In this document: positions 1 through 64,000 of the stretch, piece after piece
Layout: each line of letters begins with the position of its first letter
Numbering within the stretch: position 1 is the stretch's first letter
Source of the DNA: Propionicimonas sp.
GTDB taxonomy: Bacteria; Actinomycetota; Actinomycetes; Propionibacteriales; Propionibacteriaceae
Length of the DNA: 64,000 nucleotides
Direction: 5' to 3'
NCBI RefSeq assembly: GCF_029975155.1
Contig: NZ_JARKPQ010000196.1
Span: 1-64,000, forward strand
The notes under the pieces: model-generated
What the model was told of the DNA's origin: nothing
Databases searched by the model: none
What the model saw: only the letters and a program-made list of their open reading frames with translations
Position numbers and translations under genes: made by a program

Positions 1-1401
<1,401 letters not shown>

Positions 1402-1402
1402 C

Positions 1403-1813
1403 GTGGCCGGGGTCCTGCGGGTCGAGGTGGTGGCGGCGAGCGGCATCGCCTGGGAGGGCGACGCCCTCAGCATCATCGCCCGCACCACCGAGGGCGATCT
1501 CGGCATCCTGCCGAACCACGAGCCGTTCCTCGCGGCGCTGGTGCCGTGCGCGGCCGAGGTGCTGACCGCGGACGGCAACCGCGAGGTGCTGGCCATCGAC
1601 GGCGGCTTCATCTCGGTGGCCGACAACCGGGTGTCGCTGCTGTCGCAGTTCGCGAAGGTGGCGAGGGAGATCGACCTGAACGCCGCGGAGCACGAGCTGG
1701 CGGCCGCGGAGAGGCGGCTCAACGCCGGCGAACTGGACGAGGAGACCCGGCAGCACTTCCTCCGCGCGCAGGCCCAGGTCCGCGCCGCCCACCTGGCCCA
1801 GCAGTCGCGGTAG
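1403..1813 (+). CDS. atpC: F1Fo ATP synthase subunit epsilon
   Basis: Epsilon subunit of the ATP synthase central stalk, which couples rotation to the beta subunits and can inhibit ATP hydrolysis. The 136-residue product has the N-terminal beta-sandwich with the family motif GDLGILPNHEP near residue 35 and an alanine- and glutamate-rich two-helix C-terminus. It starts at a GTG one base after the atpD stop, with AGGAAGG as ribosome-binding site inside the atpD end, so the two are translationally coupled. Length and position are standard for actinobacteria. It belongs to the high-GC host sequence. Confidence 0.95.
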   Translation: MAGVLRVEVVAASGIAWEGDALSIIARTTEGDLGILPNHEPFLAALVPCAAEVLTADGNREVLAIDGGFISVADNRVSLLSQFAKVAREIDLNAAEHELAAAERRLNAGELDEETRQHFLRAQAQVRAAHLAQQSR

Positions 1814-1831
1814 TTCCCGGAAACTGCGCGA

Positions 1832-2272
1832 ATGGACTGGCTGGGCATCACCGAGGTGGTGGCGCTGACGCTGGTCGTCGTGCTGCTGGTACCCGTGGTG
1901 ATGCTCGGCGCCCGCCGACGCTGGCTGTCGCGGCAGGGCGGCCTGTTCGACTGTTCGCTGAGGTTGTCGACGAAGCGTCCGGGCACCGGCTGGGTGCTCG
2001 GCGTGGCCCGGTACTCCGGTGACAACCTGGAGTGGTTCCGGGCGTTTTCCGTCTCGCTCCGGCCGCGGGTGATCTTCCCGCGGTCGCAGTCGAAGGCGGG
2101 CGCGCAGCGCGACCCCGACCCGATCGAGTCGGTCCTGCTGTACGACCAGCAGCGGATCCTGCGGATGGAGCTTGCCGACGGCGACTCCTGGGAGTTGGCG
2201 ATGTCCGTCGCGTCCCTGACCGGCCTGCTCAGCTGGCTGGAGTCCGCGCCCCCGGGCGCCCGCTATCGCTGA
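1832..2272 (+). CDS. DUF2550 family membrane protein
   Basis: Protein of 146 residues with one hydrophobic N-terminal segment (about residues 8-26) followed by RRR and a cytoplasmic PH-like domain with SLRPRVIFPRS and YDQQRILRMEL. DUF2550 proteins sit directly behind atpC in many actinobacteria; their function is unknown. Here it follows atpC by 18 bases and is probably the last gene of the atp operon. Its stop codon TGA is the first three bases of a dispersed palindrome (2270-2302), so the repeat has landed exactly at the gene end. Confidence 0.85.
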   Translation: MDWLGITEVVALTLVVVLLVPVVMLGARRRWLSRQGGLFDCSLRLSTKRPGTGWVLGVARYSGDNLEWFRAFSVSLRPRVIFPRSQSKAGAQRDPDPIESVLLYDQQRILRMELADGDSWELAMSVASLTGLLSWLESAPPGARYR

Positions 2273-2366
2273 ACAGAAAGGGGACGGGTCCCTTTCCGTT
2301 CAGCGTCCGCTTCTCCCCGGCCGAACGGCGAAGTGAACAGAAAGGGGACGGGTCCCTTTCCGTTCA
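2270..2366 (+). repeat. Two copies of RAYT-flanking palindrome, family A
   Basis: Copies at 2270-2302 and 2334-2366 read TGAACAGAAAGGGGACGGGT and continue CCCTTTCCGTTCA. Each is an imperfect palindrome of 33 bases with TGAAC/GTTCA ends and a central GGGACGGGTCCC. They lie downstream of the transposase gene 2389-3186 in the opposite orientation to the pair on its other side. They are likely REP elements mobilised by that transposase, and may also act as a bidirectional terminator. Confidence 0.85.
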
Positions 2367-2388
2367 TCGTCCGCACCGCGAACCCGCA

Positions 2389-3186
2389 TCAGGGTCGAGC
2401 GATCTCGGCCGGCCCGGGCCTCCGTCCGGACACCTGCAGTCTCCGGACGGACGAGGTGCTCAAGCCGGTGATTCGGGCGATCTGCTCGTAGGGGACGGAC
2501 CTGGTCCGCAGCTCGCCGACGGCGTCCCGTCGGAGGGCTGGGTCGAGCCGGGCGAACTCGGCGGGTTCGGCGCTGCCGCAGATCCGGCGCAGGAGGCTCG
2601 CGACTTCGTCGTCGGTGTGGCGTGGTGGACGACCGATGCGCGCGGGCTCCAGTTGCGGAACATCCACGACGGGGTCGTGGGACGCGGCGCTCAGTGCGTC
2701 GGGCGGCACCAGTCTGCGCAGCTGGGCCGCGTCCGCAACCGACAGGCCGCCGTCGAAGAACCGGCAGCTGCTCCACTCGTAGTGCTCGGCGCGGGCAACC
2801 ATGCCGGCCTTCACCGGGTTGTGCCACACGTAGCGCACCAGGGTGACCAGCTGGGCGTCCGACTCCACCGGCACACTTCTGAACCGGTTCTGGAACACGT
2901 AGCCTACCCGTCCGTACTTGCGGTTGAACCAGCCTGCGTACCTGACGCCCAGTCGCTGCATCACTTTGCCGATCGGCTCGTCGCCGGTGCGGAGGACGAG
3001 GTGCACGTGGTTCGTCATCAGGCAGTAGGCCAGCACCGTGCAGCCGGAGAGCTCGCGGGTGCGAGCGAGGACGAACAGAAAGCGCTCGCGGTCCTCGTCG
3101 TCGAGGAAGATGGCATCGCGATTCACCCCCCGAACCATGACGTGGTAGATGCCAGTTCCGGCCACTTGCCTCGCTCGTCGCGACAC
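2389..3186 (-). CDS. REP-associated tyrosine transposase (RAYT, Y1/IS200-like)
   Basis: Single-strand DNA transposase of the HUH/Y1 class, the kind that processes REP palindromes. It has YHVMVRGVNRD at the N-terminus, the HUH motif in MTNHVHLVL, and the conserved YVWHNPVKAG segment expected to carry the catalytic tyrosine. A C-terminal extension ends in a helix-turn-helix-like stretch (ITGLSTSSVRRL). The chosen GTG at 3186 has AGGAGG just upstream and gives 265 residues; an in-frame ATG at 3222 has no ribosome-binding site. Two family A palindromes lie on each side in opposite orientations, the arrangement known for RAYT/REP pairs. The gene looks intact. Confidence 0.9.
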   Translation of the reverse strand: MSRRARQVAGTGIYHVMVRGVNRDAIFLDDEDRERFLFVLARTRELSGCTVLAYCLMTNHVHLVLRTGDEPIGKVMQRLGVRYAGWFNRKYGRVGYVFQNRFRSVPVESDAQLVTLVRYVWHNPVKAGMVARAEHYEWSSCRFFDGGLSVADAAQLRRLVPPDALSAASHDPVVDVPQLEPARIGRPPRHTDDEVASLLRRICGSAEPAEFARLDPALRRDAVGELRTRSVPYEQIARITGLSTSSVRRLQVSGRRPGPAEIARP

Positions 3187-3296
3187 GTCCCCTCCTACGT
3201 CCAGGCTGTCGAGCCTAGACATCGGTGGCGGGACGGACGAGGACCTTGCGGGAGCCTGTGGATAACCTCCCGAGGAGCAGTGGCCTGTGGAAAACC

Positions 3297-3364
3297 TGAA
3301 CGGAAACGGACCCGTCCCCTTTTCGTTCAGGTGAACGGAAACGGACCCGTCCCCTTTTCGTTCA
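3297..3364 (-). repeat. Two copies of RAYT-flanking palindrome, family A (inverted)
   Basis: Copies at 3297-3329 and 3332-3364 are nearly identical, start TGAACGGAAACGGACCCGTC and end CTTTTCGTTCA. They are in reverse orientation relative to the pair at 2270-2366, so the transposase gene is bracketed by inverted pairs. The last three bases (TCA, 3362-3364) supply the stop codon of the adenosyltransferase gene on the minus strand. Confidence 0.87.
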
Positions 3365-4012
3365 CTCGCCGGTGATTCGGGTGCGCTGCTTGCGGGCTCG
3401 GGGGTCGGTGACCTCGCGGTCCTTGCCGGGGACCCAGAGCACCTCTCCGGACGCCTGGCCGGCCAGGCGGGCGAGGATGAACAGCAGGTCGGAGAGGCGG
3501 TTCAGGTAGTGCAGGGCGAGCGGGTTGACGCCGCCGGGCCGGTCGTCGGTGGCGGGCTCGGTCCCGTAGACCTCCGCGGCTGCCCAGCCGGCTCGCTCGG
3601 CACGGCGGACGACGCTGCGCGCCAGGTGCAGGAAGGACGCGGTCTGGGTCCCGCCGGGCAGGATGAACGATCGCAGCGGCGGCAGCGGGTCGCCGAACTC
3701 GTCGCACCACGCCTCGAGGCGGTCGATGTAGGGCTGGACGATCCGCAGCGGCTCGTACGGCGGGTTCTCCGCCAACGGGTTGGACAGGTCGGCGCCGCAG
3801 TCGAAGAGCTCGTTCTGGATGTGCCGCAGCACCGCCCGCACCTCGTTGGGGAGGTCGGGCTGGGTGGTCACCAGGCCCAGGACGGAGTTCGCCTCGTCCA
3901 CGTGCCCGTAGGCCTCCACGCGCGGATCGGTCTTCGCGGCCTCCGACATGTCCGAGAGGCGGGTCCTGCCGGCGTCCCCGGTGCGGGTGTAGATGCGGGT
4001 GAGGTTGACCAT
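3362..4012 (-). CDS. pduO: PduO-type ATP:cob(I)alamin adenosyltransferase
   Basis: Transfers the adenosyl group of ATP to cob(I)alamin, making coenzyme B12 for enzymes such as methylmalonyl-CoA mutase. The 216-residue protein has the family ATP-binding start YTRTGDAGRTRLSD and EAYGHVDEANSVLG, the FILPGG motif near the middle, and RRAER and LNRLSDLLFILAR in the C-terminal helices. This is the PduO/MMAB family, not CobA. It has no ribosome-binding site, but TAGGTT ends six bases before the ATG, suggesting a leaderless transcript. The stop codon lies inside a family A repeat. With mce at 9395 it supports a B12-dependent propionate pathway. Confidence 0.92.
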   Translation of the reverse strand: MVNLTRIYTRTGDAGRTRLSDMSEAAKTDPRVEAYGHVDEANSVLGLVTTQPDLPNEVRAVLRHIQNELFDCGADLSNPLAENPPYEPLRIVQPYIDRLEAWCDEFGDPLPPLRSFILPGGTQTASFLHLARSVVRRAERAGWAAAEVYGTEPATDDRPGGVNPLALHYLNRLSDLLFILARLAGQASGEVLWVPGKDREVTDPRARKQRTRITGE

Positions 4013-4018
4013 GCCGCC

Positions 4019-4024
4019 AACCTA
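4019..4024 (-). promoter_or_regulatory. -10 element, leaderless adenosyltransferase gene
   Basis: TAGGTT on the minus strand ends exactly six bases before the ATG at 4012, leaving no room for a ribosome-binding site. Confidence 0.5.
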
Positions 4025-4039
4025 CCCGGCCCGATGTGG

Positions 4040-4045
4040 CAGGGT
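4040..4045 (+). promoter_or_regulatory. Possible -10 element, leaderless isomerase gene
   Basis: CAGGGT lies six bases before the ATG at 4052. It is weaker than the other hexamers in this window and is supported mainly by the repeated spacing. Confidence 0.3.
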
Positions 4046-4051
4046 GGTCCG

Positions 4052-4720
4052 ATGACCAAGCCGATCCTGCTGCTCCCGATGCTGGCGTCCGTGGCCCTGC
4101 TCGCCGCCTGCACGTCCACGACGCCCGCCGCCCCTGCCACCACCGCGGCCGCACCGGGTGCCACCTGCACCTACGAGGCCACCGCGGACGCCGCCAGCAA
4201 GGTCGAGCTCCCGCCCACCTCCGGGGTCCCCAACACGGGGACCCTGGCCCACACCCTGCAGCTCAACGACACGAAGATCGCCCTGACCCTCGACCAGGAG
4301 CGGACGCCGTGCACGGTGAACAGCTTCGTGTCCCTCGCCCGCCAGGGCTTCTTCGACGGCACGTCCTGCCACCGCATGGTGGACGGTCCCGGGCTGTTCG
4401 TCCTGCAGTGCGGCGATCCGACCGGCACCGGCTCGGGCGGACCCGGCTACCAGTTCGCGGACGAGCTCACCGGCACGGAGACCTACCCGGCCGGCACGCT
4501 CGCCATGGCCAACGCCGGACCGGGCACGAACGGCTCGCAGTTCTTCATCGTCTACGCCGACAGTCAGCTGCCGCCCAACTACACCGTCTTCGGTCACACC
4601 GATGAGGCGGGCATCAAGACTCTGGTCACCCTCGCGAAGGACGGCCAGGACGGAAGCTACCCCGACGGCAGCGGCAAGCCGAACCATCCCGCGGTGATCA
4701 CCGCGGTCACGCCCGGCTGA
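4052..4720 (+). CDS. Secreted cyclophilin-type peptidyl-prolyl isomerase, lipoprotein
   Basis: Predicted extracytoplasmic prolyl isomerase that helps fold exported proteins. It begins with a short lipoprotein signal (residues 1-17) and lipobox LLAAC, with the cysteine at about residue 17, then a low-complexity Thr/Ala/Pro linker. The cyclophilin domain covers about residues 60-220, with FDGTSCHRMV, GGPGYQFADE, LAMANAGPGTNGSQFFI and NYTVFG. The usual FHR is CHR and the loop contains LFVLQCGDPTG. At 222 residues it is normal for the actinobacterial lipoprotein form. An upstream in-frame ATG at 4034 is less likely because it would put extra residues before the signal. Confidence 0.9.
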   Translation: MTKPILLLPMLASVALLAACTSTTPAAPATTAAAPGATCTYEATADAASKVELPPTSGVPNTGTLAHTLQLNDTKIALTLDQERTPCTVNSFVSLARQGFFDGTSCHRMVDGPGLFVLQCGDPTGTGSGGPGYQFADELTGTETYPAGTLAMANAGPGTNGSQFFIVYADSQLPPNYTVFGHTDEAGIKTLVTLAKDGQDGSYPDGSGKPNHPAVITAVTPG

Positions 4721-4726
4721 ACGCCC

Positions 4727-5524
4727 TCAGCGCGAGGCGTCCACGGTGTCCGCGAACGCGAGCAGCGCGGCGATCACGGCGTCCGGAGCATCGGCGTGCA
4801 CCCAGTGGCCGGCGCCGGGCACGACCACCGTGCGAACGGCGGGGAACAGCCGCTTCATCTCCGGCTCGTGCTCGGCGCGCACGTAGGGGGAGTGCTCACC
4901 GGCCAGCCAGAGCACCGGCCCCGGGTACGGGGACGCGGTCACCTCGGGCCAGCCGCCGATGGCGTCGAGCGAGTCGCCGAGCATCGTGAGGTTGGGCTGC
5001 CAGTGCCAGCCGCCCTTGCGGCGCAGGTTCTGCAACAGGAACAGCCGGACGGCGTCGTCGGGCACCTGGGCGCGCAGCCTCTCGTCCGCCTCCGCCCGGG
5101 ACCCGAGCGTGGCGAAGTCGAGCGAGCGCATGGCCGCGACCAGCGGGCCGAACGTGTCGACCTGGGCGGAGTGTCCCGGCGCGATGTCGATCACGGCCAG
5201 GCCGGAGACCAACTCGGGATGGTTGAGCGCGGTCAGCATCGCGACCTTGCCGCCCATCGAGTGCCCGACCACGATCAGCCGGGCGGCCGAGCCGAGCCGC
5301 AGGTCGATCTCGTCCGCCACCGCGGCGGCCATGCCCGGATAGCTGAACTCCGGTGTCCAGGCACTCGTGCCGTGGTCCGGGAGGTCGAACAGGACGCCGG
5401 GGTAGCCGGCCTCCGCCAGCGTCTGCGCCACCTGGGTCCAGTTGCGGCCCCGGCCGAAGAGGCCGTGCAGGAATGCGAAGCGCGGCCGCCCGGATCCGAC
5501 GAGCTCCGTGTGCAGACGGGCCAT
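4727..5524 (-). CDS. Alpha/beta-fold hydrolase
   Basis: 265-residue serine hydrolase of the alpha/beta family. It has the oxyanion strand FLHGLFGRG, the nucleophile elbow GHSMGGK (Ser near residue 96), an aspartate candidate after WLAGEHSPY, and the catalytic histidine in PGAGHWVHADAP near the C-terminus. The substrate cannot be told; the layout resembles YbfF/BioH-like esterases. The ATG shares one base with the stop of the upstream gene (TGATG), so it is translationally coupled to the small cysteine-containing protein ending at 5524. The frame is open well upstream, but only this start gives the family N-terminus. Confidence 0.88.
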   Translation of the reverse strand: MARLHTELVGSGRPRFAFLHGLFGRGRNWTQVAQTLAEAGYPGVLFDLPDHGTSAWTPEFSYPGMAAAVADEIDLRLGSAARLIVVGHSMGGKVAMLTALNHPELVSGLAVIDIAPGHSAQVDTFGPLVAAMRSLDFATLGSRAEADERLRAQVPDDAVRLFLLQNLRRKGGWHWQPNLTMLGDSLDAIGGWPEVTASPYPGPVLWLAGEHSPYVRAEHEPEMKRLFPAVRTVVVPGAGHWVHADAPDAVIAALLAFADTVDASR

Positions 5525-5799
5525 CAGCGCCGCCGCTGCCAGCAGGTGGTGTGCCAGTGCCGGCGTTCGTCGACCGCGGACGCGGAGCCGATGCTCGCCT
5601 CGCGCGGCCAGGCCACCACGTGCGCGGTACCCTCCGCGACGACCTGGCCACAGCCCGGGCAGCTGTAGGTCTTGGTGGCCGAGCCGGCCGGCATGGTCTG
5701 CACCATCCAGTCTCCGTCCACCTTCCGCTCCAGCCTGGCGAACGCTCCCGACGACAGGGGCCGGGGCGCACGCAGGTGCTTGGAGGGTCGCTTGGCCAT
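5524..5799 (-). CDS. Small conserved protein with CxxC zinc-ribbon-like motif
   Basis: 91-residue protein of unknown function. It has a basic start (AKRPSKHLRAP), then CPGCGQ near the middle and HWHTTCW near the C-terminus, which together could bind one zinc ion. Similar short proteins are common in actinobacteria and often carry an uninformative ATP/GTP-binding label. The ATG at 5799 is preferred over a GTG two codons upstream because TAGGCT ends six bases before it, matching the leaderless pattern used elsewhere in the window. Its stop overlaps the hydrolase start by one base. Confidence 0.75.
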   Translation of the reverse strand: MAKRPSKHLRAPRPLSSGAFARLERKVDGDWMVQTMPAGSATKTYSCPGCGQVVAEGTAHVVAWPREASIGSASAVDERRHWHTTCWQRRR

Positions 5800-5804
5800 G
5801 GTCA

Positions 5805-5829
5805 CAGCCTACGGCGCTTGCGTAGGCTG
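5805..5829. promoter_or_regulatory. Divergent promoter with palindrome
   Basis: CAGCCTACG (5805-5813) and CGTAGGCTG (5821-5829) form a nine-base inverted repeat between two divergent genes. Each arm contains TAGGCT reading outward: 5806-5811 on the minus strand, six bases before the ATG at 5799, and 5823-5828 on the plus strand ahead of 5855. The symmetry may simply be two facing -10 boxes, or an operator for a dimeric repressor. Confidence 0.45.
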
Positions 5830-5854
5830 GCCCGAACCCGGGTGAGGAGGGGCG

Positions 5855-6283
5855 ATGACGGCTCAGGACGTGCAGGAGTACGTGGCCGCGGTGGTCCCGG
5901 AGGTCCGGCGCAGGGACGCGGCCGTCCTGGTCGACCTGCTGCGCCGGGTCACCGGGGAGGAGCCGCGCCTGTGGGGATCCATCATCGGCGCCGGCCACTA
6001 CCACTACCGCTACGACAGCGGACGGGAGGGCGACGGCCCGTCCGCGTCCTTCGCGCCGCGGAAGGCTGTCACGAGCGTCTATCTGCTCGACGGCGTGAGT
6101 GCCCATGCCGAACGGCTGGCCAGGCTGGGATCGCACCGCTCGGCCGTCGGCTGTCTCTACCTGACGGACCTGGCCAAGGTCGATCTCGCCGTGCTGGAGG
6201 AGATCATCGCTGCGTCCCACCGCACGCTGACGGCGGGCACGTTCGGCAACCGTGCCCGCGATTCCGCGGCGGCCGGGGACTGA
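5855..6283 (+). CDS. DUF1801 domain protein
   Basis: 142-residue cytoplasmic protein of the DUF1801 (YdhG-like) family, with WGSIIGAGHYHYRYDSG near residues 40-56, FAPRKAVTSVYL and GCLYLTDLAKVDLAVLEEII. The fold is frataxin-like in solved relatives, but no reaction is established. GAGGAGGGG before the ATG is a strong ribosome-binding site, so unlike its neighbours it is not leaderless. It is probably transcribed from TAGGCT at 5823-5828. Confidence 0.85.
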   Translation: MTAQDVQEYVAAVVPEVRRRDAAVLVDLLRRVTGEEPRLWGSIIGAGHYHYRYDSGREGDGPSASFAPRKAVTSVYLLDGVSAHAERLARLGSHRSAVGCLYLTDLAKVDLAVLEEIIAASHRTLTAGTFGNRARDSAAAGD

Positions 6284-6305
6284 CCGGAACGGCCCGCGGG
6301 GCGTG

Positions 6306-6311
6306 TAGGTT
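6306..6311 (+). promoter_or_regulatory. -10 element, leaderless nucS
   Basis: TAGGTT ends six bases before the GTG at 6318; no ribosome-binding site is present. Confidence 0.5.
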
Positions 6312-6317
6312 GTCGGC

Positions 6318-7028
6318 GTGCGTCTGCTGATTGCCCGTTGCCAGGTCGACTACGCCGGACGGCTCACCGCGCACCTGCCGATGGCCACCCGCCTGATCAT
6401 GGTGAAGGCGGACGGGTCGGTCTCGGTCCACGCCGACGACCGGGCCTACAAGCCGCTGAACTGGATGAGCGCCCCGTGCACGCTGACCGTCGGGCCGCCG
6501 CCGGCCGACGTCGAGGCGGTGACCGCGGCGGAGGAGCCGGCGCTGACCGAGCTCTGGGAGGTTCGCAACGGCGAGGGCGACACGCTGCAGATCGCGATCG
6601 GCGAGGTCTTTCACGACAGCAGCCACGAGCTGGGCGTGGATCCCGGGCTGCAGAAGGACGGCGTGGAGGCCCACCTGCAGGCGCTGCTCGCGGAGAACCC
6701 GGCCACCTTCGGCGACGGTTGGACGCTGGTGCAACGGGAGTACCTCACCCCGATCGGCCCGGTGGACCTGCTGCTGCGCGACCACACCGGCGGCTACGTG
6801 GCGGTGGAGGTGAAGCGCCGGGGCGAGATCGACGGGGTGGAACAGCTCACCCGCTACCTCGCCCTGATGAACGCCGACCCTCTGCTCAGCCCCGTCCGGG
6901 GGGTGTTCGCCGCGCAGCTGATCAAGCCGCAGGCGCGAACGCTGGCCGGCACCCGCGGGATCGACTGCGTGCTCGTGGACTACGACGCCCTGCGCGGCCT
7001 GGACAATGCTGAGGACCGCCTCTTCTGA
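6318..7028 (+). CDS. nucS: Mismatch-specific endonuclease NucS (EndoMS)
   Basis: Cuts both strands at mismatched bases and provides the MutS/MutL-independent mismatch repair of actinobacteria and some archaea. The 236-residue protein has an N-terminal DNA-binding half ([20 protein letters not shown]) and a RecB-like nuclease half with [31 protein letters not shown] and the metal-binding D, E and K. The C-terminus ends in DRLF, the type of tail that docks on the sliding clamp. It starts at GTG with the -10-like TAGGTT six bases upstream. It meets the AI-2E-type gene convergently. Confidence 0.95.
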
Positions 7029-7052
7029 CTAAGTCGGCGGCGGGGCGGGGGC

Positions 7053-8282
7053 TCAGGTGCGGTCCAGGTGCGGCTGCAGCACTTCTCGGTAGAGCAGCAG
7101 CAGGGCGGCGGTCACCGGGATCGCGAGGATCGCGCCGACCAGGCCGAGCAGGAGGCCGCCGGAGATCGCGGCCAGCATCACCAGGACGGCCGGCAGCTGC
7201 ACGGAGTGGGAGAAGATCCGGGGCTGGATGAAGTAGGCGTCCACCTGCTGGTAGACGAGGTAGAACACCAGCGTGATCAGGCCGGTGACCGGCGAGAACG
7301 AGAACGCGACGATCGACACGATGATCATCGAGATGGTGGTGCCCACCAGCGGCACGAACGCGAACAGGCCCACCACCACGGTGAGGGCGAGCGCGTACTG
7401 GCTCAGCCCGACGACGTTGAGGAACAGGAACGACACGCTCATCGCGATCAGCACGACCAGGAAGAGCCCGGACACGTAGCCGCCGACCCGCTTGAACATC
7501 TCGTTGGCCAGGTACTTCACCCTGGGCCGCCGGGACGATGGCGCCAGCTGGTAGATCAGCTCCTTGATCGACGGCAGCGTGACCAGGAAGTACAGCGTCA
7601 GCACCGTGGTGATGATCACGGAGAAGACCGTGTTCGCCACCACCTGACCGGCACCGACCAGCCCGCCGAACAGACCGCCGATGAGCTCTCCCGAGGTGAG
7701 GAAGTCCACGGCCTTGTCGATGACGTGGAACTGCGCGTCGAACGCCGCGATCTGCGGGTTCTGCCTGAGGTTCTCCAGGTATCCCGGCGCGCGCGCCAGC
7801 AGGATCGTGACCTGCTCCGACACCAGCGGCACCAGCGCCCAGCCGGCCAGCGCGAGGAGGCCGATCAGGCCGAGCGCGACCATCAGCACCGCCACTCCGC
7901 GGCGGACGCTGTGGTGGTGCAGCCAGTCGACGGCCGGGTTCAGGCCGAGGGCGATCGCGAGCGAGAGCAGCACCAGGACCACCACGGTCTTCAGGGACAC
8001 CACCAGGGTGACGACGCCGTAGGCCGCCATCGCGCCGATCGTGAGGAAGAAGCCGATCTGGATGGGGTTGCGGTCGAGCAACGACACGCGGTGGTCGCGG
8101 GTGATGTCCAGTCCGTCGGTGAGGTCCGGGGGAGTGGGCTGGGTCGTCCGGCGCCACTTGCGCAGCCAGGTCCGGGTCGGCGGCGGCGTGGCCGGCGTAC
8201 GGGCGGACGCCGGCGTCCGCCCGGTCTGCGGTGTACCGGGCGCGGGCTGGGCAGTGGGTTCCGGCTCGCCGCTGGTGGTCAC
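7053..8282 (-). CDS. AI-2E family transporter
   Basis: Integral membrane protein of 409 residues from the AI-2 exporter / UPF0118 family; some members export autoinducer-2 or drive Na+/H+ exchange, but the substrate here is unknown. The first ~70 residues are a proline- and threonine-rich cytoplasmic tail. After that come about eight membrane segments, including paired N-terminal helices at about 75-125 and a C-terminal block with PLVGTTISMI and the conserved QQVDAYFIQPRIF. It starts at GTG overlapping the stop of the DivIVA-like gene by four bases (GTGA), so the two form an operon. Confidence 0.9.
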   Translation of the reverse strand: MTTSGEPEPTAQPAPGTPQTGRTPASARTPATPPPTRTWLRKWRRTTQPTPPDLTDGLDITRDHRVSLLDRNPIQIGFFLTIGAMAAYGVVTLVVSLKTVVVLVLLSLAIALGLNPAVDWLHHHSVRRGVAVLMVALGLIGLLALAGWALVPLVSEQVTILLARAPGYLENLRQNPQIAAFDAQFHVIDKAVDFLTSGELIGGLFGGLVGAGQVVANTVFSVIITTVLTLYFLVTLPSIKELIYQLAPSSRRPRVKYLANEMFKRVGGYVSGLFLVVLIAMSVSFLFLNVVGLSQYALALTVVVGLFAFVPLVGTTISMIIVSIVAFSFSPVTGLITLVFYLVYQQVDAYFIQPRIFSHSVQLPAVLVMLAAISGGLLLGLVGAILAIPVTAALLLLYREVLQPHLDRT

Positions 8283-9307
8283 GGGGTGGCGGTTCCGTCC
8301 CCGAAGTCCGCCGCGCTGCTGCCGGCGAGGGTGGACAGCTCGCCGAGCTGGGCGACGATGGCCTTGCGGCGCGCGACCAGTCCCTCGATCTCGGCCTCGA
8401 GCGCGGCTTTCCGCTTCTCCGCCGCGCGCTCGGCGTCCGCCTTCTGCTGGTTCACGGTGTCCACGGCGGTCGCGAGGATGGCGTCCGCCTTCTGCCTGGC
8501 GTCGGTGACGATCTGTTCGGCCTCGGCCTGCGCGGCCTGCCGGCGCTGGTCCCAGGTCAGTGCGTCCGCCTCGAGCCGTTTGGTGTACTCCGCGCTCTGC
8601 CGCTTCGCCTTCGTCAGCAGCTGTTCGATCTCGGCGGACGCCGCCTCGTGCGCCGCACGGACCTCCGCGAGCGCCGACTCCTTCTCCGCGACGACCGCGA
8701 GCCGCTGCTCGCTGGTCTCCCGCTCGGTGTTGACCAGTGTCGCCTCCGCGCCCAGGCGGGCCTCCTCAGCGATGACCTTGGCCTTGGTCTCGGCGTCGGC
8801 GAGCAGCTGGGCGGCCTGCCGCTCGGCGAACTCGCGGACGGCCGCCGCCTCGTCCTTGGCGGCCTGCAGCTCGGTGGCGGTCTGCTCGCTGAGCCGTTGC
8901 CGCAACGTGCCGAGCTCGTCCACGGACGACGCATGCGCGGTGTCGAGCGCGAGCCGGGCCTCCGCGGCCGTCTTCTCGGCGTCGGCACGCGCCTGGCCGA
9001 CGATCTGGTGGGCGCGGCGCTCGGCGGTCGCGACGAGTTCGTCGGCCTGCGACTCCGCGGCCTTGAGCAGGCCGCGGGCGTGCCCGCCGAGCTTGGCGAA
9101 GTCGGTGTCCCCGACGCGGGCGGTGGCCTCGGCCAACTGGCGCTGCTGGTGCCGCAACTGGGCCTTGGCCCTGGCCAGCTGGGCCTCGACGTCGCGGACA
9201 TAGGCGTCGACCGCGCCCTTGTCGTACCCGCGCAGCGTCTGGGGGAAGTTCCCCACCGCGGAAGCGGTCTCGTCGAACAGATCCAACCCGGCCGTCACGT
9301 CACTCAT
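8279..9307 (-). CDS. DivIVA-like coiled-coil protein
   Basis: 342-residue, almost wholly helical protein. It opens with a DivIVA-type membrane-binding region (NFPQTLRGYDKGAVDAYVRDVE at about residues 20-42, written here as a span) followed by roughly 270 residues of Ala/Glu/Lys/Arg heptads. In actinobacteria such proteins organise polar growth or division; whether this one is the main Wag31 orthologue or an auxiliary scaffold cannot be told. The ATG at 9307 has AAAGGGA about ten bases upstream; a GTG three codons earlier is too close to it. It is followed by the AI-2E-type gene with a four-base overlap. Confidence 0.8.
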   Translation of the reverse strand: MSDVTAGLDLFDETASAVGNFPQTLRGYDKGAVDAYVRDVEAQLARAKAQLRHQQRQLAEATARVGDTDFAKLGGHARGLLKAAESQADELVATAERRAHQIVGQARADAEKTAAEARLALDTAHASSVDELGTLRQRLSEQTATELQAAKDEAAAVREFAERQAAQLLADAETKAKVIAEEARLGAEATLVNTERETSEQRLAVVAEKESALAEVRAAHEAASAEIEQLLTKAKRQSAEYTKRLEADALTWDQRRQAAQAEAEQIVTDARQKADAILATAVDTVNQQKADAERAAEKRKAALEAEIEGLVARRKAIVAQLGELSTLAGSSAADFGDGTATP

Positions 9308-9343
9308 CGCACCCACATCCCTTTCGCGTCTGTTTCGATGCTA

Positions 9344-9374
9344 CTGGCCCGGTCCCCCAGGGGAACCGGGCCAG
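9344..9374 (-). terminator. Hairpin downstream of mce
   Basis: CTGGCCCGGT (9344-9353) pairs with ACCGGGCCAG (9365-9374), extended inward by a few C-G pairs. It is the first structure after the mce stop on the minus strand and has no T-run, as usual for high-GC terminators. Confidence 0.55.
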
Positions 9375-9394
9375 CGCCATTCGAACGACCTCGG

Positions 9395-9841
9395 TCAGTG
9401 CGTGGTCGCCGGCTCCACGAGCTCGAGCAGGATGCCGCCGACGTCCTTCGGGTGGGCGAAGTTGATCCGCGAGCCCCCGGTGCCGATCTTCGGCGCGTCG
9501 TAGAGCAGCCGGACGCCGCGCTCGCGCAGGGTCGCCGACACCGCGTCCAGGTCCTTCACCCGGTAGGCGACCTGCTGGATGCCGCCCTTGCCGCCGTTGC
9601 GCTCGATCCACTTCGCGATCGTGCTGTTCTCGTTCAGCGGCGCGAGCAGCTGCACCTGGGCGTTCTCGGGGAGCTGGTCGCCGGTGCCGATCATCGCCTC
9701 CTCGACGCCCTGCTCCTCGTTGGTCTCGCGGTGCAGCACCCGCCACCCCAGCACCTCGGTGTGGAACGTGATGGCGTCGTCGAGGTTGTGGACGGCGTAG
9801 CCGACATGGTCGATGCAGATGAAGAGATCGTCGTTGCTCAT
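9395..9841 (-). CDS. mce: Methylmalonyl-CoA epimerase
   Basis: Interconverts (R)- and (S)-methylmalonyl-CoA between the transcarboxylase or carboxylase and the B12-dependent mutase. The 148-residue protein consists of two glyoxalase/VOC modules, with the metal ligands expected in IDHVGYAVHNLDDA (His near residue 12), VQLLAPL and LLELVEP, plus the family signature GKGGIQQVAYRV. The length is typical. TAGGGT ends six bases before the ATG, so the mRNA is probably leaderless; a strong hairpin follows the stop. Together with the adenosyltransferase at 3362 it points to propionate fermentation or assimilation. Confidence 0.95.
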   Translation of the reverse strand: MSNDDLFICIDHVGYAVHNLDDAITFHTEVLGWRVLHRETNEEQGVEEAMIGTGDQLPENAQVQLLAPLNENSTIAKWIERNGGKGGIQQVAYRVKDLDAVSATLRERGVRLLYDAPKIGTGGSRINFAHPKDVGGILLELVEPATTH

Positions 9842-9847
9842 GCGTTC

Positions 9848-9853
9848 ACCCTA
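9848..9853 (-). promoter_or_regulatory. -10 element, leaderless mce
   Basis: TAGGGT on the minus strand ends six bases before the ATG at 9841. Confidence 0.5.
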
Positions 9854-9863
9854 TTCCTGTTGG

Positions 9864-11492
9864 TCAGGCCAGAACGGCGTCGACCACCTGTTTGGCCTCG
9901 GCCTGGACCTGTGCCAGGTGTGCGGCACCCTTGAGGGATTCGGCGTAGATCTTGTAGACGTTCTCGGTGCCGGACGGACGGGCCGCGAACCATGCCGACG
10001 CCGTCGTCACCTTCAGCCCGCCGATCGCCGCCCCGTTGCCGGGGGCGTGGGTGAGCGTGGCCGTGATCGGCTCGCCCGCGAGTTCGGTCGCGGTGACGTC
10101 CGAGGCGCTCAGCCGGCCCAGCTTGGCCTTCTGCTCGCGGTTCGCCGGGGCGTCCACCCGCGCGTAGCTGGACGCGCCGTGCCGGGCCTCCAACTCGGCG
10201 TACAGCTCGGACGGGCTCTTGCCGGTGACGGCCCGGATCTCGCTGGCCAGCAGCGCCAGCAGGATGCCGTCCTTGTCGGTCGTCCAGGTGGACCCGTCCC
10301 TGGCCAGGAACGATGCCCCCGCGGACTCCTCGCCGCCGAAGCCCAGGTCACCGCTCATCAGGCCGGGGACGAACCACTTGAAGCCCACCGGCACCTCGAC
10401 CAGGGTGCGGCCCAGGTCGGCCGCCACCTTGTCGATCAGCGAGGACGAGACGAGCGTCTTGCCCACCCCGGCGTCGGGACGCCAGTTCGGCCGGTGGCTG
10501 AACAGATACTGGATGGCCACCGCGAGATAGGCGTTCGGGTTCATCAGGCCGGCGTCGGGGGTGACGATGCCGTGGCGGTCGGCGTCCGCGTCGTTGCCGG
10601 TGGAGATCTGGAAGCGGTCGCGGTTGGCGATCAGGCTGGCCATGGCGTACGGCGAGGAGCAGTCCATCCGGATCTTGCCGTCCCAGTCCAGCGTCATGAA
10701 CCGCCACGTCGGGTCGACGGCCGGGTTGATCACGGTCAGGTCGATGCCGAGCCGGTCGGCGATGTACTGCCAGTACTGGACGGACGCGCCGCCGAGCGGA
10801 TCGGCGCCGATGTGCACGCCGGCCGAGGCGATCGCGTCGAGGTCGAGGGCGTTGCGGAGGTCCTCGCAGTAGGCGCCGAGGTAGTCCACCCGGGTCACGT
10901 CGGCCGCGGCGCGCTCGTAGGGCGTCCGCTTGATCGAGGCGGGGTCGCGGAGCAGTTCGTTCGCCCGGGAGGCGATCCAGCCGGTGGCGTCGGTGTCGGC
11001 CGGGCCGCCGTGCGGGGGGTTGTACTTGAAGCCGCCGTCGCGGGGCGGGTTGTGCGACGGGGTGACGACGATGCCGTCCGCGCGCGGGCCGTCGAGGTTC
11101 CGGTTGTGCACGATGATCGCCCGGGACACCGACGGGGTGGGAGTGAAGTCCTCGTCCCGCTCGGCACGGATCGTCACGCCCCGGGCGTGCAGCACCTCGA
11201 TGGCGGTGCGCCACGCGGGCCCGGAGAGGGCGTGGGTGTCCTTGCCGATGTAGAGCGGGCCGGTGATGCCCTGACCGGCGCGATACTCCACGATCGCCTG
11301 CGTGGTCGCGGCGATGTGGGCGTCGTTGAAGGCGACGTCGAGGCTGGACCCGCGGTGCCCCGACGTGCCGAACACCACCTGCTGGTCAGGGTCGTCCGGG
11401 TCGGGCACGAGGTCGTAGTACGCCCCGATCAGGGCATCGACGTCGATGAGGTCTTCGGGCAGGGCCACCTGGCCGGCGCGTTCGTGAGCCAT
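9864..11492 (-). CDS. pgm: Phosphoglucomutase (alpha-D-glucose phosphate-specific)
   Basis: Interconverts glucose 1-phosphate and glucose 6-phosphate, linking glycolysis to the glycogen cluster a few kilobases away. The 542-residue protein has the substrate loop FGTSGHRGS at 41-49, the phosphoserine loop TPSHNPP with Ser146, the metal loop DADADRHG, the sugar-binding GGEESAG, and the phosphate-binding [14 protein letters not shown] near the C-terminus. The ATG at 11492 is chosen because the family N-terminus starts here ([15 protein letters not shown]) and CAAGAT ends six bases upstream. The frame stays open further upstream but that part is not family-like. Confidence 0.94.
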
Positions 11493-11498
11493 GACGCC

Positions 11499-11504
11499 AT
11501 CTTG
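11499..11504 (-). promoter_or_regulatory. -10 element, leaderless pgm
   Basis: CAAGAT on the minus strand ends six bases before the ATG at 11492. Confidence 0.42.
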
Positions 11505-11574
11505 CCCGCTGGGTGGGCTCGAGGGGGAGAGGGTGACGACATTCGCGGGTCTTCGGCGGCGGCTGGCAGAATGC

Positions 11575-12468
11575 ATGTCCGTGACACCAGCAGGATTCAA
11601 TCCGTCCAGAGCCATGGATCTCTCCGCCATCGTCGCGGCTGCGAAGGCACCGCCGCCCCCGCCGGGGGCCAGCTACGTCGCGGACGTCGACCAGGCGTCG
11701 CTGGAGACGGTCCTCGGGCTGTCGATGAAGTACCCGGTGGTCCTGGAGCTGAACTCGCCGCGGGCGAACGCCGCGGAGTTCTCCGACGACATGGTGGCGC
11801 TCGCGAACGAGGCCGGTGGGGCGTACCTGCTCGCCCGGGTGGACGTGGACGCCAACCCGCAGGTCGCGGCGGCGTTCGGCGTCCAGGCCGTGCCCGCCGT
11901 CCTCGGCGTGGTCGGGGGACAGCTGGCCCCGCTGTGGCAGGGCACGAAGCCGAAGGAGGAGGCGAAGGCCTACGTCGCGCAGTTGCTCCAGGCCGCCGCC
12001 GCGAACGGAATCGTCGGTCGCGCGGACCCGGTGAGCATCGACGCCGAGGCTGGTCCGGATCCCCGCTTCGCCGCTGCGGACGAGGCTCTGGGCGCCGGTG
12101 ACTTCGAACGCGCCGTCGCCGAGTTCGACAAGGTGCTGGCCGCGACCCCCAACGATCCGGAGGCCAAGGCCGGACGGGCCCAGGCGGCGCTGCTGGCCAG
12201 GGTCGCCACCGCCGACCCGGCCGATGTGCTCGCGAAGGCCGCGGCAGCGCCGACCGACGTGGGCGCCCAGCTCGCCGCGGCCGATGCCGAACTCATGGGC
12301 GGCGCGACGCAGCAGGCCTTCAACCGGCTGATCGAGCTGATCCGCAACACCAGCGGAGCCGAACGGGAGTCCGTCCGGGTGCGGTTGCTGGAGCTGTTCG
12401 AGACCGTCGGCGCGTCCGACCCGGCGGTGCTCAAGGCTCGGCGCGACCTGATGAGCGCCCTGTTCTGA
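11575..12468 (+). CDS. Thioredoxin-like tetratricopeptide co-chaperone (CnoX/YbbN type)
   Basis: 297-residue cytoplasmic protein with a thioredoxin fold (about residues 25-140) followed by TPR-like helices (about 155-297, starting [25 protein letters not shown]). This architecture is that of CnoX/YbbN, which passes substrates to GroEL/DnaK. The position of the CxxC active site reads NSPRANAA, so no redox cysteines remain and a holdase role is more likely than disulfide chemistry. The start is uncertain: ATG 11575, or GTG 11581, which lies eight bases after a -10-like CAGAAT (11567-11572). It is divergent from pgm. Confidence 0.82.
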
Positions 12469-12483
12469 GCACCCCTCGCCCAC

Positions 12484-12551
12484 CGAACGCCTCCGTTACG
12501 GTCAAACGCTCCACCCGGCGCGGTGGCGTTTGACCGGAACGGAGGCGTTCG
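12484..12551. repeat. 26-base inverted repeat before DUF488 gene
   Basis: Arms at 12484-12509 and 12526-12551 start CGAACGCCTCCGTT and match at 25 of 26 positions; the 16-base spacer also has CCACC/GGTGG ends. It can form a very stable hairpin just after the co-chaperone stop. The motif CCTCCGTT recurs in the hairpin on the other side of the DUF488 gene (12970-13006). Confidence 0.85.
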
Positions 12552-12563
12552 GCGAAAGGGGGG

Positions 12564-12569
12564 TACCGT
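12564..12569 (+). promoter_or_regulatory. -10 element, leaderless DUF488 gene
   Basis: TACCGT ends six bases before the ATG at 12576. Confidence 0.45.
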
Positions 12570-12575
12570 TGATCG

Positions 12576-12932
12576 ATGACCACGGTGAGCGTGCAGCGGG
12601 TGTACGACCCGCCGGAAGGCGATGGTTTTCGCGTCCTGGTGGACCGGTTGTGGCCGCGGGGTGTGACGAAGGAAGCGGCGGCGATCGACCTGTGGGCGAA
12701 GGTGCTCACCCCGAGTGACGAGCTGCGCCGGTGGTACCACGGCCACCGCGACGGCGAGGGAGAGTTCGCCGAGCGCTACCGCACCGAACTGGACGCGGCC
12801 GACACGACGGCGGTGCTTGAGGATCTGGCGGCCCACGACGAGGTCGTGCTGGTGACCGCGGTCCGCGAGCTTGAGCACAGCCACGTCCTGGTGTTGCGGG
12901 AGTGGCTCTCCGAGCGGGGCGTGGGCGCCTAG
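12576..12932 (+). CDS. DUF488 family protein
   Basis: 118-residue protein of the DUF488/YeaO family, with the hallmark RVYDPPEGDGFRVLVDRLWPRGVTK at residues 8-32 (given as a span), WYHGHRDGEGEFAERY in the middle and a C-terminal HSHVLVLREWL-like segment. Function is not established. It stands alone between two related palindromes, upstream 12484-12551 and downstream 12964-13011, and is convergent with the GNAT-NUDIX gene. The start follows the leaderless pattern. Confidence 0.88.
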   Translation: MTTVSVQRVYDPPEGDGFRVLVDRLWPRGVTKEAAAIDLWAKVLTPSDELRRWYHGHRDGEGEFAERYRTELDAADTTAVLEDLAAHDEVVLVTAVRELEHSHVLVLREWLSERGVGA

Positions 12933-12963
12933 GAGGGTGCTGAGCAATGCTGTTCCAACGGCC

Positions 12964-13011
12964 GGGACGACCTCCGTTGTGAACCGAGTTCGGTACGAAA
13001 CGGAGGTCCGG
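12964..13011. terminator. Double hairpin between convergent genes
   Basis: CCTCCGTT (12970-12977) pairs with AACGGAGG (12999-13006), enclosing the palindrome ACCGAGTTCGGT (12983-12994). It lies between two convergent genes and probably terminates both. The outer arms resemble those of the repeat at 12484-12551. Confidence 0.6.
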
Positions 13012-13030
13012 GGCAACGGGCTGGGGCGGC

Positions 13031-13812
13031 TCAGCTGATCCGGGTGCCGGCTTCGAGGTAGAAGGTGCGGCCCTCGGCGCGGGCGTCCAGGGCGGCGAGC
13101 AGGCGGCCGCGGGCGAAAGGGGCCATTCGCTCGGCAGCGGCGGCCGGCTCCAGCCAGTGGACGGCGCGGATCTCCTTCAGGTCGGGACGGAGCAGCGGCA
13201 CCGACCGCGCGGCCATCTCGCGGCCGTCGAAGATCAGCTCCACCGCGTCCTCCCAGCCGAGGTAGGGCGCGAGCCAGTCGGCCACCAGCAGGCGGCCGAC
13301 GCTGACGGTGTGGTTGAGCTCCTCCTGCACCTCCCGGATCAGGCCGGCGCGCGGGCTCTCGCCGACCTCGAGGATGCCGCCGGGCAGCTCGAAGTCCGGC
13401 TTGAAGGTGGTCTCCAGGATGCACACCCGGCCGGCCTCGTCGGTGGCAGCAGGTGGCTGATCACCCGCTTGCGGCTGGTCACCGTGTTCATCACGGCGGT
13501 GAACCCCTCGCGGCCGCCCACCACGTCGTCGCGCAGCACCGCGTAGCGAGCCACGTCCAGCGGGCCGTCCGGCCCGGTCGCAGCCTGGCGGGACACCCCC
13601 TCCAGCCGGAAGCCGGCCCGGTGCAGCGCCCGCCGCCGGGGCCGGTCGGACGTGCACACCGCCACCTCCAGCCGGCGGACGGCCGGATCCTCGAACGCCA
13701 GCCGCCGGGTGGTCCCCAGCAGCAGGTCGTACCGCTCCGGCGCGTCGTCGCCGCGGAAGTCGGCGGACGCCACCCCGTCCGCGACCGTGACGGGCAGGCT
13801 GTCCCGGATCAC
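13031..13812 (-). pseudogene. GNAT acetyltransferase-NUDIX hydrolase fusion, broken by a 1-base deletion
   Basis: Read with one base restored, this gene encodes about 260 residues. The N-terminal half resembles the second half of a GNAT acetyltransferase (RRLEVAVCTSDRPRRRALHRAGFRLEGV), and is followed by a NUDIX domain with a Nudix box (G-x5-E-x7-REVQEEL) after ETTFKPDFELPGG. The GNAT frame leaves the NUDIX frame at about 13446/13447, where ...CAC CTG CTG CC... should read CTG CTG GCC, giving HLLATDEAGRV. The GTG at 13812 overlaps the glgB stop by four bases, so it is the last gene of the glycogen operon. The break may be a true mutation or a sequencing error. Confidence 0.8.
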
Positions 13813-15704
13813 TCTCCGGCGTACTCGAAGTAGACCGCGCCCAGCGGCGGCACCACGACGAGGGCGCTGGCCGGCAGCCCGTTCCAGCCTTCGTCGGTCG
13901 CCACGACCTGGCCGAGGTTGCCGTGGGCGTCCGAGCCGTCGTAGATGCCGGAGTCGGAGTTGAAGATCTCCTTCCACACCCCCGTCTCGGGCAGGCCGAT
14001 CCGGTACCGCGTCCACGGCTCGGAGGAGAAGTTCACGATCGCCGCGACGTGCCGTCCGTCGCGATCGGTGCGCACCCACGAGTAGGTGTTGCCGCCGGCG
14101 TCGTCGGCGTTGATCCACCGGAAGCCGGCCGGGTCGCTGTCCAGCTGCCACAACGCCGGATGCGAGCTGTAGATGCCGTTCAGGTCCTTGATCATCCGCT
14201 GCAGGCCGTGATGGCCCCACAGGTCGCAGACCCACCACTCCAGGCTGTTCGCCTCGTTGAACTCGCTGCGCTGGCCGAACTCACAGCCCATGAACAGCAG
14301 CTTCTTGCCGGGGAACGCCCACATGTAGGAGTAGAACGCCCGCAGTGTCGCGAACTGGCGCCAGGTGTCCTGCGGGATCTTGTTGATCATCGACCCCTTG
14401 CCGTGCACCACCTCGTCGTGCGAGATCGGCAGGACGAAGTTCTCCGAGTAGGCGTAGACCATCGCGAAAGTCATCTCGTTGTGGTGGTACTGCCGGTGGA
14501 TCGGCTCCAGCGCCAGGTAGCGCAGCGAGTCGTTCATCCAGCCCATGTTCCACTTGAAGCCGAAGCCCAGCCCACCGTGGTGGACGGGCTTGGTCACCCC
14601 ACCGAACGACGTGGACTCCTCGGCGATCATCACCACGCCGGGCACCCGCTCGTACAGGTGCTTGTTCACGTAGCGGAGGAAGTCGATGGCCTCCAGGTTC
14701 TCGTTGCCGCCGTAGATGTTCGGCACCCACTCGCCGTCCTCGCGCGAGTAGTCCAGGTAGAGCATGGACGCGACCGCGTCCACCCGCAGCGCGTCGATGT
14801 GGAACTCGGTCACCCAGTACAGGGCGTTGGAGACCAGGAACGACTTCACCTCGTTGCGGCCGTAGTTGAAGATGTAGGTGCCCCAGTCCTTGTGCTCGCC
14901 CTGGCGGGGGTCCTCGTGCTCGTACAGGGCGGTGCCGTCGAAGCGGCCCAGCGCCCACTCGTCCTTCGGGAAGTGGCCGGGGACCCAGTCGAGGATCACC
15001 CCGATGCCGGCCTGGTGCAGCCGGTCGACCAGATGGCGGAACTCGTCGGGACGGCCCAGCCGCGACTGGGGCGCGAAGTAGTTGGTGACCTGGTAGCCCC
15101 AGGACGGCTCGAACGGGTGCTCGGTGACCGGCATCAGCTCGACGTGGGTGAAGCCCTGCCAGCTGACGTACTCGACCAGCTCGTCGGCCAGTTCGAGGTA
15201 GGTCTTGCCCTTGCGCCACGAGCCGAGGTGCACCTCGTAGATGCTCATCGGCTCGGCGTGCGGACGGGACTGCGTGCGCTTGTCCATCCACTCGCCGTCG
15301 TCCCAGATGTACTTGCTCGTGTAGACGATCGAGGAGTTGGCCGGCGCCTGCTCGGCGAAGGCGGCCATCGGGTCGACCTTCTCCCGCCAGACCCCGTCCG
15401 CACACAGGATGTTGTACTTGTACAGGGCACCGGTGCCGACGCCCTCCACGAACAAAGCCCACACCCCGGAGCCCGGGACCAGCTGCATGGCGTCCCCGGT
15501 CCACCAGTTGAAGTCGGCGTTGAGCCGTACCTCGCGGGCGTTGGGTGCCCAGACCGCGAACCTCGTGCCGTGGATCTCGCCGCGCTCGTCGTCGAAGACC
15601 GTCACCTCGTGGGCGCCCAGGCGGCGCCAGAGCTCGGTGTCGCCGCCGTTGTGGAAGCCTTCGAGGTCCCAGCCGGTCAGCCCACCGGCGACATCGTGTG
15701 CCAT
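13809..15704 (-). CDS. glgB: 1,4-alpha-glucan branching enzyme
   Basis: Introduces alpha-1,6 branches into glycogen; GH13 family. The 631-residue protein has an N-terminal CBM48 domain (about 30-125), then the barrel with YEVHLGSW, the nucleophile aspartate in ALRVDAVASMLYLDY, the acid glutamate in MIAEEST, and ISHDEVVHGKGSM. A C-terminal all-beta domain ends YFEYAGE. It lacks the extra N-terminal domain of longer GlgB forms. AAGGAG in the end of the maltokinase gene serves the ATG at 15704, three bases after that stop. It is downstream of glgE and mak, as in GlgE-pathway clusters. Confidence 0.96.
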   Translation of the reverse strand: MAHDVAGGLTGWDLEGFHNGGDTELWRRLGAHEVTVFDDERGEIHGTRFAVWAPNAREVRLNADFNWWTGDAMQLVPGSGVWALFVEGVGTGALYKYNILCADGVWREKVDPMAAFAEQAPANSSIVYTSKYIWDDGEWMDKRTQSRPHAEPMSIYEVHLGSWRKGKTYLELADELVEYVSWQGFTHVELMPVTEHPFEPSWGYQVTNYFAPQSRLGRPDEFRHLVDRLHQAGIGVILDWVPGHFPKDEWALGRFDGTALYEHEDPRQGEHKDWGTYIFNYGRNEVKSFLVSNALYWVTEFHIDALRVDAVASMLYLDYSREDGEWVPNIYGGNENLEAIDFLRYVNKHLYERVPGVVMIAEESTSFGGVTKPVHHGGLGFGFKWNMGWMNDSLRYLALEPIHRQYHHNEMTFAMVYAYSENFVLPISHDEVVHGKGSMINKIPQDTWRQFATLRAFYSYMWAFPGKKLLFMGCEFGQRSEFNEANSLEWWVCDLWGHHGLQRMIKDLNGIYSSHPALWQLDSDPAGFRWINADDAGGNTYSWVRTDRDGRHVAAIVNFSSEPWTRYRIGLPETGVWKEIFNSDSGIYDGSDAHGNLGQVVATDEGWNGLPASALVVVPPLGAVYFEYAGE

Positions 15705-15707
15705 CTT

Positions 15708-17012
15708 CTACTCCTTGTCGGTAGGCGGAGGGTCGAGCGATACCCTCCTGGCCTCATCTTGGACTGCTCGCCACGGGATGTGTGCCCAATTCGGGCGATT
15801 GCGTACTTCGTAGACAACTTCGTAAACGGCCTTGTCGAGCTCGTAGGCGCGAAGCAGCTCCGGCTCGGCGTCGTGCTCGCCGCAGTAGCCGTCCAGGAAG
15901 GCCTCGCGGGCGGCGGCACACCACTGCCGGGCAACCTGCCCGTCCGGGTCCGGGTGGGCGCTGCGGGCGTAGTCCAGGCTGCGCAGCAGGCCGGCGACGT
16001 CGCGCCAGACGGAGTCGAGCTCGCGCCGCTCGGCGAGCGTCTTCAGCGGCTCGCCCTCGAAGTCGATGATCACCCACGGGCTGGCGCCCCCGGGCCGACG
16101 GCGGTGCAGCACCTGGCCGAGGTGGAAGTCGCCGTGGACGCGCTGCGTGGCGAGGTCGTAGCCGCGCGCGGCATCGAACAGCAGCTGGGCGGCGTGCCGG
16201 TAGCCGTCGAGCTCGTGCACCTGCTCGGCGGCCTCGCCGAAGCGCCGTTCCATGTCCGCCGCGAGCTCGGCCCCCGGACGCGCGGAGGTCCCGAACGCCG
16301 TGGCGAGGCGGGCGTGCAGGTCGCGCAGCTCCACCCCCAGCGCCCGGCACTCGCCGGTGATGTCGCGGCCCGCCGCGCAGGCGTCGGTGGCGTACACCCA
16401 GCCGTCGGTGACGTCGGTGATCCGCTGGCAGAACAGCAGCAGGTCGTAGCCGCCGGTGGACAGCAGGCCGTACAGGTCGGGCGTGATGCCCGAGCCGCTC
16501 AGCGCGCCGAGCACCTCCGCGTCCAGGTTGTGGCCGGGCTCCAGCTTGCGGAACAGCTTCAGCAGCGTGGTCTCGCCCACCATGACCGTGGTGTTGCTCT
16601 GCTCGCCGGTGAACAGTCGCATGCCCGCGTCCGGGTCGACCGGGGTGCTGTCCGACCAGCGCATGCCCTCGGGCGGAGCGGTCAGCAGGGAGCGGACGAG
16701 CGCCGCCATCGCCGCGGGATCGGTGGGTGCGTCGAGGACGTCCACGTCGCCGAGCCCCGGGAGGCTGGTACTGCCCACCGGCACGCCGCTCGGCGCGGTG
16801 CCCGCGGGGACGTAGGCGACGAGCAGCTGGTAGATCTCGGTGCGGCCGTCCGCGTAGGCGAGTTCCGCCAGCTCCGAGCGGACCGCGGGCCAGGTGCCGT
16901 CCGCCGTGTACCACGGCAGCGGGGTGATGCCGGTCACCCGCGCGCCCAGGCCCTTGCCGCCGAACCAGCGGGCCTGGCGGAGGTAGCCCTCCCACGCGGA
17001 CGCCGTGCTCAC
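15708..17012 (-). CDS. mak: Maltokinase (Pep2)
   Basis: Phosphorylates maltose with ATP to maltose 1-phosphate, the substrate of GlgE. The 434-residue protein shows the maltokinase N-terminal cap (WEGYLRQARWFGGKG), the nucleotide lysine region TTLLKLFRKLEPGHN, and the aminoglycoside-kinase-like catalytic loop RVHGDFHLGQVL with IDFEGEPLKTLAER. It starts at GTG ten bases after glgE. The TreS domain often fused to or adjacent to Mak is absent here. Its stop is TAG in CTACTCC, reversed. Confidence 0.95.
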   Translation of the reverse strand: MSTASAWEGYLRQARWFGGKGLGARVTGITPLPWYTADGTWPAVRSELAELAYADGRTEIYQLLVAYVPAGTAPSGVPVGSTSLPGLGDVDVLDAPTDPAAMAALVRSLLTAPPEGMRWSDSTPVDPDAGMRLFTGEQSNTTVMVGETTLLKLFRKLEPGHNLDAEVLGALSGSGITPDLYGLLSTGGYDLLLFCQRITDVTDGWVYATDACAAGRDITGECRALGVELRDLHARLATAFGTSARPGAELAADMERRFGEAAEQVHELDGYRHAAQLLFDAARGYDLATQRVHGDFHLGQVLHRRRPGGASPWVIIDFEGEPLKTLAERRELDSVWRDVAGLLRSLDYARSAHPDPDGQVARQWCAAAREAFLDGYCGEHDAEPELLRAYELDKAVYEVVYEVRNRPNWAHIPWRAVQDEARRVSLDPPPTDKE

Positions 17013-17021
17013 GTCCGGTCC

Positions 17022-19121
17022 CTACCCGCGCAGGACGTGCAGGACGTGAGCGGGATTCGCCGGGGTCAGCCGGACGTAGTTGCGCTCACCCCAGGTGAAG
17101 GTGGCACCGGTCAGTTCGTCCCGCAGGTCCACGGTCGGGCCGTCGACACCCAGCCAGCCGAGGTCGAGGCGGACGTCGCTCTCCACCCCCTGGTCGGGAT
17201 CGAGACTGCAGATCACGATGACCGCGTCCTCGCCGTCCCGCTTGGCGTAGGCGATCACCCGGTCGTGCGGGGTCTCGAGGAACTGGATCTGCCGCAACTG
17301 CTGCAGCGCCGGGTGGTCGCGCCGCACCTGGTTGAGGCGGCCGAGCAGCAGGTTCAGATTGGGCTGGGCGAAGTAGTCGCGCGGCCGGTACTCGTACTTC
17401 TCCGAATTCCGGTACTCCTCGCCGCCGGGCTTCAGCGGCTCGTGCTCGAACAGCTCGAAGCCCGAGTAGACACCCCAGGACGGCGACATCGTCGCCGCCA
17501 GCACCGCCCGGATCGAGAAGGCCGCGGGATTGCCCGACTGCAGGAAGAACGGGTTGATGTCCGGGGTGTTGACGAAGAAGTTCGGCCGGTAGAACGCGTC
17601 GGTCGCCCGGCTGAGCTCGGTCAGGTACTCCTCGAGCTCCCACTTGGTATTCCGCCAGGTGAAGTAGGTGTAGCTCTGGTGGTACCCGACCTTGCCGAGG
17701 GCGTGCATCATCTCGGGCTTGGTGAACGCCTCGGCGAGGAACAGCACGTCCGGGTCGGTCTCGCGGACCTGGCGCATCAGCCACGCCCAGAACTCGACCG
17801 GCTTGGTGTGCGGATTGTCCACGCGGAAGATCCGGACGCCGTGGGCCATCCACAGCTTCAGGATGCGCAGCACCTCGCGGTAGATGCCCTCCGGGTCGTT
17901 GTCGAAGTTGATCGGGTAGATGTCCTGGTACTTCTTCGGCGGGTTCTCCGCGTAGGCGATGGTGCCGTCCAGGCGGGTGGTGAACCACTCCGGGTGGGAG
18001 GTGACCCAGGGGTGGTCGGGCGACGCCTGCAGGGCGAAGTCGAGCGCGATCTCCAGGCCCAACTCCCTGGCCCGGGCGACGAACCGGTCGAACGCGTCCC
18101 AGTCGCCGAGGTCGGGGTGGATCGCGTCGTGACCGCCGTCCGGGCCGCCGATCGCCCAGGGTGAGCCGGGATCGCCCGGCGCGGGGATCAGGGTGTTGTT
18201 CCTGCCCTTGCGGAACGCGGTGCCGATCGGATGGATCGGCGGCAGGTAGACCACGTCGAAACCCATCGCGGCGACCTCGGCCAGCCGGTCCAGGGAGGTG
18301 TCGAAGGTGCCGGACGTCCATTTCTTGGTGGCGGCGTCGTAGGTTGCGCCCTGGGAGCGGGGGAAGAACTCGTACCAGCTGGAGAACAGGGCCTTCTGCC
18401 GGTCGACGAACAGCGGGAAGTCGGCGGTGGGGGTGAGGAGCTCGCGGGGGCCGTACTGCTCCATCGCGCGGGAGATGCCCTTGGCGGTGGCGACCTCGAT
18501 CAGGTCGCCGGCGGGACGCTCGGGGATGAGCAGCATCGCCGTGGCCTTCAGGATGGACGCCTGCACGGGGTCGCCGGCCTGTTCCGCGAGCGCGGCCGTG
18601 CGCTCCAGCAGATCCCGGCCCTCCAGGCAGACCAGCTCGATGTCGACGCCGGCCGGCAGCTTGGCCTCGGCGTTGTGCAGCCAGGTGCCCCACGGATCGG
18701 ACCAGCCCTCGACGCGGAACGTCCAGGCGCCTTCCACGTCCGGCCGCACCCAGGCTTCCCACGGGTCGAGGCCACGCGGCTCCAGTGGGGTCATGTCGAC
18801 CCGCTGCTCGCGCCCGTCCGGCGCGGTGAGGATGACCGAGGCGTTCACGGAGTCGTGCCCCTCACGGAACACCTTCGCCCGGATCGGGATCAGCTCACCG
18901 ACCACGGCCTTCGCGGGGTATGCGCCGCCCTCGATCACCGGGCTGACCCCGCTCACCGGGATGCGGCCGAAGCCACGAGGAAGCGTGACCGTCGGGCTGA
19001 GGTCGAGTTTCGCGGGCTGCTCGGGCTCCTTGGCCGGTGGCGTCGGCTGCGGCGAGGCAGTGGCCACCGGGGCGGACGGCCGCTGCTGGCGCTTGCGGGA
19101 CGGGTTCGAGGATGCGCTCAC
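17022..19121 (-). CDS. glgE: Alpha-1,4-glucan:maltose-1-phosphate maltosyltransferase
   Basis: Extends alpha-1,4-glucan by two glucose units from maltose 1-phosphate; GH13 subfamily 3. The 699-residue protein has a Pro/Ala-rich N-terminal tail (1-40), the N and S domains, and the catalytic barrel with GFDVVYLPPIHPIGTAFRKG, the nucleophile aspartate in RIFRVDNPHTKP and the acid glutamate in LAEAFTKPEMM. YTYFTWRNTKWELEEY is typical of GlgE. It leads a tight operon glgE-mak-glgB-GNAT/NUDIX. The gap to glgX (19122-19416) contains two kinds of dispersed palindrome. No defect is visible. Confidence 0.96.
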   Translation of the reverse strand: MSASSNPSRKRQQRPSAPVATASPQPTPPAKEPEQPAKLDLSPTVTLPRGFGRIPVSGVSPVIEGGAYPAKAVVGELIPIRAKVFREGHDSVNASVILTAPDGREQRVDMTPLEPRGLDPWEAWVRPDVEGAWTFRVEGWSDPWGTWLHNAEAKLPAGVDIELVCLEGRDLLERTAALAEQAGDPVQASILKATAMLLIPERPAGDLIEVATAKGISRAMEQYGPRELLTPTADFPLFVDRQKALFSSWYEFFPRSQGATYDAATKKWTSGTFDTSLDRLAEVAAMGFDVVYLPPIHPIGTAFRKGRNNTLIPAPGDPGSPWAIGGPDGGHDAIHPDLGDWDAFDRFVARARELGLEIALDFALQASPDHPWVTSHPEWFTTRLDGTIAYAENPPKKYQDIYPINFDNDPEGIYREVLRILKLWMAHGVRIFRVDNPHTKPVEFWAWLMRQVRETDPDVLFLAEAFTKPEMMHALGKVGYHQSYTYFTWRNTKWELEEYLTELSRATDAFYRPNFFVNTPDINPFFLQSGNPAAFSIRAVLAATMSPSWGVYSGFELFEHEPLKPGGEEYRNSEKYEYRPRDYFAQPNLNLLLGRLNQVRRDHPALQQLRQIQFLETPHDRVIAYAKRDGEDAVIVICSLDPDQGVESDVRLDLGWLGVDGPTVDLRDELTGATFTWGERNYVRLTPANPAHVLHVLRG

Positions 19122-19177
19122 AGGGCCAACCTAGCGGCTGGCTCCCGGCAAGGGGAGGGATTGCGTCCGCGGCTCTC

Positions 19178-19215
19178 GGGGGACGGTTCCCGACTCGGTC
19201 CGGAGAGCTCTCCGG
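19178..19215. repeat. Palindromic element, family E
   Basis: GGGGACGGTTCCCGACTCGG followed by TCC (19179-19201) closely matches GGGGACGGTTCC-nnn-CTCGGTCC at 52171-52193 inside the trpA start. Next to it CCGGAGAGCTCTCCGG (19200-19215) is a perfect 16-base palindrome. Confidence 0.65.
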
Positions 19216-19313
19216 GGACGGATCGCCACTCGGCACGCCTCGCCCGCCTGCCCGAGGGGAGCCTTCAGTCGAGTCGGCGGAGCAAGGAACCCTCCCCGGT
19301 CGCCCTCTTCGGG

Positions 19314-19394
19314 TGAACGGAAAGGGACCCGTCCCCTTTCTGTTCGGGGCGACGGCCGAGGGTGAACGGAAAGGGGACGGGTCCCTTTCCGTTC
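19314..19394. repeat. Inverted pair of family A palindromes
   Basis: Copies at 19314-19345 and 19363-19394 lie in opposite orientations between glgX and glgE; the second reads TGAACGGAAAGGGGACGGGT and continues CCCTTTCCGTTC. They match the elements flanking the RAYT gene 16 kb away. The pair could fold into one long hairpin and uncouple glgE from glgX. Confidence 0.87.
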
Positions 19395-19416
19395 GGGTAG
19401 GGGACCGCCCCTGTGG

Positions 19417-21594
<2,178 letters not shown>

Positions 21595-21707
21595 GCTCTT
21601 CCTCCCAGGAATGACGTGGACCAGTGTGACCTAACCTTCAAGCAGTTGCCGCGAGCGACCCTCCCAAAGGGGGAATCGTTTCACCAACACTCATGAGAGG
21701 CGAACGG

Positions 21708-22829
21708 ATGGTCAGTCGTACGTATGTCGACCACGCAGCTTCGTCTCCGATCGTTCCCGAGGCCGCCGCGGCGATGGCTGAACTGCTGGGCCGGCCCGGC
21801 AATCCCAGCTCGCTGCACGGCGCCGGCCGGGCAGCGCGGAGGGTGCTCGAGGAGGCGCGGGAGTCGCTCGCCGCCGATCTCGGCGCGCGTCCCGGGGAGG
21901 TGGTGTTCACCTCCGGTGGGACGGAGGCGAACAACCTCGCGCTGCTGGGCCTGCGCTCCGCGGGGCGGCCACGGCTGGCGGTGTCGGCGGTCGAGCATCC
22001 CTCCGTGGCGGCGGTGAAGGGCCGGCTGGACGAGGTCGTGGAGCTGCCGGTGCTGCCGTCCGGCCACCTCGACCTCGACGCGGCGTCCCGGCTGGTGGAC
22101 GCGAGGACCGGCCTGGTCTCGGTGATGTGGGTGAACAACGAGACCGGGGCCGTCCAGCCGGTCGCGGCGGTGGTGGAGCTGGCTCATCGGGCCGGCGCGC
22201 TGGCCCACAGCGACGCCGTGCAGGCGTTCGGGCACCTCGAGGTCGACGTCGGTGTCGCCGGTCCGGACCTGCTCAGCGTGTCGGCGCACAAGCTCGGCGG
22301 CCCCGTCGGCATCGGGGCCCTGGTGGTCCGTCGGGGGGTGACGCTGGCGCCGGTGGGGTTCGGCGGTGGTCAGGAGGCACGGCTGCGCTCCGGCACCGTC
22401 CCGGTGGCGCTGGCCGCCGGCTTCGCGGCGGCGAGCCGGGTGGCGGCGGCCCGCCGCGAGCACGAGGCAGAGCGCCTGGCCGCGCTGCGGGACCGCCTGA
22501 TCGCCGGCGCGCTGGCCGCCGTCCCCGGGACCAGGAGTAACACGGTCGAACCGTGCAGCCCGGCGATCGTGAACCTGACCTTCGCCGGCGTCCGGGCCGA
22601 TGACGTGCTGCTGCTGCTGGACGCCGCGGGCTTCGACGCGTCCACCGGTTCGGCGTGCACGGCGGGGGTACACCAGCCCAGCGAGGTGCTGCTGGCCATG
22701 GGCCGGTCGACGGCGGACGCCGCGGCGAGCCTGCGATTCTCCTTCGGCCCCGACACGACCACGGACCAGGTCGACCCGCTGCTGGCCGTGCTGCCCGGTG
22801 TGGTCGAGCGGGCGAGGTCCGCGTCCTGA
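21708..22829 (+). CDS. Cysteine desulfurase (IscS/NifS family)
   Basis: PLP enzyme that takes sulfur from cysteine as a persulfide. The 373-residue protein has the family start TYVDHAASSPIVPEA, SGGTEANNLAL, the PLP lysine Lys195 in SVSAHKLGGPVG and the catalytic cysteine Cys317 in STGSACTAG. It probably feeds MnmA (24173) for tRNA 2-thiouridine, since these genes are usually neighbours in actinobacteria; here they are separated by a 1.3-kb lower-GC insert. The start at 21708 has GAGAGG seven bases upstream; an ATG five codons earlier is less well placed. Confidence 0.92.
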   Translation: MVSRTYVDHAASSPIVPEAAAAMAELLGRPGNPSSLHGAGRAARRVLEEARESLAADLGARPGEVVFTSGGTEANNLALLGLRSAGRPRLAVSAVEHPSVAAVKGRLDEVVELPVLPSGHLDLDAASRLVDARTGLVSVMWVNNETGAVQPVAAVVELAHRAGALAHSDAVQAFGHLEVDVGVAGPDLLSVSAHKLGGPVGIGALVVRRGVTLAPVGFGGGQEARLRSGTVPVALAAGFAAASRVAAARREHEAERLAALRDRLIAGALAAVPGTRSNTVEPCSPAIVNLTFAGVRADDVLLLLDAAGFDASTGSACTAGVHQPSEVLLAMGRSTADAAASLRFSFGPDTTTDQVDPLLAVLPGVVERARSAS

Positions 22830-22844
22830 GCAGGACGTGTCCTG
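22823..22844. terminator. Interlocking palindromes at desulfurase 3' end
   Basis: GTCCTG (22823-22828), CAGGAC (22831-22836) and GTCCTG (22839-22844) alternate, so the middle arm can pair with either side. It overlaps the stop codon of the cysteine desulfurase gene and could work as a weak terminator or a recombination scar. Confidence 0.4.
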
Positions 22845-23121
22845 ACCGCTGTTCGGTGGCTGGCGCCGGGGTTGGGCGACGCACCCGGTTCTGCCGCGCC
22901 ATCGAGGTCCTGGTCAACCCCGTGCTACGGGAGCGTCGTTGTGGGGCGGTGGCAGTGACCTCATGACGACGCTGGCGTAGCCCGCGCTTTGGCTGCGGGT
23001 GTGGACCGTCGTCAGAACGACGTTTGCCTAGCACCGAGTTACTGGTCGACGTGTCGTGATCTCGGGATCCGAGGCCAGATTCGTCAGCGAGTGGCGTGGT
23101 CAGCCGTAGGTTGTCCGAGGC
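22845..23121. other. Non-coding, lower-GC start of an insert
   Basis: No convincing gene on either strand. The only structure is a weak imperfect stem: GACGAC near 22973 can pair with GTCGTC near 23009, with CCCGC/GCGGG inside. Composition is less GC-rich than the flanking genes. Confidence 0.4.
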
Positions 23122-23355
23122 TCAGTTCGGGGTGACGCTGGATGGCAGCAACCAGAGCTTCCAGAGAGCGCCGGCCGTCATGGCCGAGGCGAGCAATGCC
23201 GAGCGCCAGACGATGCCCAACAGGGGGCCGGTGAGTTCGTCGTCCCATGGAAGCCAGGTATCGACCTCCGTCGTGACGAAGACCGCCAGCACCCAGCTGC
23301 CGAGCACGAGGCAGGCCAGCATGACAGCGACTCTCAACAAGACCTTCTTCGCCAT
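23122..23355 (-). CDS. Small membrane protein, unknown
   Basis: 77-residue hypothetical with two predicted membrane helices: LLRVAVMLACLVLGSWVLAVF (residues 5-25, given as a span) and GIVWRSALLASAMTAGAL. AAAGGA five bases before the ATG supports it as a real gene. No family is recognised. It lies in the lower-GC block between the cysteine desulfurase and mnmA, divergent from the secreted protein at 23472, and may belong to the same imported segment. Confidence 0.55.
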   Translation of the reverse strand: MAKKVLLRVAVMLACLVLGSWVLAVFVTTEVDTWLPWDDELTGPLLGIVWRSALLASAMTAGALWKLWLLPSSVTPN

Positions 23356-23471
23356 CAGCGTCCTTTCACGGTGTCACGGGCGATTGATTCCAAAGAGATT
23401 CTCCGATTCTCGCACAGCCACCGGCATGACGTGCAAGTATGTCGATGCCACCCCAATCAGAGGAGTTCAAC

Positions 23472-23868
23472 ATGAAGAGAACCTTGCTGGCCACCATCGG
23501 CACGCTGATGATGGCCCTGAGCCTTGTCAATGCCGATGTTGCCCATGCCGCCGTGAATGACGTTGTCATCAAGCATATCAAGGGCAGCAGCAGCGACCGC
23601 CCGTTGTTGCTGATCTGCGAGAATTGGGCTGGATCCAACTGTGCCGAGGGTACGCGCAAAGGGTGTCTTTGAGGTCGGGGAGAACTCCAAGACGAAGTAC
23701 AAATGGATCGACACGGACGGTGTGTACGCGCCCGGCGGCTGCGTGCTCACGATCAAGGGCATCACTCAGGCCGAGTATTCGGGAGGGACATGGGGCAAGT
23801 GGATCAAGGTGTCCGGGACCCCGCAAGCTCCGAACGGAACGAACTATTCGGCGTTCACTACCTGCTAG
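23472..23868 (+). pseudogene. Small secreted protein, frameshifted
   Basis: A clear signal peptide (MKRTLLATIGTLMMALSLVN, cleavage probably after AHA near residue 27) and a strong AGAGGAG ribosome-binding site open a frame that stops early at 23672. The following bases continue in the +1 frame to 23868 with sensible protein (FEVGENSKTKYKWIDTDGVY). Removing one G from GGG at 23661-23663 gives a single product of 131 residues with four cysteines after the signal, enough for two disulfides. Function is unknown; the pattern resembles small secreted Streptomyces proteins with a C-N-W ... TDGVY core. The indel may be real or an assembly error. Confidence 0.65.
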
Positions 23869-23992
23869 CCAGGAGCGGCCCAGAAGGTGAGCGGGCTTGC
23901 CATGGGCGATGACCTTGAGGGAAGCTGATTTCGCCTAACGACGGCTGACAGTTAGCTCACCAGAGATTTACTGCTTCCTATTGCGCAATGAT

Positions 23993-24098
23993 GTGGAACA
24001 GTGCAGACAGTTCCACACGGCGTGTCAGAGTGCAGGCGGCCTGCGGGCCGCAAGACGGGGCTGGAGCGTTACACAGGTGGCCGCTCCAGCCCCGTTGT
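23993..24098. terminator. Three consecutive hairpins before mnmA
   Basis: The 304-base gap 23869-24172 has no gene but three stems: GTGGAAC/GTTCCAC (23993-23999 with 24010-24016), GCGGCC/GGCCGC (24036-24051) and CGGGGCTGGAGCG/CGCTCCAGCCCCG (24056-24068 with 24082-24094, extendable by AGA/TCT). The third is a perfect 13-bp stem. They may end transcription from the insert and protect mnmA, or form a structured leader; GAGGAGG at 24162-24168 then serves mnmA. Confidence 0.55.
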
Positions 24099-24172
24099 CT
24101 GCGTATCCGGTCAGCGGCGACGGTCATGCTGGGGCCTTGCGACGTACACTCTCGGGGTCTTGAGGAGGGCGG

Positions 24173-25249
24173 ATGCGCGTACTGGCTGCCATGTCCGGCG
24201 GGGTGGACTCCGCCGTCGCCGCGGCGCGCCTCGTGGACGCCGGGCACGAGGTCGTCGGCGTCCACCTCGCTCTGTCGAAGAACCCCGAGACGTACCGCAG
24301 CGGTGCGCGCGGCTGCTGTTCGCTGGAGGACTCCCACGACGCGCGCAGGGCAGCGGACGTGCTCGGCATCCCGTTCTACGTCTGGGACTTCGCCGAGCGC
24401 TTCGCCGAGGACGTCGTGGCCGACTTCGTCAGCGAGTACGCGGCCGGACGCACCCCCAACCCGTGCCTGCGCTGCAACGAGAAGATCAAGTTCGCGGCCG
24501 TGCTGGAGCGCGGCAGGGCACTGGGCTTCGACGCCGTCGCCACCGGGCACTACGCCCGGCTGGAGCGCGACGGCGAGCGGGTCTCGCTGTACCGGTCCGC
24601 CGAGCCGGCGAAGGACCAGTCCTACGTGCTCGGCGTGCTGGACGCCGACCAGCTGCGCCACTCGCTGTTCCCGCTCGGCGCGGACACCGCCAAGGCCGAA
24701 GTGCGGGCCGAGGCGGCTGCCCGCGGCCTGTTCCTGGCGAAGAAGCCCGACAGCCACGACATCTGCTTCATCCCCACCGGCGACACCGCCGGGTTCCTGC
24801 ACTCCCGGCTGGGCCGCCGCGAGGGCGACATCGTGGACGAGTCCGGCGAGGTGGTCGGCGCCCATGCCGGCGCGCACCAGTTCACGGTCGGGCAGCGGCA
24901 CGGGCTGCATCTCTCGGTGCCCGCGGCGGACGGGCGTCCCCGCTACGTGCTGCGTGTCGATCCAGTGCACAACGCGGTCACGGTCGGGCCGAAGTCGTCG
25001 CTGGCCGTCCGGACGATCGAGGCCATCCGGCCGACCTGGACGGAGGGGAAGATCGAGGGCTCCTGGCGCGGCCTCGTCCAGGTACGCGCCCACGGTGAGG
25101 CCATGCCCGCGACGATCAGCGCCGCCGGTTCCGGCGTCCGGATCGAGCTCGACGAGCGGGCCTACGGCATCGCCCCTGGCCAGGCGGCCGTCCACTACGA
25201 CGGCGATCGTGTCGTCGGCAGCGCCACGATCGCTCGCGCGGAGGCGTGA
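24173..25249 (+). CDS. mnmA: tRNA-specific 2-thiouridylase
   Basis: Adds sulfur to the wobble uridine (U34) of Lys, Glu and Gln tRNAs after adenylating it with ATP. The 358-residue protein has the PP-loop SGGVDS at 8-13, the catalytic cysteine Cys98 in [12 protein letters not shown], the second cysteine Cys198 in [11 protein letters not shown], and a C-terminal beta-barrel domain. GAGGAGG precedes the ATG at 24173. Its sulfur donor is probably the desulfurase at 21708. The stop overlaps the next gene's start by one base (TGATG). Confidence 0.96.
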
Positions 25250-26259
25250 TGGTCGGCTTCACCGGCCTGGGTTCGCTGCCGGGGACGGACTACGGCGCAG
25301 CGCTGCGGATGACCTTCGACAAGGTGCCCGGCCTCCCGTACCTGCCGGAGCTGCCCGCCCGGGGGCCGTGGGCGGCGATGATCGGGCGCGGCCTCGGCCT
25401 GCCGTCCGGGCTGCCGGCGGAACTGGCCGCGGGGGAGTGGCGGCTCGCCGACGCCCCCGGCGTGGACCAGCGCCGGGCGCGGGCGACCTGGCGCGACGAC
25501 CTCGACCGGCTCGAGGAGGCCGCGGACGGGTACACCGGGCCGTTCAAGCTGGCCGTCGCCGGACCGTGGACGCTCGCCGCATCCCTCGGCGTCGCCCACG
25601 CCGGACGCGTGCTCGCCGACCCGGGTGCCCGGCGCGACCTCGCGCAGTCCCTGGCGGACGGCGTGGGCGAGTTGCTGGCCGATGTGACCCGGCGGCTGCC
25701 CGGGCTGGACCTGGTGCTGCAGGTGGACGAGCCGTCCCTGCCCGCGGTCGCCGCCGGCGCCGTGCCGACGCCCGGCGGGTTCTTCCGGCACCGCGCGGTG
25801 GACCTGCCGGAGCTGTGCCGATCGCTGCGCTGGATCACGGCCGAGCCGGCCCGCCGCGGCCTGCCGGTGGCCACCGTGCTGCACAGCTGCGCACCCTGGG
25901 ACGGCGGCTGGCCGGTCGCCGCGCTGCTGGACGGCGACGCGACCTCGGCGGGCTTCGGAGCCCTGTCGCTGGATCTCGACCAGCTGGGCTCCACGGACTG
26001 GGAGCCGCTGGCCGCCGCGGCCGATGCCGGCGCCGGGCTGCACCTCGGCTGCCTGCCCACGGCTGGCACACCGCGTCCCCTGGGCGTGGATGCCGTGCGC
26101 CGCCGGGCGCTGGTGGCCGTGGAGCGGATCGGCCCGCGTCCGGAACAGCTCGTGCTCACCCCGGCGTGCGGTCTGGCGGGCTGGACGACGACCGAGGTGA
26201 GCCGCGGTTTCGACGTGCTGGCCACGGTCGCCGAACAGGTGGCCGCCGAGCTGGGCTGA
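25249..26259 (+). CDS. MetE C-terminal-domain-like methyltransferase (core methionine synthase type)
   Basis: 336-residue protein equal to the catalytic barrel of cobalamin-independent methionine synthase, without the N-terminal barrel of full MetE (about 750 residues). It starts FTGLGSLPGTD. The candidate zinc ligands are kept: HSC in VATVLHSCAPW and the cysteine in LTPACGLAG, with VLQVDEPSLPA as the usual acidic segment. Full MetE uses methyl-tetrahydrofolate; the donor of such short forms in actinobacteria is unproven. It starts at ATG 25249, overlapping mnmA, and is followed by DUF4232. The family is clear; the exact reaction is not. Confidence 0.82.
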   Translation: MVGFTGLGSLPGTDYGAALRMTFDKVPGLPYLPELPARGPWAAMIGRGLGLPSGLPAELAAGEWRLADAPGVDQRRARATWRDDLDRLEEAADGYTGPFKLAVAGPWTLAASLGVAHAGRVLADPGARRDLAQSLADGVGELLADVTRRLPGLDLVLQVDEPSLPAVAAGAVPTPGGFFRHRAVDLPELCRSLRWITAEPARRGLPVATVLHSCAPWDGGWPVAALLDGDATSAGFGALSLDLDQLGSTDWEPLAAAADAGAGLHLGCLPTAGTPRPLGVDAVRRRALVAVERIGPRPEQLVLTPACGLAGWTTTEVSRGFDVLATVAEQVAAELG

Positions 26260-26280
26260 CGTGAATTTCCGGTCGTCGTG

Positions 26281-26286
26281 AATACT
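26281..26286 (+). promoter_or_regulatory. -10 element, leaderless DUF4232 gene
   Basis: AATACT ends six bases before the GTG at 26293 and decides this start over the GTG at 26278. Confidence 0.45.
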
Positions 26287-26292
26287 GGCGGG

Positions 26293-27339
26293 GTGGCACG
26301 CGACGGAGCGCAGGGCTGGCGATGGCTCGGCTGGCTGATTCTGCCCGCGGCCTCGCTCGTGCCGGAGTTCGCCGGGGGCGAAGCGGGCCCGGTACGGCTG
26401 GCGGCAACGCTGACCCTGCTTCTCGCCACCGCCCTGCTGTCCTATCTCGTGCTCCATGCCGTGCGCGAAGGGCGACGAGGACACCGCTTCCTGCTGCTGT
26501 GGGCGAGCGCCGGGGCTGCCGCGCTCCTGGTCGCGGGCGTGATCGAGTTCGGTGGGCTGTGGGGCGCCGCGGGGCCGGTCAGCGGCCGCGCGAGCGTCTC
26601 CGCAGTGGCAGCGACCGTGGCGGTCGCCGCCCGGTGGACGCTGACCTCCGGCCTGGTCGCAGCCGCCGTCACCGCCTGGCTGGCGCCGTGGCAGCCGCAG
26701 GCGACGGCCGGGGCGCCCCGGTACCTCCGGATCGGCGTCGCGGCGACGCTCCTGCTGGCGACGATCTGGTCGGCGGGGAACCTTGCCCGCGCCACCGCGA
26801 TGGCCGGCGTGAGCGACAAGCCTGCGCCGGCGGTCCAGGCGCCCACCGCGCCGGCGTCCGTCCCGTCCGCTGATCCGTCCGACCCGCCGTTGCCGCGGAA
26901 CGCCAGGCCTGACCGGGCCTTCGCGGGACGGTGCGCGGAGTCGGCGGTCCGGGTCACCTATCAGGGCATGGACGCGGCGGCGGGCGGACGGTACGCGCTG
27001 ATCGCCGCGGTGAACGAGGGCGCGGAGCCCTGCGTCCTCAAGGGTTTTCCCGATGTCGCCTTCGCCGACCTGCTCGGGAACAACGTGCGGGTGAAGCTCA
27101 GTCGTGGCGGGAGCTCGAACGGCCAGAAGCCGGCGCCGAAGCCCGTCCGCCTGCAGCCGGGTGGCGTGGCGCACGCGGAACTGAGCTGGCGGGCGGACGC
27201 CGGCGCGTACGACCGTGAGGTGAACACGATCCTGATCGCCGGTTGGGCCGGAGCGGAGCGGACGGGCTACGGCGGCAACTTCCAGGTGAAGAACGGCACC
27301 GCCGTCCAGGTGTCGCCCTGGCTCGCCGGCGAGGTCTGA
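26293..27339 (+). CDS. Membrane protein with C-terminal DUF4232 domain
   Basis: 348-residue protein with four or five predicted membrane helices in the first ~165 residues, then a Pro/Ala linker and an extracellular DUF4232 domain (about 200-345). The domain has the family motifs FAGRCAESAVRVTYQG, RYALIAAVNEGAEPCVLKGFPDVAF and a paired-cysteine layout. DUF4232 domains are common at actinobacterial cell surfaces and have no known function. The GTG at 26293 follows the leaderless pattern. The next gene begins two bases after its stop. Confidence 0.8.
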   Translation: MARDGAQGWRWLGWLILPAASLVPEFAGGEAGPVRLAATLTLLLATALLSYLVLHAVREGRRGHRFLLLWASAGAAALLVAGVIEFGGLWGAAGPVSGRASVSAVAATVAVAARWTLTSGLVAAAVTAWLAPWQPQATAGAPRYLRIGVAATLLLATIWSAGNLARATAMAGVSDKPAPAVQAPTAPASVPSADPSDPPLPRNARPDRAFAGRCAESAVRVTYQGMDAAAGGRYALIAAVNEGAEPCVLKGFPDVAFADLLGNNVRVKLSRGGSSNGQKPAPKPVRLQPGGVAHAELSWRADAGAYDREVNTILIAGWAGAERTGYGGNFQVKNGTAVQVSPWLAGEV

Positions 27340-27340
27340 C

Positions 27341-28537
27341 GTGACCACGGGCGCGGAGCAGCTCTCCTCTGACGCGGTGATCGCGTTCCGCCTCGGTGCC
27401 CACCACCTCGCCGAGCGGCTGCCCGGGTCGGGACTGCTCGAAGCCGCCGGCCGCTGCGCGGTCCAGGACAGCCCGCGCGGGTCGGCGCTGCTCGCCCTGC
27501 ACGCCAGGGTCCGGGGTGTCACCGCGGACGGGCTGGAGTCGGCACTCGCGGACAGGAGCCTGCTGCAGACCTGGAGCCTGCGCGGCGCACCGTTCTGCTT
27601 CCCGACAGCGGACGCGCCGGTGTACACGACGGGCGTGCTGCCTCCCACGGAGGAGGCCGGGCGGCATCTCCTGCCCGGCGTCGCACCTGCGCTCGACCGG
27701 CTGGAGCTCAGCCTGGGCGAAGCCGTCGAACTGACCGGTGCGGAGCTCGAGGGCGTGCTGTCCGGGCACCGGCTCGCGATCGGCCCGCTGGGTGCCGAGC
27801 TCGCCGCACGGATCGCCGACCGGCTGCCGAAGGAGCAGCGCGCCACCTGGCAGCAGGAAGGCCCCTACGCGAAGGGACAGCCGCTGGGGGAGGGCGTGGT
27901 GCACTTCTGCCTGCGCATCCTGGCGCTGCGGGGGATGGTCTGCTTCGCGCCGCGCGCGGGGAACAAGGCGCCGTTCGTGCTGGTCGGGGAGTGGCTTGGC
28001 GGGCCCGTCCCGGAGGTCGATCCGGACGTGACGCGCGCCGAGGTGCTCCGCCGCTACCTGCGCTGCTACGGGCCGTCCACTCGGGGGCAGTTCGCCGCGT
28101 GGCTGGGCGTCCGCACGGGCGACACCGGGCCGTGGTGGAGCCTGGTCGAGGACGAGCTGACCCGGGTCGACTTCCGCGGCACGTCGTGGATCCTCACCGC
28201 CGACCTGGCTGCGCTGCGTTCCTCGGAGCTGCCGCAGGGGGTTCGGCTGTTGCCGCCGCGCGACCCCTACACCCAGCTGCGGGACCGGGACACGATCGTC
28301 GCCGCGCCCCACCATCGCGACGTGTGGAAGCCGGTCGGCGAACCCGGCACCGTACTCGTGGACGGCCGGATCGTGGGGACCTGGCGACCGCGCAAGAGCG
28401 GACGGAGGCTGGACCTCGCCGTGACGGCCTTCGGGCCACTGTCGGACCGGGACCAGGACCGGCTGGCGGACGAGGCCGCGCAACTCGGGCCGCTCCGCGG
28501 TGCGGCGTCGGTCGAGGTCCGGTTCGACGGTTCCTGA
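27341..28537 (+). CDS. Winged-helix DNA-binding protein (HTH_42, YcaQ/AlkX-like)
   Basis: 398-residue protein of the HTH_42/DUF1006 family, which includes DNA glycosylases such as AlkX/YcaQ that unhook crosslinks, as well as uncharacterised paralogues. Visible features are RLGAHHLAERLP at the N-terminus, TWSLRGAPFCFPTADAPVYT, a winged-helix segment RYLRCYGPSTRGQFAAWLGV and a C-terminal VLLP-like stretch LLPPRDPYTQLRDRD. The actinobacterial members are usually annotated only as winged-helix proteins. It starts at GTG two bases after DUF4232. The gene ends just before a block of dispersed repeats. Confidence 0.82.
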   Translation: MTTGAEQLSSDAVIAFRLGAHHLAERLPGSGLLEAAGRCAVQDSPRGSALLALHARVRGVTADGLESALADRSLLQTWSLRGAPFCFPTADAPVYTTGVLPPTEEAGRHLLPGVAPALDRLELSLGEAVELTGAELEGVLSGHRLAIGPLGAELAARIADRLPKEQRATWQQEGPYAKGQPLGEGVVHFCLRILALRGMVCFAPRAGNKAPFVLVGEWLGGPVPEVDPDVTRAEVLRRYLRCYGPSTRGQFAAWLGVRTGDTGPWWSLVEDELTRVDFRGTSWILTADLAALRSSELPQGVRLLPPRDPYTQLRDRDTIVAAPHHRDVWKPVGEPGTVLVDGRIVGTWRPRKSGRRLDLAVTAFGPLSDRDQDRLADEAAQLGPLRGAASVEVRFDGS

Positions 28538-28559
28538 GCCTGAGCCACCGAGACAGCCT

Positions 28560-28661
28560 GGTCCACCGAAACCGTTCGTCCTGGTCCACCGAAACCGTTC
28601 GTCCTGATCCACCGAAAACCGTTCGTCGAGCTTGTCGAGACGCGCTCGATCGATGGATCCA
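28560..28661. repeat. Family C repeats, tandem then full copy
   Basis: Two 23-base tandem units (28560-28582 and 28583-28605, GGTCCACCGAAACCGTTCGT then CCT) are followed by a full copy 28606-28661 with core CGTTCGTCGAGCTTGTCGAG and inverted ends GATCCACCGA / ATGGATCCA. The full copy matches 60821-60876 and in part 31600-31625. It lies between convergent genes. Confidence 0.8.
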
Positions 28662-28677
28662 GACCTGAGCCCCGGAG

Positions 28678-29226
28678 CTACCGCACGACCTCGAAGCGCG
28701 CTGCGATGAACTCGCCGCTGGGCATGGTCTCCAGGCGGCGCAGTTCGGCGTGCCGGGGCAGCAGCGGCTTGCCGGACCCCAGCGTCACGGGGGCGATACT
28801 GACGATGACCTCGTCGAGCAGGCCGTGGTCGAGGAACTGGCCGGCCAGATCGCCGCCACCGACCACCCAGAGGTCGCGTCCGCGCGCTGCGGCCGTCATC
28901 TCGGCGTGCACGTCCGGCACCGGGGCCGCAGTGGGGCGGAGATCGGCGCCCGGCCACGGCGGCAGCTCGTGGTGGGTGAACACCCAGCTCGGCAACTCGT
29001 AGGGCCAGGCGGCGGTCTCCTCGCCGTCCGGGCCATGGCTGTAGCGGTGGACCCACTCGTAGGTGTGGGCGCCCATGCAGAGTGCGCCGACGCCGGCGAT
29101 GAACGCCTCGTAGCCCAGTGGGCCGGCATCGCCGCCCTCTCTGGACAGCAGCCAGTCGAGCGAGTGGTCCTCGGTGGCGATGAACCCGTCGAGGGTGGTC
29201 GCGGTGTAGTAGATCGTGCGCGCCAT
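28678..29226 (-). CDS. Dihydrofolate reductase-like (RibD C-terminal) reductase
   Basis: 182-residue cytoplasmic protein with the RibD_C/DHFR fold: RTIYYTATTLDGFIATEDHSLDWL at the start (given as a span), LCMGAHTYEWV, the NADPH-binding WVVGGGDLAGQFLDHGLLDE and IAPVTLGSGKPLLP. The family holds many actinobacterial NADPH-dependent reductases with unknown substrates; it lacks features needed to call it true dihydrofolate reductase. The ATG at 29226 is chosen over a TTG four codons upstream because the conserved N-terminus begins there. Confidence 0.85.
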   Translation of the reverse strand: MARTIYYTATTLDGFIATEDHSLDWLLSREGGDAGPLGYEAFIAGVGALCMGAHTYEWVHRYSHGPDGEETAAWPYELPSWVFTHHELPPWPGADLRPTAAPVPDVHAEMTAAARGRDLWVVGGGDLAGQFLDHGLLDEVIVSIAPVTLGSGKPLLPRHAELRRLETMPSGEFIAARFEVVR

Positions 29227-29283
29227 CCGTCCAGTCAACCCGAGTGGCGCGCCCGACTGTCAAGCCTCCGGCTCGCCCGCGCA

Positions 29284-29357
29284 CCACAGACGCCCCCGAG
29301 GTTCACAGGCGCCCCCGTAATTTCAGGGGCGGCTGTGAACATCGGGGGCGTCTGTGG
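29284..29357. repeat. Large inverted repeat, 34-base arms
   Basis: CCACAGACGCCCCCGA at 29284-29299 pairs with TCGGGGGCGTCTGTGG at 29342-29357, and GTTCACAGGCGCCCC with GGGGCGGCTGTGAAC inside, around the loop 29318-29323. Only a few mismatches interrupt the arms. It lies between divergent genes, 75-160 bases before ligA. Confidence 0.85.
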
Positions 29358-29431
29358 GAGGGGGCGGCCGGTGCCGCTGCTCGTCAAGGCTCAGCTGTTT
29401 CGCCGGCTACGCGGCGGAAAGCAGCTTCGTC

Positions 29432-31519
<2,088 letters not shown>

Positions 31520-31525
31520 GCCTCC

Positions 31526-31660
31526 AGCAGGACCGTTCGTCGAGCAGAACCGTTCGTCGAGCAGGACCGTTCGTCGGCAGGAACCGTTCGTCGGCAGGAA
31601 CCGTTCGTCGAGCTTGTCGAGACGTGAGCGTGGGCGTCTCGACGGGGCTCGACGAGCGGT
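31526..31660. repeat. Tandem CCGTTCGTCG units and hairpin, family C
   Basis: Five imperfect units of 16-18 bases (GCAGGACCGTTCGTCG and variants) run from 31526 to 31610. They end in CGTTCGTCGAGCTTGTCGAG (core shared with 28606-28661 and 60821-60876), which is followed by an inverted counterpart CGTCTCGACG...CTCGACGAGCGGT at 31636-31660. It can fold into a long hairpin downstream of ligA. Confidence 0.78.
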
Positions 31661-31674
31661 TGGGTGGGCTCAGC

Positions 31675-31692
31675 CCTTCGTCAGGCTCAGGG
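31675..31692 (+). repeat. Family D repeat
   Basis: CCTTCGTCAGGCTCAGGG, an exact second copy of the sequence that forms the ligA 3' end. It is followed after 13 bases by the promoter of the next gene. Confidence 0.85.
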
Positions 31693-31705
31693 AGCATCGG
31701 GCGGG

Positions 31706-31711
31706 TAGGGT
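31706..31711 (+). promoter_or_regulatory. -10 element, leaderless small membrane protein
   Basis: TAGGGT ends six bases before the GTG at 31718. Confidence 0.48.
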
Positions 31712-31717
31712 TGCGTC

Positions 31718-31921
31718 GTGCCAGAAGGCCTGAACTCCGACCTGAACCTGAACGTGGGCGCGCCACCGCGGGTGCGTCCGCAGCTGGGGGAGTGGGGGCC
31801 GCTGGACGTGCCCACCACCCGCAAGAAGCGCCGGATGCGCTGGTGGACGATCCTCGCGGTCGTCCTGGTCACCGCGGCGGTGGTCGGCTACGGCTACTGG
31901 ATCTACACGCTCGTCCGGTGA
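31718..31921 (+). CDS. Small single-pass membrane protein, unknown
   Basis: 67-residue hypothetical: a polar N-terminal half with PRVRPQLGEWGPLDVPTTRKKRR, then one membrane helix (about residues 43-62, WWTILAVVLVTAAVVGY) and a short tail. The basic KKRR before the helix predicts a cytoplasmic N-terminus. It starts at GTG and follows the leaderless pattern. No family is recognised with confidence. It stands alone between repeat blocks downstream of ligA. Confidence 0.65.
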   Translation: MPEGLNSDLNLNVGAPPRVRPQLGEWGPLDVPTTRKKRRMRWWTILAVVLVTAAVVGYGYWIYTLVR

Positions 31922-31960
31922 CCAGGTCGAGCGTTCCCTGAGGAGCCAGCGTCACGAAGG

Positions 31961-32016
31961 GGCTTCGTCGGGCTCAGGGCACTTCGTCAAGCTCAGGGAG
32001 CATTTCGGGCTCAGGG
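31961..32016. repeat. Family D repeats, three degenerate copies
   Basis: CTTCGTCGGGCTCAGGG, CTTCGTCAAGCTCAGGG and a partial TTTCGGGCTCAGGG lie in a row, ending ten bases before the sigma-factor stop codon (minus strand). They may serve as terminator between convergent genes. Confidence 0.75.
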
Positions 32017-32025
32017 GGGCATTTC

Positions 32026-33291
32026 TCAGGCCCCGGTGAGCGCGGCGAGGCGGCGCTGGAGGTAGCGGCGTTCGGGGTCGGTGGGCGCGAGGTCGATCGC
32101 TGCGCGGTAGTGGACCGCGGCAGCCTCCAGCAGGCCGGCTCGGCGGCTGAGGTCCGCCCGTGCTGCGGGCAGCAGGTGGTGGGCCGGCAGCCGGCCGGAC
32201 GCGGCGAGCCGCTCCAGTTCCGCCAGTCCTTCGCGAGGACCGGCTGCCATGCCCAGCGCGATCGCCCGGTTGAGCGCCACGATCGGTGAGTCGGGGAGCT
32301 GGTCGTAGGCGGCGAGGATGGCCGGCCAGTCCGTGGCCGCCGCGGACGCTGCCCTGGCGTGCACCGCCTGGATGGACGCCTGGACGTGGTACGGCCCGGG
32401 TTCCGCCGGTGGCAGGGCCAGCAGCGCGAGTCCCTCCGCGAGCTGGGCCGCGTTCCAGCGCGAGCGATCCTGCTCCTCCAGCGGCACCAGGTCGCCGGCG
32501 GCGTCCACCCGTGCGGCGGAGCGGGCGTGCTGCAGCAGCATCAGCGCCAGCAGCCCGGTGACCTCCGGGTGCGGCAGCAGGCCGGCCAGCAGCCGGGTGA
32601 GCCGGATCGCCTCCGCCGCCAGGTCCAGGCGCTGCAGACTGTCGCCGGAGCTGGCCGTGTAGCCCTCGTTGTAGACGAGGTAGAGGACGGCGAGCACCCC
32701 GTCCAGTCGTTCCGGCAGGTCCTCAGGCTGCGGCACCCGGTACGGGATCCGCGCGTTCGCGATCTTCGCCTTCGCCCGGACGATCCGCTGCGCCATCGTC
32801 GACTCGCTCACCAGGAAGGCGCGCGCCACCTCGGGGGTCGTCAGCCCGGCGACCGTCCGCAGGGTGAGCGCGACCCGCGCCTCCAGCGGGAGGGCGGGGT
32901 GCGCGCAGGTGAAGATGAGTCGCAGCCGGTCGTCCCCGTCGTGCTCGGTGACGGCGTCCGCCGGGTCCGGCTCCCCGCTGGCCTCTTCCATCGCGCTCCA
33001 CTCCCGCAGCTTGGCCGCCTCGACCCCGCGCCGCCGCAGCCGGTCGAGGGCGAGATTCCGGGCCGCCGTGGTCAGCCAGGCGCCGGGATTGCGCGGTACC
33101 CCGTCCCGAGGCCAGGTGGTGACGGCGCGCTCGAAGGCGCCGGCCGCGGCCTCCTCGGCGACGTCCCAGTCGCCGGTCCGGCGGATCAGCGTGGCCACCA
33201 CCCGGGCCCACTCGGACGCGAAGGCGGCGCGGACGGCGGCGTCGACGGCCGGGTCGGGCCCGGCCGCCGGACGCTCGGTGTCGCTCGTCAG
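32026..33291 (-). CDS. ECF-type RNA polymerase sigma factor with TPR-like C-terminal extension (ECF41-like/SigJ-like group, DUF6596)
   Basis: About 421 residues: sigma region 2 near the N-terminus (LIRRTGDWDVAEEAAAGAFERAV ... RNLALDRLRRRG, given as a span), region 4 (LRTVAGLTTPEVARAFLVSESTMAQRIVRAK, given as a span), then the long helical DUF6596 extension (YLVYNEGYTASSG, ARADLSRRAGLLEAAAVHYRAAIDLAPTDPERRYLQRRLAAL). These sigma factors are typically encoded with a YCII-domain protein, as here at 33288. No ATG, GTG or TTG is suitably placed: the frame next to the YCII stop begins CTG ACG AGC, with GGTGGAG upstream, so a coupled CTG start at 33291 is proposed. Exact subgroup naming is tentative. 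Confidence 0.82.
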   Translation of the reverse strand: MTSDTERPAAGPDPAVDAAVRAAFASEWARVVATLIRRTGDWDVAEEAAAGAFERAVTTWPRDGVPRNPGAWLTTAARNLALDRLRRRGVEAAKLREWSAMEEASGEPDPADAVTEHDGDDRLRLIFTCAHPALPLEARVALTLRTVAGLTTPEVARAFLVSESTMAQRIVRAKAKIANARIPYRVPQPEDLPERLDGVLAVLYLVYNEGYTASSGDSLQRLDLAAEAIRLTRLLAGLLPHPEVTGLLALMLLQHARSAARVDAAGDLVPLEEQDRSRWNAAQLAEGLALLALPPAEPGPYHVQASIQAVHARAASAAATDWPAILAAYDQLPDSPIVALNRAIALGMAAGPREGLAELERLAASGRLPAHHLLPAARADLSRRAGLLEAAAVHYRAAIDLAPTDPERRYLQRRLAALTGA

Positions 33292-34079
33292 CGGACCGTC
33301 TCCACCGAAGGCTCGGTACGCGTATCGCGCAGTGGCGCCTCCCGGTCGGCGCGGGCGACGTGGTCCTCCTGCGGGTCGAACGACCACACCGGGTTCAGCA
33401 CGATCAGCCCACCGCGGGCCATGGGATGCGCGGCGGCCACCTCGACGGCCTCCTCGAACCCGCCGACCTCGATGAGGTCCAGGCCGGCGATCCACTCCTT
33501 CGCCTCGCTGAACGGACCGTCGCCGACCAGCACCCTGCCATCACGGGTGCGGACGCGGGTGGCGTCGGAGGGTGGCTGGAGCACCTGCCCGAACAGGCGG
33601 ACGCCGCGCGCGTCCATCTCGGTGACCCAGGCGTCGGGGTCGGTGGGGTCGCCATCGGGTGCGTCCGGGTCGACGCAGACCAGCATCAGGTAGCGCCTGC
33701 CCTTCGCGGGACGCTCGGGAAAGCCCGGCGGCACCACGCGGGCGCCGTCCGCAGACGCCCCGAACGGACGCACCTCCGCGGTGCCGAAGCGGGCCGCGGG
33801 GTGCCGCGAGGCGACCCGGATCGCCTCGTCGAGGTCGGCGCACTCGATGATGTCGAAGCCGCCCACCCACTCCCTGGCCTCGGTGAACGGACCCTCCGTG
33901 ACAAGCACGCGGCCGTCCCGCACCCGGACGGTCGTCGCGTCCTGGCCGGGCCGCAAGCGTTCGCCGTACTCGGAGATGCCGCGGTCGATCAGGTCGGTGA
34001 CCCAGTCACCGATGTCGTCCTGGGCCGGGTCGTAGGGCTGCGGATCGGCTCCGTCGGAGTACAACAGCAGGTATTCCAC
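33288..34079 (-). CDS. Two-domain YCII-related protein
   Basis: 263-residue protein made of two YCII/DGPF domains (about 1-115 and 125-240). Each contains the repeated GRVLV-EGPF-EA-EW--G-D-IE motif (RVLVTEGPFTEAREWVGGFDIIE and RVLVGDGPFSEAKEWIAGLDLIE, given as spans). Such proteins are the regular partner of the downstream sigma factor type and may modulate it. It starts at GTG 34079 with AAAGGA seven bases upstream. Its stop overlaps the proposed CTG of the sigma gene. The first-domain pair looks like an internal duplication. Confidence 0.85.
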   Translation of the reverse strand: MEYLLLYSDGADPQPYDPAQDDIGDWVTDLIDRGISEYGERLRPGQDATTVRVRDGRVLVTEGPFTEAREWVGGFDIIECADLDEAIRVASRHPAARFGTAEVRPFGASADGARVVPPGFPERPAKGRRYLMLVCVDPDAPDGDPTDPDAWVTEMDARGVRLFGQVLQPPSDATRVRTRDGRVLVGDGPFSEAKEWIAGLDLIEVGGFEEAVEVAAAHPMARGGLIVLNPVWSFDPQEDHVARADREAPLRDTRTEPSVETVR

Positions 34080-34374
34080 TGGTCGTTCCTTTCTCTCTGC
34101 CCCGGCGACGAACGGCGATCGGCGGAATCGACATCGACCGCGCTCAGGTTAGGCAGGAACCCCCACCGGCGGAACCCCACCGGCATCGACGGGCCCTGCG
34201 CAGGTCGCACCCGATCGGACGGTCGTGCTCCGGTGGTCCTCTCGGCGAGCAGGACGAATGTGGCGCATGCGGTGATCATCTCTCCGCCTCCCTTCACCCG
34301 TACGACGGACAGGAAGGGACGATGTCGACAATCCTCAGCACGGCGCCGAGGTCGGACAGAACGGGTGCGATGCG
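34080..34374. other. Intergenic region upstream of YCII/sigma genes
   Basis: No supported gene. On the minus strand a GGGAGGCGGAGAG ribosome-binding-like sequence precedes an ATG near 34277, but the frame runs out of phase into the YCII gene and has no recognisable protein. It probably holds the promoter and 5' leader of the YCII-sigma operon. Confidence 0.4.
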
Positions 34375-34995
34375 CTACTGGGCGAGCGCGGCCAGATGCC
34401 GCAGTCGCGCGAGTTCCGACTTCAGGAAGTCCGGGCCGCCGCGGCGGGCCAGCACGATCGAGGCGTCGTCGCGGAACGGCGCCACGGCGATCAGGGTCTC
34501 GCCCCAGCCGGGCAGCCAGCCGTCCGGCAGTTCGCGGATCCGGGATCCGGTCAGGTCGCCGAGCGCCGCGATGCCCGCGCCGTCGAGGTCGGGGGCGAGG
34601 TCGGTCTGCGTGAGCACCGTGCCGGCCACAGGGTCGACCAGCACCGCCCAGGTGACCCGGAACACCTGGGGTGCCTCCAGGGTCAGGATCTCCTCGGCGT
34701 GGTCGGGGTCCTCGGTCATGGCGTTGAGCACGTCCACGTCGGCCTGCAGCCCCCAGCCCTCGGGGTAGTGGGAGAGCCACACCACCTCCACGCCGGGCAC
34801 GGAGGTGCACGCCGTGACCAGAGCGTCGGGGGCGTTGCCGCCGGGCAGTTCGAGCACGAAGTCGTCGACGGCGTAGCCCTCGTACTTCTCCACGATCTCG
34901 ACGGCGAGGATGTCGGCTCCGACCGTGCCCATGACGGTTGCGACCGCCCCGAGGGAACCGGGCCGGTCGGGCAGCACCACGCGCATCAGGAACAC
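34375..34995 (-). CDS. ACT-domain amino-acid-binding protein
   Basis: 206-residue protein with an N-terminal ACT domain (FLMRVVLPDRPGSLGAVATVMGTVGADILAVEIVEK, residues 2-37, given as a span) and a C-terminal domain with LRHLAALAQ at the end. ACT domains sense amino acids. This gene regularly stands divergent to gatC in actinobacteria; its ligand is unknown. It starts at GTG 34995 with CACACT seven bases upstream and no ribosome-binding site, close to the leaderless pattern. Confidence 0.85.
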   Translation of the reverse strand: MFLMRVVLPDRPGSLGAVATVMGTVGADILAVEIVEKYEGYAVDDFVLELPGGNAPDALVTACTSVPGVEVVWLSHYPEGWGLQADVDVLNAMTEDPDHAEEILTLEAPQVFRVTWAVLVDPVAGTVLTQTDLAPDLDGAGIAALGDLTGSRIRELPDGWLPGWGETLIAVAPFRDDASIVLARRGGPDFLKSELARLRHLAALAQ

Positions 34996-35019
34996 GCGAG
35001 CCAGTGTGGCGCATCGGTG

Positions 35020-35050
35020 TTACAACGGTGTCAAACGCCACCGGTAGAGT
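35020..35050 (+). promoter_or_regulatory. Likely promoter of gatCAB
   Basis: TTACAA (35020-35025) and TAGAGT (35045-35050) with 19-base spacing could be -35 and -10; transcription would start about 40 bases before gatC, leaving room for its ribosome-binding site. Confidence 0.35.
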
Positions 35051-35096
35051 AAGCAGCCCGCACCCGGCACGCCGGAATCGCTAGCAGGAGCTCACC

Positions 35097-35393
35097 GTGG
35101 CCTTGACCGCCAAAGACGTGGCCCGACTCGGGGAATTGGCCCGGATTCGGCTCACCGATGAAGAACTCGCGCACCTGGCGCCACAGTTGGACGTCATCCT
35201 GTCCTCCGTGGCGAGCGTGCAGGAGGTGGCCGCAGCCGATGTGCCACCCACGTCGCACGCGCTGCCGCTGACCAATGTGTTCCGCAAGGACGTGGTCACC
35301 CCCTCGCTCCCGCGCGACGCGGTGCTCGCCGCGGCGCCGGCGGTCGAGGACGGACGCTTCCGCGTCCCCCGGATCCTGGGGGAGGAGGCGTGA
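35097..35393 (+). CDS. gatC: Glutamyl/aspartyl-tRNA amidotransferase subunit C
   Basis: Small scaffold subunit that clamps GatA and GatB. The 98-residue protein has the family pattern [26 protein letters not shown] at residues 6-31 (given as a span) and [20 protein letters not shown], with the C-terminal [13 protein letters not shown]. It starts at GTG with CAGGAGCT upstream and overlaps gatA by four bases (GTGA). It is the first gene of gatCAB. Confidence 0.95.
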
Positions 35394-36970
35394 GCGGCAC
35401 CGCAGAGAGCCTGTTGCGGACCACGGCGGCCGAACTCGCCGGACGGATCGCCGCCGGCGAGCTCAGCGCGCGCGAGGTGACCCGGGCCCACCTGGACCAG
35501 ATCGGCGCCGTCGACGGCGAGATCAAGGCCTTCCTGCACGTCGACACCGAGCGAGCGCTGGCGGCCGCCGATGCCGTCGACGCCCGGCGGGTGGCGGGGG
35601 AGCCGCTTGGCCCGCTCGCCGGTGTCCCGCTGGCGATGAAGGACATCTTCACCATGAAGGGCGCGCCCACCACCTGCGGCTCGCGGATCCTGGAGGGCTG
35701 GGTCCCACCCTACAACTCGACCATCACCGACAAGCTGCTCGACGCCGGCGTGGTGGTGCTCGGCAAGACCAACATGGACGAGTTCGCGATGGGCTCGTCC
35801 ACGGAGAACTCGGGCTTCTTCACCACCCACAACCCGTGGGACACCACGCGTATCCCCGGTGGCTCCGGCGGCGGCTCGGCGGCCGCCCTCGCCGCGTTCG
35901 AGGCCCCGCTGGCGATCGGCACCGACACCGGCGGCTCGATCCGGCAGCCCGCGTCCGTCACCGGCACGGTGGGGGTGAAGCCCACCTACGGGGCCACGTC
36001 CCGCTACGGCGTGGTGGCGATGGCGTCCTCGCTGGACACCCCCGGCCCCTGCGCGCGCACCGTCCTCGACGCGGCCCTGCTGCACAGCGTGATCGCCGGC
36101 TGGGACCCCCGGGACTCCACCTCGATCAACGCCCCCGTCCCGGACGTGGTCGGCGCCGCCCGCGCCGCTGATGTCGCCGGGATGCGGATCGGCGTGGTCA
36201 CCGAGTTCGGCGGCGAGGGCTACCAGCCCGGGGTGGAACAGCGGTTCCGCGAGGCGCTGGCCGTGCTGGAGGGCCTGGGCGCGGAGATCGTCGAGGTCTC
36301 CTGCCCGCACTTCGACTATGCATTGGGCGCCTACTACCTGATCATGCCGAGCGAGGTGTCCAGCAACCTCGCCCGCTTCGACGCCATGCGCTACGGCCTG
36401 CGGGTCGGGGACGACGGCGTGAACAGCGTCGAGGACGTGATGAACCTCACCCGCGGAGCCGGCTTCGGTGCGGAGGCCAAGCGCCGGATCATCCTCGGCA
36501 CCTACGCCCTCTCCTCGGGGTACTACGACGCCTACTACGGCTCGGCCCAGAAGGTGCGCACGCTGATCTCGCGCGACTTCGACGCCGCGTTCGAGCGGGT
36601 GGACGTGCTGGTCTCGCCGTCCACGCCGACCACCGCGTTCACCATCGGCGAGCGGGCGGACGACCCCCTGGCGATGTACAAGGCCGACCTGTGCACGATC
36701 CCGGCGAATCTGGCCGGGAACTGCGCGGCGTCGATCCCGTGCGGGCTGAGTCCGGACGACGGGCTCCCGGTCGGCTTCCAGGTGATGGCGCCGGCCCTGG
36801 CCGACGACCGGCTGTACCGGGTGGGTGCCGCGCTGGAGCGCGAACTGACCGGACGGTGGGGTGGCACGCTGCTCGACCAGCTGGCCGACTCACCCTCCGG
36901 CGCCTACTTGAACCTTCCACCGTCATCCCGGCGAACGCCGGGATCTCCGAGCGACGGGAGCGCACGATGA
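35390..36970 (+). CDS. gatA: Glutamyl/aspartyl-tRNA amidotransferase subunit A
   Basis: Glutamine amidase subunit that supplies ammonia to convert Glu-tRNA(Gln) and Asp-tRNA(Asn). The 526-residue protein carries the amidase signature and the Ser-cisSer-Lys triad: Lys84 (AMKDIF), Ser159 (GGSGGGSAA) and Ser183 (GGSIRQPAS). The normal family end is near residue 505. The last ~16 residues ([15 protein letters not shown]) are encoded by a dispersed repeat at 36922-36950, giving a basic, Ser/Pro-rich tail. The stop overlaps gatB (ATGA). Confidence 0.96.
36922..36950 (+). repeat. Family B palindrome inside the gatA end
   Basis: GT, then CATCCCGGCGAACGCCGGGA, then TCTCCGA; the core CCCGGCG-aa-CGCCGGG is a hairpin. 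It is translated as the GatA tail. The same 29 bases recur at 50759-50787 between trpC and trpB. Confidence 0.87.
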
Positions 36971-38457
36971 CCGTCGAACTGCTGGACTACGCCGAGGCGC
37001 TGACCGCCTACGAGCCCGTCCTGGGCCTCGAGGTGCACGTGGAGCTGAACACCGCGTCCAAGATGTTCTGCGGCTGCGCGAACGCCTTCGGCGCCGAGCC
37101 GAACACGCAGACGTGCCCGGTCTGCCTGGGCCTGCCCGGTTCGCTGCCGGTGGTGAACGGCAAGGCGATCGAGTCGGCGATCCGGATCGGGCTGGCGCTG
37201 AACTGCGGCATCGCCGAGTGGTGCCGGTTCGCGCGCAAGAACTACTTCTATCCGGACATGACCAAGGACTTCCAGACCTCGCAGTACGACGAGCCGATCG
37301 CCCACGACGGCTGGATCGACATCGAGGTCGACGGTGAGACGTTCCGGATCGAGATCGAGCGGGCGCACATGGAGGAGGACGCCGGAAAGCTCGTCCACGC
37401 CGGCGGCACCACCGGCCGGATCGGGGACGCCGAGTACTCCCTGGTCGACTACAACCGGGCCGGCACGCCACTGATCGAGATCGTGACCAGGCCGATCACC
37501 GGGCTTGGTGCGAAGGCGCCGCAGGTGGCGAAGGCCTATGTGTCGTTCCTGCGCGACCTGATGCTGGCGCTCGGCGTCTCCGACGTGCGGATGGAGCAGG
37601 GATCGCTGCGCTGCGACGCGAACGTCTCGCTGATGCCGGTCGGCGCCACCCGGTTCGGGCTGCGCACGGAGACCAAGAACGTGAACTCGCTGCGCAGCAT
37701 CGAGCGGGCGCTGACCTACGAGATCCAGCGCCAGGCCGCGGTGCTCGCCGGTGGCGGCCGGGTGCACCAGGAGACCCGGCACTGGCACGAGGAGGGCTAC
37801 ACCACCTCGGGCCGGTCGAAGGAGCAGGCCGAGGACTACCGCTACTTCCCCGAACCCGACCTCGTGCCGGTGGCGCCGAGCCGCGAGTGGGTGGAGCAGC
37901 TGCGCGCCACGCTGCCGGAGTTGCCGGGCCTGCGCCGGTCGAGGCTGCAGGCCGAGTGGGGCTTCACCGACCTCGAGCTGCAGGACGTGGTCAACGCCGG
38001 TGCACTGGACGTGATCGAGGCGACGGTCGCCGCGGGCTGCGCCCCGCAGTTCGCGCGCAAGTGGTGGCTGACCGAGCTGGCACGTCGCGCGAACGAGGCG
38101 GGTGTGGAACTCGCGGAGCTGGCGATCACCCCGGCCCAGGTGGCCGAGGTGCAGTCCCTCGTCGAGGCGGGGACGGTGAACGACAAGCTCGCCCGGCAGG
38201 TCATCGACGGCGTGCTGGCCGGAGAGGGCACACCGGCCGAGGTCGTGACCGGCCGGGGTCTCGCCGTGGTCTCCGACGACGGCGCGCTCACCGCGGCCGT
38301 GGACGCGGCGATCGCGGCCAATCCGGACGTGGCGGCGCGGATCCGCGACGGCAAGCTCCAAGCTGTCGGCGCCCTGATCGGAGCCGTGATGAAGGAGATG
38401 CGCGGCCAGGCCGACGCCGCCCGCGTCCGCGAGCTGGTCCTGGAGCGCCTTGCCTGA
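36967..38457 (+). CDS. gatB: Glutamyl/aspartyl-tRNA amidotransferase subunit B
   Basis: tRNA-binding kinase-like subunit that activates the misacylated glutamate or aspartate. The 496-residue protein shows [22 protein letters not shown], the zinc-binding cysteines CGC ... [12 protein letters not shown], and [18 protein letters not shown], then the helical middle and the C-terminal YqeY-like tail domain ([13 protein letters not shown]). Its start ATG overlaps the gatA stop by four bases. It extends with normal length to a stop that overlaps the VanZ-like gene. Confidence 0.96.
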
Positions 38458-38854
38458 GCACGAGGACGCTGAGTCCGATGTCGGGGTCGCCCTGCGACCG
38501 TCACGAAGGGCCGGCAACCGCTGGCTGCCACTGCTCGCCGCTCTCGCGCTCATCGCCCACCTGGTCGCGCTGTACACCCCCGGCAGCCCGGACGGTGGCC
38601 TGGAGCTCCCGTGGCTACCGGGCGCTGACAAGGTGGTACACCTGCTGATCTTCGCCGTCCCGGTCTACCTGTTCGGTCGGCTGACCCGGCGTGTCGGGTT
38701 GGTCGCGGGGGTGTTCGCCGTCCACGCTGTGGTGAGCGAGCTGGTCCAGTGGTGGTTCGTCCCGTACCGGGACGGTGACCCCTGGGACGCCTTGGTCGAC
38801 CTGATCGGGATCGGGCTCGCCGTCCTGCTGCTGAAGCGACGCCCGGGGAGGTGA
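38450..38854 (+). CDS. VanZ-like membrane protein
   Basis: 134-residue protein with four predicted membrane helices from about residue 25 to 128 and the VanZ-type signature: [17 protein letters not shown] and [28 protein letters not shown]. VanZ-family proteins are small membrane proteins, some linked to glycopeptide resistance, most unstudied. It begins at TTG within the gatB end (8-base overlap), so translation is probably coupled. The downstream helicase starts four bases after its stop. Confidence 0.78.
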
Positions 38855-38857
38855 GCC

Positions 38858-40600
38858 GTGCCGATCGACGACCTGTCTCCGGCGTATCCGGGACGGGCCG
38901 CCTGGGGCACGGCAGCGAGGCTGCGCGCCTGGCAGGTGGAGGCCCTGACGCGCTACCGCGAACTCGCCCAGCGGGACTTCCTCGCCGTGGCCACCCCCGG
39001 GGCGGGCAAGACCACGTTCGCGCTCCGGGTGGCCACCGACCTGCTGGACGCCCGCACGATCGAGCAGGTGATCGTGGTCACCCCGACCGAGCACCTGAAG
39101 GTGCAGTGGGCGGACGCGGCGGCGAAGGTCGGACTGCGCCTCGACCCGGGGCTGGGCGGCAGCCGGAAGGGGCGCTCGCGGCAGTTCCAGGGCCAGGCGG
39201 TCACGTACGCCGGGGTCGCCGCGGCCACCTATGCCTACGAGGCGCGGACGGCCAACGCGAGGACCCTGGTGATCTTCGACGAGGTCCACCACGCCGGGGA
39301 CGCGCTCAGCTGGGGCGAGGCGGCAGCACAGGCCTTCGCCCTCGCCACCCGGCGCCTCGCCCTGACCGGCACTCCGTTCCGCTCGGACGCGAACCCGATT
39401 CCGTTCGTCCGCTACGCCGAGGATCCGGACGGCACCCGGCGCTCCGTCCCCGACTACACCTACGGCTACGCCGAGGCCCTGCGTGATCACGTGGTGCGGC
39501 CGGTGGTCTTCCTCGCCTACGGCGGCGGCATGCGCTGGAAGACCCGGGCCGGCGACGAGCTCGCCGTGAATCTGGGCGAGCCGACGAGCAAGGACGTGAC
39601 CGCCCAGGCCTGGCGCACCGCGCTGGACCCGGCGGGGGAGTGGGTGCCCGCGGTGCTGGCCGCGGCGGACAAGCGCCTGACCGAGGTGCGCCGGCACGTG
39701 CCGGACGCGGGAGGCCTGGTGATCGCCAGCGACCAAAGACAGGCCCGCGCGTATGCGCGGGCGCTCGAAAGGATCACCGGCGACAATCCGACCACGGTGC
39801 TGTCGGACGACCCCGGCGCGAGCCGGCGGATCGAGCAGTTCTCGGCCGGCGAGGATCGCTGGATGGTCGCGGTCCGGATGGTGTCCGAAGGTGTGGACGT
39901 GCCCCGGCTCGCGGTCGGCGTCTACGCCACGGCGACGTCGACGCCGCTGTTCTTCGCCCAGGCCGTCGGCCGCTTCGTCCGTAGCCGGCGGCGGGGAGAA
40001 CTGGCCAGCGTCTTCCTGCCGACCGTCCCGATCCTGCTCGCCCACGCGGGCGCGCTGGAGCGGCAGCGGGACCACGTCCTGGGCCGGCCGAAGCACGCGG
40101 ACGACCTGTGGGGCGAGGAGGAGGCGCTGCTGGCGGAGGCGAACCGGACGCGCCGCACGGCCGAGTTCGAGGGCGAGCAGGAGACGCTGGAGGCGAACGC
40201 CGTCTTCGACCACGTGTTGTTCGACGCCCGCGCGTACGGGATGCAGGCCGAACCGACCAGTGCGGACGAGGCCGACTACCTCGGTCTGCCCGGACTGCTC
40301 GAGCCCGACCAGGTCGCGTCGCTGCTGGCCGATCGGCAGCGCCGCCAGCTCGCCCGGGCCGGACGCCGCGAGCGGCGCGAGAAGGTGCCGGCCGAGGTCA
40401 GCCTGTTCCGCGCGCTGGAAGGCCGGCGCCGGGAACTGAACAGCCTGGTCTCCCAGGTGGCTCGGGTGAGAGGCGTGCCGCACAGCCACGTCCACGCCGG
40501 CCTGCGCAGGGAAGCCGGCGGCCCCCCGCTCGCGCAGGCAACCACGGAACAGGTCGAGGCCAGAATCCAGCTCGCCCGCCAGTGGCTGGCCAGCGCCTGA
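38858..40600 (+). CDS. SF2 DEAD/DEAH-type helicase
   Basis: 580-residue ATP-dependent helicase-like protein, common in actinobacteria and not assigned a precise role. It has a Q-like start LRAWQVEALTRYRE, Walker A ATPGAGKTTFALR with Lys51, motif II DEVHH near residue 142, motif III TGTPFRS, and a C-terminal RecA domain with GVDVPRLAVGVYATATSTPLFFAQAVGRFVR (motifs V and VI, given as a span). A basic helical tail follows. The domain order resembles the XPB/RecG-like UvrB-type annealers only loosely. It starts at GTG 38858. Confidence 0.9.
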   Translation: MPIDDLSPAYPGRAAWGTAARLRAWQVEALTRYRELAQRDFLAVATPGAGKTTFALRVATDLLDARTIEQVIVVTPTEHLKVQWADAAAKVGLRLDPGLGGSRKGRSRQFQGQAVTYAGVAAATYAYEARTANARTLVIFDEVHHAGDALSWGEAAAQAFALATRRLALTGTPFRSDANPIPFVRYAEDPDGTRRSVPDYTYGYAEALRDHVVRPVVFLAYGGGMRWKTRAGDELAVNLGEPTSKDVTAQAWRTALDPAGEWVPAVLAAADKRLTEVRRHVPDAGGLVIASDQRQARAYARALERITGDNPTTVLSDDPGASRRIEQFSAGEDRWMVAVRMVSEGVDVPRLAVGVYATATSTPLFFAQAVGRFVRSRRRGELASVFLPTVPILLAHAGALERQRDHVLGRPKHADDLWGEEEALLAEANRTRRTAEFEGEQETLEANAVFDHVLFDARAYGMQAEPTSADEADYLGLPGLLEPDQVASLLADRQRRQLARAGRRERREKVPAEVSLFRALEGRRRELNSLVSQVARVRGVPHSHVHAGLRREAGGPPLAQATTEQVEARIQLARQWLASA

Positions 40601-40676
40601 CCCGTTGCCGGGATGACGCTGGGGTACGTCATCGTGGGCTCGACCCGGATCGCCTGGGTCGCGTTGTTAGGCCGGT

Positions 40677-40745
40677 GCAGGGATCCCGGCGTTCGCCGGG
40701 ATGACTTTGGGGGGGTATGTCATCCCGGGCTCGACCCGGGATCCC
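40677..40745. repeat. Family B palindromes, variant pair
   Basis: GATCCCGGCGTTCGCCGGGA (40682-40701) and ATCCCGGGCTCGACCCGGGA (40721-40740) are two adjacent hairpins preceded by a degenerate copy near 40608-40650. They lie between the convergent helicase and secreted-protein genes, where they may act as terminators. Confidence 0.75.
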
Positions 40746-40788
40746 GTGTCGCGGGTGAGGAGCGATCGCCCGCTGTTCGGCCGGGTCG

Positions 40789-42423
40789 TCAGCCGACCGG
40801 CGCGGTGGGCGGGACGCTCGCGGCGACCACCTCGGTGATCTGGGGGGCGTCGGTCGCGGACACGAGACCGCCCGGCGCGCTCTCGCTGACGACCGTGGCG
40901 TAGCCGGACCGCTTGCCGGTGACGCGCACGGTGACCCGGGTGCCGAGGTCCTCGGCGGTGAGTCGGTAGCTCGACCCGGTGGCGGCGGGAATGGGGACGC
41001 CGTGGCGCAGCCACTGGTAGCTGAAGGAGGTCCGCGGACTCCAGGTGCCGCGGGCGACGGAGAGCCGGACGTCGACCACGAGTGAACCGGAGACCACGGG
41101 GGCCGACCACCGCATCACGCGAGTGGTCGGTGCGCTCGTCCTCACGAGCGTGGGGTGACCGGCCAGCGAACCGGTGACCCGCACGCTGAGTCGCTTGCCC
41201 GCGGTGGCCGGCGTTGGGACGTAGTCCGCCCCGGTCGCGCCCTTGATCGCCCTCTTCTCCGCGTACCACTGATAGGCGAAGGTGGTACCGGCGGTCCAGT
41301 CGCCGGGGACGGCCGAGACCGTGCCGCCGACCTGTGCCACACCCTCGATCGTCGGGACGCTGGCGACGGCAACGCGCTGCGTGGCCCTCGACACCCCGGC
41401 GAGCGAGGAGCCGTCGCCGGCGCGGGTACTGGTCGCCAGGACGCTGAGCCGGGCGCCGACGTCCTCGCTGGTGACCCGGTAGGTCGCGCCGATCGCGTTC
41501 GGCACCTCGACCCCGTCACGCAGCCACTGGTAGCTGAGCGCCAGCTTGAGCTTGGCGAATCGCCCGCTGCCCGGCCTGGCCTTCAACAGGCCGCCGACCA
41601 CGGCGGCACCCGAGACGGTCGGACGCACGCTGGCGACGGCGCGTCCCTTCCGGTCGCCCCAGGCGAGTCCGACGCTGTCGTCGCCGCGGGCCTCGATGGT
41701 CGCGCAGCAGTGGTCGATCGCGAGTCCGTACGTGCCCGGGAACAGCCCCGTGGCATCGAAGCCGCCGTTGCCGTCCGTGGCCACGCTGCCCACGTAACGC
41801 CAGCCACGGTGGTTGAGGTAGACGGAGACGTTCGCCTGCGCCATCGGCTGCCCGGCGAGGGTCACGTTGCCGGACACCCGTCCGGCCGGTTCGAGCTGGG
41901 CGTTGCGGCCGCTGACCGTCCGGGCCGGCCAGACGCGGATGGCGTCGGCGGTCTCCAGGAAGGGTTCGTTCTCCCAGCACTCGGAGGCGAGGCTGCCGGA
42001 GTCCGGACCGAGGAAGCAGAGCACGTAGCTGGCGGCGGCGAGGCCGGAGAGCACGTAGCTGCCGTCGGCGCCGGTGGTCGCGTACTGCGTCCACTCGTTG
42101 GCCGTCGGGGACCAGGCCCCGACGTGGGCACCGGCGAGAGGCCGGGCGTTCGGTCCGGTCACCCGTCCCGCGATCGCGCCGGTGACGCTCGCGCCGGCTG
42201 CCTGGGTACTCGCGGTGCGGGCTCCCTTGGCCATCGCGGCGACGTCGGGACGATGGAGCGCGGTGACCGTGGACGTGGTCAGACCGGGGACCGTCGCGTC
42301 GCCGGGGACGCGCGCCTCGGCGTGGGCCTGAACGGGGGCGACGCACAGCGACCAGGCAGCGAGCAGGACGGCCAGCGATGCGTGGCCGAACCTGCGCCCC
42401 TGGCTCCGGTCTTGTTGCCTCAT
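40789..42423 (-). CDS. Large secreted protein with carboxypeptidase-regulatory-like and repeated surface domains
   Basis: 544 residues with an N-terminal signal peptide (basic QDRSQGRRFG, then LAVLLAAWSLCVAPVQAHA). Next come two carboxypeptidase-regulatory/CNA-B-like beta domains: GAIAGRVTGPNARPLAGAHVGAW and GRVSGNVTLAGQPMAQANVSVYL (spans). The second half holds three ~85-residue repeats, each with YQW and a GA-Y-VT-ED-G-RLSV pattern (SYQWLRDGVEVP, AYQWYAEKRAIK, SYQWLRHGVPIP). No enzyme domain or sortase motif is seen, so it is probably a released or loosely attached adhesin-like protein. The ATG at 42423 has GGAGA upstream and gives a proper signal. Confidence 0.82.
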   Translation of the reverse strand: MRQQDRSQGRRFGHASLAVLLAAWSLCVAPVQAHAEARVPGDATVPGLTTSTVTALHRPDVAAMAKGARTASTQAAGASVTGAIAGRVTGPNARPLAGAHVGAWSPTANEWTQYATTGADGSYVLSGLAAASYVLCFLGPDSGSLASECWENEPFLETADAIRVWPARTVSGRNAQLEPAGRVSGNVTLAGQPMAQANVSVYLNHRGWRYVGSVATDGNGGFDATGLFPGTYGLAIDHCCATIEARGDDSVGLAWGDRKGRAVASVRPTVSGAAVVGGLLKARPGSGRFAKLKLALSYQWLRDGVEVPNAIGATYRVTSEDVGARLSVLATSTRAGDGSSLAGVSRATQRVAVASVPTIEGVAQVGGTVSAVPGDWTAGTTFAYQWYAEKRAIKGATGADYVPTPATAGKRLSVRVTGSLAGHPTLVRTSAPTTRVMRWSAPVVSGSLVVDVRLSVARGTWSPRTSFSYQWLRHGVPIPAATGSSYRLTAEDLGTRVTVRVTGKRSGYATVVSESAPGGLVSATDAPQITEVVAASVPPTAPVG

Positions 42424-42523
42424 GGCCGGCTCTCCAGGTGGTTCTCGGGGGACGAACAGGTGAGACGCTAGTGGTACAAGTGCTCGCCAGGTCAGACCCC
42501 GCCCGGGTGACACGAACCGCTCC

Positions 42524-42546
42524 GGGGACAGGTCCCGTTCCCGGTC
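42524..42546 (+). repeat. Family A' element
   Basis: GGGGACAGGTCCCGTTCCCG then GTCA, a single copy of the GGGGACAGGTCCC-ATTCCCGTTCA family that recurs at 47605-47663 and 61493-61647. It lies upstream of the GH15 gene. Confidence 0.7.
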
Positions 42547-42628
42547 ATCGCCCCAGTCGGAGCGGTTTCGCGGGGTACTCATGGATCGTGATCCTTTCCA
42601 TGGGCGCGGGCATCCGCAGGGGCGTGCG

Positions 42629-44455
42629 ATGAGCCTGCCGATCGAGGACTACGCGTTGATCAGCGACTGCCGGACCGGCGCCCTGGTGGGCAGGGACGGC
42701 AGCATCGACTGGCTGTGCCTGCCGCGCTACGACTCCCCGTCCACCTTCGGCGCGCTGCTCGGCGAGCCCGAACACGGACGCTGGCTGATCGCGCCGGCGG
42801 ACCCGCGCGCCACGACCAGCCGCAGGTATCTGGACCGGACGTTCGTCCTGGTCACGCGCTGGACGACGGCGACAGGCGAGCTGGAGGTGACCGATTTCAT
42901 GCCGCGCGGTGACGGACGCTCGGACGTCGTCCGGCGGCTCCGCTGCCTGCGCGGCGAGGTGGAGGTGCGCGAGGAACTGCGGGTGCGGTTCGGCTACGCC
43001 GCCGCGCTGCCGTGGGTGCGGCAGGTGACCGAGCACGGGCGGCCGGTGCTGATCGCCGTGGCAGGGCCGGACGCGGTCGTGCGCCGCGGCCCGCGGCTCG
43101 AGGCGCACGAGCAGAGCCACACGGGCATCCACCTGCTGCGAGCGGGGGAGACCGTCGACCTCACGCTGGCGTGGTTCCCCTCGCATCTGCCCGACCCCGG
43201 TCCGGTCCGGGTGGACCGGACGCTGCGCCGCACCGTGAAGTGGTGGCGGGAGTGGGCCTCGCGCTACAGCCACGAGGGTCCCTACCACGACGAGGTGATC
43301 CGGTCGCTGCTGGTGCTGCGGGCACTCACTCACGAGGCGACCGGTGGCATCGTCGCCGCGGCGACCACCAGTCTGCCCGAGCAGTTCGGTGGCCCCCGCA
43401 ACTGGGACTATCGGTACGTCTGGCTCAGGGACGCGGCACTGACGCTCAGCGCCTTCCTCGCCCACTCCCATGTCAGCGAGGCCCAGGCATGGCGCAACTG
43501 GCTGCTGCGCGCGGTGGCCGGGGACCCCGCGGACGTGCAGACCATGTACGGGCTGGCGGGGGAGCGGTACCTGCGCGAGCGCGAGCTCGCGTCCCTGCCG
43601 GGGTACCAGGGTGCGGCGCCGGTGCGTGAGGGGAACGCGGCGTTCCGGCAGTTCCAGGGCGACGTGATCGGCGAGGTGATGGTCGCGCTCAGCGAGGCGA
43701 GGGACGCCGGCGTGGAGGAGGACGCGTTCTCCTGGCCCCTGCAGCGGGCGCTCGTGGGGTTCGTCGAGGAGCATTGGGAGCGGGACGACCAGGGCATCTG
43801 GGAGGTCCGGGGGCCGCGCCGGGCGTTCACCCACTCGCGGGTGATGATGTGGGCGGCGCTGGACCGCGCGGTTCGGGCGGTTCGGGATCACGGACTGCCC
43901 GGGCCGGTGGAGCGCTGGGAGGCCCTGCGGGACCGGATCAGGGCGGACGTGGAGGCCAACGGGTTCGATCCGGGACGGAACAGCTTCGTCCAGGCGTACG
44001 GCTCGACGGCGGTGGACGCGGCGCTGCTGCAATTGCCACAGGTGGGCTTCTGTGCGCCGGACGATCCGAGGATGCTGGGGACAGTCGCCGCGATCGAGGC
44101 GGATCTGCTGCGGGACGGACTGCTGGTGCGGTACCGCTTCGACAGGGACCCGATCGACCACCTGCCGCCCGGCGAGCATCCCTTTCTCGCCTGCTCGTTC
44201 TGGCTCGTCGAGCAGTACGCCAGGTCCGGCCGGCCCGACGACGCCCGCGAGTTGATGGACCGGCTGGTCGGCTTCGCCAACGACGTCGGCCTGCTGGCGG
44301 AGGAGTACGACCCGTCCACCCACCGCCAGGCCGGCAACACCCCGCAGGCCCTGTCCCACCTCGCCCTCGTCCAGGCCGCGGACTGGATCCCCCGCGCGTC
44401 CGGAGACCAGCAGACCAGCGTCCGCCGGGGCTTCGATCAGCAGCGCCGCGTCTAG
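42629..44455 (+). CDS. Glycoside hydrolase family 15 protein (glucoamylase/trehalase type)
   Basis: 608-residue enzyme of GH15, which removes glucose from alpha-glucans or cleaves trehalose. It has an N-terminal beta-domain (IEDYALISDCRTGALVGRDGSIDWLCLPRYDSPSTFGALLG, given as a span) and an (alpha/alpha)6 barrel with the catalytic-region motifs RNWDYRYVWLRDAALTL and LLAEEYDP. It has no signal peptide, so it is cytoplasmic, consistent with intracellular glucan or trehalose turnover. The ATG at 42629 has AGGGG seven bases upstream; an ATG 16 codons earlier is not conserved. Confidence 0.92.
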   Translation: MSLPIEDYALISDCRTGALVGRDGSIDWLCLPRYDSPSTFGALLGEPEHGRWLIAPADPRATTSRRYLDRTFVLVTRWTTATGELEVTDFMPRGDGRSDVVRRLRCLRGEVEVREELRVRFGYAAALPWVRQVTEHGRPVLIAVAGPDAVVRRGPRLEAHEQSHTGIHLLRAGETVDLTLAWFPSHLPDPGPVRVDRTLRRTVKWWREWASRYSHEGPYHDEVIRSLLVLRALTHEATGGIVAAATTSLPEQFGGPRNWDYRYVWLRDAALTLSAFLAHSHVSEAQAWRNWLLRAVAGDPADVQTMYGLAGERYLRERELASLPGYQGAAPVREGNAAFRQFQGDVIGEVMVALSEARDAGVEEDAFSWPLQRALVGFVEEHWERDDQGIWEVRGPRRAFTHSRVMMWAALDRAVRAVRDHGLPGPVERWEALRDRIRADVEANGFDPGRNSFVQAYGSTAVDAALLQLPQVGFCAPDDPRMLGTVAAIEADLLRDGLLVRYRFDRDPIDHLPPGEHPFLACSFWLVEQYARSGRPDDARELMDRLVGFANDVGLLAEEYDPSTHRQAGNTPQALSHLALVQAADWIPRASGDQQTSVRRGFDQQRRV

Positions 44456-44490
44456 CGGGCGCCGTCCGTCCCGTCGCTCGCTGCCTGAAC

Positions 44491-44571
44491 ACCACCCCAA
44501 CCGCACCACAGTGTGTTGTGAAACCGGCGACTACGCCGGGGAACTCTCCACAACGTGGTGATGAGGGTGGT
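44491..44571. terminator. Nested inverted repeat between convergent genes
   Basis: ACCACCCCAACCGCACCAC (44491-44509) pairs imperfectly with GTGGTGATGAGGGTGGT (44555-44571), GTTGTG with CACAAC inside it, and CCGGCG/CGCCGG (44524-44539) at the centre. It lies between GH15 and serA, which face each other. Confidence 0.5.
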
Positions 44572-44589
44572 GCGGTCGACGGCCGGCTG

Positions 44590-45759
44590 TCAGATCAGGC
44601 GGGCGGAGAGCACGCCGTCGATGCCGCGGATCTGGGTGACGAGCGTGGCGGGCACCGTGCCCTCGACGTCCACGATCGTGTAGGCCAGTTCGCCTCGCGA
44701 CTTGTTCAGCAGGTCGGCGATGTTCAGTCCGGCGGTGGCGAGGAGTGTGGAGATCTGGCCCACCATGTTCGGCACGTTGCTGTTGGCGATGGCGATCCGG
44801 CTGGTGCCCTCACCCCGCGCCAGCGAGGCGTTGGGGAAGTTCACCGCGTTCACGATCGTCCCCTCGAGCAGGAAGTCGCGCAGCTGGTCGGCGGCCATCC
44901 GCGCGCAGTTCTCCTCCGCCTCGCCGGTCGAGGCGCCGAGGTGCGGCAGGGTGACCACCTTGTCTCGCTTGTTCAGTGCGGGGGACGGGAAGTCGCAGAT
45001 GTAGGCGCGCAGGTGGCCGCTCTCCAGGGCGTCCACGACGGCGGCCTCGTCCACGATCGGGCCGCGGGCGAAATTGATCACCACCGCCGACTTGCGCAGC
45101 TTGGCCAGGGCATCCGTGCCGATCAGGCCCCGGGTGCCGTCCACCAGAGGCACGTGCAGCGTGATGATGTCGGCCCGCTTCAGCAGTTGGTCGAGGTTCG
45201 TGACGTGCTCGACCAGCGAGCTGAGCTTCCAGGCGTGCTCCACCGTGATGCCCGGGTCGTAGCCGAGCACCCGCATGCCGAGGCTGGTGGCCGCGTTGGC
45301 GACCTCGACGCCGATCGCGCCCAGACCGATCACGCCCAGCGTCCGCCCGGGAAGCTCGAAGCCGACGTAGCTCTTCTTGCCGGCCTCGACCGCCTTGTCC
45401 ATGGACGCGGCGTCGCCGTCCAGCCGGTGCGCGAACGCCGCCGCCGGGACGATGTTGCGCGCGGCCAGGAACAGCGCCGCCACCACGAGCTCCTTGACCG
45501 CGTTCGCGTTCGCACCGGGGGTGTTGAACACCGGGATGCCCCTGGCCGAGTAGTCCGCGATCGGGATGTTGTTGGTCCCCGCGCCGGCCCGGGCGACCGC
45601 CAGCACGGATGCGGGGATCTCCACGCCGTGGAGGTTCGCGGACCGCAGCATCAGCGCGTCCGGGTCGGCGACGTCCGAACCGACCTCGAACTCGTCCTTC
45701 GGCAGCCGGGACAGGCCGTTGTGGCTGATCGCGTTGAGCGTCCTGATCCTGAAGGTCAT
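44590..45759 (-). CDS. serA: D-3-phosphoglycerate dehydrogenase
   Basis: First step of serine synthesis: oxidises 3-phosphoglycerate with NAD+. The 389-residue protein has the substrate domain (SANLHGVEIPASVLAVARAGAGTNNIP, given as a span), the nucleotide fold GVIGLGAIGVEVANAA with downstream acid YDPGI, catalytic Arg and Glu in NFARGPIVDE, and the catalytic His in LPHLGAS. It ends in an ACT domain (VPNMVGQISTLLATAGLNIADLL). It is the short form without the intervening domain common in mycobacteria. It is 8 bases behind serC. Confidence 0.95.
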   Translation of the reverse strand: MTFRIRTLNAISHNGLSRLPKDEFEVGSDVADPDALMLRSANLHGVEIPASVLAVARAGAGTNNIPIADYSARGIPVFNTPGANANAVKELVVAALFLAARNIVPAAAFAHRLDGDAASMDKAVEAGKKSYVGFELPGRTLGVIGLGAIGVEVANAATSLGMRVLGYDPGITVEHAWKLSSLVEHVTNLDQLLKRADIITLHVPLVDGTRGLIGTDALAKLRKSAVVINFARGPIVDEAAVVDALESGHLRAYICDFPSPALNKRDKVVTLPHLGASTGEAEENCARMAADQLRDFLLEGTIVNAVNFPNASLARGEGTSRIAIANSNVPNMVGQISTLLATAGLNIADLLNKSRGELAYTIVDVEGTVPATLVTQIRGIDGVLSARLI

Positions 45760-45767
45760 CGTGTTCC

Positions 45768-46850
45768 TCACCCGTTGCGGCGCTCGAAGTCGGCCATGAA
45801 GTCGATCAGGGCCTGCACGCCCTCGATCGGCATGGCGTTGTAGATGCTGGCCCGCATGCCACCCACCGACCGGTGCCCGGCGAGCGTGGTCAGCCCCGCG
45901 GCGTCGGCCTCGGCGACGAACGTCTTGTCGAGCTCGGGCCGGGCCTGCAGGAACGGCACGTTCATCCACGACCGCGAGTCGGGAGCGACCGGGTTGGAGT
46001 AGTAGCCGCTGCCGTCGATGAATCCGTACAGCGCGTCGGCCTTGGCCCGGTTCCGCTCCGCCATGGCCGGCAGGCCACCCTCGTCCCGCACCCACGCGAG
46101 GATCTTGCCCAGCAGGTAGATGCCGAAGGTGGGCGGGGTGTTCAGCATGGAGTCGGCCGCGGCCATCGCCGCGTAGTCCCACACTGCCGGGGTGCCCGGG
46201 CGGGGGTGGCCGAGCAGGTCGTCCCGGACGATCACCACGCACAACCCCGACGGGCCCATGTTCTTCTGTGCCCCGGCGTAGATCAGCCCGTACCGGGAGA
46301 CGTCGATCGGCCGGGACAGGATCGTGGAGCTGAAGTCGGCGACCAGGGGGACGCCGCCCGCGTCCGGCACGTAGCCGAACTCGACGCCGCCGATGGTCTC
46401 GTTCGGCGTGTAGTGCAGGTAGCTCGCGCCCGGATCGACCGTGAAGCTGCCCTCGGCCGGGGTGGTGGTGTAGTTGGACGCGGCCTCGTCGGCGACCACG
46501 TCGACGGCCAGGCCCTGCGTGCGGGCCGCCTTGATGGCCTTGGCCGACCACTGGCCGGTGTTCAGGAAGGCGACGCTGTCGCCGGGCGCGGTCAGGTTCA
46601 GCGGAATGGCGTCGAATTGCCCGGACGCCCCGCCCTGCAGGAAGAGCACCTTGTAGTTGTCGCCGATGCCCATCAGGTCACGGAGCAGCGACTCGGTCTC
46701 GTCCGCGCAGGCGACGAACGCCTTGCCGCGGTGGGACACCTCCATCACCGACATCCCCGAGCCCTGCCAGTCGGTCAGTTCCGAGCGCGCGGCCTCGAGA
46801 GCGGCGAGCGGAAGCATGGCGGGACCTGCGGAGAAGTTGTAGACGCGCAT
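45768..46850 (-). CDS. serC: Phosphoserine aminotransferase
   Basis: Transfers an amino group from glutamate to 3-phosphohydroxypyruvate (also acts in PLP synthesis in some bacteria). The 360-residue protein shows YNFSAGPAMLP at the N-terminus, LFLQGGASGQFDAIPLN and the PLP lysine Lys196 in YAGAQKNMGPSG. The sequence is of the E. coli/Bacillus type and not the mycobacterial one. It begins at ATG with CAGAAT six bases upstream, so it is probably leaderless and drives serC-serA as one operon. Confidence 0.95.
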   Translation of the reverse strand: MRVYNFSAGPAMLPLAALEAARSELTDWQGSGMSVMEVSHRGKAFVACADETESLLRDLMGIGDNYKVLFLQGGASGQFDAIPLNLTAPGDSVAFLNTGQWSAKAIKAARTQGLAVDVVADEAASNYTTTPAEGSFTVDPGASYLHYTPNETIGGVEFGYVPDAGGVPLVADFSSTILSRPIDVSRYGLIYAGAQKNMGPSGLCVVIVRDDLLGHPRPGTPAVWDYAAMAAADSMLNTPPTFGIYLLGKILAWVRDEGGLPAMAERNRAKADALYGFIDGSGYYSNPVAPDSRSWMNVPFLQARPELDKTFVAEADAAGLTTLAGHRSVGGMRASIYNAMPIEGVQALIDFMADFERRNG

Positions 46851-46856
46851 GGCGCC

Positions 46857-46862
46857 ATTCTG
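46857..46862 (-). promoter_or_regulatory. -10 element, leaderless serC-serA
   Basis: CAGAAT on the minus strand ends six bases before the ATG at 46850. Confidence 0.48.
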
Positions 46863-46907
46863 TCAGTTCGCGCGCGCCGGCCGGCAGCGGGTCGAACCCG
46901 TGGACGT

Positions 46908-47555
46908 TCAGATCCCGGACGCGGTCTTCTCGACCAGCGAGATAGCAGCGGGCTCTCCGATGACCTCCACGGCCGCTGCGGGACGACGTCCCCACAGGTA
47001 CAGCAGGATCTCCGACGGACGGCCGACGACGGTGACGATGTCGGGACCACGGCCGATCCGGACGGGCTCGCCGGCCGGCTCGTCCCGCTGCAGCCAGACC
47101 GCGACCGGGCAACCCCGCAGCCCCACGCCCGCCAGCAGCGGCAGCCGCTTCCAGACGAGGTTCTCCAGTGCGACGTCCAGCTCCCGTGGAGTGTCCACGC
47201 CGCCACCCCGGCGCAGGTCCTCGCAGTGCACGAAGAACTCGATGGTGTTCGCCGCGGCCTCGACCCCGGGCAGCCGGAACGGCGAGAGGCCGGTCGGTCC
47301 GCGCCGGACAGCCTCGACCAGGTCGGCGTAGGGGCGCTCGGCCATCACCCGCCGGCGCAGCGCGTCGATCCGGTCGGGCCGGCCGAGCAGCAGCGACGGC
47401 GCCACCCGGAACGACTCGTTCTCCCGCACCCAGACGTGGGCGGCGAGGTCGTACGCGGTCCATCCCTCGCAGAGCGTGGGGGCGCTCGGCTCGACGGCGG
47501 CGAGGGCGTCGCACAGGGCCGTCCGCTGGTCGCGCGGTCGCTGGTGGGGACTCAT
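46908..47555 (-). CDS. Mycothiol-dependent maleylpyruvate isomerase-like protein (TIGR03085 type)
   Basis: 215-residue protein of the DinB/MDMPI superfamily, with the conserved [18 protein letters not shown] at about residues 28-45, where the His would bind metal, and [15 protein letters not shown] in the middle. The C-terminal part has [18 protein letters not shown], the usual end of this family. Some relatives use mycothiol as cofactor, but the substrate is unknown. TAGGGT ends six bases before the ATG at 47555, so the transcript is probably leaderless. Confidence 0.85.
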
Positions 47556-47561
47556 GCCCCG

Positions 47562-47567
47562 ACCCTA
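47562..47567 (-). promoter_or_regulatory. -10 element, leaderless TIGR03085-type gene
   Basis: TAGGGT on the minus strand ends six bases before the ATG at 47555. Confidence 0.48.
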
Positions 47568-47604
47568 CCCACCCCACCCCGACCGCACAGTGGCCGGAAC
47601 GACC

Positions 47605-47663
47605 GGGGACAGGTCCCATTCCCGTTCACAGCAACCGGCTGAACGGGAATGGGACCTGTCCCC
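47605..47663. repeat. Inverted pair of family A' elements
   Basis: GGGGACAGGTCCCATTCCCG continuing TTCA (47605-47628) faces TGAACGGGAATGGGACCTGT continuing CCCC (47640-47663) across 11 bases. This makes a perfect 24-bp stem between the divergent TIGR03085-type and hisI genes. Confidence 0.87.
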
Positions 47664-47692
47664 ACAGTTCGGGAGGCGGGAACCGGGCCTGC

Positions 47693-47698
47693 CAGAAT
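47693..47698 (+). promoter_or_regulatory. -10 element, leaderless hisI-trpE operon
   Basis: CAGAAT ends six bases before the GTG at 47705. Confidence 0.47.
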
Positions 47699-47704
47699 GT
47701 CCGG

Positions 47705-48055
47705 GTGAGTGAACTCGACCCGCAGGTGGCCGCCCTGCTGAAGCGGAACGGCGACGGCCTGGTGCCGGCGGTCGTCCAGGACGCGACGTCCGGACGGGTG
47801 CTGATGCTGGCCTGGATGGACGACGAGGCGCTGCATCGCACGCTGACCACCCGCCGTGGCACCTACTGGTCGCGCAGCCGCCAGGCGTACTGGGTGAAGG
47901 GCGAGACCAGCGGCAACACGCAGGCCGTCCGTGAGGTGCGGCTCGACTGCGACGGCGACACCCTGCTGGTGCTGGTCGACCAGGTCGGCCCTGCCTGCCA
48001 CACCGGCTCGACCACCTGCTTCGACGACCGGCTGCTGCTGGCGGAGCCGGCATGA
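47705..48055 (+). CDS. hisI: Phosphoribosyl-AMP cyclohydrolase
   Basis: Third step of histidine synthesis: opens the adenine ring of phosphoribosyl-AMP. The 116-residue protein has [40 protein letters not shown], the metal-binding DCDGDTLL and the zinc cysteines in [12 protein letters not shown]. It is HisI alone, not fused to HisE. It starts at GTG with a -10-like box six bases upstream and overlaps trpE by four bases, so histidine and tryptophan genes share an operon. Confidence 0.95.
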
Positions 48056-49581
48056 CGCTCACCATCGTCCCCGACCTGCCCGGGTTCCTCGCCGCGGGCG
48101 CTACCCGCCGCGTCGTCAGCGTCCACGCGCGGCTGCTGGCCGACGACTTCACGCCGGTCGGCCTCTACCACCAGCTGTGCGGCGAGCGGCCGGGCACCTT
48201 CCTGCTGGAGTCGGCCGAGGGCGGGGTCTGGTCGCGCTGGTCGTTCGTCGGTGTGAACGCGGTCGCCACCCTCACCGAAGCGGCCGGTGCCGCCCACTGG
48301 GCCTTCAGCGGACGGCCGATCACCGGGCTGCCGGACGGCGGCGACCCGCTCCAGGTGCTGGCCCGCACCCTGGACATGCTGCACACCCCGCGCGAGGAGG
48401 ACCTGCCGCCACTGGTCTCCGGCATGGTCGGCTACCTGGGCTACGACGTCGTCCGCCGGTTGGAGCGACTGCCGGACGGCAATCCCGACGACCTCGGCAT
48501 CCCCGAGCTGGTGATGATGCTGGTCTCCGACATGGCCGTGCTCGACCACCACACCGGCGAGGTGTGGCTGGTGGCGAACGCGATCAACTTCGACGACACG
48601 GCCGCGCACATCGAGGACGCCTACGCCGACGCCTGCGCGCGGGTGGAGGCGATGGCCGCCGCGCTGCTCCGGCCGGCCGAACCGCTGGTCGCCGTGCGCG
48701 AGGACGGCACGATGCCGCCCGCGGTGAGGCGGCAGCGCACGTCGGCCGAGTACCAGGCCGCCGTCAGCGCCGCGATCGAGGAGATCCGGGCCGGGGAGGC
48801 CTTCCAGATCGTGCCCAGCCAGCGCTTCGAGACCGACTGCGCCGCCGACGCCCTGGACGTCTACCGGGTGCTGCGCCGCAGCAATCCCAGTCCGTATCTT
48901 TACCTCCTCCGGCTGGACGGCTTCGCGATCGTCGGCTCCAGCCCGGAGGCGCTCGTCCAGGTCACGGGCGGACGGGCCACCACCCACCCGATCGCCGGCA
49001 CCCGCCCCCGCGGCGCCACCGCCGCTGCCGACGCCGGCCTGGAGGCCGAACTGCTGGCCGACGCCAAGGAGGCCGCCGAGCACCTGATGCTGGTCGACCT
49101 GGGCCGCAACGACCTGGGCCGGGTGTGCGTGCCGGGCACGGTCGAGGTGGTCGAGTTCATGAAAGTGCGCCGCTACAGCCACGTGATGCACCTGGAGGCC
49201 GCGGTGTCCGGCACGATCTCGCCCGGTCGCACGGCGCTGGACGCCACGCTGAGCTGCTTCCCCGCCGGCACGCTGTCCGGGGCGCCGAAGGTGCGCGCGA
49301 TGGAGATCATCGACCGCCTGGAGGTGTCCCGGCGCGGGCTGTACGGCGGGGTGGTCGGCTACTTCGACTTCGCCGGCGACTCCGACACGGCGATCGCGAT
49401 CCGCACCGCCGTGCTGAAGGACGGGGTCGCCTACGTCCAGGCCGGGGCGGGGGTGGTCGCCGATTCCGTGCCGGCCAACGAGGACGCGGAGAGCCGCAAC
49501 AAGGCCGCGGCGGTGCTGGCGGCCGTCGCGGATGCCGCGGCGCTGACCCGGCTGGAACGACCGATTCCTGAGAAGGACTAA
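48052..49581 (+). CDS. trpE: Anthranilate synthase component I
   Basis: Makes anthranilate from chorismate with ammonia from a TrpG subunit. The 509-residue protein has the N-terminal feedback region with LLES-EGG-WSRWSF (LLES is the usual Trp-binding element) and the chorismate-binding core with [46 protein letters not shown] and [14 protein letters not shown]. It overlaps hisI by four bases. No trpG or trpD lies in this window, so the glutaminase is encoded elsewhere. Its stop is followed by a 106-base gap before the small membrane gene. Confidence 0.95.
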
Positions 49582-49687
49582 GGCAATCCTTCAGGCCGGG
49601 GGTGGCGCGAGTCGCGACCCGCGGGCCAATATGGAGTCTTGTTTGGTTTTTCCAACACAGTTCCGTTGACCTCGAGGGAGCGATCGA

Positions 49688-49918
49688 ATGATCGAAAGCG
49701 CTGACCAGGCCACGCGCACTGTCGCCAGGGAGTACCACCACGGCCGGACCCCCGCGGCGTGGGCAGGCAGCATCATCGCTGCCGTGGCGTTCACCTTGGG
49801 GGCGGTCGCGTTTCTACTCGGCCCGAACTGGACCCTGATCTGGGTGGCCGCGGTACTGCTCGTGCTCTCCCTCGTCACCGGTGGCGTGCTGCGCCGGATG
49901 GGTTACGGTCAGTCCTGA
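49688..49918 (+). CDS. HGxxPAAW family small membrane protein
   Basis: 76-residue protein with two membrane helices (about 26-45 and 49-66) and the family hallmark HGRTPAAW near residues 18-25, after REYH. It is found between trpE and trpC in many actinobacteria and has no known function. GAGGGAGCG upstream of the ATG serves as ribosome-binding site. Its TGA is separated from the trpC ATG by a single base, so the two are likely coupled. Confidence 0.85.
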
Positions 49919-49919
49919 C

Positions 49920-50699
49920 ATGAGCGTGCTGGACGAGATCATCGCCGGTGTCGTCGAGGATCTCGAGGCCCGTCGCGCCCGCCGTCCCCTCGATGACCTG
50001 GTCGCAGCCGTCGCGACCATGGCACCAGCCCTGGATCCGCTGCCCGCGCTCCGCGCGCCGGGGCTGAGCGTGATCGCCGAGGTGAAGCGGTCCAGTCCCA
50101 GCAAGGGCGCCCTGGCGCCGATCGACGATCCCGCGGCACTGGCCGCCGAATACGCGGCCGGCGGCGCGGCAGCCATCTCCGTGCTCACCGAGCGACGCCG
50201 GTTCGGCGGCAGTCTCGCCGACCTGGCCGCCGTCCGCGCCGCGGTGCCGACGCCACTGCTGCGCAAGGACTTCGTGGTCACCGAGTACCAGCTCTGGGAG
50301 GGACGCGCCGCGGGCGCTGACCTCGCCCTGCTGATCGTGGCCGCGCTGAGCCAGCCACAGCTGGTCGGTCTGCTCGGCCTCGCCGGGCAGCTGGGCGTCA
50401 CCTGCCTCGTCGAGGCCCACACCGCGGACGAGGTCCGCCGCGCCCTCGACGCCGGCGCCGCCCTGATCGGGGTGAACAACCGCGACCTCAAGACCCTCGA
50501 CGTCGACTTGAGCCATTTCCAAGAACTTGCTGAGTTGATTCCCGACGGGCCGGTCAAGGTCGCCGAGTCCGGGATCCTCAGCGTCGACGACGCCGCCCGG
50601 ATGCGGAACGCCGGCGCCGACGCCGTCCTGGTCGGTGAACTGCTGGTGCGCTCGGGCGACCCGAGGTCAGCGGTGGCCGCGCTGCGGTCGCTGGCCTGA
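49920..50699 (+). CDS. trpC: Indole-3-glycerol phosphate synthase
   Basis: Converts carboxyphenylamino-deoxyribulose phosphate to indoleglycerol phosphate. The 259-residue TIM barrel has the catalytic [49 protein letters not shown] (span), [18 protein letters not shown] and [11 protein letters not shown]. Its length is normal. It starts just after the HGxxPAAW gene and ends before three family B repeat units that separate it from trpB. Confidence 0.95.
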
Positions 50700-50718
50700 C
50701 GGGACGCGCCCGCCATCC

Positions 50719-50787
50719 GTCATCCCGGCGAACACCGTGTCATCCCGGCGAACGCGGTGTCATCCCGGCGAACGCCGGGATCTCCGA
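50719..50787 (+). repeat. Family B repeats, three tandem units
   Basis: Units at 50719-50738 (GTCATCCCGGCGAACACCGT), 50739-50758 (GTCATCCCGGCGAACGCGGT) and a full 29-base copy at 50759-50787. The third equals the sequence in the gatA end. The 20-base period suggests unequal amplification of the half-site. They lie between trpC and trpB in the operon. Confidence 0.85.
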
Positions 50788-50822
50788 CGGTGGTCGGTTG
50801 CCCGGCACGGTCGGGAGTGTGA

Positions 50823-52079
50823 GTGAATAGGGGCGTGACCCCTTTCCCGTTGCCTGACGCGGCCGGACACTACGACGTCTTCGGTGGCCGCTACGTGCCC
50901 GAGGCACTGGTTGCCGCGCTCAACCAGCTCGAGGCGGAGTTCGACACCGCGATGGGGGACCCGTCCTTCTGGCGTGAGCTGGACGACCTGCGCCGCAACT
51001 ATTCCGGTCGGCCCACCCCGCTCACGGAGGCGCCGCGGTTCAGCCGGCACTGCGGCAACGCGCGCGTCCTGCTCAAGCGGGAGGACCTCAACCACACCGG
51101 CTCGCACAAGATCAACAACGTGCTCGGCCAGGCGCTGCTGACGCGGCGGATGGGCAAGACCCGGGTGATCGCGGAGACCGGCGCGGGGCAGCACGGCGTG
51201 GCCACCGCGACCGCCGCGGCGCTGCTGGGCATGGAGTGCCGGGTGTACATGGGCAGGGTCGACACCGACCGGCAGGCGCTCAACGTGGCCCGGATGCAGC
51301 TGCTGGGCGCGGAGGTGATCGCGGTCGAGTCCGGCAGCCAGACGCTGAAGGACGCGATGAACGAGGCCATGCGCGACTGGGTGGCCAGCGTGGACAACAC
51401 CCACTACCTGATCGGCACGGTCGCCGGCCCGCACCCGTTCCCGAAGATGGTCAAGGAGTTCCACCGGGTGATCAGCACCGAGATCCGCGAGCAGATGCTG
51501 GGCCGGTTCGGGCGGCTGCCCGACGCGGTCGCGGCCTGCGTGGGTGGTGGCTCGAACGCGATGGGCACCTTCGCCGACTTCATCGACACCCCCGAGGTCG
51601 CGCTGTACGGGTTCGAGGCCGGCGGGGAGGGCGTGGAGACCGGACGCCACGCCGCGGCCATCCAGGGCGGCTCGATCGGCGTCCTGCACGGCATGCGCAC
51701 CTACATCCTGCAGGACGATGACGGCCAGACGATGGAGTCGCACTCGATCTCCGCCGGGCTGGACTACCCCGGCGTCGGGCCCGAGCACTCGTGGCTCGCG
51801 GCGACGGGCCGCGCGGCCTACGAGGCGGTGACGGACGCGGAGGCGATGGCGGCGTTCGAGTTGCTGACGAGGACCGAGGGCATCATGCCGGCGATCGAGT
51901 CCGCGCACGCGCTGGCCGGGGTGATCCGGCTGGGCCAGCGGCTGGCCGTCGAGCAGCCCGAGGCCGAGCCGACCATCGTGGTCTGCCTGTCCGGTCGCGG
52001 CGACAAGGACGTGGACACCGCGATCACCTACTTCGGACTCACCGGCAAGCCCGACGCGACCACCGGAGGTGTGAAGTGA
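50823..52079 (+). CDS. trpB: Tryptophan synthase beta chain
   Basis: PLP subunit that joins indole and serine to make tryptophan. The 418-residue protein has the PLP lysine Lys96 in HTGSHKINN, the glutamate of ETGAGQHG, the phosphate-binding GGGSNAMG, and the C-terminal CLSGRGDKD. It starts at GTG 50823 with GGGAG upstream, 123 bases after trpC because repeats lie between. It overlaps trpA by four bases (GTGA). Confidence 0.96.
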
Positions 52080-53008
52080 CCGCCGAACGAAAAGGGGACG
52101 GATCCTTTTCCGTTCACCCCGGACCGAGTGCCGAACCGTCCCCGGTCTCGTTCCGGCCCGGCTCAGAACCGGGGACGGTTCCTCTCTCGGTCCACTCTTC
52201 CGCTTCGGCCTTCGCCGCCGCGCGGGCCGAGGGTCGTGGCGCCCTGGTCGGCTACCTGCCGGTCGGCTACCCGTCCGTGGCGGGTTCGCTCGCCGCGCTG
52301 AAGGCGTTGTGCGGCGAGGGCGGGGACGGGCCGGGCGTCGACCTGGTCGAGATCGGTCTGCCGTACTCCGACCCGATGATGGACGGGCCGGTGATCCAGC
52401 GTGCCGGGACCAGGGCGCTGGAGCGCGGCGTCCGGACGCGGGACGTGTTCGCGGCCGTCGAGGCCGTCCGCTCGACCGGGACGCAGGCCGTGGTGATGAC
52501 CTACTGGAACCTGGTCGACCGCTACGGTGTGGACGCGTTCTCGCGCGACCTCGCCAACGCCGGCGGCTCCGGCCTGATCACGCCGGACCTGATCCCCGAC
52601 GAGGCGGACGACTGGCTGGCCGCCTCGGAGGCGCACGGGCTCGACCGGATCTTCCTGGTGTCGCCCTCGTCCACCGACGAGCGGATCGTCGCGACCGCGA
52701 AGGCGGGCCGCGGCTGGCTGTACGCGACCTCGGTGATGGGCGTGACCGGAACGCGGTCGTCGAGCCCGACCGCCGCCCCCGACCTCGTCGCCCGGATCCG
52801 CGCGCTCGCCCCGGAGACCCTCGTCGGCGTCGGCCTGGGCGTCTCGAACGGGGACCAGGCCGCGGACGTCTGCACCTACGCCGACGCCGTGATCGTCGGC
52901 TCGGCGTTCATCAAGCCGCTCCTGGCGGCCGACGACGCCGGCACACCCGATGACCTCACCGGGATGCGCGCGGTGCTGGCCGATCTGGTCGCCGGCGTGC
53001 GTCGCTGA
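52076..53008 (+). CDS. trpA: Tryptophan synthase alpha chain with repeat-encoded N-terminal extension
   Basis: Splits indoleglycerol phosphate into indole and glyceraldehyde 3-phosphate and channels indole to TrpB. The catalytic residues are Glu92 ([11 protein letters not shown]) and Asp103 (MMDGPVIQ); in Salmonella they are 49 and 60. The 310-residue protein is thus about 40 residues longer at the N-terminus. Codons 4-39 lie entirely in two dispersed palindromes (52085-52116, 52121-52193), and the usual start begins at [13 protein letters not shown]. The GTG at 52076 couples with the trpB stop; an internal start near codon 40 cannot be excluded. Confidence 0.92.
52085..52116 (+). repeat. Family A palindrome inside trpA
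   Basis: GAACGAAAAGGGGACGGATC then CTTTTCCGTTCA, a copy of the RAYT-flanking element. It lies just behind the trpA start codon and is open in the trpA frame ([11 protein letters not shown]). Confidence 0.87.
52121..52193 (+). repeat. Palindromic element, family E, inside trpA
   Basis: GACCGAG...GAACCGTCCCCGGT (52122-52146) pairs with ACCGGGGACGGTTC...CTCGGTC (52168-52192) around a 21-base loop. The right arm is shared with 19179-19201. It also reads through in the trpA frame. Confidence 0.75.
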
Positions 53009-53020
53009 GGCTGTGTGCCC

Positions 53021-53060
53021 CTGAGCTTGACGAAGGGCAAGGGGGCTTCGTCAAGCTCAG
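53021..53060. terminator. Family D hairpin after trpA
   Basis: CTGAGCTTGACGAAG (53021-53035) and CTTCGTCAAGCTCAG (53046-53060) form a perfect 15-bp stem with a 10-base loop. It consists of two family D repeats in inverted orientation and is well placed to end the hisI-trp operon. Confidence 0.65.
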
Positions 53061-53103
53061 CCGGCATGGGCTCGTCGGGCCCGGCCGGCATGTGGTGGCA
53101 GGG

Positions 53104-53109
53104 CAGAAT
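53104..53109 (+). promoter_or_regulatory. -10 element, leaderless Sco1-type gene
   Basis: CAGAAT ends six bases before the GTG at 53116. Confidence 0.45.
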
Positions 53110-53115
53110 GGCGGG

Positions 53116-53745
53116 GTGAACCGGAGACTGCTGGCTGGGGGAGCGTTGCTCCTCGCCCTGCTCGCCGGCTGCACGCCCCCGGCGACGGTCACGGTGCCGA
53201 GCGCGAGCGCCACGGGATCCGGGTACCTGGGGGCGGAACTGACCACCCCCTACCAGTTGCCCGACGTGACGCTGCAGGCGTCGACGGGCAAGGACTTCAG
53301 CCTGCGCACCGGCTCGACCGCGCCGGTGCTCGTGCTCTACTTCGGCTACACGAACTGCCCCGACATCTGCCTCGGCACGCTCACCGACCTCGCCTCGGCG
53401 CTGAACCGCGTACCCGAGGACGTCCGGGCGAAGATCCAGGTGGCGCTGATCACGGTCGACCCCGAGCGGGACACCCCGACGGTGATGGCCGACTACCTCG
53501 AGCGGATCGATCCCGACTTCATCGGGCTCACCGGCGACATGGACCGGATCGAGAAGGTGGCCGCCGCCGTGGGCGTGGCCATCGAGGGTGTCGAGCAGCG
53601 GCCGGACGGTGGCTACGACGTCAACCACACCGCCCAGGTGATCGGCTTCAACGCCGGGCGCGAGGGCGTCGTGGTCTGGACCCAGGGCACCCCGATCGCC
53701 ACCTATCGAGCCGATCTGGAGCGCCTGGTTCGACAGCAGGGTTGA
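53116..53745 (+). CDS. SCO1/SenC-type copper-chaperone lipoprotein
   Basis: 209-residue lipoprotein with signal (about 1-17) and lipobox LLAGC, then a Ser/Thr/Ala linker and a thioredoxin-fold SCO1 domain. The copper ligands are CPDIC in FGYTNCPDICLG and the His in VNHTAQVIGF. SCO1 proteins deliver copper to the CuA site of cytochrome c oxidase on the outer face. It starts at GTG 53116, six bases after CAGAAT. It stands between the trp operon and lgt, which would anchor it. Confidence 0.9.
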   Translation: MNRRLLAGGALLLALLAGCTPPATVTVPSASATGSGYLGAELTTPYQLPDVTLQASTGKDFSLRTGSTAPVLVLYFGYTNCPDICLGTLTDLASALNRVPEDVRAKIQVALITVDPERDTPTVMADYLERIDPDFIGLTGDMDRIEKVAAAVGVAIEGVEQRPDGGYDVNHTAQVIGFNAGREGVVVWTQGTPIATYRADLERLVRQQG

Positions 53746-53766
53746 CCAGCCGGTAAGGATGGGCTC

Positions 53767-54627
53767 GTGCCGCTGTTCATCCCTAGCCCGTCGATCAGCT
53801 CGTTCCAGCTCGGACCGCTGACGATCCACATCTACGCGCTGTGCCTGATCACCGGGATCATCGTGGCCTGGACCATCGGCGTCCGGCGGTGGCATGCCCG
53901 CGGTGGTACGGCCGAGACGTTCGAGACCGTCCTGCTGTGGGCGATCCCGATCGGCATCGTCGGCGCCCGGCTGTACCACGTCCTCACCCACCTGGGCGAC
54001 TACTTCGCCCCCGGCGCCACCCAGCACTGGTGGGCGATCTGGGAGGGCGGCATCGCGATCTACGGCGCGATCGGCTTCGGCGCGCTCGCGGCGTGGATCG
54101 CCGCGCGCCAGCAGAAGATCGCCTTCGCCGCACTGGCGGACGCGCTGGCGCCCGGGATCGCGGTCGGCCAGGCCATCGGCCGGTTCGGCAACTGGTTCAA
54201 CCAGGAGCTCTACGGCCAGCCGACCGACCTGCCGTGGGGCCTGGAGATCGACCCCGCCCACCGTGCGCCGGGCTTCGAGCAGTACGCGACGTTCCACCCC
54301 ACCTTCATCTACGAGTCGCTGTGGAACCTGTTCGTCTTCGCCGCGCTGATCTGGGCCGACCGGAGGTTCCGGCTGGGCCGGGGCAAGGTGTTCGCGCTGT
54401 ACGTCGCGCTCTACGGCTTCGGCCGGATCTTCACCGAGCACATCCGGCTCGACTACTCCTACGACACCTTCGGACCGATCCGGTTCAACGAGGCCGTCGC
54501 GATGCTGATCTGCCTCGCCGGCGTGGCGCTGTTCGCCTGGCTGTGGAAGTTCCGTCCGGGTCGTGAGGAGGTCGTCGAGTTCCGTTCGGCGACCCCGGCG
54601 GAGGACGGCGGCGCCCCGTCCGAATAG
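53767..54627 (+). CDS. lgt: Prolipoprotein diacylglyceryl transferase
   Basis: Attaches diacylglycerol to the lipobox cysteine of lipoproteins in the membrane. The 286-residue protein has about seven membrane segments, the family signature GRFGNWFNQELYG near residue 138, RLYHVLTHLGDYF, and the terminal RIFTEHIRLDYSYD motif. It starts at GTG with AAGGA seven bases upstream. In actinobacteria lgt usually follows trpA, as here after the Sco1 gene. Substrates in this window include the proteins at 4052 and 53116. Confidence 0.95.
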   Translation: MPLFIPSPSISSFQLGPLTIHIYALCLITGIIVAWTIGVRRWHARGGTAETFETVLLWAIPIGIVGARLYHVLTHLGDYFAPGATQHWWAIWEGGIAIYGAIGFGALAAWIAARQQKIAFAALADALAPGIAVGQAIGRFGNWFNQELYGQPTDLPWGLEIDPAHRAPGFEQYATFHPTFIYESLWNLFVFAALIWADRRFRLGRGKVFALYVALYGFGRIFTEHIRLDYSYDTFGPIRFNEAVAMLICLAGVALFAWLWKFRPGREEVVEFRSATPAEDGGAPSE

Positions 54628-54803
54628 CGGGCCTCCCGACCGCCATTCGGACGCTCACAAGGGGCTGGCGTCGTCCATGATTCAGTCGCGGACGCGGGTG
54701 CCGGATCGGCCGTGGAGTAGGCTCGCGCCCTAGCGTGCAGCGTCGGCGTGCTGGCCGGCCCGGCCGCACCGCCCCGCGCGCTCGCGCAGATGGGAGTGAT
54801 CAG

Positions 54804-57800
54804 ATGGCGTTGACGACGATGCCCAGCCGCCCCGGGGAGGGGCTCTACGACCCCGCGTACGAGCACGACGCCTGCGGGGTGGCCTTCGTCGCCCAGTTGA
54901 GCGGCGAACCGGCCCACGACATCGTCGCCAAGGGCCTCACGGCCCTGGAGAACCTCGATCACCGTGGCGCCACCGGCGCCGATCCGGCCGCCGGCGACGG
55001 TGCCGGCATGCTGCTGCAGGTCCCCGATCGCTTCCTGCGCGAAGTGGTCGACTTCGACCTGCCCGATCCCGGTCACTACGCGACGGGCATGGCGTTCCTG
55101 CCGACCGAACCGGTGGCGCGGGCCTCGGCCAAGCGGACGATCGAGTTCCTCGCCACGGAAGAGGGCGTGGTCGTGCACGGCTGGCGCCAGGTGCCGACCG
55201 ACAGCTCGACCCTGAGCCCGATCTCCGCGCAGAACATGCCGCACTTCGAGCAGATCTTCGTCTCCGGCCCCGGGCAGGAGGCCGGCCTCGACCTCGATCG
55301 CGTGGTGTATCCGCTGCGGGCACGGGTGCGTTCGGAGGCCGGCGTCTACTTCGCCTCCCTGTCGTCGCGGACCACCGTGTACAAGGGCATGCTGACCACC
55401 CAACAGCTGGCCGAGGTCTTCAGCGACCTGCTGGACGAACGGGTGGAAAGTGCGCTCGCCCTCGTCCACTCGCGGTTCTCCACGAACACCTTCCCGGCCT
55501 GGGAGCTGGCGCACCCGTACCGGCTGATGGCCCACAACGGCGAGATCAACACCGTCAAGGGCAACCGCAACTGGATGCGTGCGCGCGAGGCGCTGCTGGC
55601 CACCGACACGATCAGGGGCGAGCTGTCCCGGGTCTTCCCGATCTGCACCCCGGGCGGTTCCGACTCGGCGTCGTTCGACGAGGTGCTGGAACTGCTGCAC
55701 CTCGGCGGACGGACGCTGCCGCACGCCGTGCTGATGATGATCCCCGAGGCGTGGGAGAACCACAACGAGATGGACGAGGCCCGCCGGGCCTTCTACTCGT
55801 TCCACTCCTCGCTGATGGAACCCTGGGACGGGCCCGCGTCCGTCACGTTCACCGACGGCACCCTGATCGGTGCGGTGCTCGACCGCAACGGCCTGCGTCC
55901 CGGGCGCTACTGGGTGACCGACGACGGCCTGGTGGTGTTCGCCTCCGAGGCCGGCGTGCTGGACATCGAGCCGGCGAAGGTCGTGGAGAAGGGCAGGATG
56001 AAGCCGGGTCGCATGCTGCTGGTCGACCTCGCCCAGCACCGGCTGATCAACGACGACGAGATCAAGGCCCAGCTGGCGGCCGAACACCCGTACGCCGAGT
56101 GGCTGGCCGCGGGCCGCGTCGACCTCGACGAGCTGCCCGAGCAGCAGCACGTCGTGCACAGCCACGCCTCGGTGACCCGGCGCCAGCAGGTGTTCGGGTA
56201 CAGCCATGAGGAACAGCGGATGATCATCGCGCCGATGGCGAACACCGGCGTCGAACCGATCGGCTCGATGGGCTCCGACACCCCGGTGGCCGTGCTGGCC
56301 GACCGGCCACGGCTGCTGTTCGACTACTTCGCCCAGCTGTTCGCCCAGGTGACCAACCCGCCGCTCGACGCGATCCGCGAGGAGCTCGTCACCTCGTTGG
56401 CCGCCACCTTCGGACCGGAGGGCAACCTGCTCCAGCCAGGCCCCGACTCCTGCCACCAGATCGTGATCGGCTACCCGATCCTCGACTCCGACCAGTTGGC
56501 GAAGCTCGTCCGGATCAACCGGGACGGGTCGATGCCCGACTTCGACACCCATGTCGTGCGCGGCCTGTACGACGTCGAGGGCGGCGGCGCCGCGCTGAAG
56601 GCGAAGCTCGACGAGCTGTGCGGCCAGGTCAGCGAGGCCATCGCCCGCGGCTGCCGGACGATCATCCTGTCCGACCGGCACTCCAACGCCGAGCTCGCGC
56701 CGATCCCGTCCCTGCTGCTCACCGCGGCGATCCACCACCACCTGGTGCGGGAGAAGACCCGCACCAAGGTCGGCCTGATCGTCGAGGCGGGCGACGTGCG
56801 CGAGGTGCACCACGTGGCCCTGCTGATCGGCTACGGCGCGGCCGCGGTGAACCCCTATCTCGCGTTCGAGAGCGCGGAGGACCTCGCCCGCCGCGAATGG
56901 CTGGTGAGCGTCGAGCCCGAGCAGGCCGTGTACAACGTCCGCAAGGCGCTGGGCAAGGGCGTGCTGAAGGTGATGTCCAAGATGGGCGTCTCCACGATCG
57001 CGTCCTACACCGGTGCGCAGATCTTCGAGGCGCTGGGCCTGTCCAGCGAACTCGTCGAGCAGTACTTCACCGGCACCACGAGCCGGATCGAGGGCATCGG
57101 GCTGGACGAGATCGCCGAGGAGGTGGCCCGGCGGCACGCGCGCGCCTACCCGCCGGACGGCATCCCGCTGCCGCACCGCACGCTCAGCGGCGGCGGCGAG
57201 TACAAGTGGCGCCGCGAGGGGCCGCCGCACCTGTTCGACCCGGAGACCGTCTTCCGGCTGCAGCACTCCACCCGGCAGAAGCGCTACGACGTGTTCAAGG
57301 CGTACACCGCGCGGGTGGACGACCAGTCCCAGCGGCTGATGACGCTGCGCGGCCTGCTGGAGTTCGATCCGGAGCGCACCCCCGTGCCGATCGAGGAGGT
57401 GGAACCGGTCAGCGAGATCGTGAAGCGGTTCTCCACGGGCGCGATGAGCTACGGCTCGATCAGCCAGGAGGCGCACGAGACGCTGGCGATCGCCATGAAC
57501 CGGCTGGGCGCCAAGTCCAACACCGGGGAGGGTGGCGAGGACGCCGACCGGCTGCACGACCCGTCCCGGCGCAGTGCGATCAAGCAGGTCGCGTCCGGCC
57601 GGTTCGGGGTGACCAGCGACTACCTGACCAACGCCGACGACATCCAGATCAAGATGGCCCAGGGCGCCAAGCCCGGCGAGGGCGGCCAGCTGCCCGGCCA
57701 GAAGGTCTACCCGTGGGTGGCCAGGACCCGGCACTCGACGCCGGGAGTGGGCCTGATCTCGCCGCCGCCGCACCACGACATCTACTCGATCGAGGACCTC

Positions 57801-59336
57801 AAGCAGCTGATCCACGACCTGAAGTGCGCGAACCCGGTCGCCCGGATCCACGTGAAGCTGGTGGCCGAGGTCGGCGTGGGCACCGTCGCGGCCGGCGTGA
57901 GCAAGGCGAAGGCGGACGTCGTGCTGATCTCCGGCCACGACGGCGGGACGGGCGCGGCGCCGCTGACCTCGCTGAAGCACGCCGGTGGCCCCTGGGAGCT
58001 CGGCCTGGCCGAGACCCAGCAGACCCTGCTGCTGAACGGGCTGCGCGACCGGATCGTCGTGCAGGCGGACGGCCAGCTGAAGACCGGCCGCGACGTGGTG
58101 ATCGCCGCGCTGCTGGGCGCGGAAGAGTTCGGTTTCGCCACCGCGCCGCTGGTGGTGTCCGGCTGCGTGATGATGCGGGTCTGCCACCTCGACACCTGCC
58201 CGGTGGGCGTGGCCACCCAGAACCCCGAGCTCCGGGCCAAGTACAACGGGCACGCCGACTTCGTGGTGAACTTCTTCGAGTTCATCGCGCAGGAGGTGCG
58301 TGAGCACCTGGCCGCGCTCGGCTTCCGCTCCATCGAGGAGGCCGTCGGCCACGTCGAGGTGCTGAAGACCACGCGGGCCGTCGACCACTGGAAGGCCCAG
58401 GGCCTGGACCTCGAGCCGATCCTGCACCGGGTCGAGCTGCCCGAGGGTGCGCCGCTGCACTGCGTGACCACCCAGGACCACGGGCTGGACGACAAGATGG
58501 ACGTCCAGTTGCTCGAGATCGCCCGGCCGGCGCTGGAGCACGGCGAGCTGGTCCGCGCGGACCTCACCGTCCGCAACGTCGACCGGACCGTCGGCACGAT
58601 CCTTGGCCACCACGTCACGAAGGTGACCGACGGCGCAGGGCTGCCGGAGAACACGATCGACTTCACCCTGCGGGGGACGGCCGGCCAGAGCTTCGGTGCC
58701 TTCCTGCCGCGTGGCATCACCCTCCGGCTGGTCGGCGACAGCAACGACTACTTCGGCAAGGGGCTCTCGGGTGGGCGGCTGATCCTGCGTCCGCACAAGA
58801 ACGTGCCGTTCGTCGCGGAGGAGCAGATCATCGCCGGCAACGTGATCGCCTACGGCGCCACCAGCGGCGAACTGTTCATCCGCGGCCAGGTCGGGGAGCG
58901 GTTCTGCGTCCGCAACTCCGGCGCGACGGCGGTCGTCGAGGGTGTGGGCGACCACGCCTGCGAGTACATGACCGGGGGCGAGGTGCTGATCCTCGGAGCG
59001 ACCGGCCGCAACATCGCCGCCGGCATGTCCGGTGGCGTGGCCTGGGTGCTCGACCTCGCCGAGGCGCGGCTGAACACCGAACTGGTGGACGCACAGCCGC
59101 TGAGCCCGGAGCATCTGCTGCGGGTGCGGGAGTTGCTCGTCCGGCACCAGGAGGAGACCGGGTCCGCCGTGGCCGAGAAGCTGCTTCAGTTGTCGGACGA
59201 TGAACTACAGGCGCGGTTCACCACACTGATGCCGCGCGACTACGCCCGCGTCCTCAAGGCGAGGGCGGACGCCGAACTCGCCGGCCTCGACGAGGAGACC
59301 ACGGTCAAGCTGATGATGGAGGCTTCCCATGGCTGA
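54804..59336 (+). CDS. gltB: Glutamate synthase (NADPH) large subunit
   Basis: Makes two glutamates from glutamine and 2-oxoglutarate with GltD. The 1510-residue protein begins with a short propeptide and the glutaminase nucleophile Cys24 in HDACGVAF. It then has the central domain, the FMN-binding synthase domain with [19 protein letters not shown] and the 3Fe-4S cysteines in [15 protein letters not shown], and the C-terminal beta-helix with [10 protein letters not shown] and [13 protein letters not shown]. The ATG at 54804 has GGGAG eight bases upstream. TAGGCT at 54717-54722 may be its -10. It overlaps gltD by eight bases. Confidence 0.97.
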
Positions 59337-60795
59337 TCCCAGAGGTTTCATGACCACGCCGCGGCAGGTCGCGGAGCGTCGTCCGGTCGCGGAGCGCGTC
59401 CACGACTGGGACGAGGTCTACCCGGGCACGCCCGGCCAGGCCGTGCTGCCGATCATCAGCCGCCAGGCCGGCCGGTGCATGGACTGCGGCATTCCGTTCT
59501 GCCACCAGGGCTGTCCGCTGGGCAATCTGATCCCGGAGTGGAACGACATGGTGTGGCGGGACGACTGGCGCGGCGCGCTGGAGCGGCTGCACGCCACGAA
59601 CAACTTCCCGGAGTTCACCGGGCGGCTGTGCCCGGCACCGTGTGAGACCTCGTGCGTGGTGGGCATCAACGGCGACCCGGTGACCATCAAGAACGTCGAG
59701 GTGGCGATCATCGACCGCGCCTGGGACGACCGGCGGGTGACCGCCGAGACCCCCGCCTGGCACACCGGCCGGACGGTCGCGGTGGTCGGCTCCGGGCCGG
59801 CCGGGCTGGCCGTCGCCCAGCAGCTGACCAGGGCCGGGCACACGGTGGTGGTGTACGAGCGGGCGGACGCGATCGGCGGGCTGCTGCGCTACGGCATCCC
59901 CGAGTTCAAGATGGAGAAGAAGGTCCTCGACCGCCGGCTCAAGCAGATGCGGCTGGAGGGCACGGTCTTCAAGACCGGCGTGAACATCGGCGTGGACATC
60001 ACGGCCGAGCAGTTGCTGGAGCGCTTCGACGCGGTGGTTCTGGCGATCGGCTCGACGGTCGCCCGCGACCTGCCCGTCCCCGGACGGGAGCTGGCCGGCA
60101 TCCACCAGGCGATGGAGTTCCTGCCGCAGGCCAACCGGGCCGCGCTGGGCGAGGAGGTCCCGGAGCAGATCACGGCGCACGGCAAGGACGTGGTGATCAT
60201 CGGCGGCGGCGACACCGGTGCGGACTGCCTCGGCACGTCCACGCGGCAGGGTGCACGTTCGATCACGCAACTGGAGATCCTGCCCACGCCGCCGACCGAT
60301 CGTCCGGACAACCAGCCGTGGCCGACCTACCCGATGATCTACCGGGTCTCGTCGGCGCACGAGGAGGCCGGCGAGCGGCTGTACTCGGTCTCCACCACGG
60401 AGTTCAGCGGTGACGAGTCCGGCAACGTGACCGGACTGACCGTGGCCGAGGTGCGAATGGTCGACGGCCGCTTCGAGACGGTGCCGGACAGCGACCGGTT
60501 CCTGCCGGCGCAGCTGGTGCTGCTGGCCATGGGCTTCACCGGTCCGCAGCGCGAGGGCCTGGTCGAACAACTCGGCCTCGAGCTCGACCCGCGCGGCAAC
60601 ATCGCCCGTGGCCGGGACTACGCCACCAGCGCCGACCGTGTCTTCGTCTGCGGAGACGCCGGCCGCGGCCAGTCGCTGATCGTCTGGGCGATCGCCGAGG
60701 GCCGTTCCTGCGCCAACGGCGTGGACGCCTACCTGCAGGGCGCGTCCCGGCTGCCCAAGCCGATCCTGCCGACCGACCGCCCCCTGGTCGTCTGA
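59329..60795 (+). CDS. gltD: Glutamate synthase small subunit
   Basis: NADPH-oxidising partner of GltB. The 488-residue protein has an N-terminal 4Fe-4S domain ([22 protein letters not shown] and CPAPCETSC), the FAD-binding [13 protein letters not shown] with [15 protein letters not shown], the NADPH-binding [12 protein letters not shown] and the C-terminal FAD loop [20 protein letters not shown] (span). It starts inside the gltB end, so translation is coupled. Its stop is followed by family C and D repeats. Confidence 0.96.
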
Positions 60796-60820
60796 CGACC
60801 CCCAACGCTGGTTGAGCCCT

Positions 60821-60876
60821 GATTCACCGAAGCCGTTTCGTCGAGCTTGTCGAGACGCGCTCGACCGGTGGATCCA
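60821..60876. repeat. Family C repeat
   Basis: GATTCACCGA...TCGTCGAGCTTGTCGAGACG...CCGGTGGATCCA, a full copy with inverted ends, closely matching 28606-28661. Confidence 0.82.
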
Positions 60877-60889
60877 GGCTTGATGTCGG

Positions 60890-60920
60890 CTGAGCTTGAC
60901 GAAGCCCTGAGCTTGACGGA
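60890..60920. repeat. Family D repeats, two tandem units
   Basis: CTGAGCTTGACGAAGCC and CTGAGCTTGACGGAGCC are two direct units in the antisense orientation of CTTCGTCAAGCTCAG. They lie between gltD and the SnoaL-like gene. Confidence 0.78.
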
Positions 60921-60939
60921 GCCCCGACCCCGAATTCAC

Positions 60940-60945
60940 TAAACT
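60940..60945 (+). promoter_or_regulatory. -10 element, near-leaderless SnoaL-like gene
   Basis: TAAACT ends eight bases before the GTG at 60954. Confidence 0.42.
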
Positions 60946-60953
60946 GAGGCACC

Positions 60954-61490
60954 GTGAAGACGTCGAAGCGGCTGAAGAGGCTCAGGAAGCTGGCGGAGTT
61001 CGGCCAGCGGCTACCGCTGCCGTCCGGCCCCACCCCGATCAAGGCGCCCCTGGACGTGGTCACGCGGTTCGTGAACGCGTGGAACGCCGGCGACGCGAAG
61101 GCGATCGGCACGCTGTTCGCCGAGGACGCCGACTTCGTCAACGTGGTCGGCCTGTGGTGGACGAGCCGGCGTTCCATCGTCCGGGCGCTGAAGCGGGGCT
61201 TCGAGGGCTGGTTCGCCGACTCGGAATTCATCATTGAAAAGCTCAGCCAGCGGTTGGTCGGCACGGACGGTGCGGTCGTCCTCGCCCGCTGGCGGATCGA
61301 GGGCCAGACCGACCCGTCCGGGGAGAAGGCGGGCACCCGCCGCGGGATTGCCACGGTCGTGCTGCAGCGGCTCGACGACGGCACCTGGCTCTGTGTCGCC
61401 TGGCACAACACCGACATCGCCCTGGCCGCAGACACCAACCTGATGGTGGCCGGCGTGGTCACCCCGACCAGCTACCTGAACCCCGCCTGA
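60954..61490 (+). CDS. SgcJ/EcaC-type SnoaL-like protein
   Basis: 178-residue protein of the SnoaL/NTF2-like superfamily (SgcJ/EcaC family), with the core VVTRFVNAWNAGDAKAIGTLFAEDADFVNVVGLWWTSRRSI at about residues 36-76 (span) and TWLCVAWHNTDIA near the end. Members are small dimers with a hydrophobic pocket and diverse or unknown roles. A basic N-terminal tail (KTSKRLKRLRK) precedes the fold. It starts at GTG; TAAACT is eight bases upstream. It ends just before a cluster of family A' repeats. Confidence 0.85.
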   Translation: MKTSKRLKRLRKLAEFGQRLPLPSGPTPIKAPLDVVTRFVNAWNAGDAKAIGTLFAEDADFVNVVGLWWTSRRSIVRALKRGFEGWFADSEFIIEKLSQRLVGTDGAVVLARWRIEGQTDPSGEKAGTRRGIATVVLQRLDDGTWLCVAWHNTDIALAADTNLMVAGVVTPTSYLNPA

Positions 61491-61492
61491 TC

Positions 61493-61647
61493 GGGGACAG
61501 GTCCCATTCCCGTTCACCCGGGGACGTGGGGACAGGTCCCATTCCCGTTCACCCGGGTACGTGGGGACAGGTCCCATTCCCGTTCACCCGGCGGCTTCGG
61601 GGCCAGGGGAGAGAGTGCCAGGCTGAACGGGAATGGGACCTGTCCCC
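61493..61647. repeat. Four-copy cluster of family A' elements
   Basis: Three direct copies of GGGGACAGGTCCCATTCCCG + TTCA (61493-61516, 61528-61551, 61563-61586; the last two 35 bases apart) and one inverted copy (61624-61647). They lie between the convergent SnoaL-like and arginase genes. Confidence 0.88.
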
Positions 61648-61652
61648 GGCGT

Positions 61653-62582
61653 TCAGAGGGCGATGCCCTCGTGCAGGCGGTGCAGGGTGCTCTTGCCGAA
61701 CAGCGACTCGATGAGGTCGACGGCCAACTCGGCGGTGGTGTTGCGGACGTCGAGGGCGGGGTTGAGCTCCACGAGGTCCACGGAGCCGAGCCGGTGCGTG
61801 TCCGCGATCATCTCCATCACGAGTTGGGCCTCGCGATAAGTGGGTCCGCCACGGACGGGCGTGCCGACGCCGGGCGCGATCTCCGGGTCCACGAAGTCGA
61901 GGTCGAGGCTGAGGTGCAGGTGGGTGTTCTCGTCCACGCCGGCGAGCGCGCGCACCATCGTGCGGCGCATGCCGATCTCGTCGACGAAGCGCATGTCGAA
62001 GACCTCGATGCCCGACTCGTTGAGGAACGCCTTCTCGCCGGGGTCGACACTGCGCAGGCCGACCTGGCGGATCTCGTCGGTGCCGATCGCCGGCCTCGTC
62101 CCCGTCAGCGTGGTCAGCTCGTCGGGTCCGTGGCCGGCCAGGCAGGCGACCGGCATCCCGTGGATGTTGCCGGACGGCGTGAGCTCCGCGGTGTTGAAGT
62201 CGGCGTGCGCGTCCACCCAGATCACCCGCAGCTTCCTGCCGGACGCCCGGCAGTGCGCGGCCACGGCGCTGATCGATCCGATCGCGAGACAGTGGTCGCC
62301 GCCCAGCAGGATCGGCAGCCGTCCGGCGGTGAGTTCCGCGGCGGTCGCGGCGAACACCGAGCGGTTCCACTCGGCCACCTCCGGCAGGTGCCGGTAGCCG
62401 TCGACGGGCGGCTGCTGCGGGTTGTCAGGGCCGCTCAGGTCGCCGGCGTCGTGCACGTCGCAGCCGTACCGCTCGAGTGCGTCCACGATCCCCGCGACGC
62501 GCAGTGACTGCGGCCCGAGCCGGCAGCCGAGCCGGGACGCGCCGATGTCGGTGGGTGCCCCGATCAGGCTGACCTGTGGCAC
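61653..62582 (-). CDS. rocF: Arginase
   Basis: Hydrolyses arginine to ornithine and urea. The 309-residue protein has the dimanganese ligands of the ureohydrolase family in GGDHCLAIG, IWVDAHADFNT and SLDLDFVDPEIAPG, plus NIHGMPVACLAG and the C-terminal VDLVELNPALD. The substrate-specific signatures favour arginase over agmatinase. It starts at GTG 62582 with AAAGGGG upstream. Its end lies five bases from the repeat cluster. Confidence 0.9.
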   Translation of the reverse strand: MPQVSLIGAPTDIGASRLGCRLGPQSLRVAGIVDALERYGCDVHDAGDLSGPDNPQQPPVDGYRHLPEVAEWNRSVFAATAAELTAGRLPILLGGDHCLAIGSISAVAAHCRASGRKLRVIWVDAHADFNTAELTPSGNIHGMPVACLAGHGPDELTTLTGTRPAIGTDEIRQVGLRSVDPGEKAFLNESGIEVFDMRFVDEIGMRRTMVRALAGVDENTHLHLSLDLDFVDPEIAPGVGTPVRGGPTYREAQLVMEMIADTHRLGSVDLVELNPALDVRNTTAELAVDLIESLFGKSTLHRLHEGIAL

Positions 62583-62615
62583 GCTGGCCCCTTTCGCTCG
62601 ACGACGGGTTGCCGA

Positions 62616-62621
62616 CAGGAT
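62616..62621 (+). promoter_or_regulatory. -10 element, leaderless DUF1697 gene
   Basis: CAGGAT ends six bases before the ATG at 62628. Confidence 0.42.
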
Positions 62622-62627
62622 GCAACC

Positions 62628-63194
62628 ATGAGTCGCGACCGCGAGCAAGCTCCGTCCGTCCCCACGCGCGTCGCGCTGCTGCGCGGGGTCAACCTCGGCG
62701 GCGGACGGACGGTGCCCATGGCGCGGCTGCGCGAGGTCGCGGCCGGCCTGGGCTGGCAGGACGTGGCGACGCACCTGCAGTCGGGCAACCTGCTGTTCCG
62801 GGCGGAAGGGGCGCCCGGTGAACTGGCCGCGGAGCTCTCCACCGCGCTGCGCGCCGAACTCGGGATCGCCGTCGACGTGGTGATCCGCACCGGCGCCGAA
62901 CTGCGCGCGCTGCTGGCCGCCCATCCGTTCGCGGACGGCGATCCGTCGCGGACGGTACTGGCCTGCTGCGACCGTCCGGTGGGCGAACTCGCCGCCCGGC
63001 GCCTGGCGGACCTGGCCACCGGCGCGGAGCGGGTCCGGGTGGCCGACACCGGCACGGACATCTACGCAGCCTTTCCCCACGGCCAGGCCGCCTCGAAACT
63101 CGCCGCGGGCCTGGTGACGTCGGTGCGTCCCGCGACCGGCACCGCCCGGAACCTGCGCACGATCGCCAAGCTGGTGGAGCTCGCCGGGGACTGA
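62628..63194 (+). CDS. DUF1697 family protein
   Basis: 188-residue protein of DUF1697, with VALLRGVNLGGGRTVPMARLREV near the N-terminus, VATHLQSGNLLFRA and the C-terminal SVRPATGTARNLRTIAKLVELA. The family is widespread in bacteria and of unknown function. It is divergent from arginase and seems to have its own leaderless promoter. Confidence 0.88.
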   Translation: MSRDREQAPSVPTRVALLRGVNLGGGRTVPMARLREVAAGLGWQDVATHLQSGNLLFRAEGAPGELAAELSTALRAELGIAVDVVIRTGAELRALLAAHPFADGDPSRTVLACCDRPVGELAARRLADLATGAERVRVADTGTDIYAAFPHGQAASKLAAGLVTSVRPATGTARNLRTIAKLVELAGD

Positions 63195-63319
63195 TCCGGA
63201 CCCAGGGTGAGTCGGTCCGGGGATCGTCAGAGCTCCGGGTTATGGTGAGTACTCGCTGACTTCCCCCAGCGTTTTGAAGTCCATCGCCAAGCCCTTTTTT
63301 GCGGAGGTCGTGGGTCAGC

Positions 63320-64000
<681 letters not shown>

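Follow-up and report, generated by a model that had tools for sequence, protein, structure and literature searches.

In-frame REP-type palindromes between the start codon and the conserved domain of trpA in a Propionicimonas genome

Results

Genes at the trpB-trpA junction

The window, i.e. the whole 64,000-nt stretch of DNA that was analysed, lies on contig C19 of a Propionicimonas sp. genome (G000), a metagenome-type assembly (5.0 Mb, 404 contigs, 8.31 percent contamination); other G numbers denote relatives, and L numbers denote loci or stretches. It carries trpB (50835..52079, + strand), which has tblastn matches in relatives, followed by trpA (52076..53008, + strand), an open reading frame for a 310-residue product with a GTG start codon. 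The GTG (52076-52078) overlaps the trpB stop codon TGA (52077-52079) by 4 nt, and a Shine-Dalgarno-like GGAGG (52065..52069, + strand) is found 6 nt 5′ of the start. An ATGA or GTGA overlap of the two genes is kept in 24/24 genus rows, GGAGG or GGGGG precedes it in the listed genus relatives, and the relatives begin TrpA at the same place. An earlier note on this DNA had fixed the trpA start by its GTGA overlap with trpB, and these features bear that assignment out. The nearest named TrpA relatives belong to Propionibacteriaceae and allied Actinomycetota and are represented by metagenome genomes, including HGW-Actinobacteria-5, PROP2, PROP3, SCN18, and SJ317.

The product is identified as TrpA by the presence of both the PF00290 domain (residues 46-283, matched from profile position 1, 4.4e-61) and the catalytic Glu and Asp. 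The conserved domain extends over 52211..53008 (+ strand), with E92 and D103 invariant in 36/36 aligned rows. Compared with the Salmonella catalytic residues, E49 and D60, both are displaced by +43, as had been claimed.

In-frame palindromes in the TrpA N-terminus

Two palindromic elements lie in frame between the trpA start codon and the domain. The first is a family A REP (52084..52116, + strand) whose core matches GGGGACGGNTCCNTTTCCGTTC with 0 mismatches; the second is a family E inverted REP pair, REPIN-like (52121..52193, + strand), with outer arms of 8 bp and inner arms of 14 bp. After the start codon the order is thus family A, the family E pair, the peptide SSASAF, and the TrpA domain, and together the two families add about 31 residues relative to TrpA of G005 and G014. 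The mRNA segment 52040-52220 is predicted to fold more stably than 200/200 dinucleotide shuffles (z -4.69). The palindromes had been described earlier as open in frame, and this observation was confirmed.

A scan of the trpA frame over 52076-52300 found ATG, GTG or TTG codons at 52076 and 52277 only, the latter within the conserved domain, and no ATT, ATC or ATA. The first in-frame CTG (52244) falls within the conserved ALVGYLP and the second (52256) is also inside the domain; a further in-frame GTG lies upstream at 51791, within trpB, and is unused by the relatives. As the next in-frame ATG, GTG or TTG after 52076 sits inside the TrpA domain, the repeats should be translated, and we infer that TrpA is made from GTG 52076 through them. 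An internal start near 52190, which the earlier note had raised as a possibility, was rejected, there being no candidate codon between 52076 and 52277. That the repeats are left untranslated, with TrpA starting later by a non-canonical route, is very improbable: our codon-usage caller did choose 52277, but this codon and both CTG codons are inside the domain, and the start overlap and Shine-Dalgarno-like motif are conserved. The proposal that an essential biosynthetic enzyme took up a repeat insertion as an extension is supported by the lack of a usable later start.

An assembly artefact at the repeat might be suspected from the metagenome-type assembly, its contig number and its contamination. 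Against this, trpB and trpA are adjacent in the same order as in relatives, the frame is intact, and inserts are found at the same place in five other genomes, which makes an artefact the least credible of the explanations considered. The REP insertion in trpA is real, and its translation would follow from the codon scan.

Predicted structure of the tail and accessibility of the mRNA

In the AlphaFold2 model of TrpA (average pLDDT 88.0), the four blocks of residues 1-40 have pLDDT of 57-63 and secondary structure is absent ahead of residue 43, so that the tail is predicted to be disordered. The five best solved chains align to TrpA from residues 43-45, and an earlier alignment, from residue 33, was given by one of 38 solved chains (7a20, an alpha-beta fusion).

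Predicted accessibility was compared between the six genomes with inserts described below (carriers) and seven non-carriers. The ranges overlapped for the Shine-Dalgarno site (0.06-0.39 vs. 0.05-0.48) and for the start codon (0.15-0.56 vs. 0.28-0.63), and the lowest two start values, 0.15 and 0.18, belong to the carriers G008 and G012. The earlier note had suggested that the insert may affect TrpA-TrpB contact or translation coupling through the mRNA hairpins. Because of the overlap between carriers and non-carriers, and with a tail that is predicted to be disordered, such effects are possible but unsupported, and altered coupling was rejected as the main reading.

In a wider form of this idea, the insert is kept for function, its hairpins or the tail tuning trpA translation, mRNA decay or TrpA-TrpB contact. 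The strong predicted hairpins, the recurrence at one junction and the low start values of G008 and G012 are consistent with it, but the overlapping ranges, the predicted disorder and the absence of the insert from sister species render it unlikely.

Repeat families and RAYT genes

The window also encodes a Y1_Tnp (RAYT) domain (2824..3150, − strand; 5.4e-12), flanked on either side by a pair of family A REPs (2270..2374, + strand; 3297..3365, − strand); it is the likely mobiliser of family A. A second RAYT of the source genome, on contig C313, is flanked by family D2 copies, two at one end and one at the opposite end. No RAYT flanked by family E was found in the source genome, and a family E arm agrees by eye in 24/26 bases with the REP beside the G005 RAYT. 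At up to two mismatches, families A and D2 gave 123 and 186 genome matches, respectively, and the family E core ACCGGGGACGGTTCC gave 26 at up to one mismatch; the match lists may overlap, and the reversed-pattern control gave 0 for each. By eye, the GTAG tag is absent from all three families, and CGTC occurs inside A and E and is absent from D2. With Y1_Tnp genes flanked by families A and D2, and with A, D2 and the E core present in high copy and mainly between genes, the palindromes in trpA are, by their anatomy, REP-type elements associated with RAYTs.

Genomic placement of the repeats

The usual placement of the repeats was surveyed in 1.19 Mb of the source genome, comprising the window and 60 stretches picked for holding REPs, with gene calls from a home-made caller based on codon usage; scans for the dispersed motifs S, P, and Q were also made, but these motifs do not enter into the cluster counts. 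Among 117 clusters of A, D2, and E, 101 were intergenic, 15 overlapped a gene end, and 1 lay within a gene. For the stretches examined we thus rejected the notion that REPs are commonly found within genes. The trpA REPs themselves were tallied as intergenic because the caller put the trpA start at 52277. A neighbouring ORF stays open through the repeat in 12/117 clusters, trpA among them; in the other 11 the start assigned by the caller falls after the repeat. In G015, 36 of 40 matches to the palindrome family of that genome were intergenic, two were overlapping (one of them trpA), one was near a gene end, and one was inside a gene; a second G015 repeat family was intergenic in 12/12 matches.

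The sole within-gene cluster is a family D2 REP (L129:9702-9725, contig C312 of the source genome) located in the linker at the N-terminus of a flavoprotein; the PF01593 match of this protein begins at residue 43, and its ATG overlaps the upstream gene stop by 4 nt. At the six of nine loci read in relatives this linker has other sequence; in G005 it reads IPAEAG, as another repeat type would.

Several further observations concern the ends of genes. In stretches L111-L170 and the window, a called stop coincides with the TGA that ends the REP in 38 cases among 178 A/D2 matches, a count in which both ends of one REP may be included. At two G015 loci (L213 and L215) REPs lie at the C-termini of genes, one being read as RTKRGLSPFGP in another frame and one giving the last residues and the stop. 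Also in G015, a single ORF (L218:8982-11003) fuses an ABC-type ATPase to an amidohydrolase-like protein, both identified by eye; the junction consists of two REP-like peptides, KGDSPLSF and KGDSPLLV, the second of which is identical to the G015 TrpA insert. Two other repeats were seen in the window: GTCATCCCGGCGAA, in the trpC-trpB spacer (50719-50787) and at 36922, is of the same type as a repeat inside G019 TrpA, and tandem 17-nt units of TCGAGCAGGACCGTTCG occupy 31523-31607 amid many other dispersed motifs.

Inserts at the same position in relatives

Inserts in the trpA tail were found in six of the 24 genus genomes with a readable junction (G000, G015, G008, G012, G017, and G019). In G015 the insert is identical to members of a family present in that genome in 35 exact copies and about 81 at up to three mismatches; this family flanks one G015 RAYT and gave 0 matches in the nine other genomes searched. 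At up to three mismatches the G008 insert has nine matches in its genome, itself included; the G012 insert has two, and the G017 insert matches itself alone. By eye, the G012 and G017 inserts are unlike the REPs beside the RAYT of their own genome. The inserts of G019 are other repeat types, read as TIPEPVEG and VIPAEAGI, and no Y1_Tnp match was found in this genome; Y1_Tnp is present in 14/30 genus genomes, including all five other carriers. These five have GGGGAC inserts with strand, frame, and the peptide xGD(G/S) in common. A TTG within the G015 palindrome is in principle a possible TrpA start.

A motif filter passed over many of 108 loci, and tail lengths were taken from 37 rows. The tail ahead of the domain motif measured 19-31 residues in 30/31 non-carrier rows vs. 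33-65 in the six carriers. The dependence of the extension on the repeats, implied earlier, therefore stood in 30 of the 31 non-carrier rows; it did not in L053, with a 39-residue tail and no recognised REP, and G022, outside the tail table, also looks long. The G022 trpA (L020, from a genome 59 percent complete) has one TAG within the match, from a sequencing error or a broken gene.

When trp blocks from 15 genomes were compared, the GGGGAC core was located in the trpB-trpA gap of five and in other trp gaps twice, once in trpC-trpB of G019 and once inside a gene match of G014, probably by chance. With inserts included, trpB-trpA gaps make up 1044/5559 gap bases; since the site was chosen after the fact, no significance is given.

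History of the insert

The distribution of the insert is patchy on the trpB+trpA tree (30 rows), where six changes are needed, at least five of them forced by starred branches, and sister pairs differ in insert state (G008/G005, G017/G013, and G019/G016). This number is no fewer than under shuffled labels, and gain and loss of the insert are indistinguishable on this tree. The RAYT tree covers 16 of 21 loci (G011, G004, G008b, G013a, and G005a fell outside the motif filter); in it G015a joins G002b (99/98) and G000a joins G000b (82/85), with 9/13 inner branches open.

Because other repeat families occupy the tail in relatives, more than one event, whether a new hit or a refreshing of the site, probably took place at the trpA start. 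A single insertion in the common ancestor, retained in frame, with loss from several lineages and overwriting in G015 and in G000, is a less likely alternative; the overwriting would have come from resident REP families through gene conversion, or from a fresh REP inserting onto the earlier copy. The common strand, frame, and xGD(G/S) of five inserts speak for it and were counted against several events, as was the low or single copy number of three, and the G008, G012, and G017 copies look old. On the other side, the G015 insert is an exact, lineage-specific copy of a family found in G015 only among 10 genomes, G000 holds two families, the RAYTs G015a and G000a do not group as sisters, the repeats of G019 are of other types, and a single origin would need several losses. 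We lean towards repeated insertion, perhaps at an old site that keeps being refreshed; a single old event followed by replacement of its repeats is the less favoured reading.

Discussion

We consider it fairly probable that the trpA palindromes represent tolerated REP capture in a disordered TrpA tail, spread by RAYTs and probably occurring more than once. RAYT transposases probably spread the REPs, some of which landed right behind the trpA start codon; the involvement of RAYTs in the trpA insertions is suggested by their association with the repeat families. With a 4-nt overlap of trpA and trpB, the junction is without a spacer, and a repeat settling there would therefore become part of TrpA. 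The REPs would have persisted because the stretch ahead of the first TrpA helix is unconserved and tolerant of in-frame additions, and the tail would be harmless.

The elements resemble REP/REPIN and RAYT (TnpA-REP) systems in being short, high-copy hairpin repeats, single or in inverted pairs, mostly intergenic, and flanking a Y1-type transposase gene. They differ in belonging to actinobacterial families with a GGGGAC core and in the GTAG tag not being seen in A, D2, or E; here, moreover, the REPs appear to be translated in TrpA. Di Nocera et al. 2013 (PMC3733652) describe REPs in frame within conserved genes, two Xanthomonas whose recB genes hold different REPs at roughly one position, and REP ends that supply stop codons, and they doubt many N-terminal intragenic REPs owing to later starts. 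Our case shares with those the in-frame REPs in conserved genes, the REP-supplied stops, and different REPs at one site; it differs in that trpA is without a later start and in that the start of a single gene holds inserts in six genomes. Rickettsia palindromic elements, as summarised in PMC10969869, are about 150 bp, encode a conserved peptide, and are frequent in genes. Compared with that summary, the trpA palindromes are likewise read as inserts in conserved proteins, but at 31-73 bp and rarely in genes they do not belong to that class. PMC8266576 treats REP recognition, and its abstract calls REP spread poorly understood.

Intragenic REPs are thus already known; what is new is that they recur at a single gene start. 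In the literature covered (titles and abstract openings, with most subscription journals outside its scope), we recognised no account of REPs at the trpA start. The trpA start could be a true docking site for RAYT systems, at which copies from different RAYT/REP families were inserted near the same codons and in the same orientation and frame, repeatedly giving xGD(G/S); we regard this as doubtful. If true, it would imply a target rule common to different RAYTs, for which sequence, single-stranded DNA at the coupled junction, or an older REP as bait are candidates.

One gene start with different repeat families in several lineages offers natural replicates for studying REP placement, and it shows how an intergenic parasite can become protein where two genes overlap by 4 nt. 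It also carries a warning that a REP close to an annotated N-terminus is not always extragenic. The trpA case may serve as a small natural experiment in selfish DNA settling within a gene.
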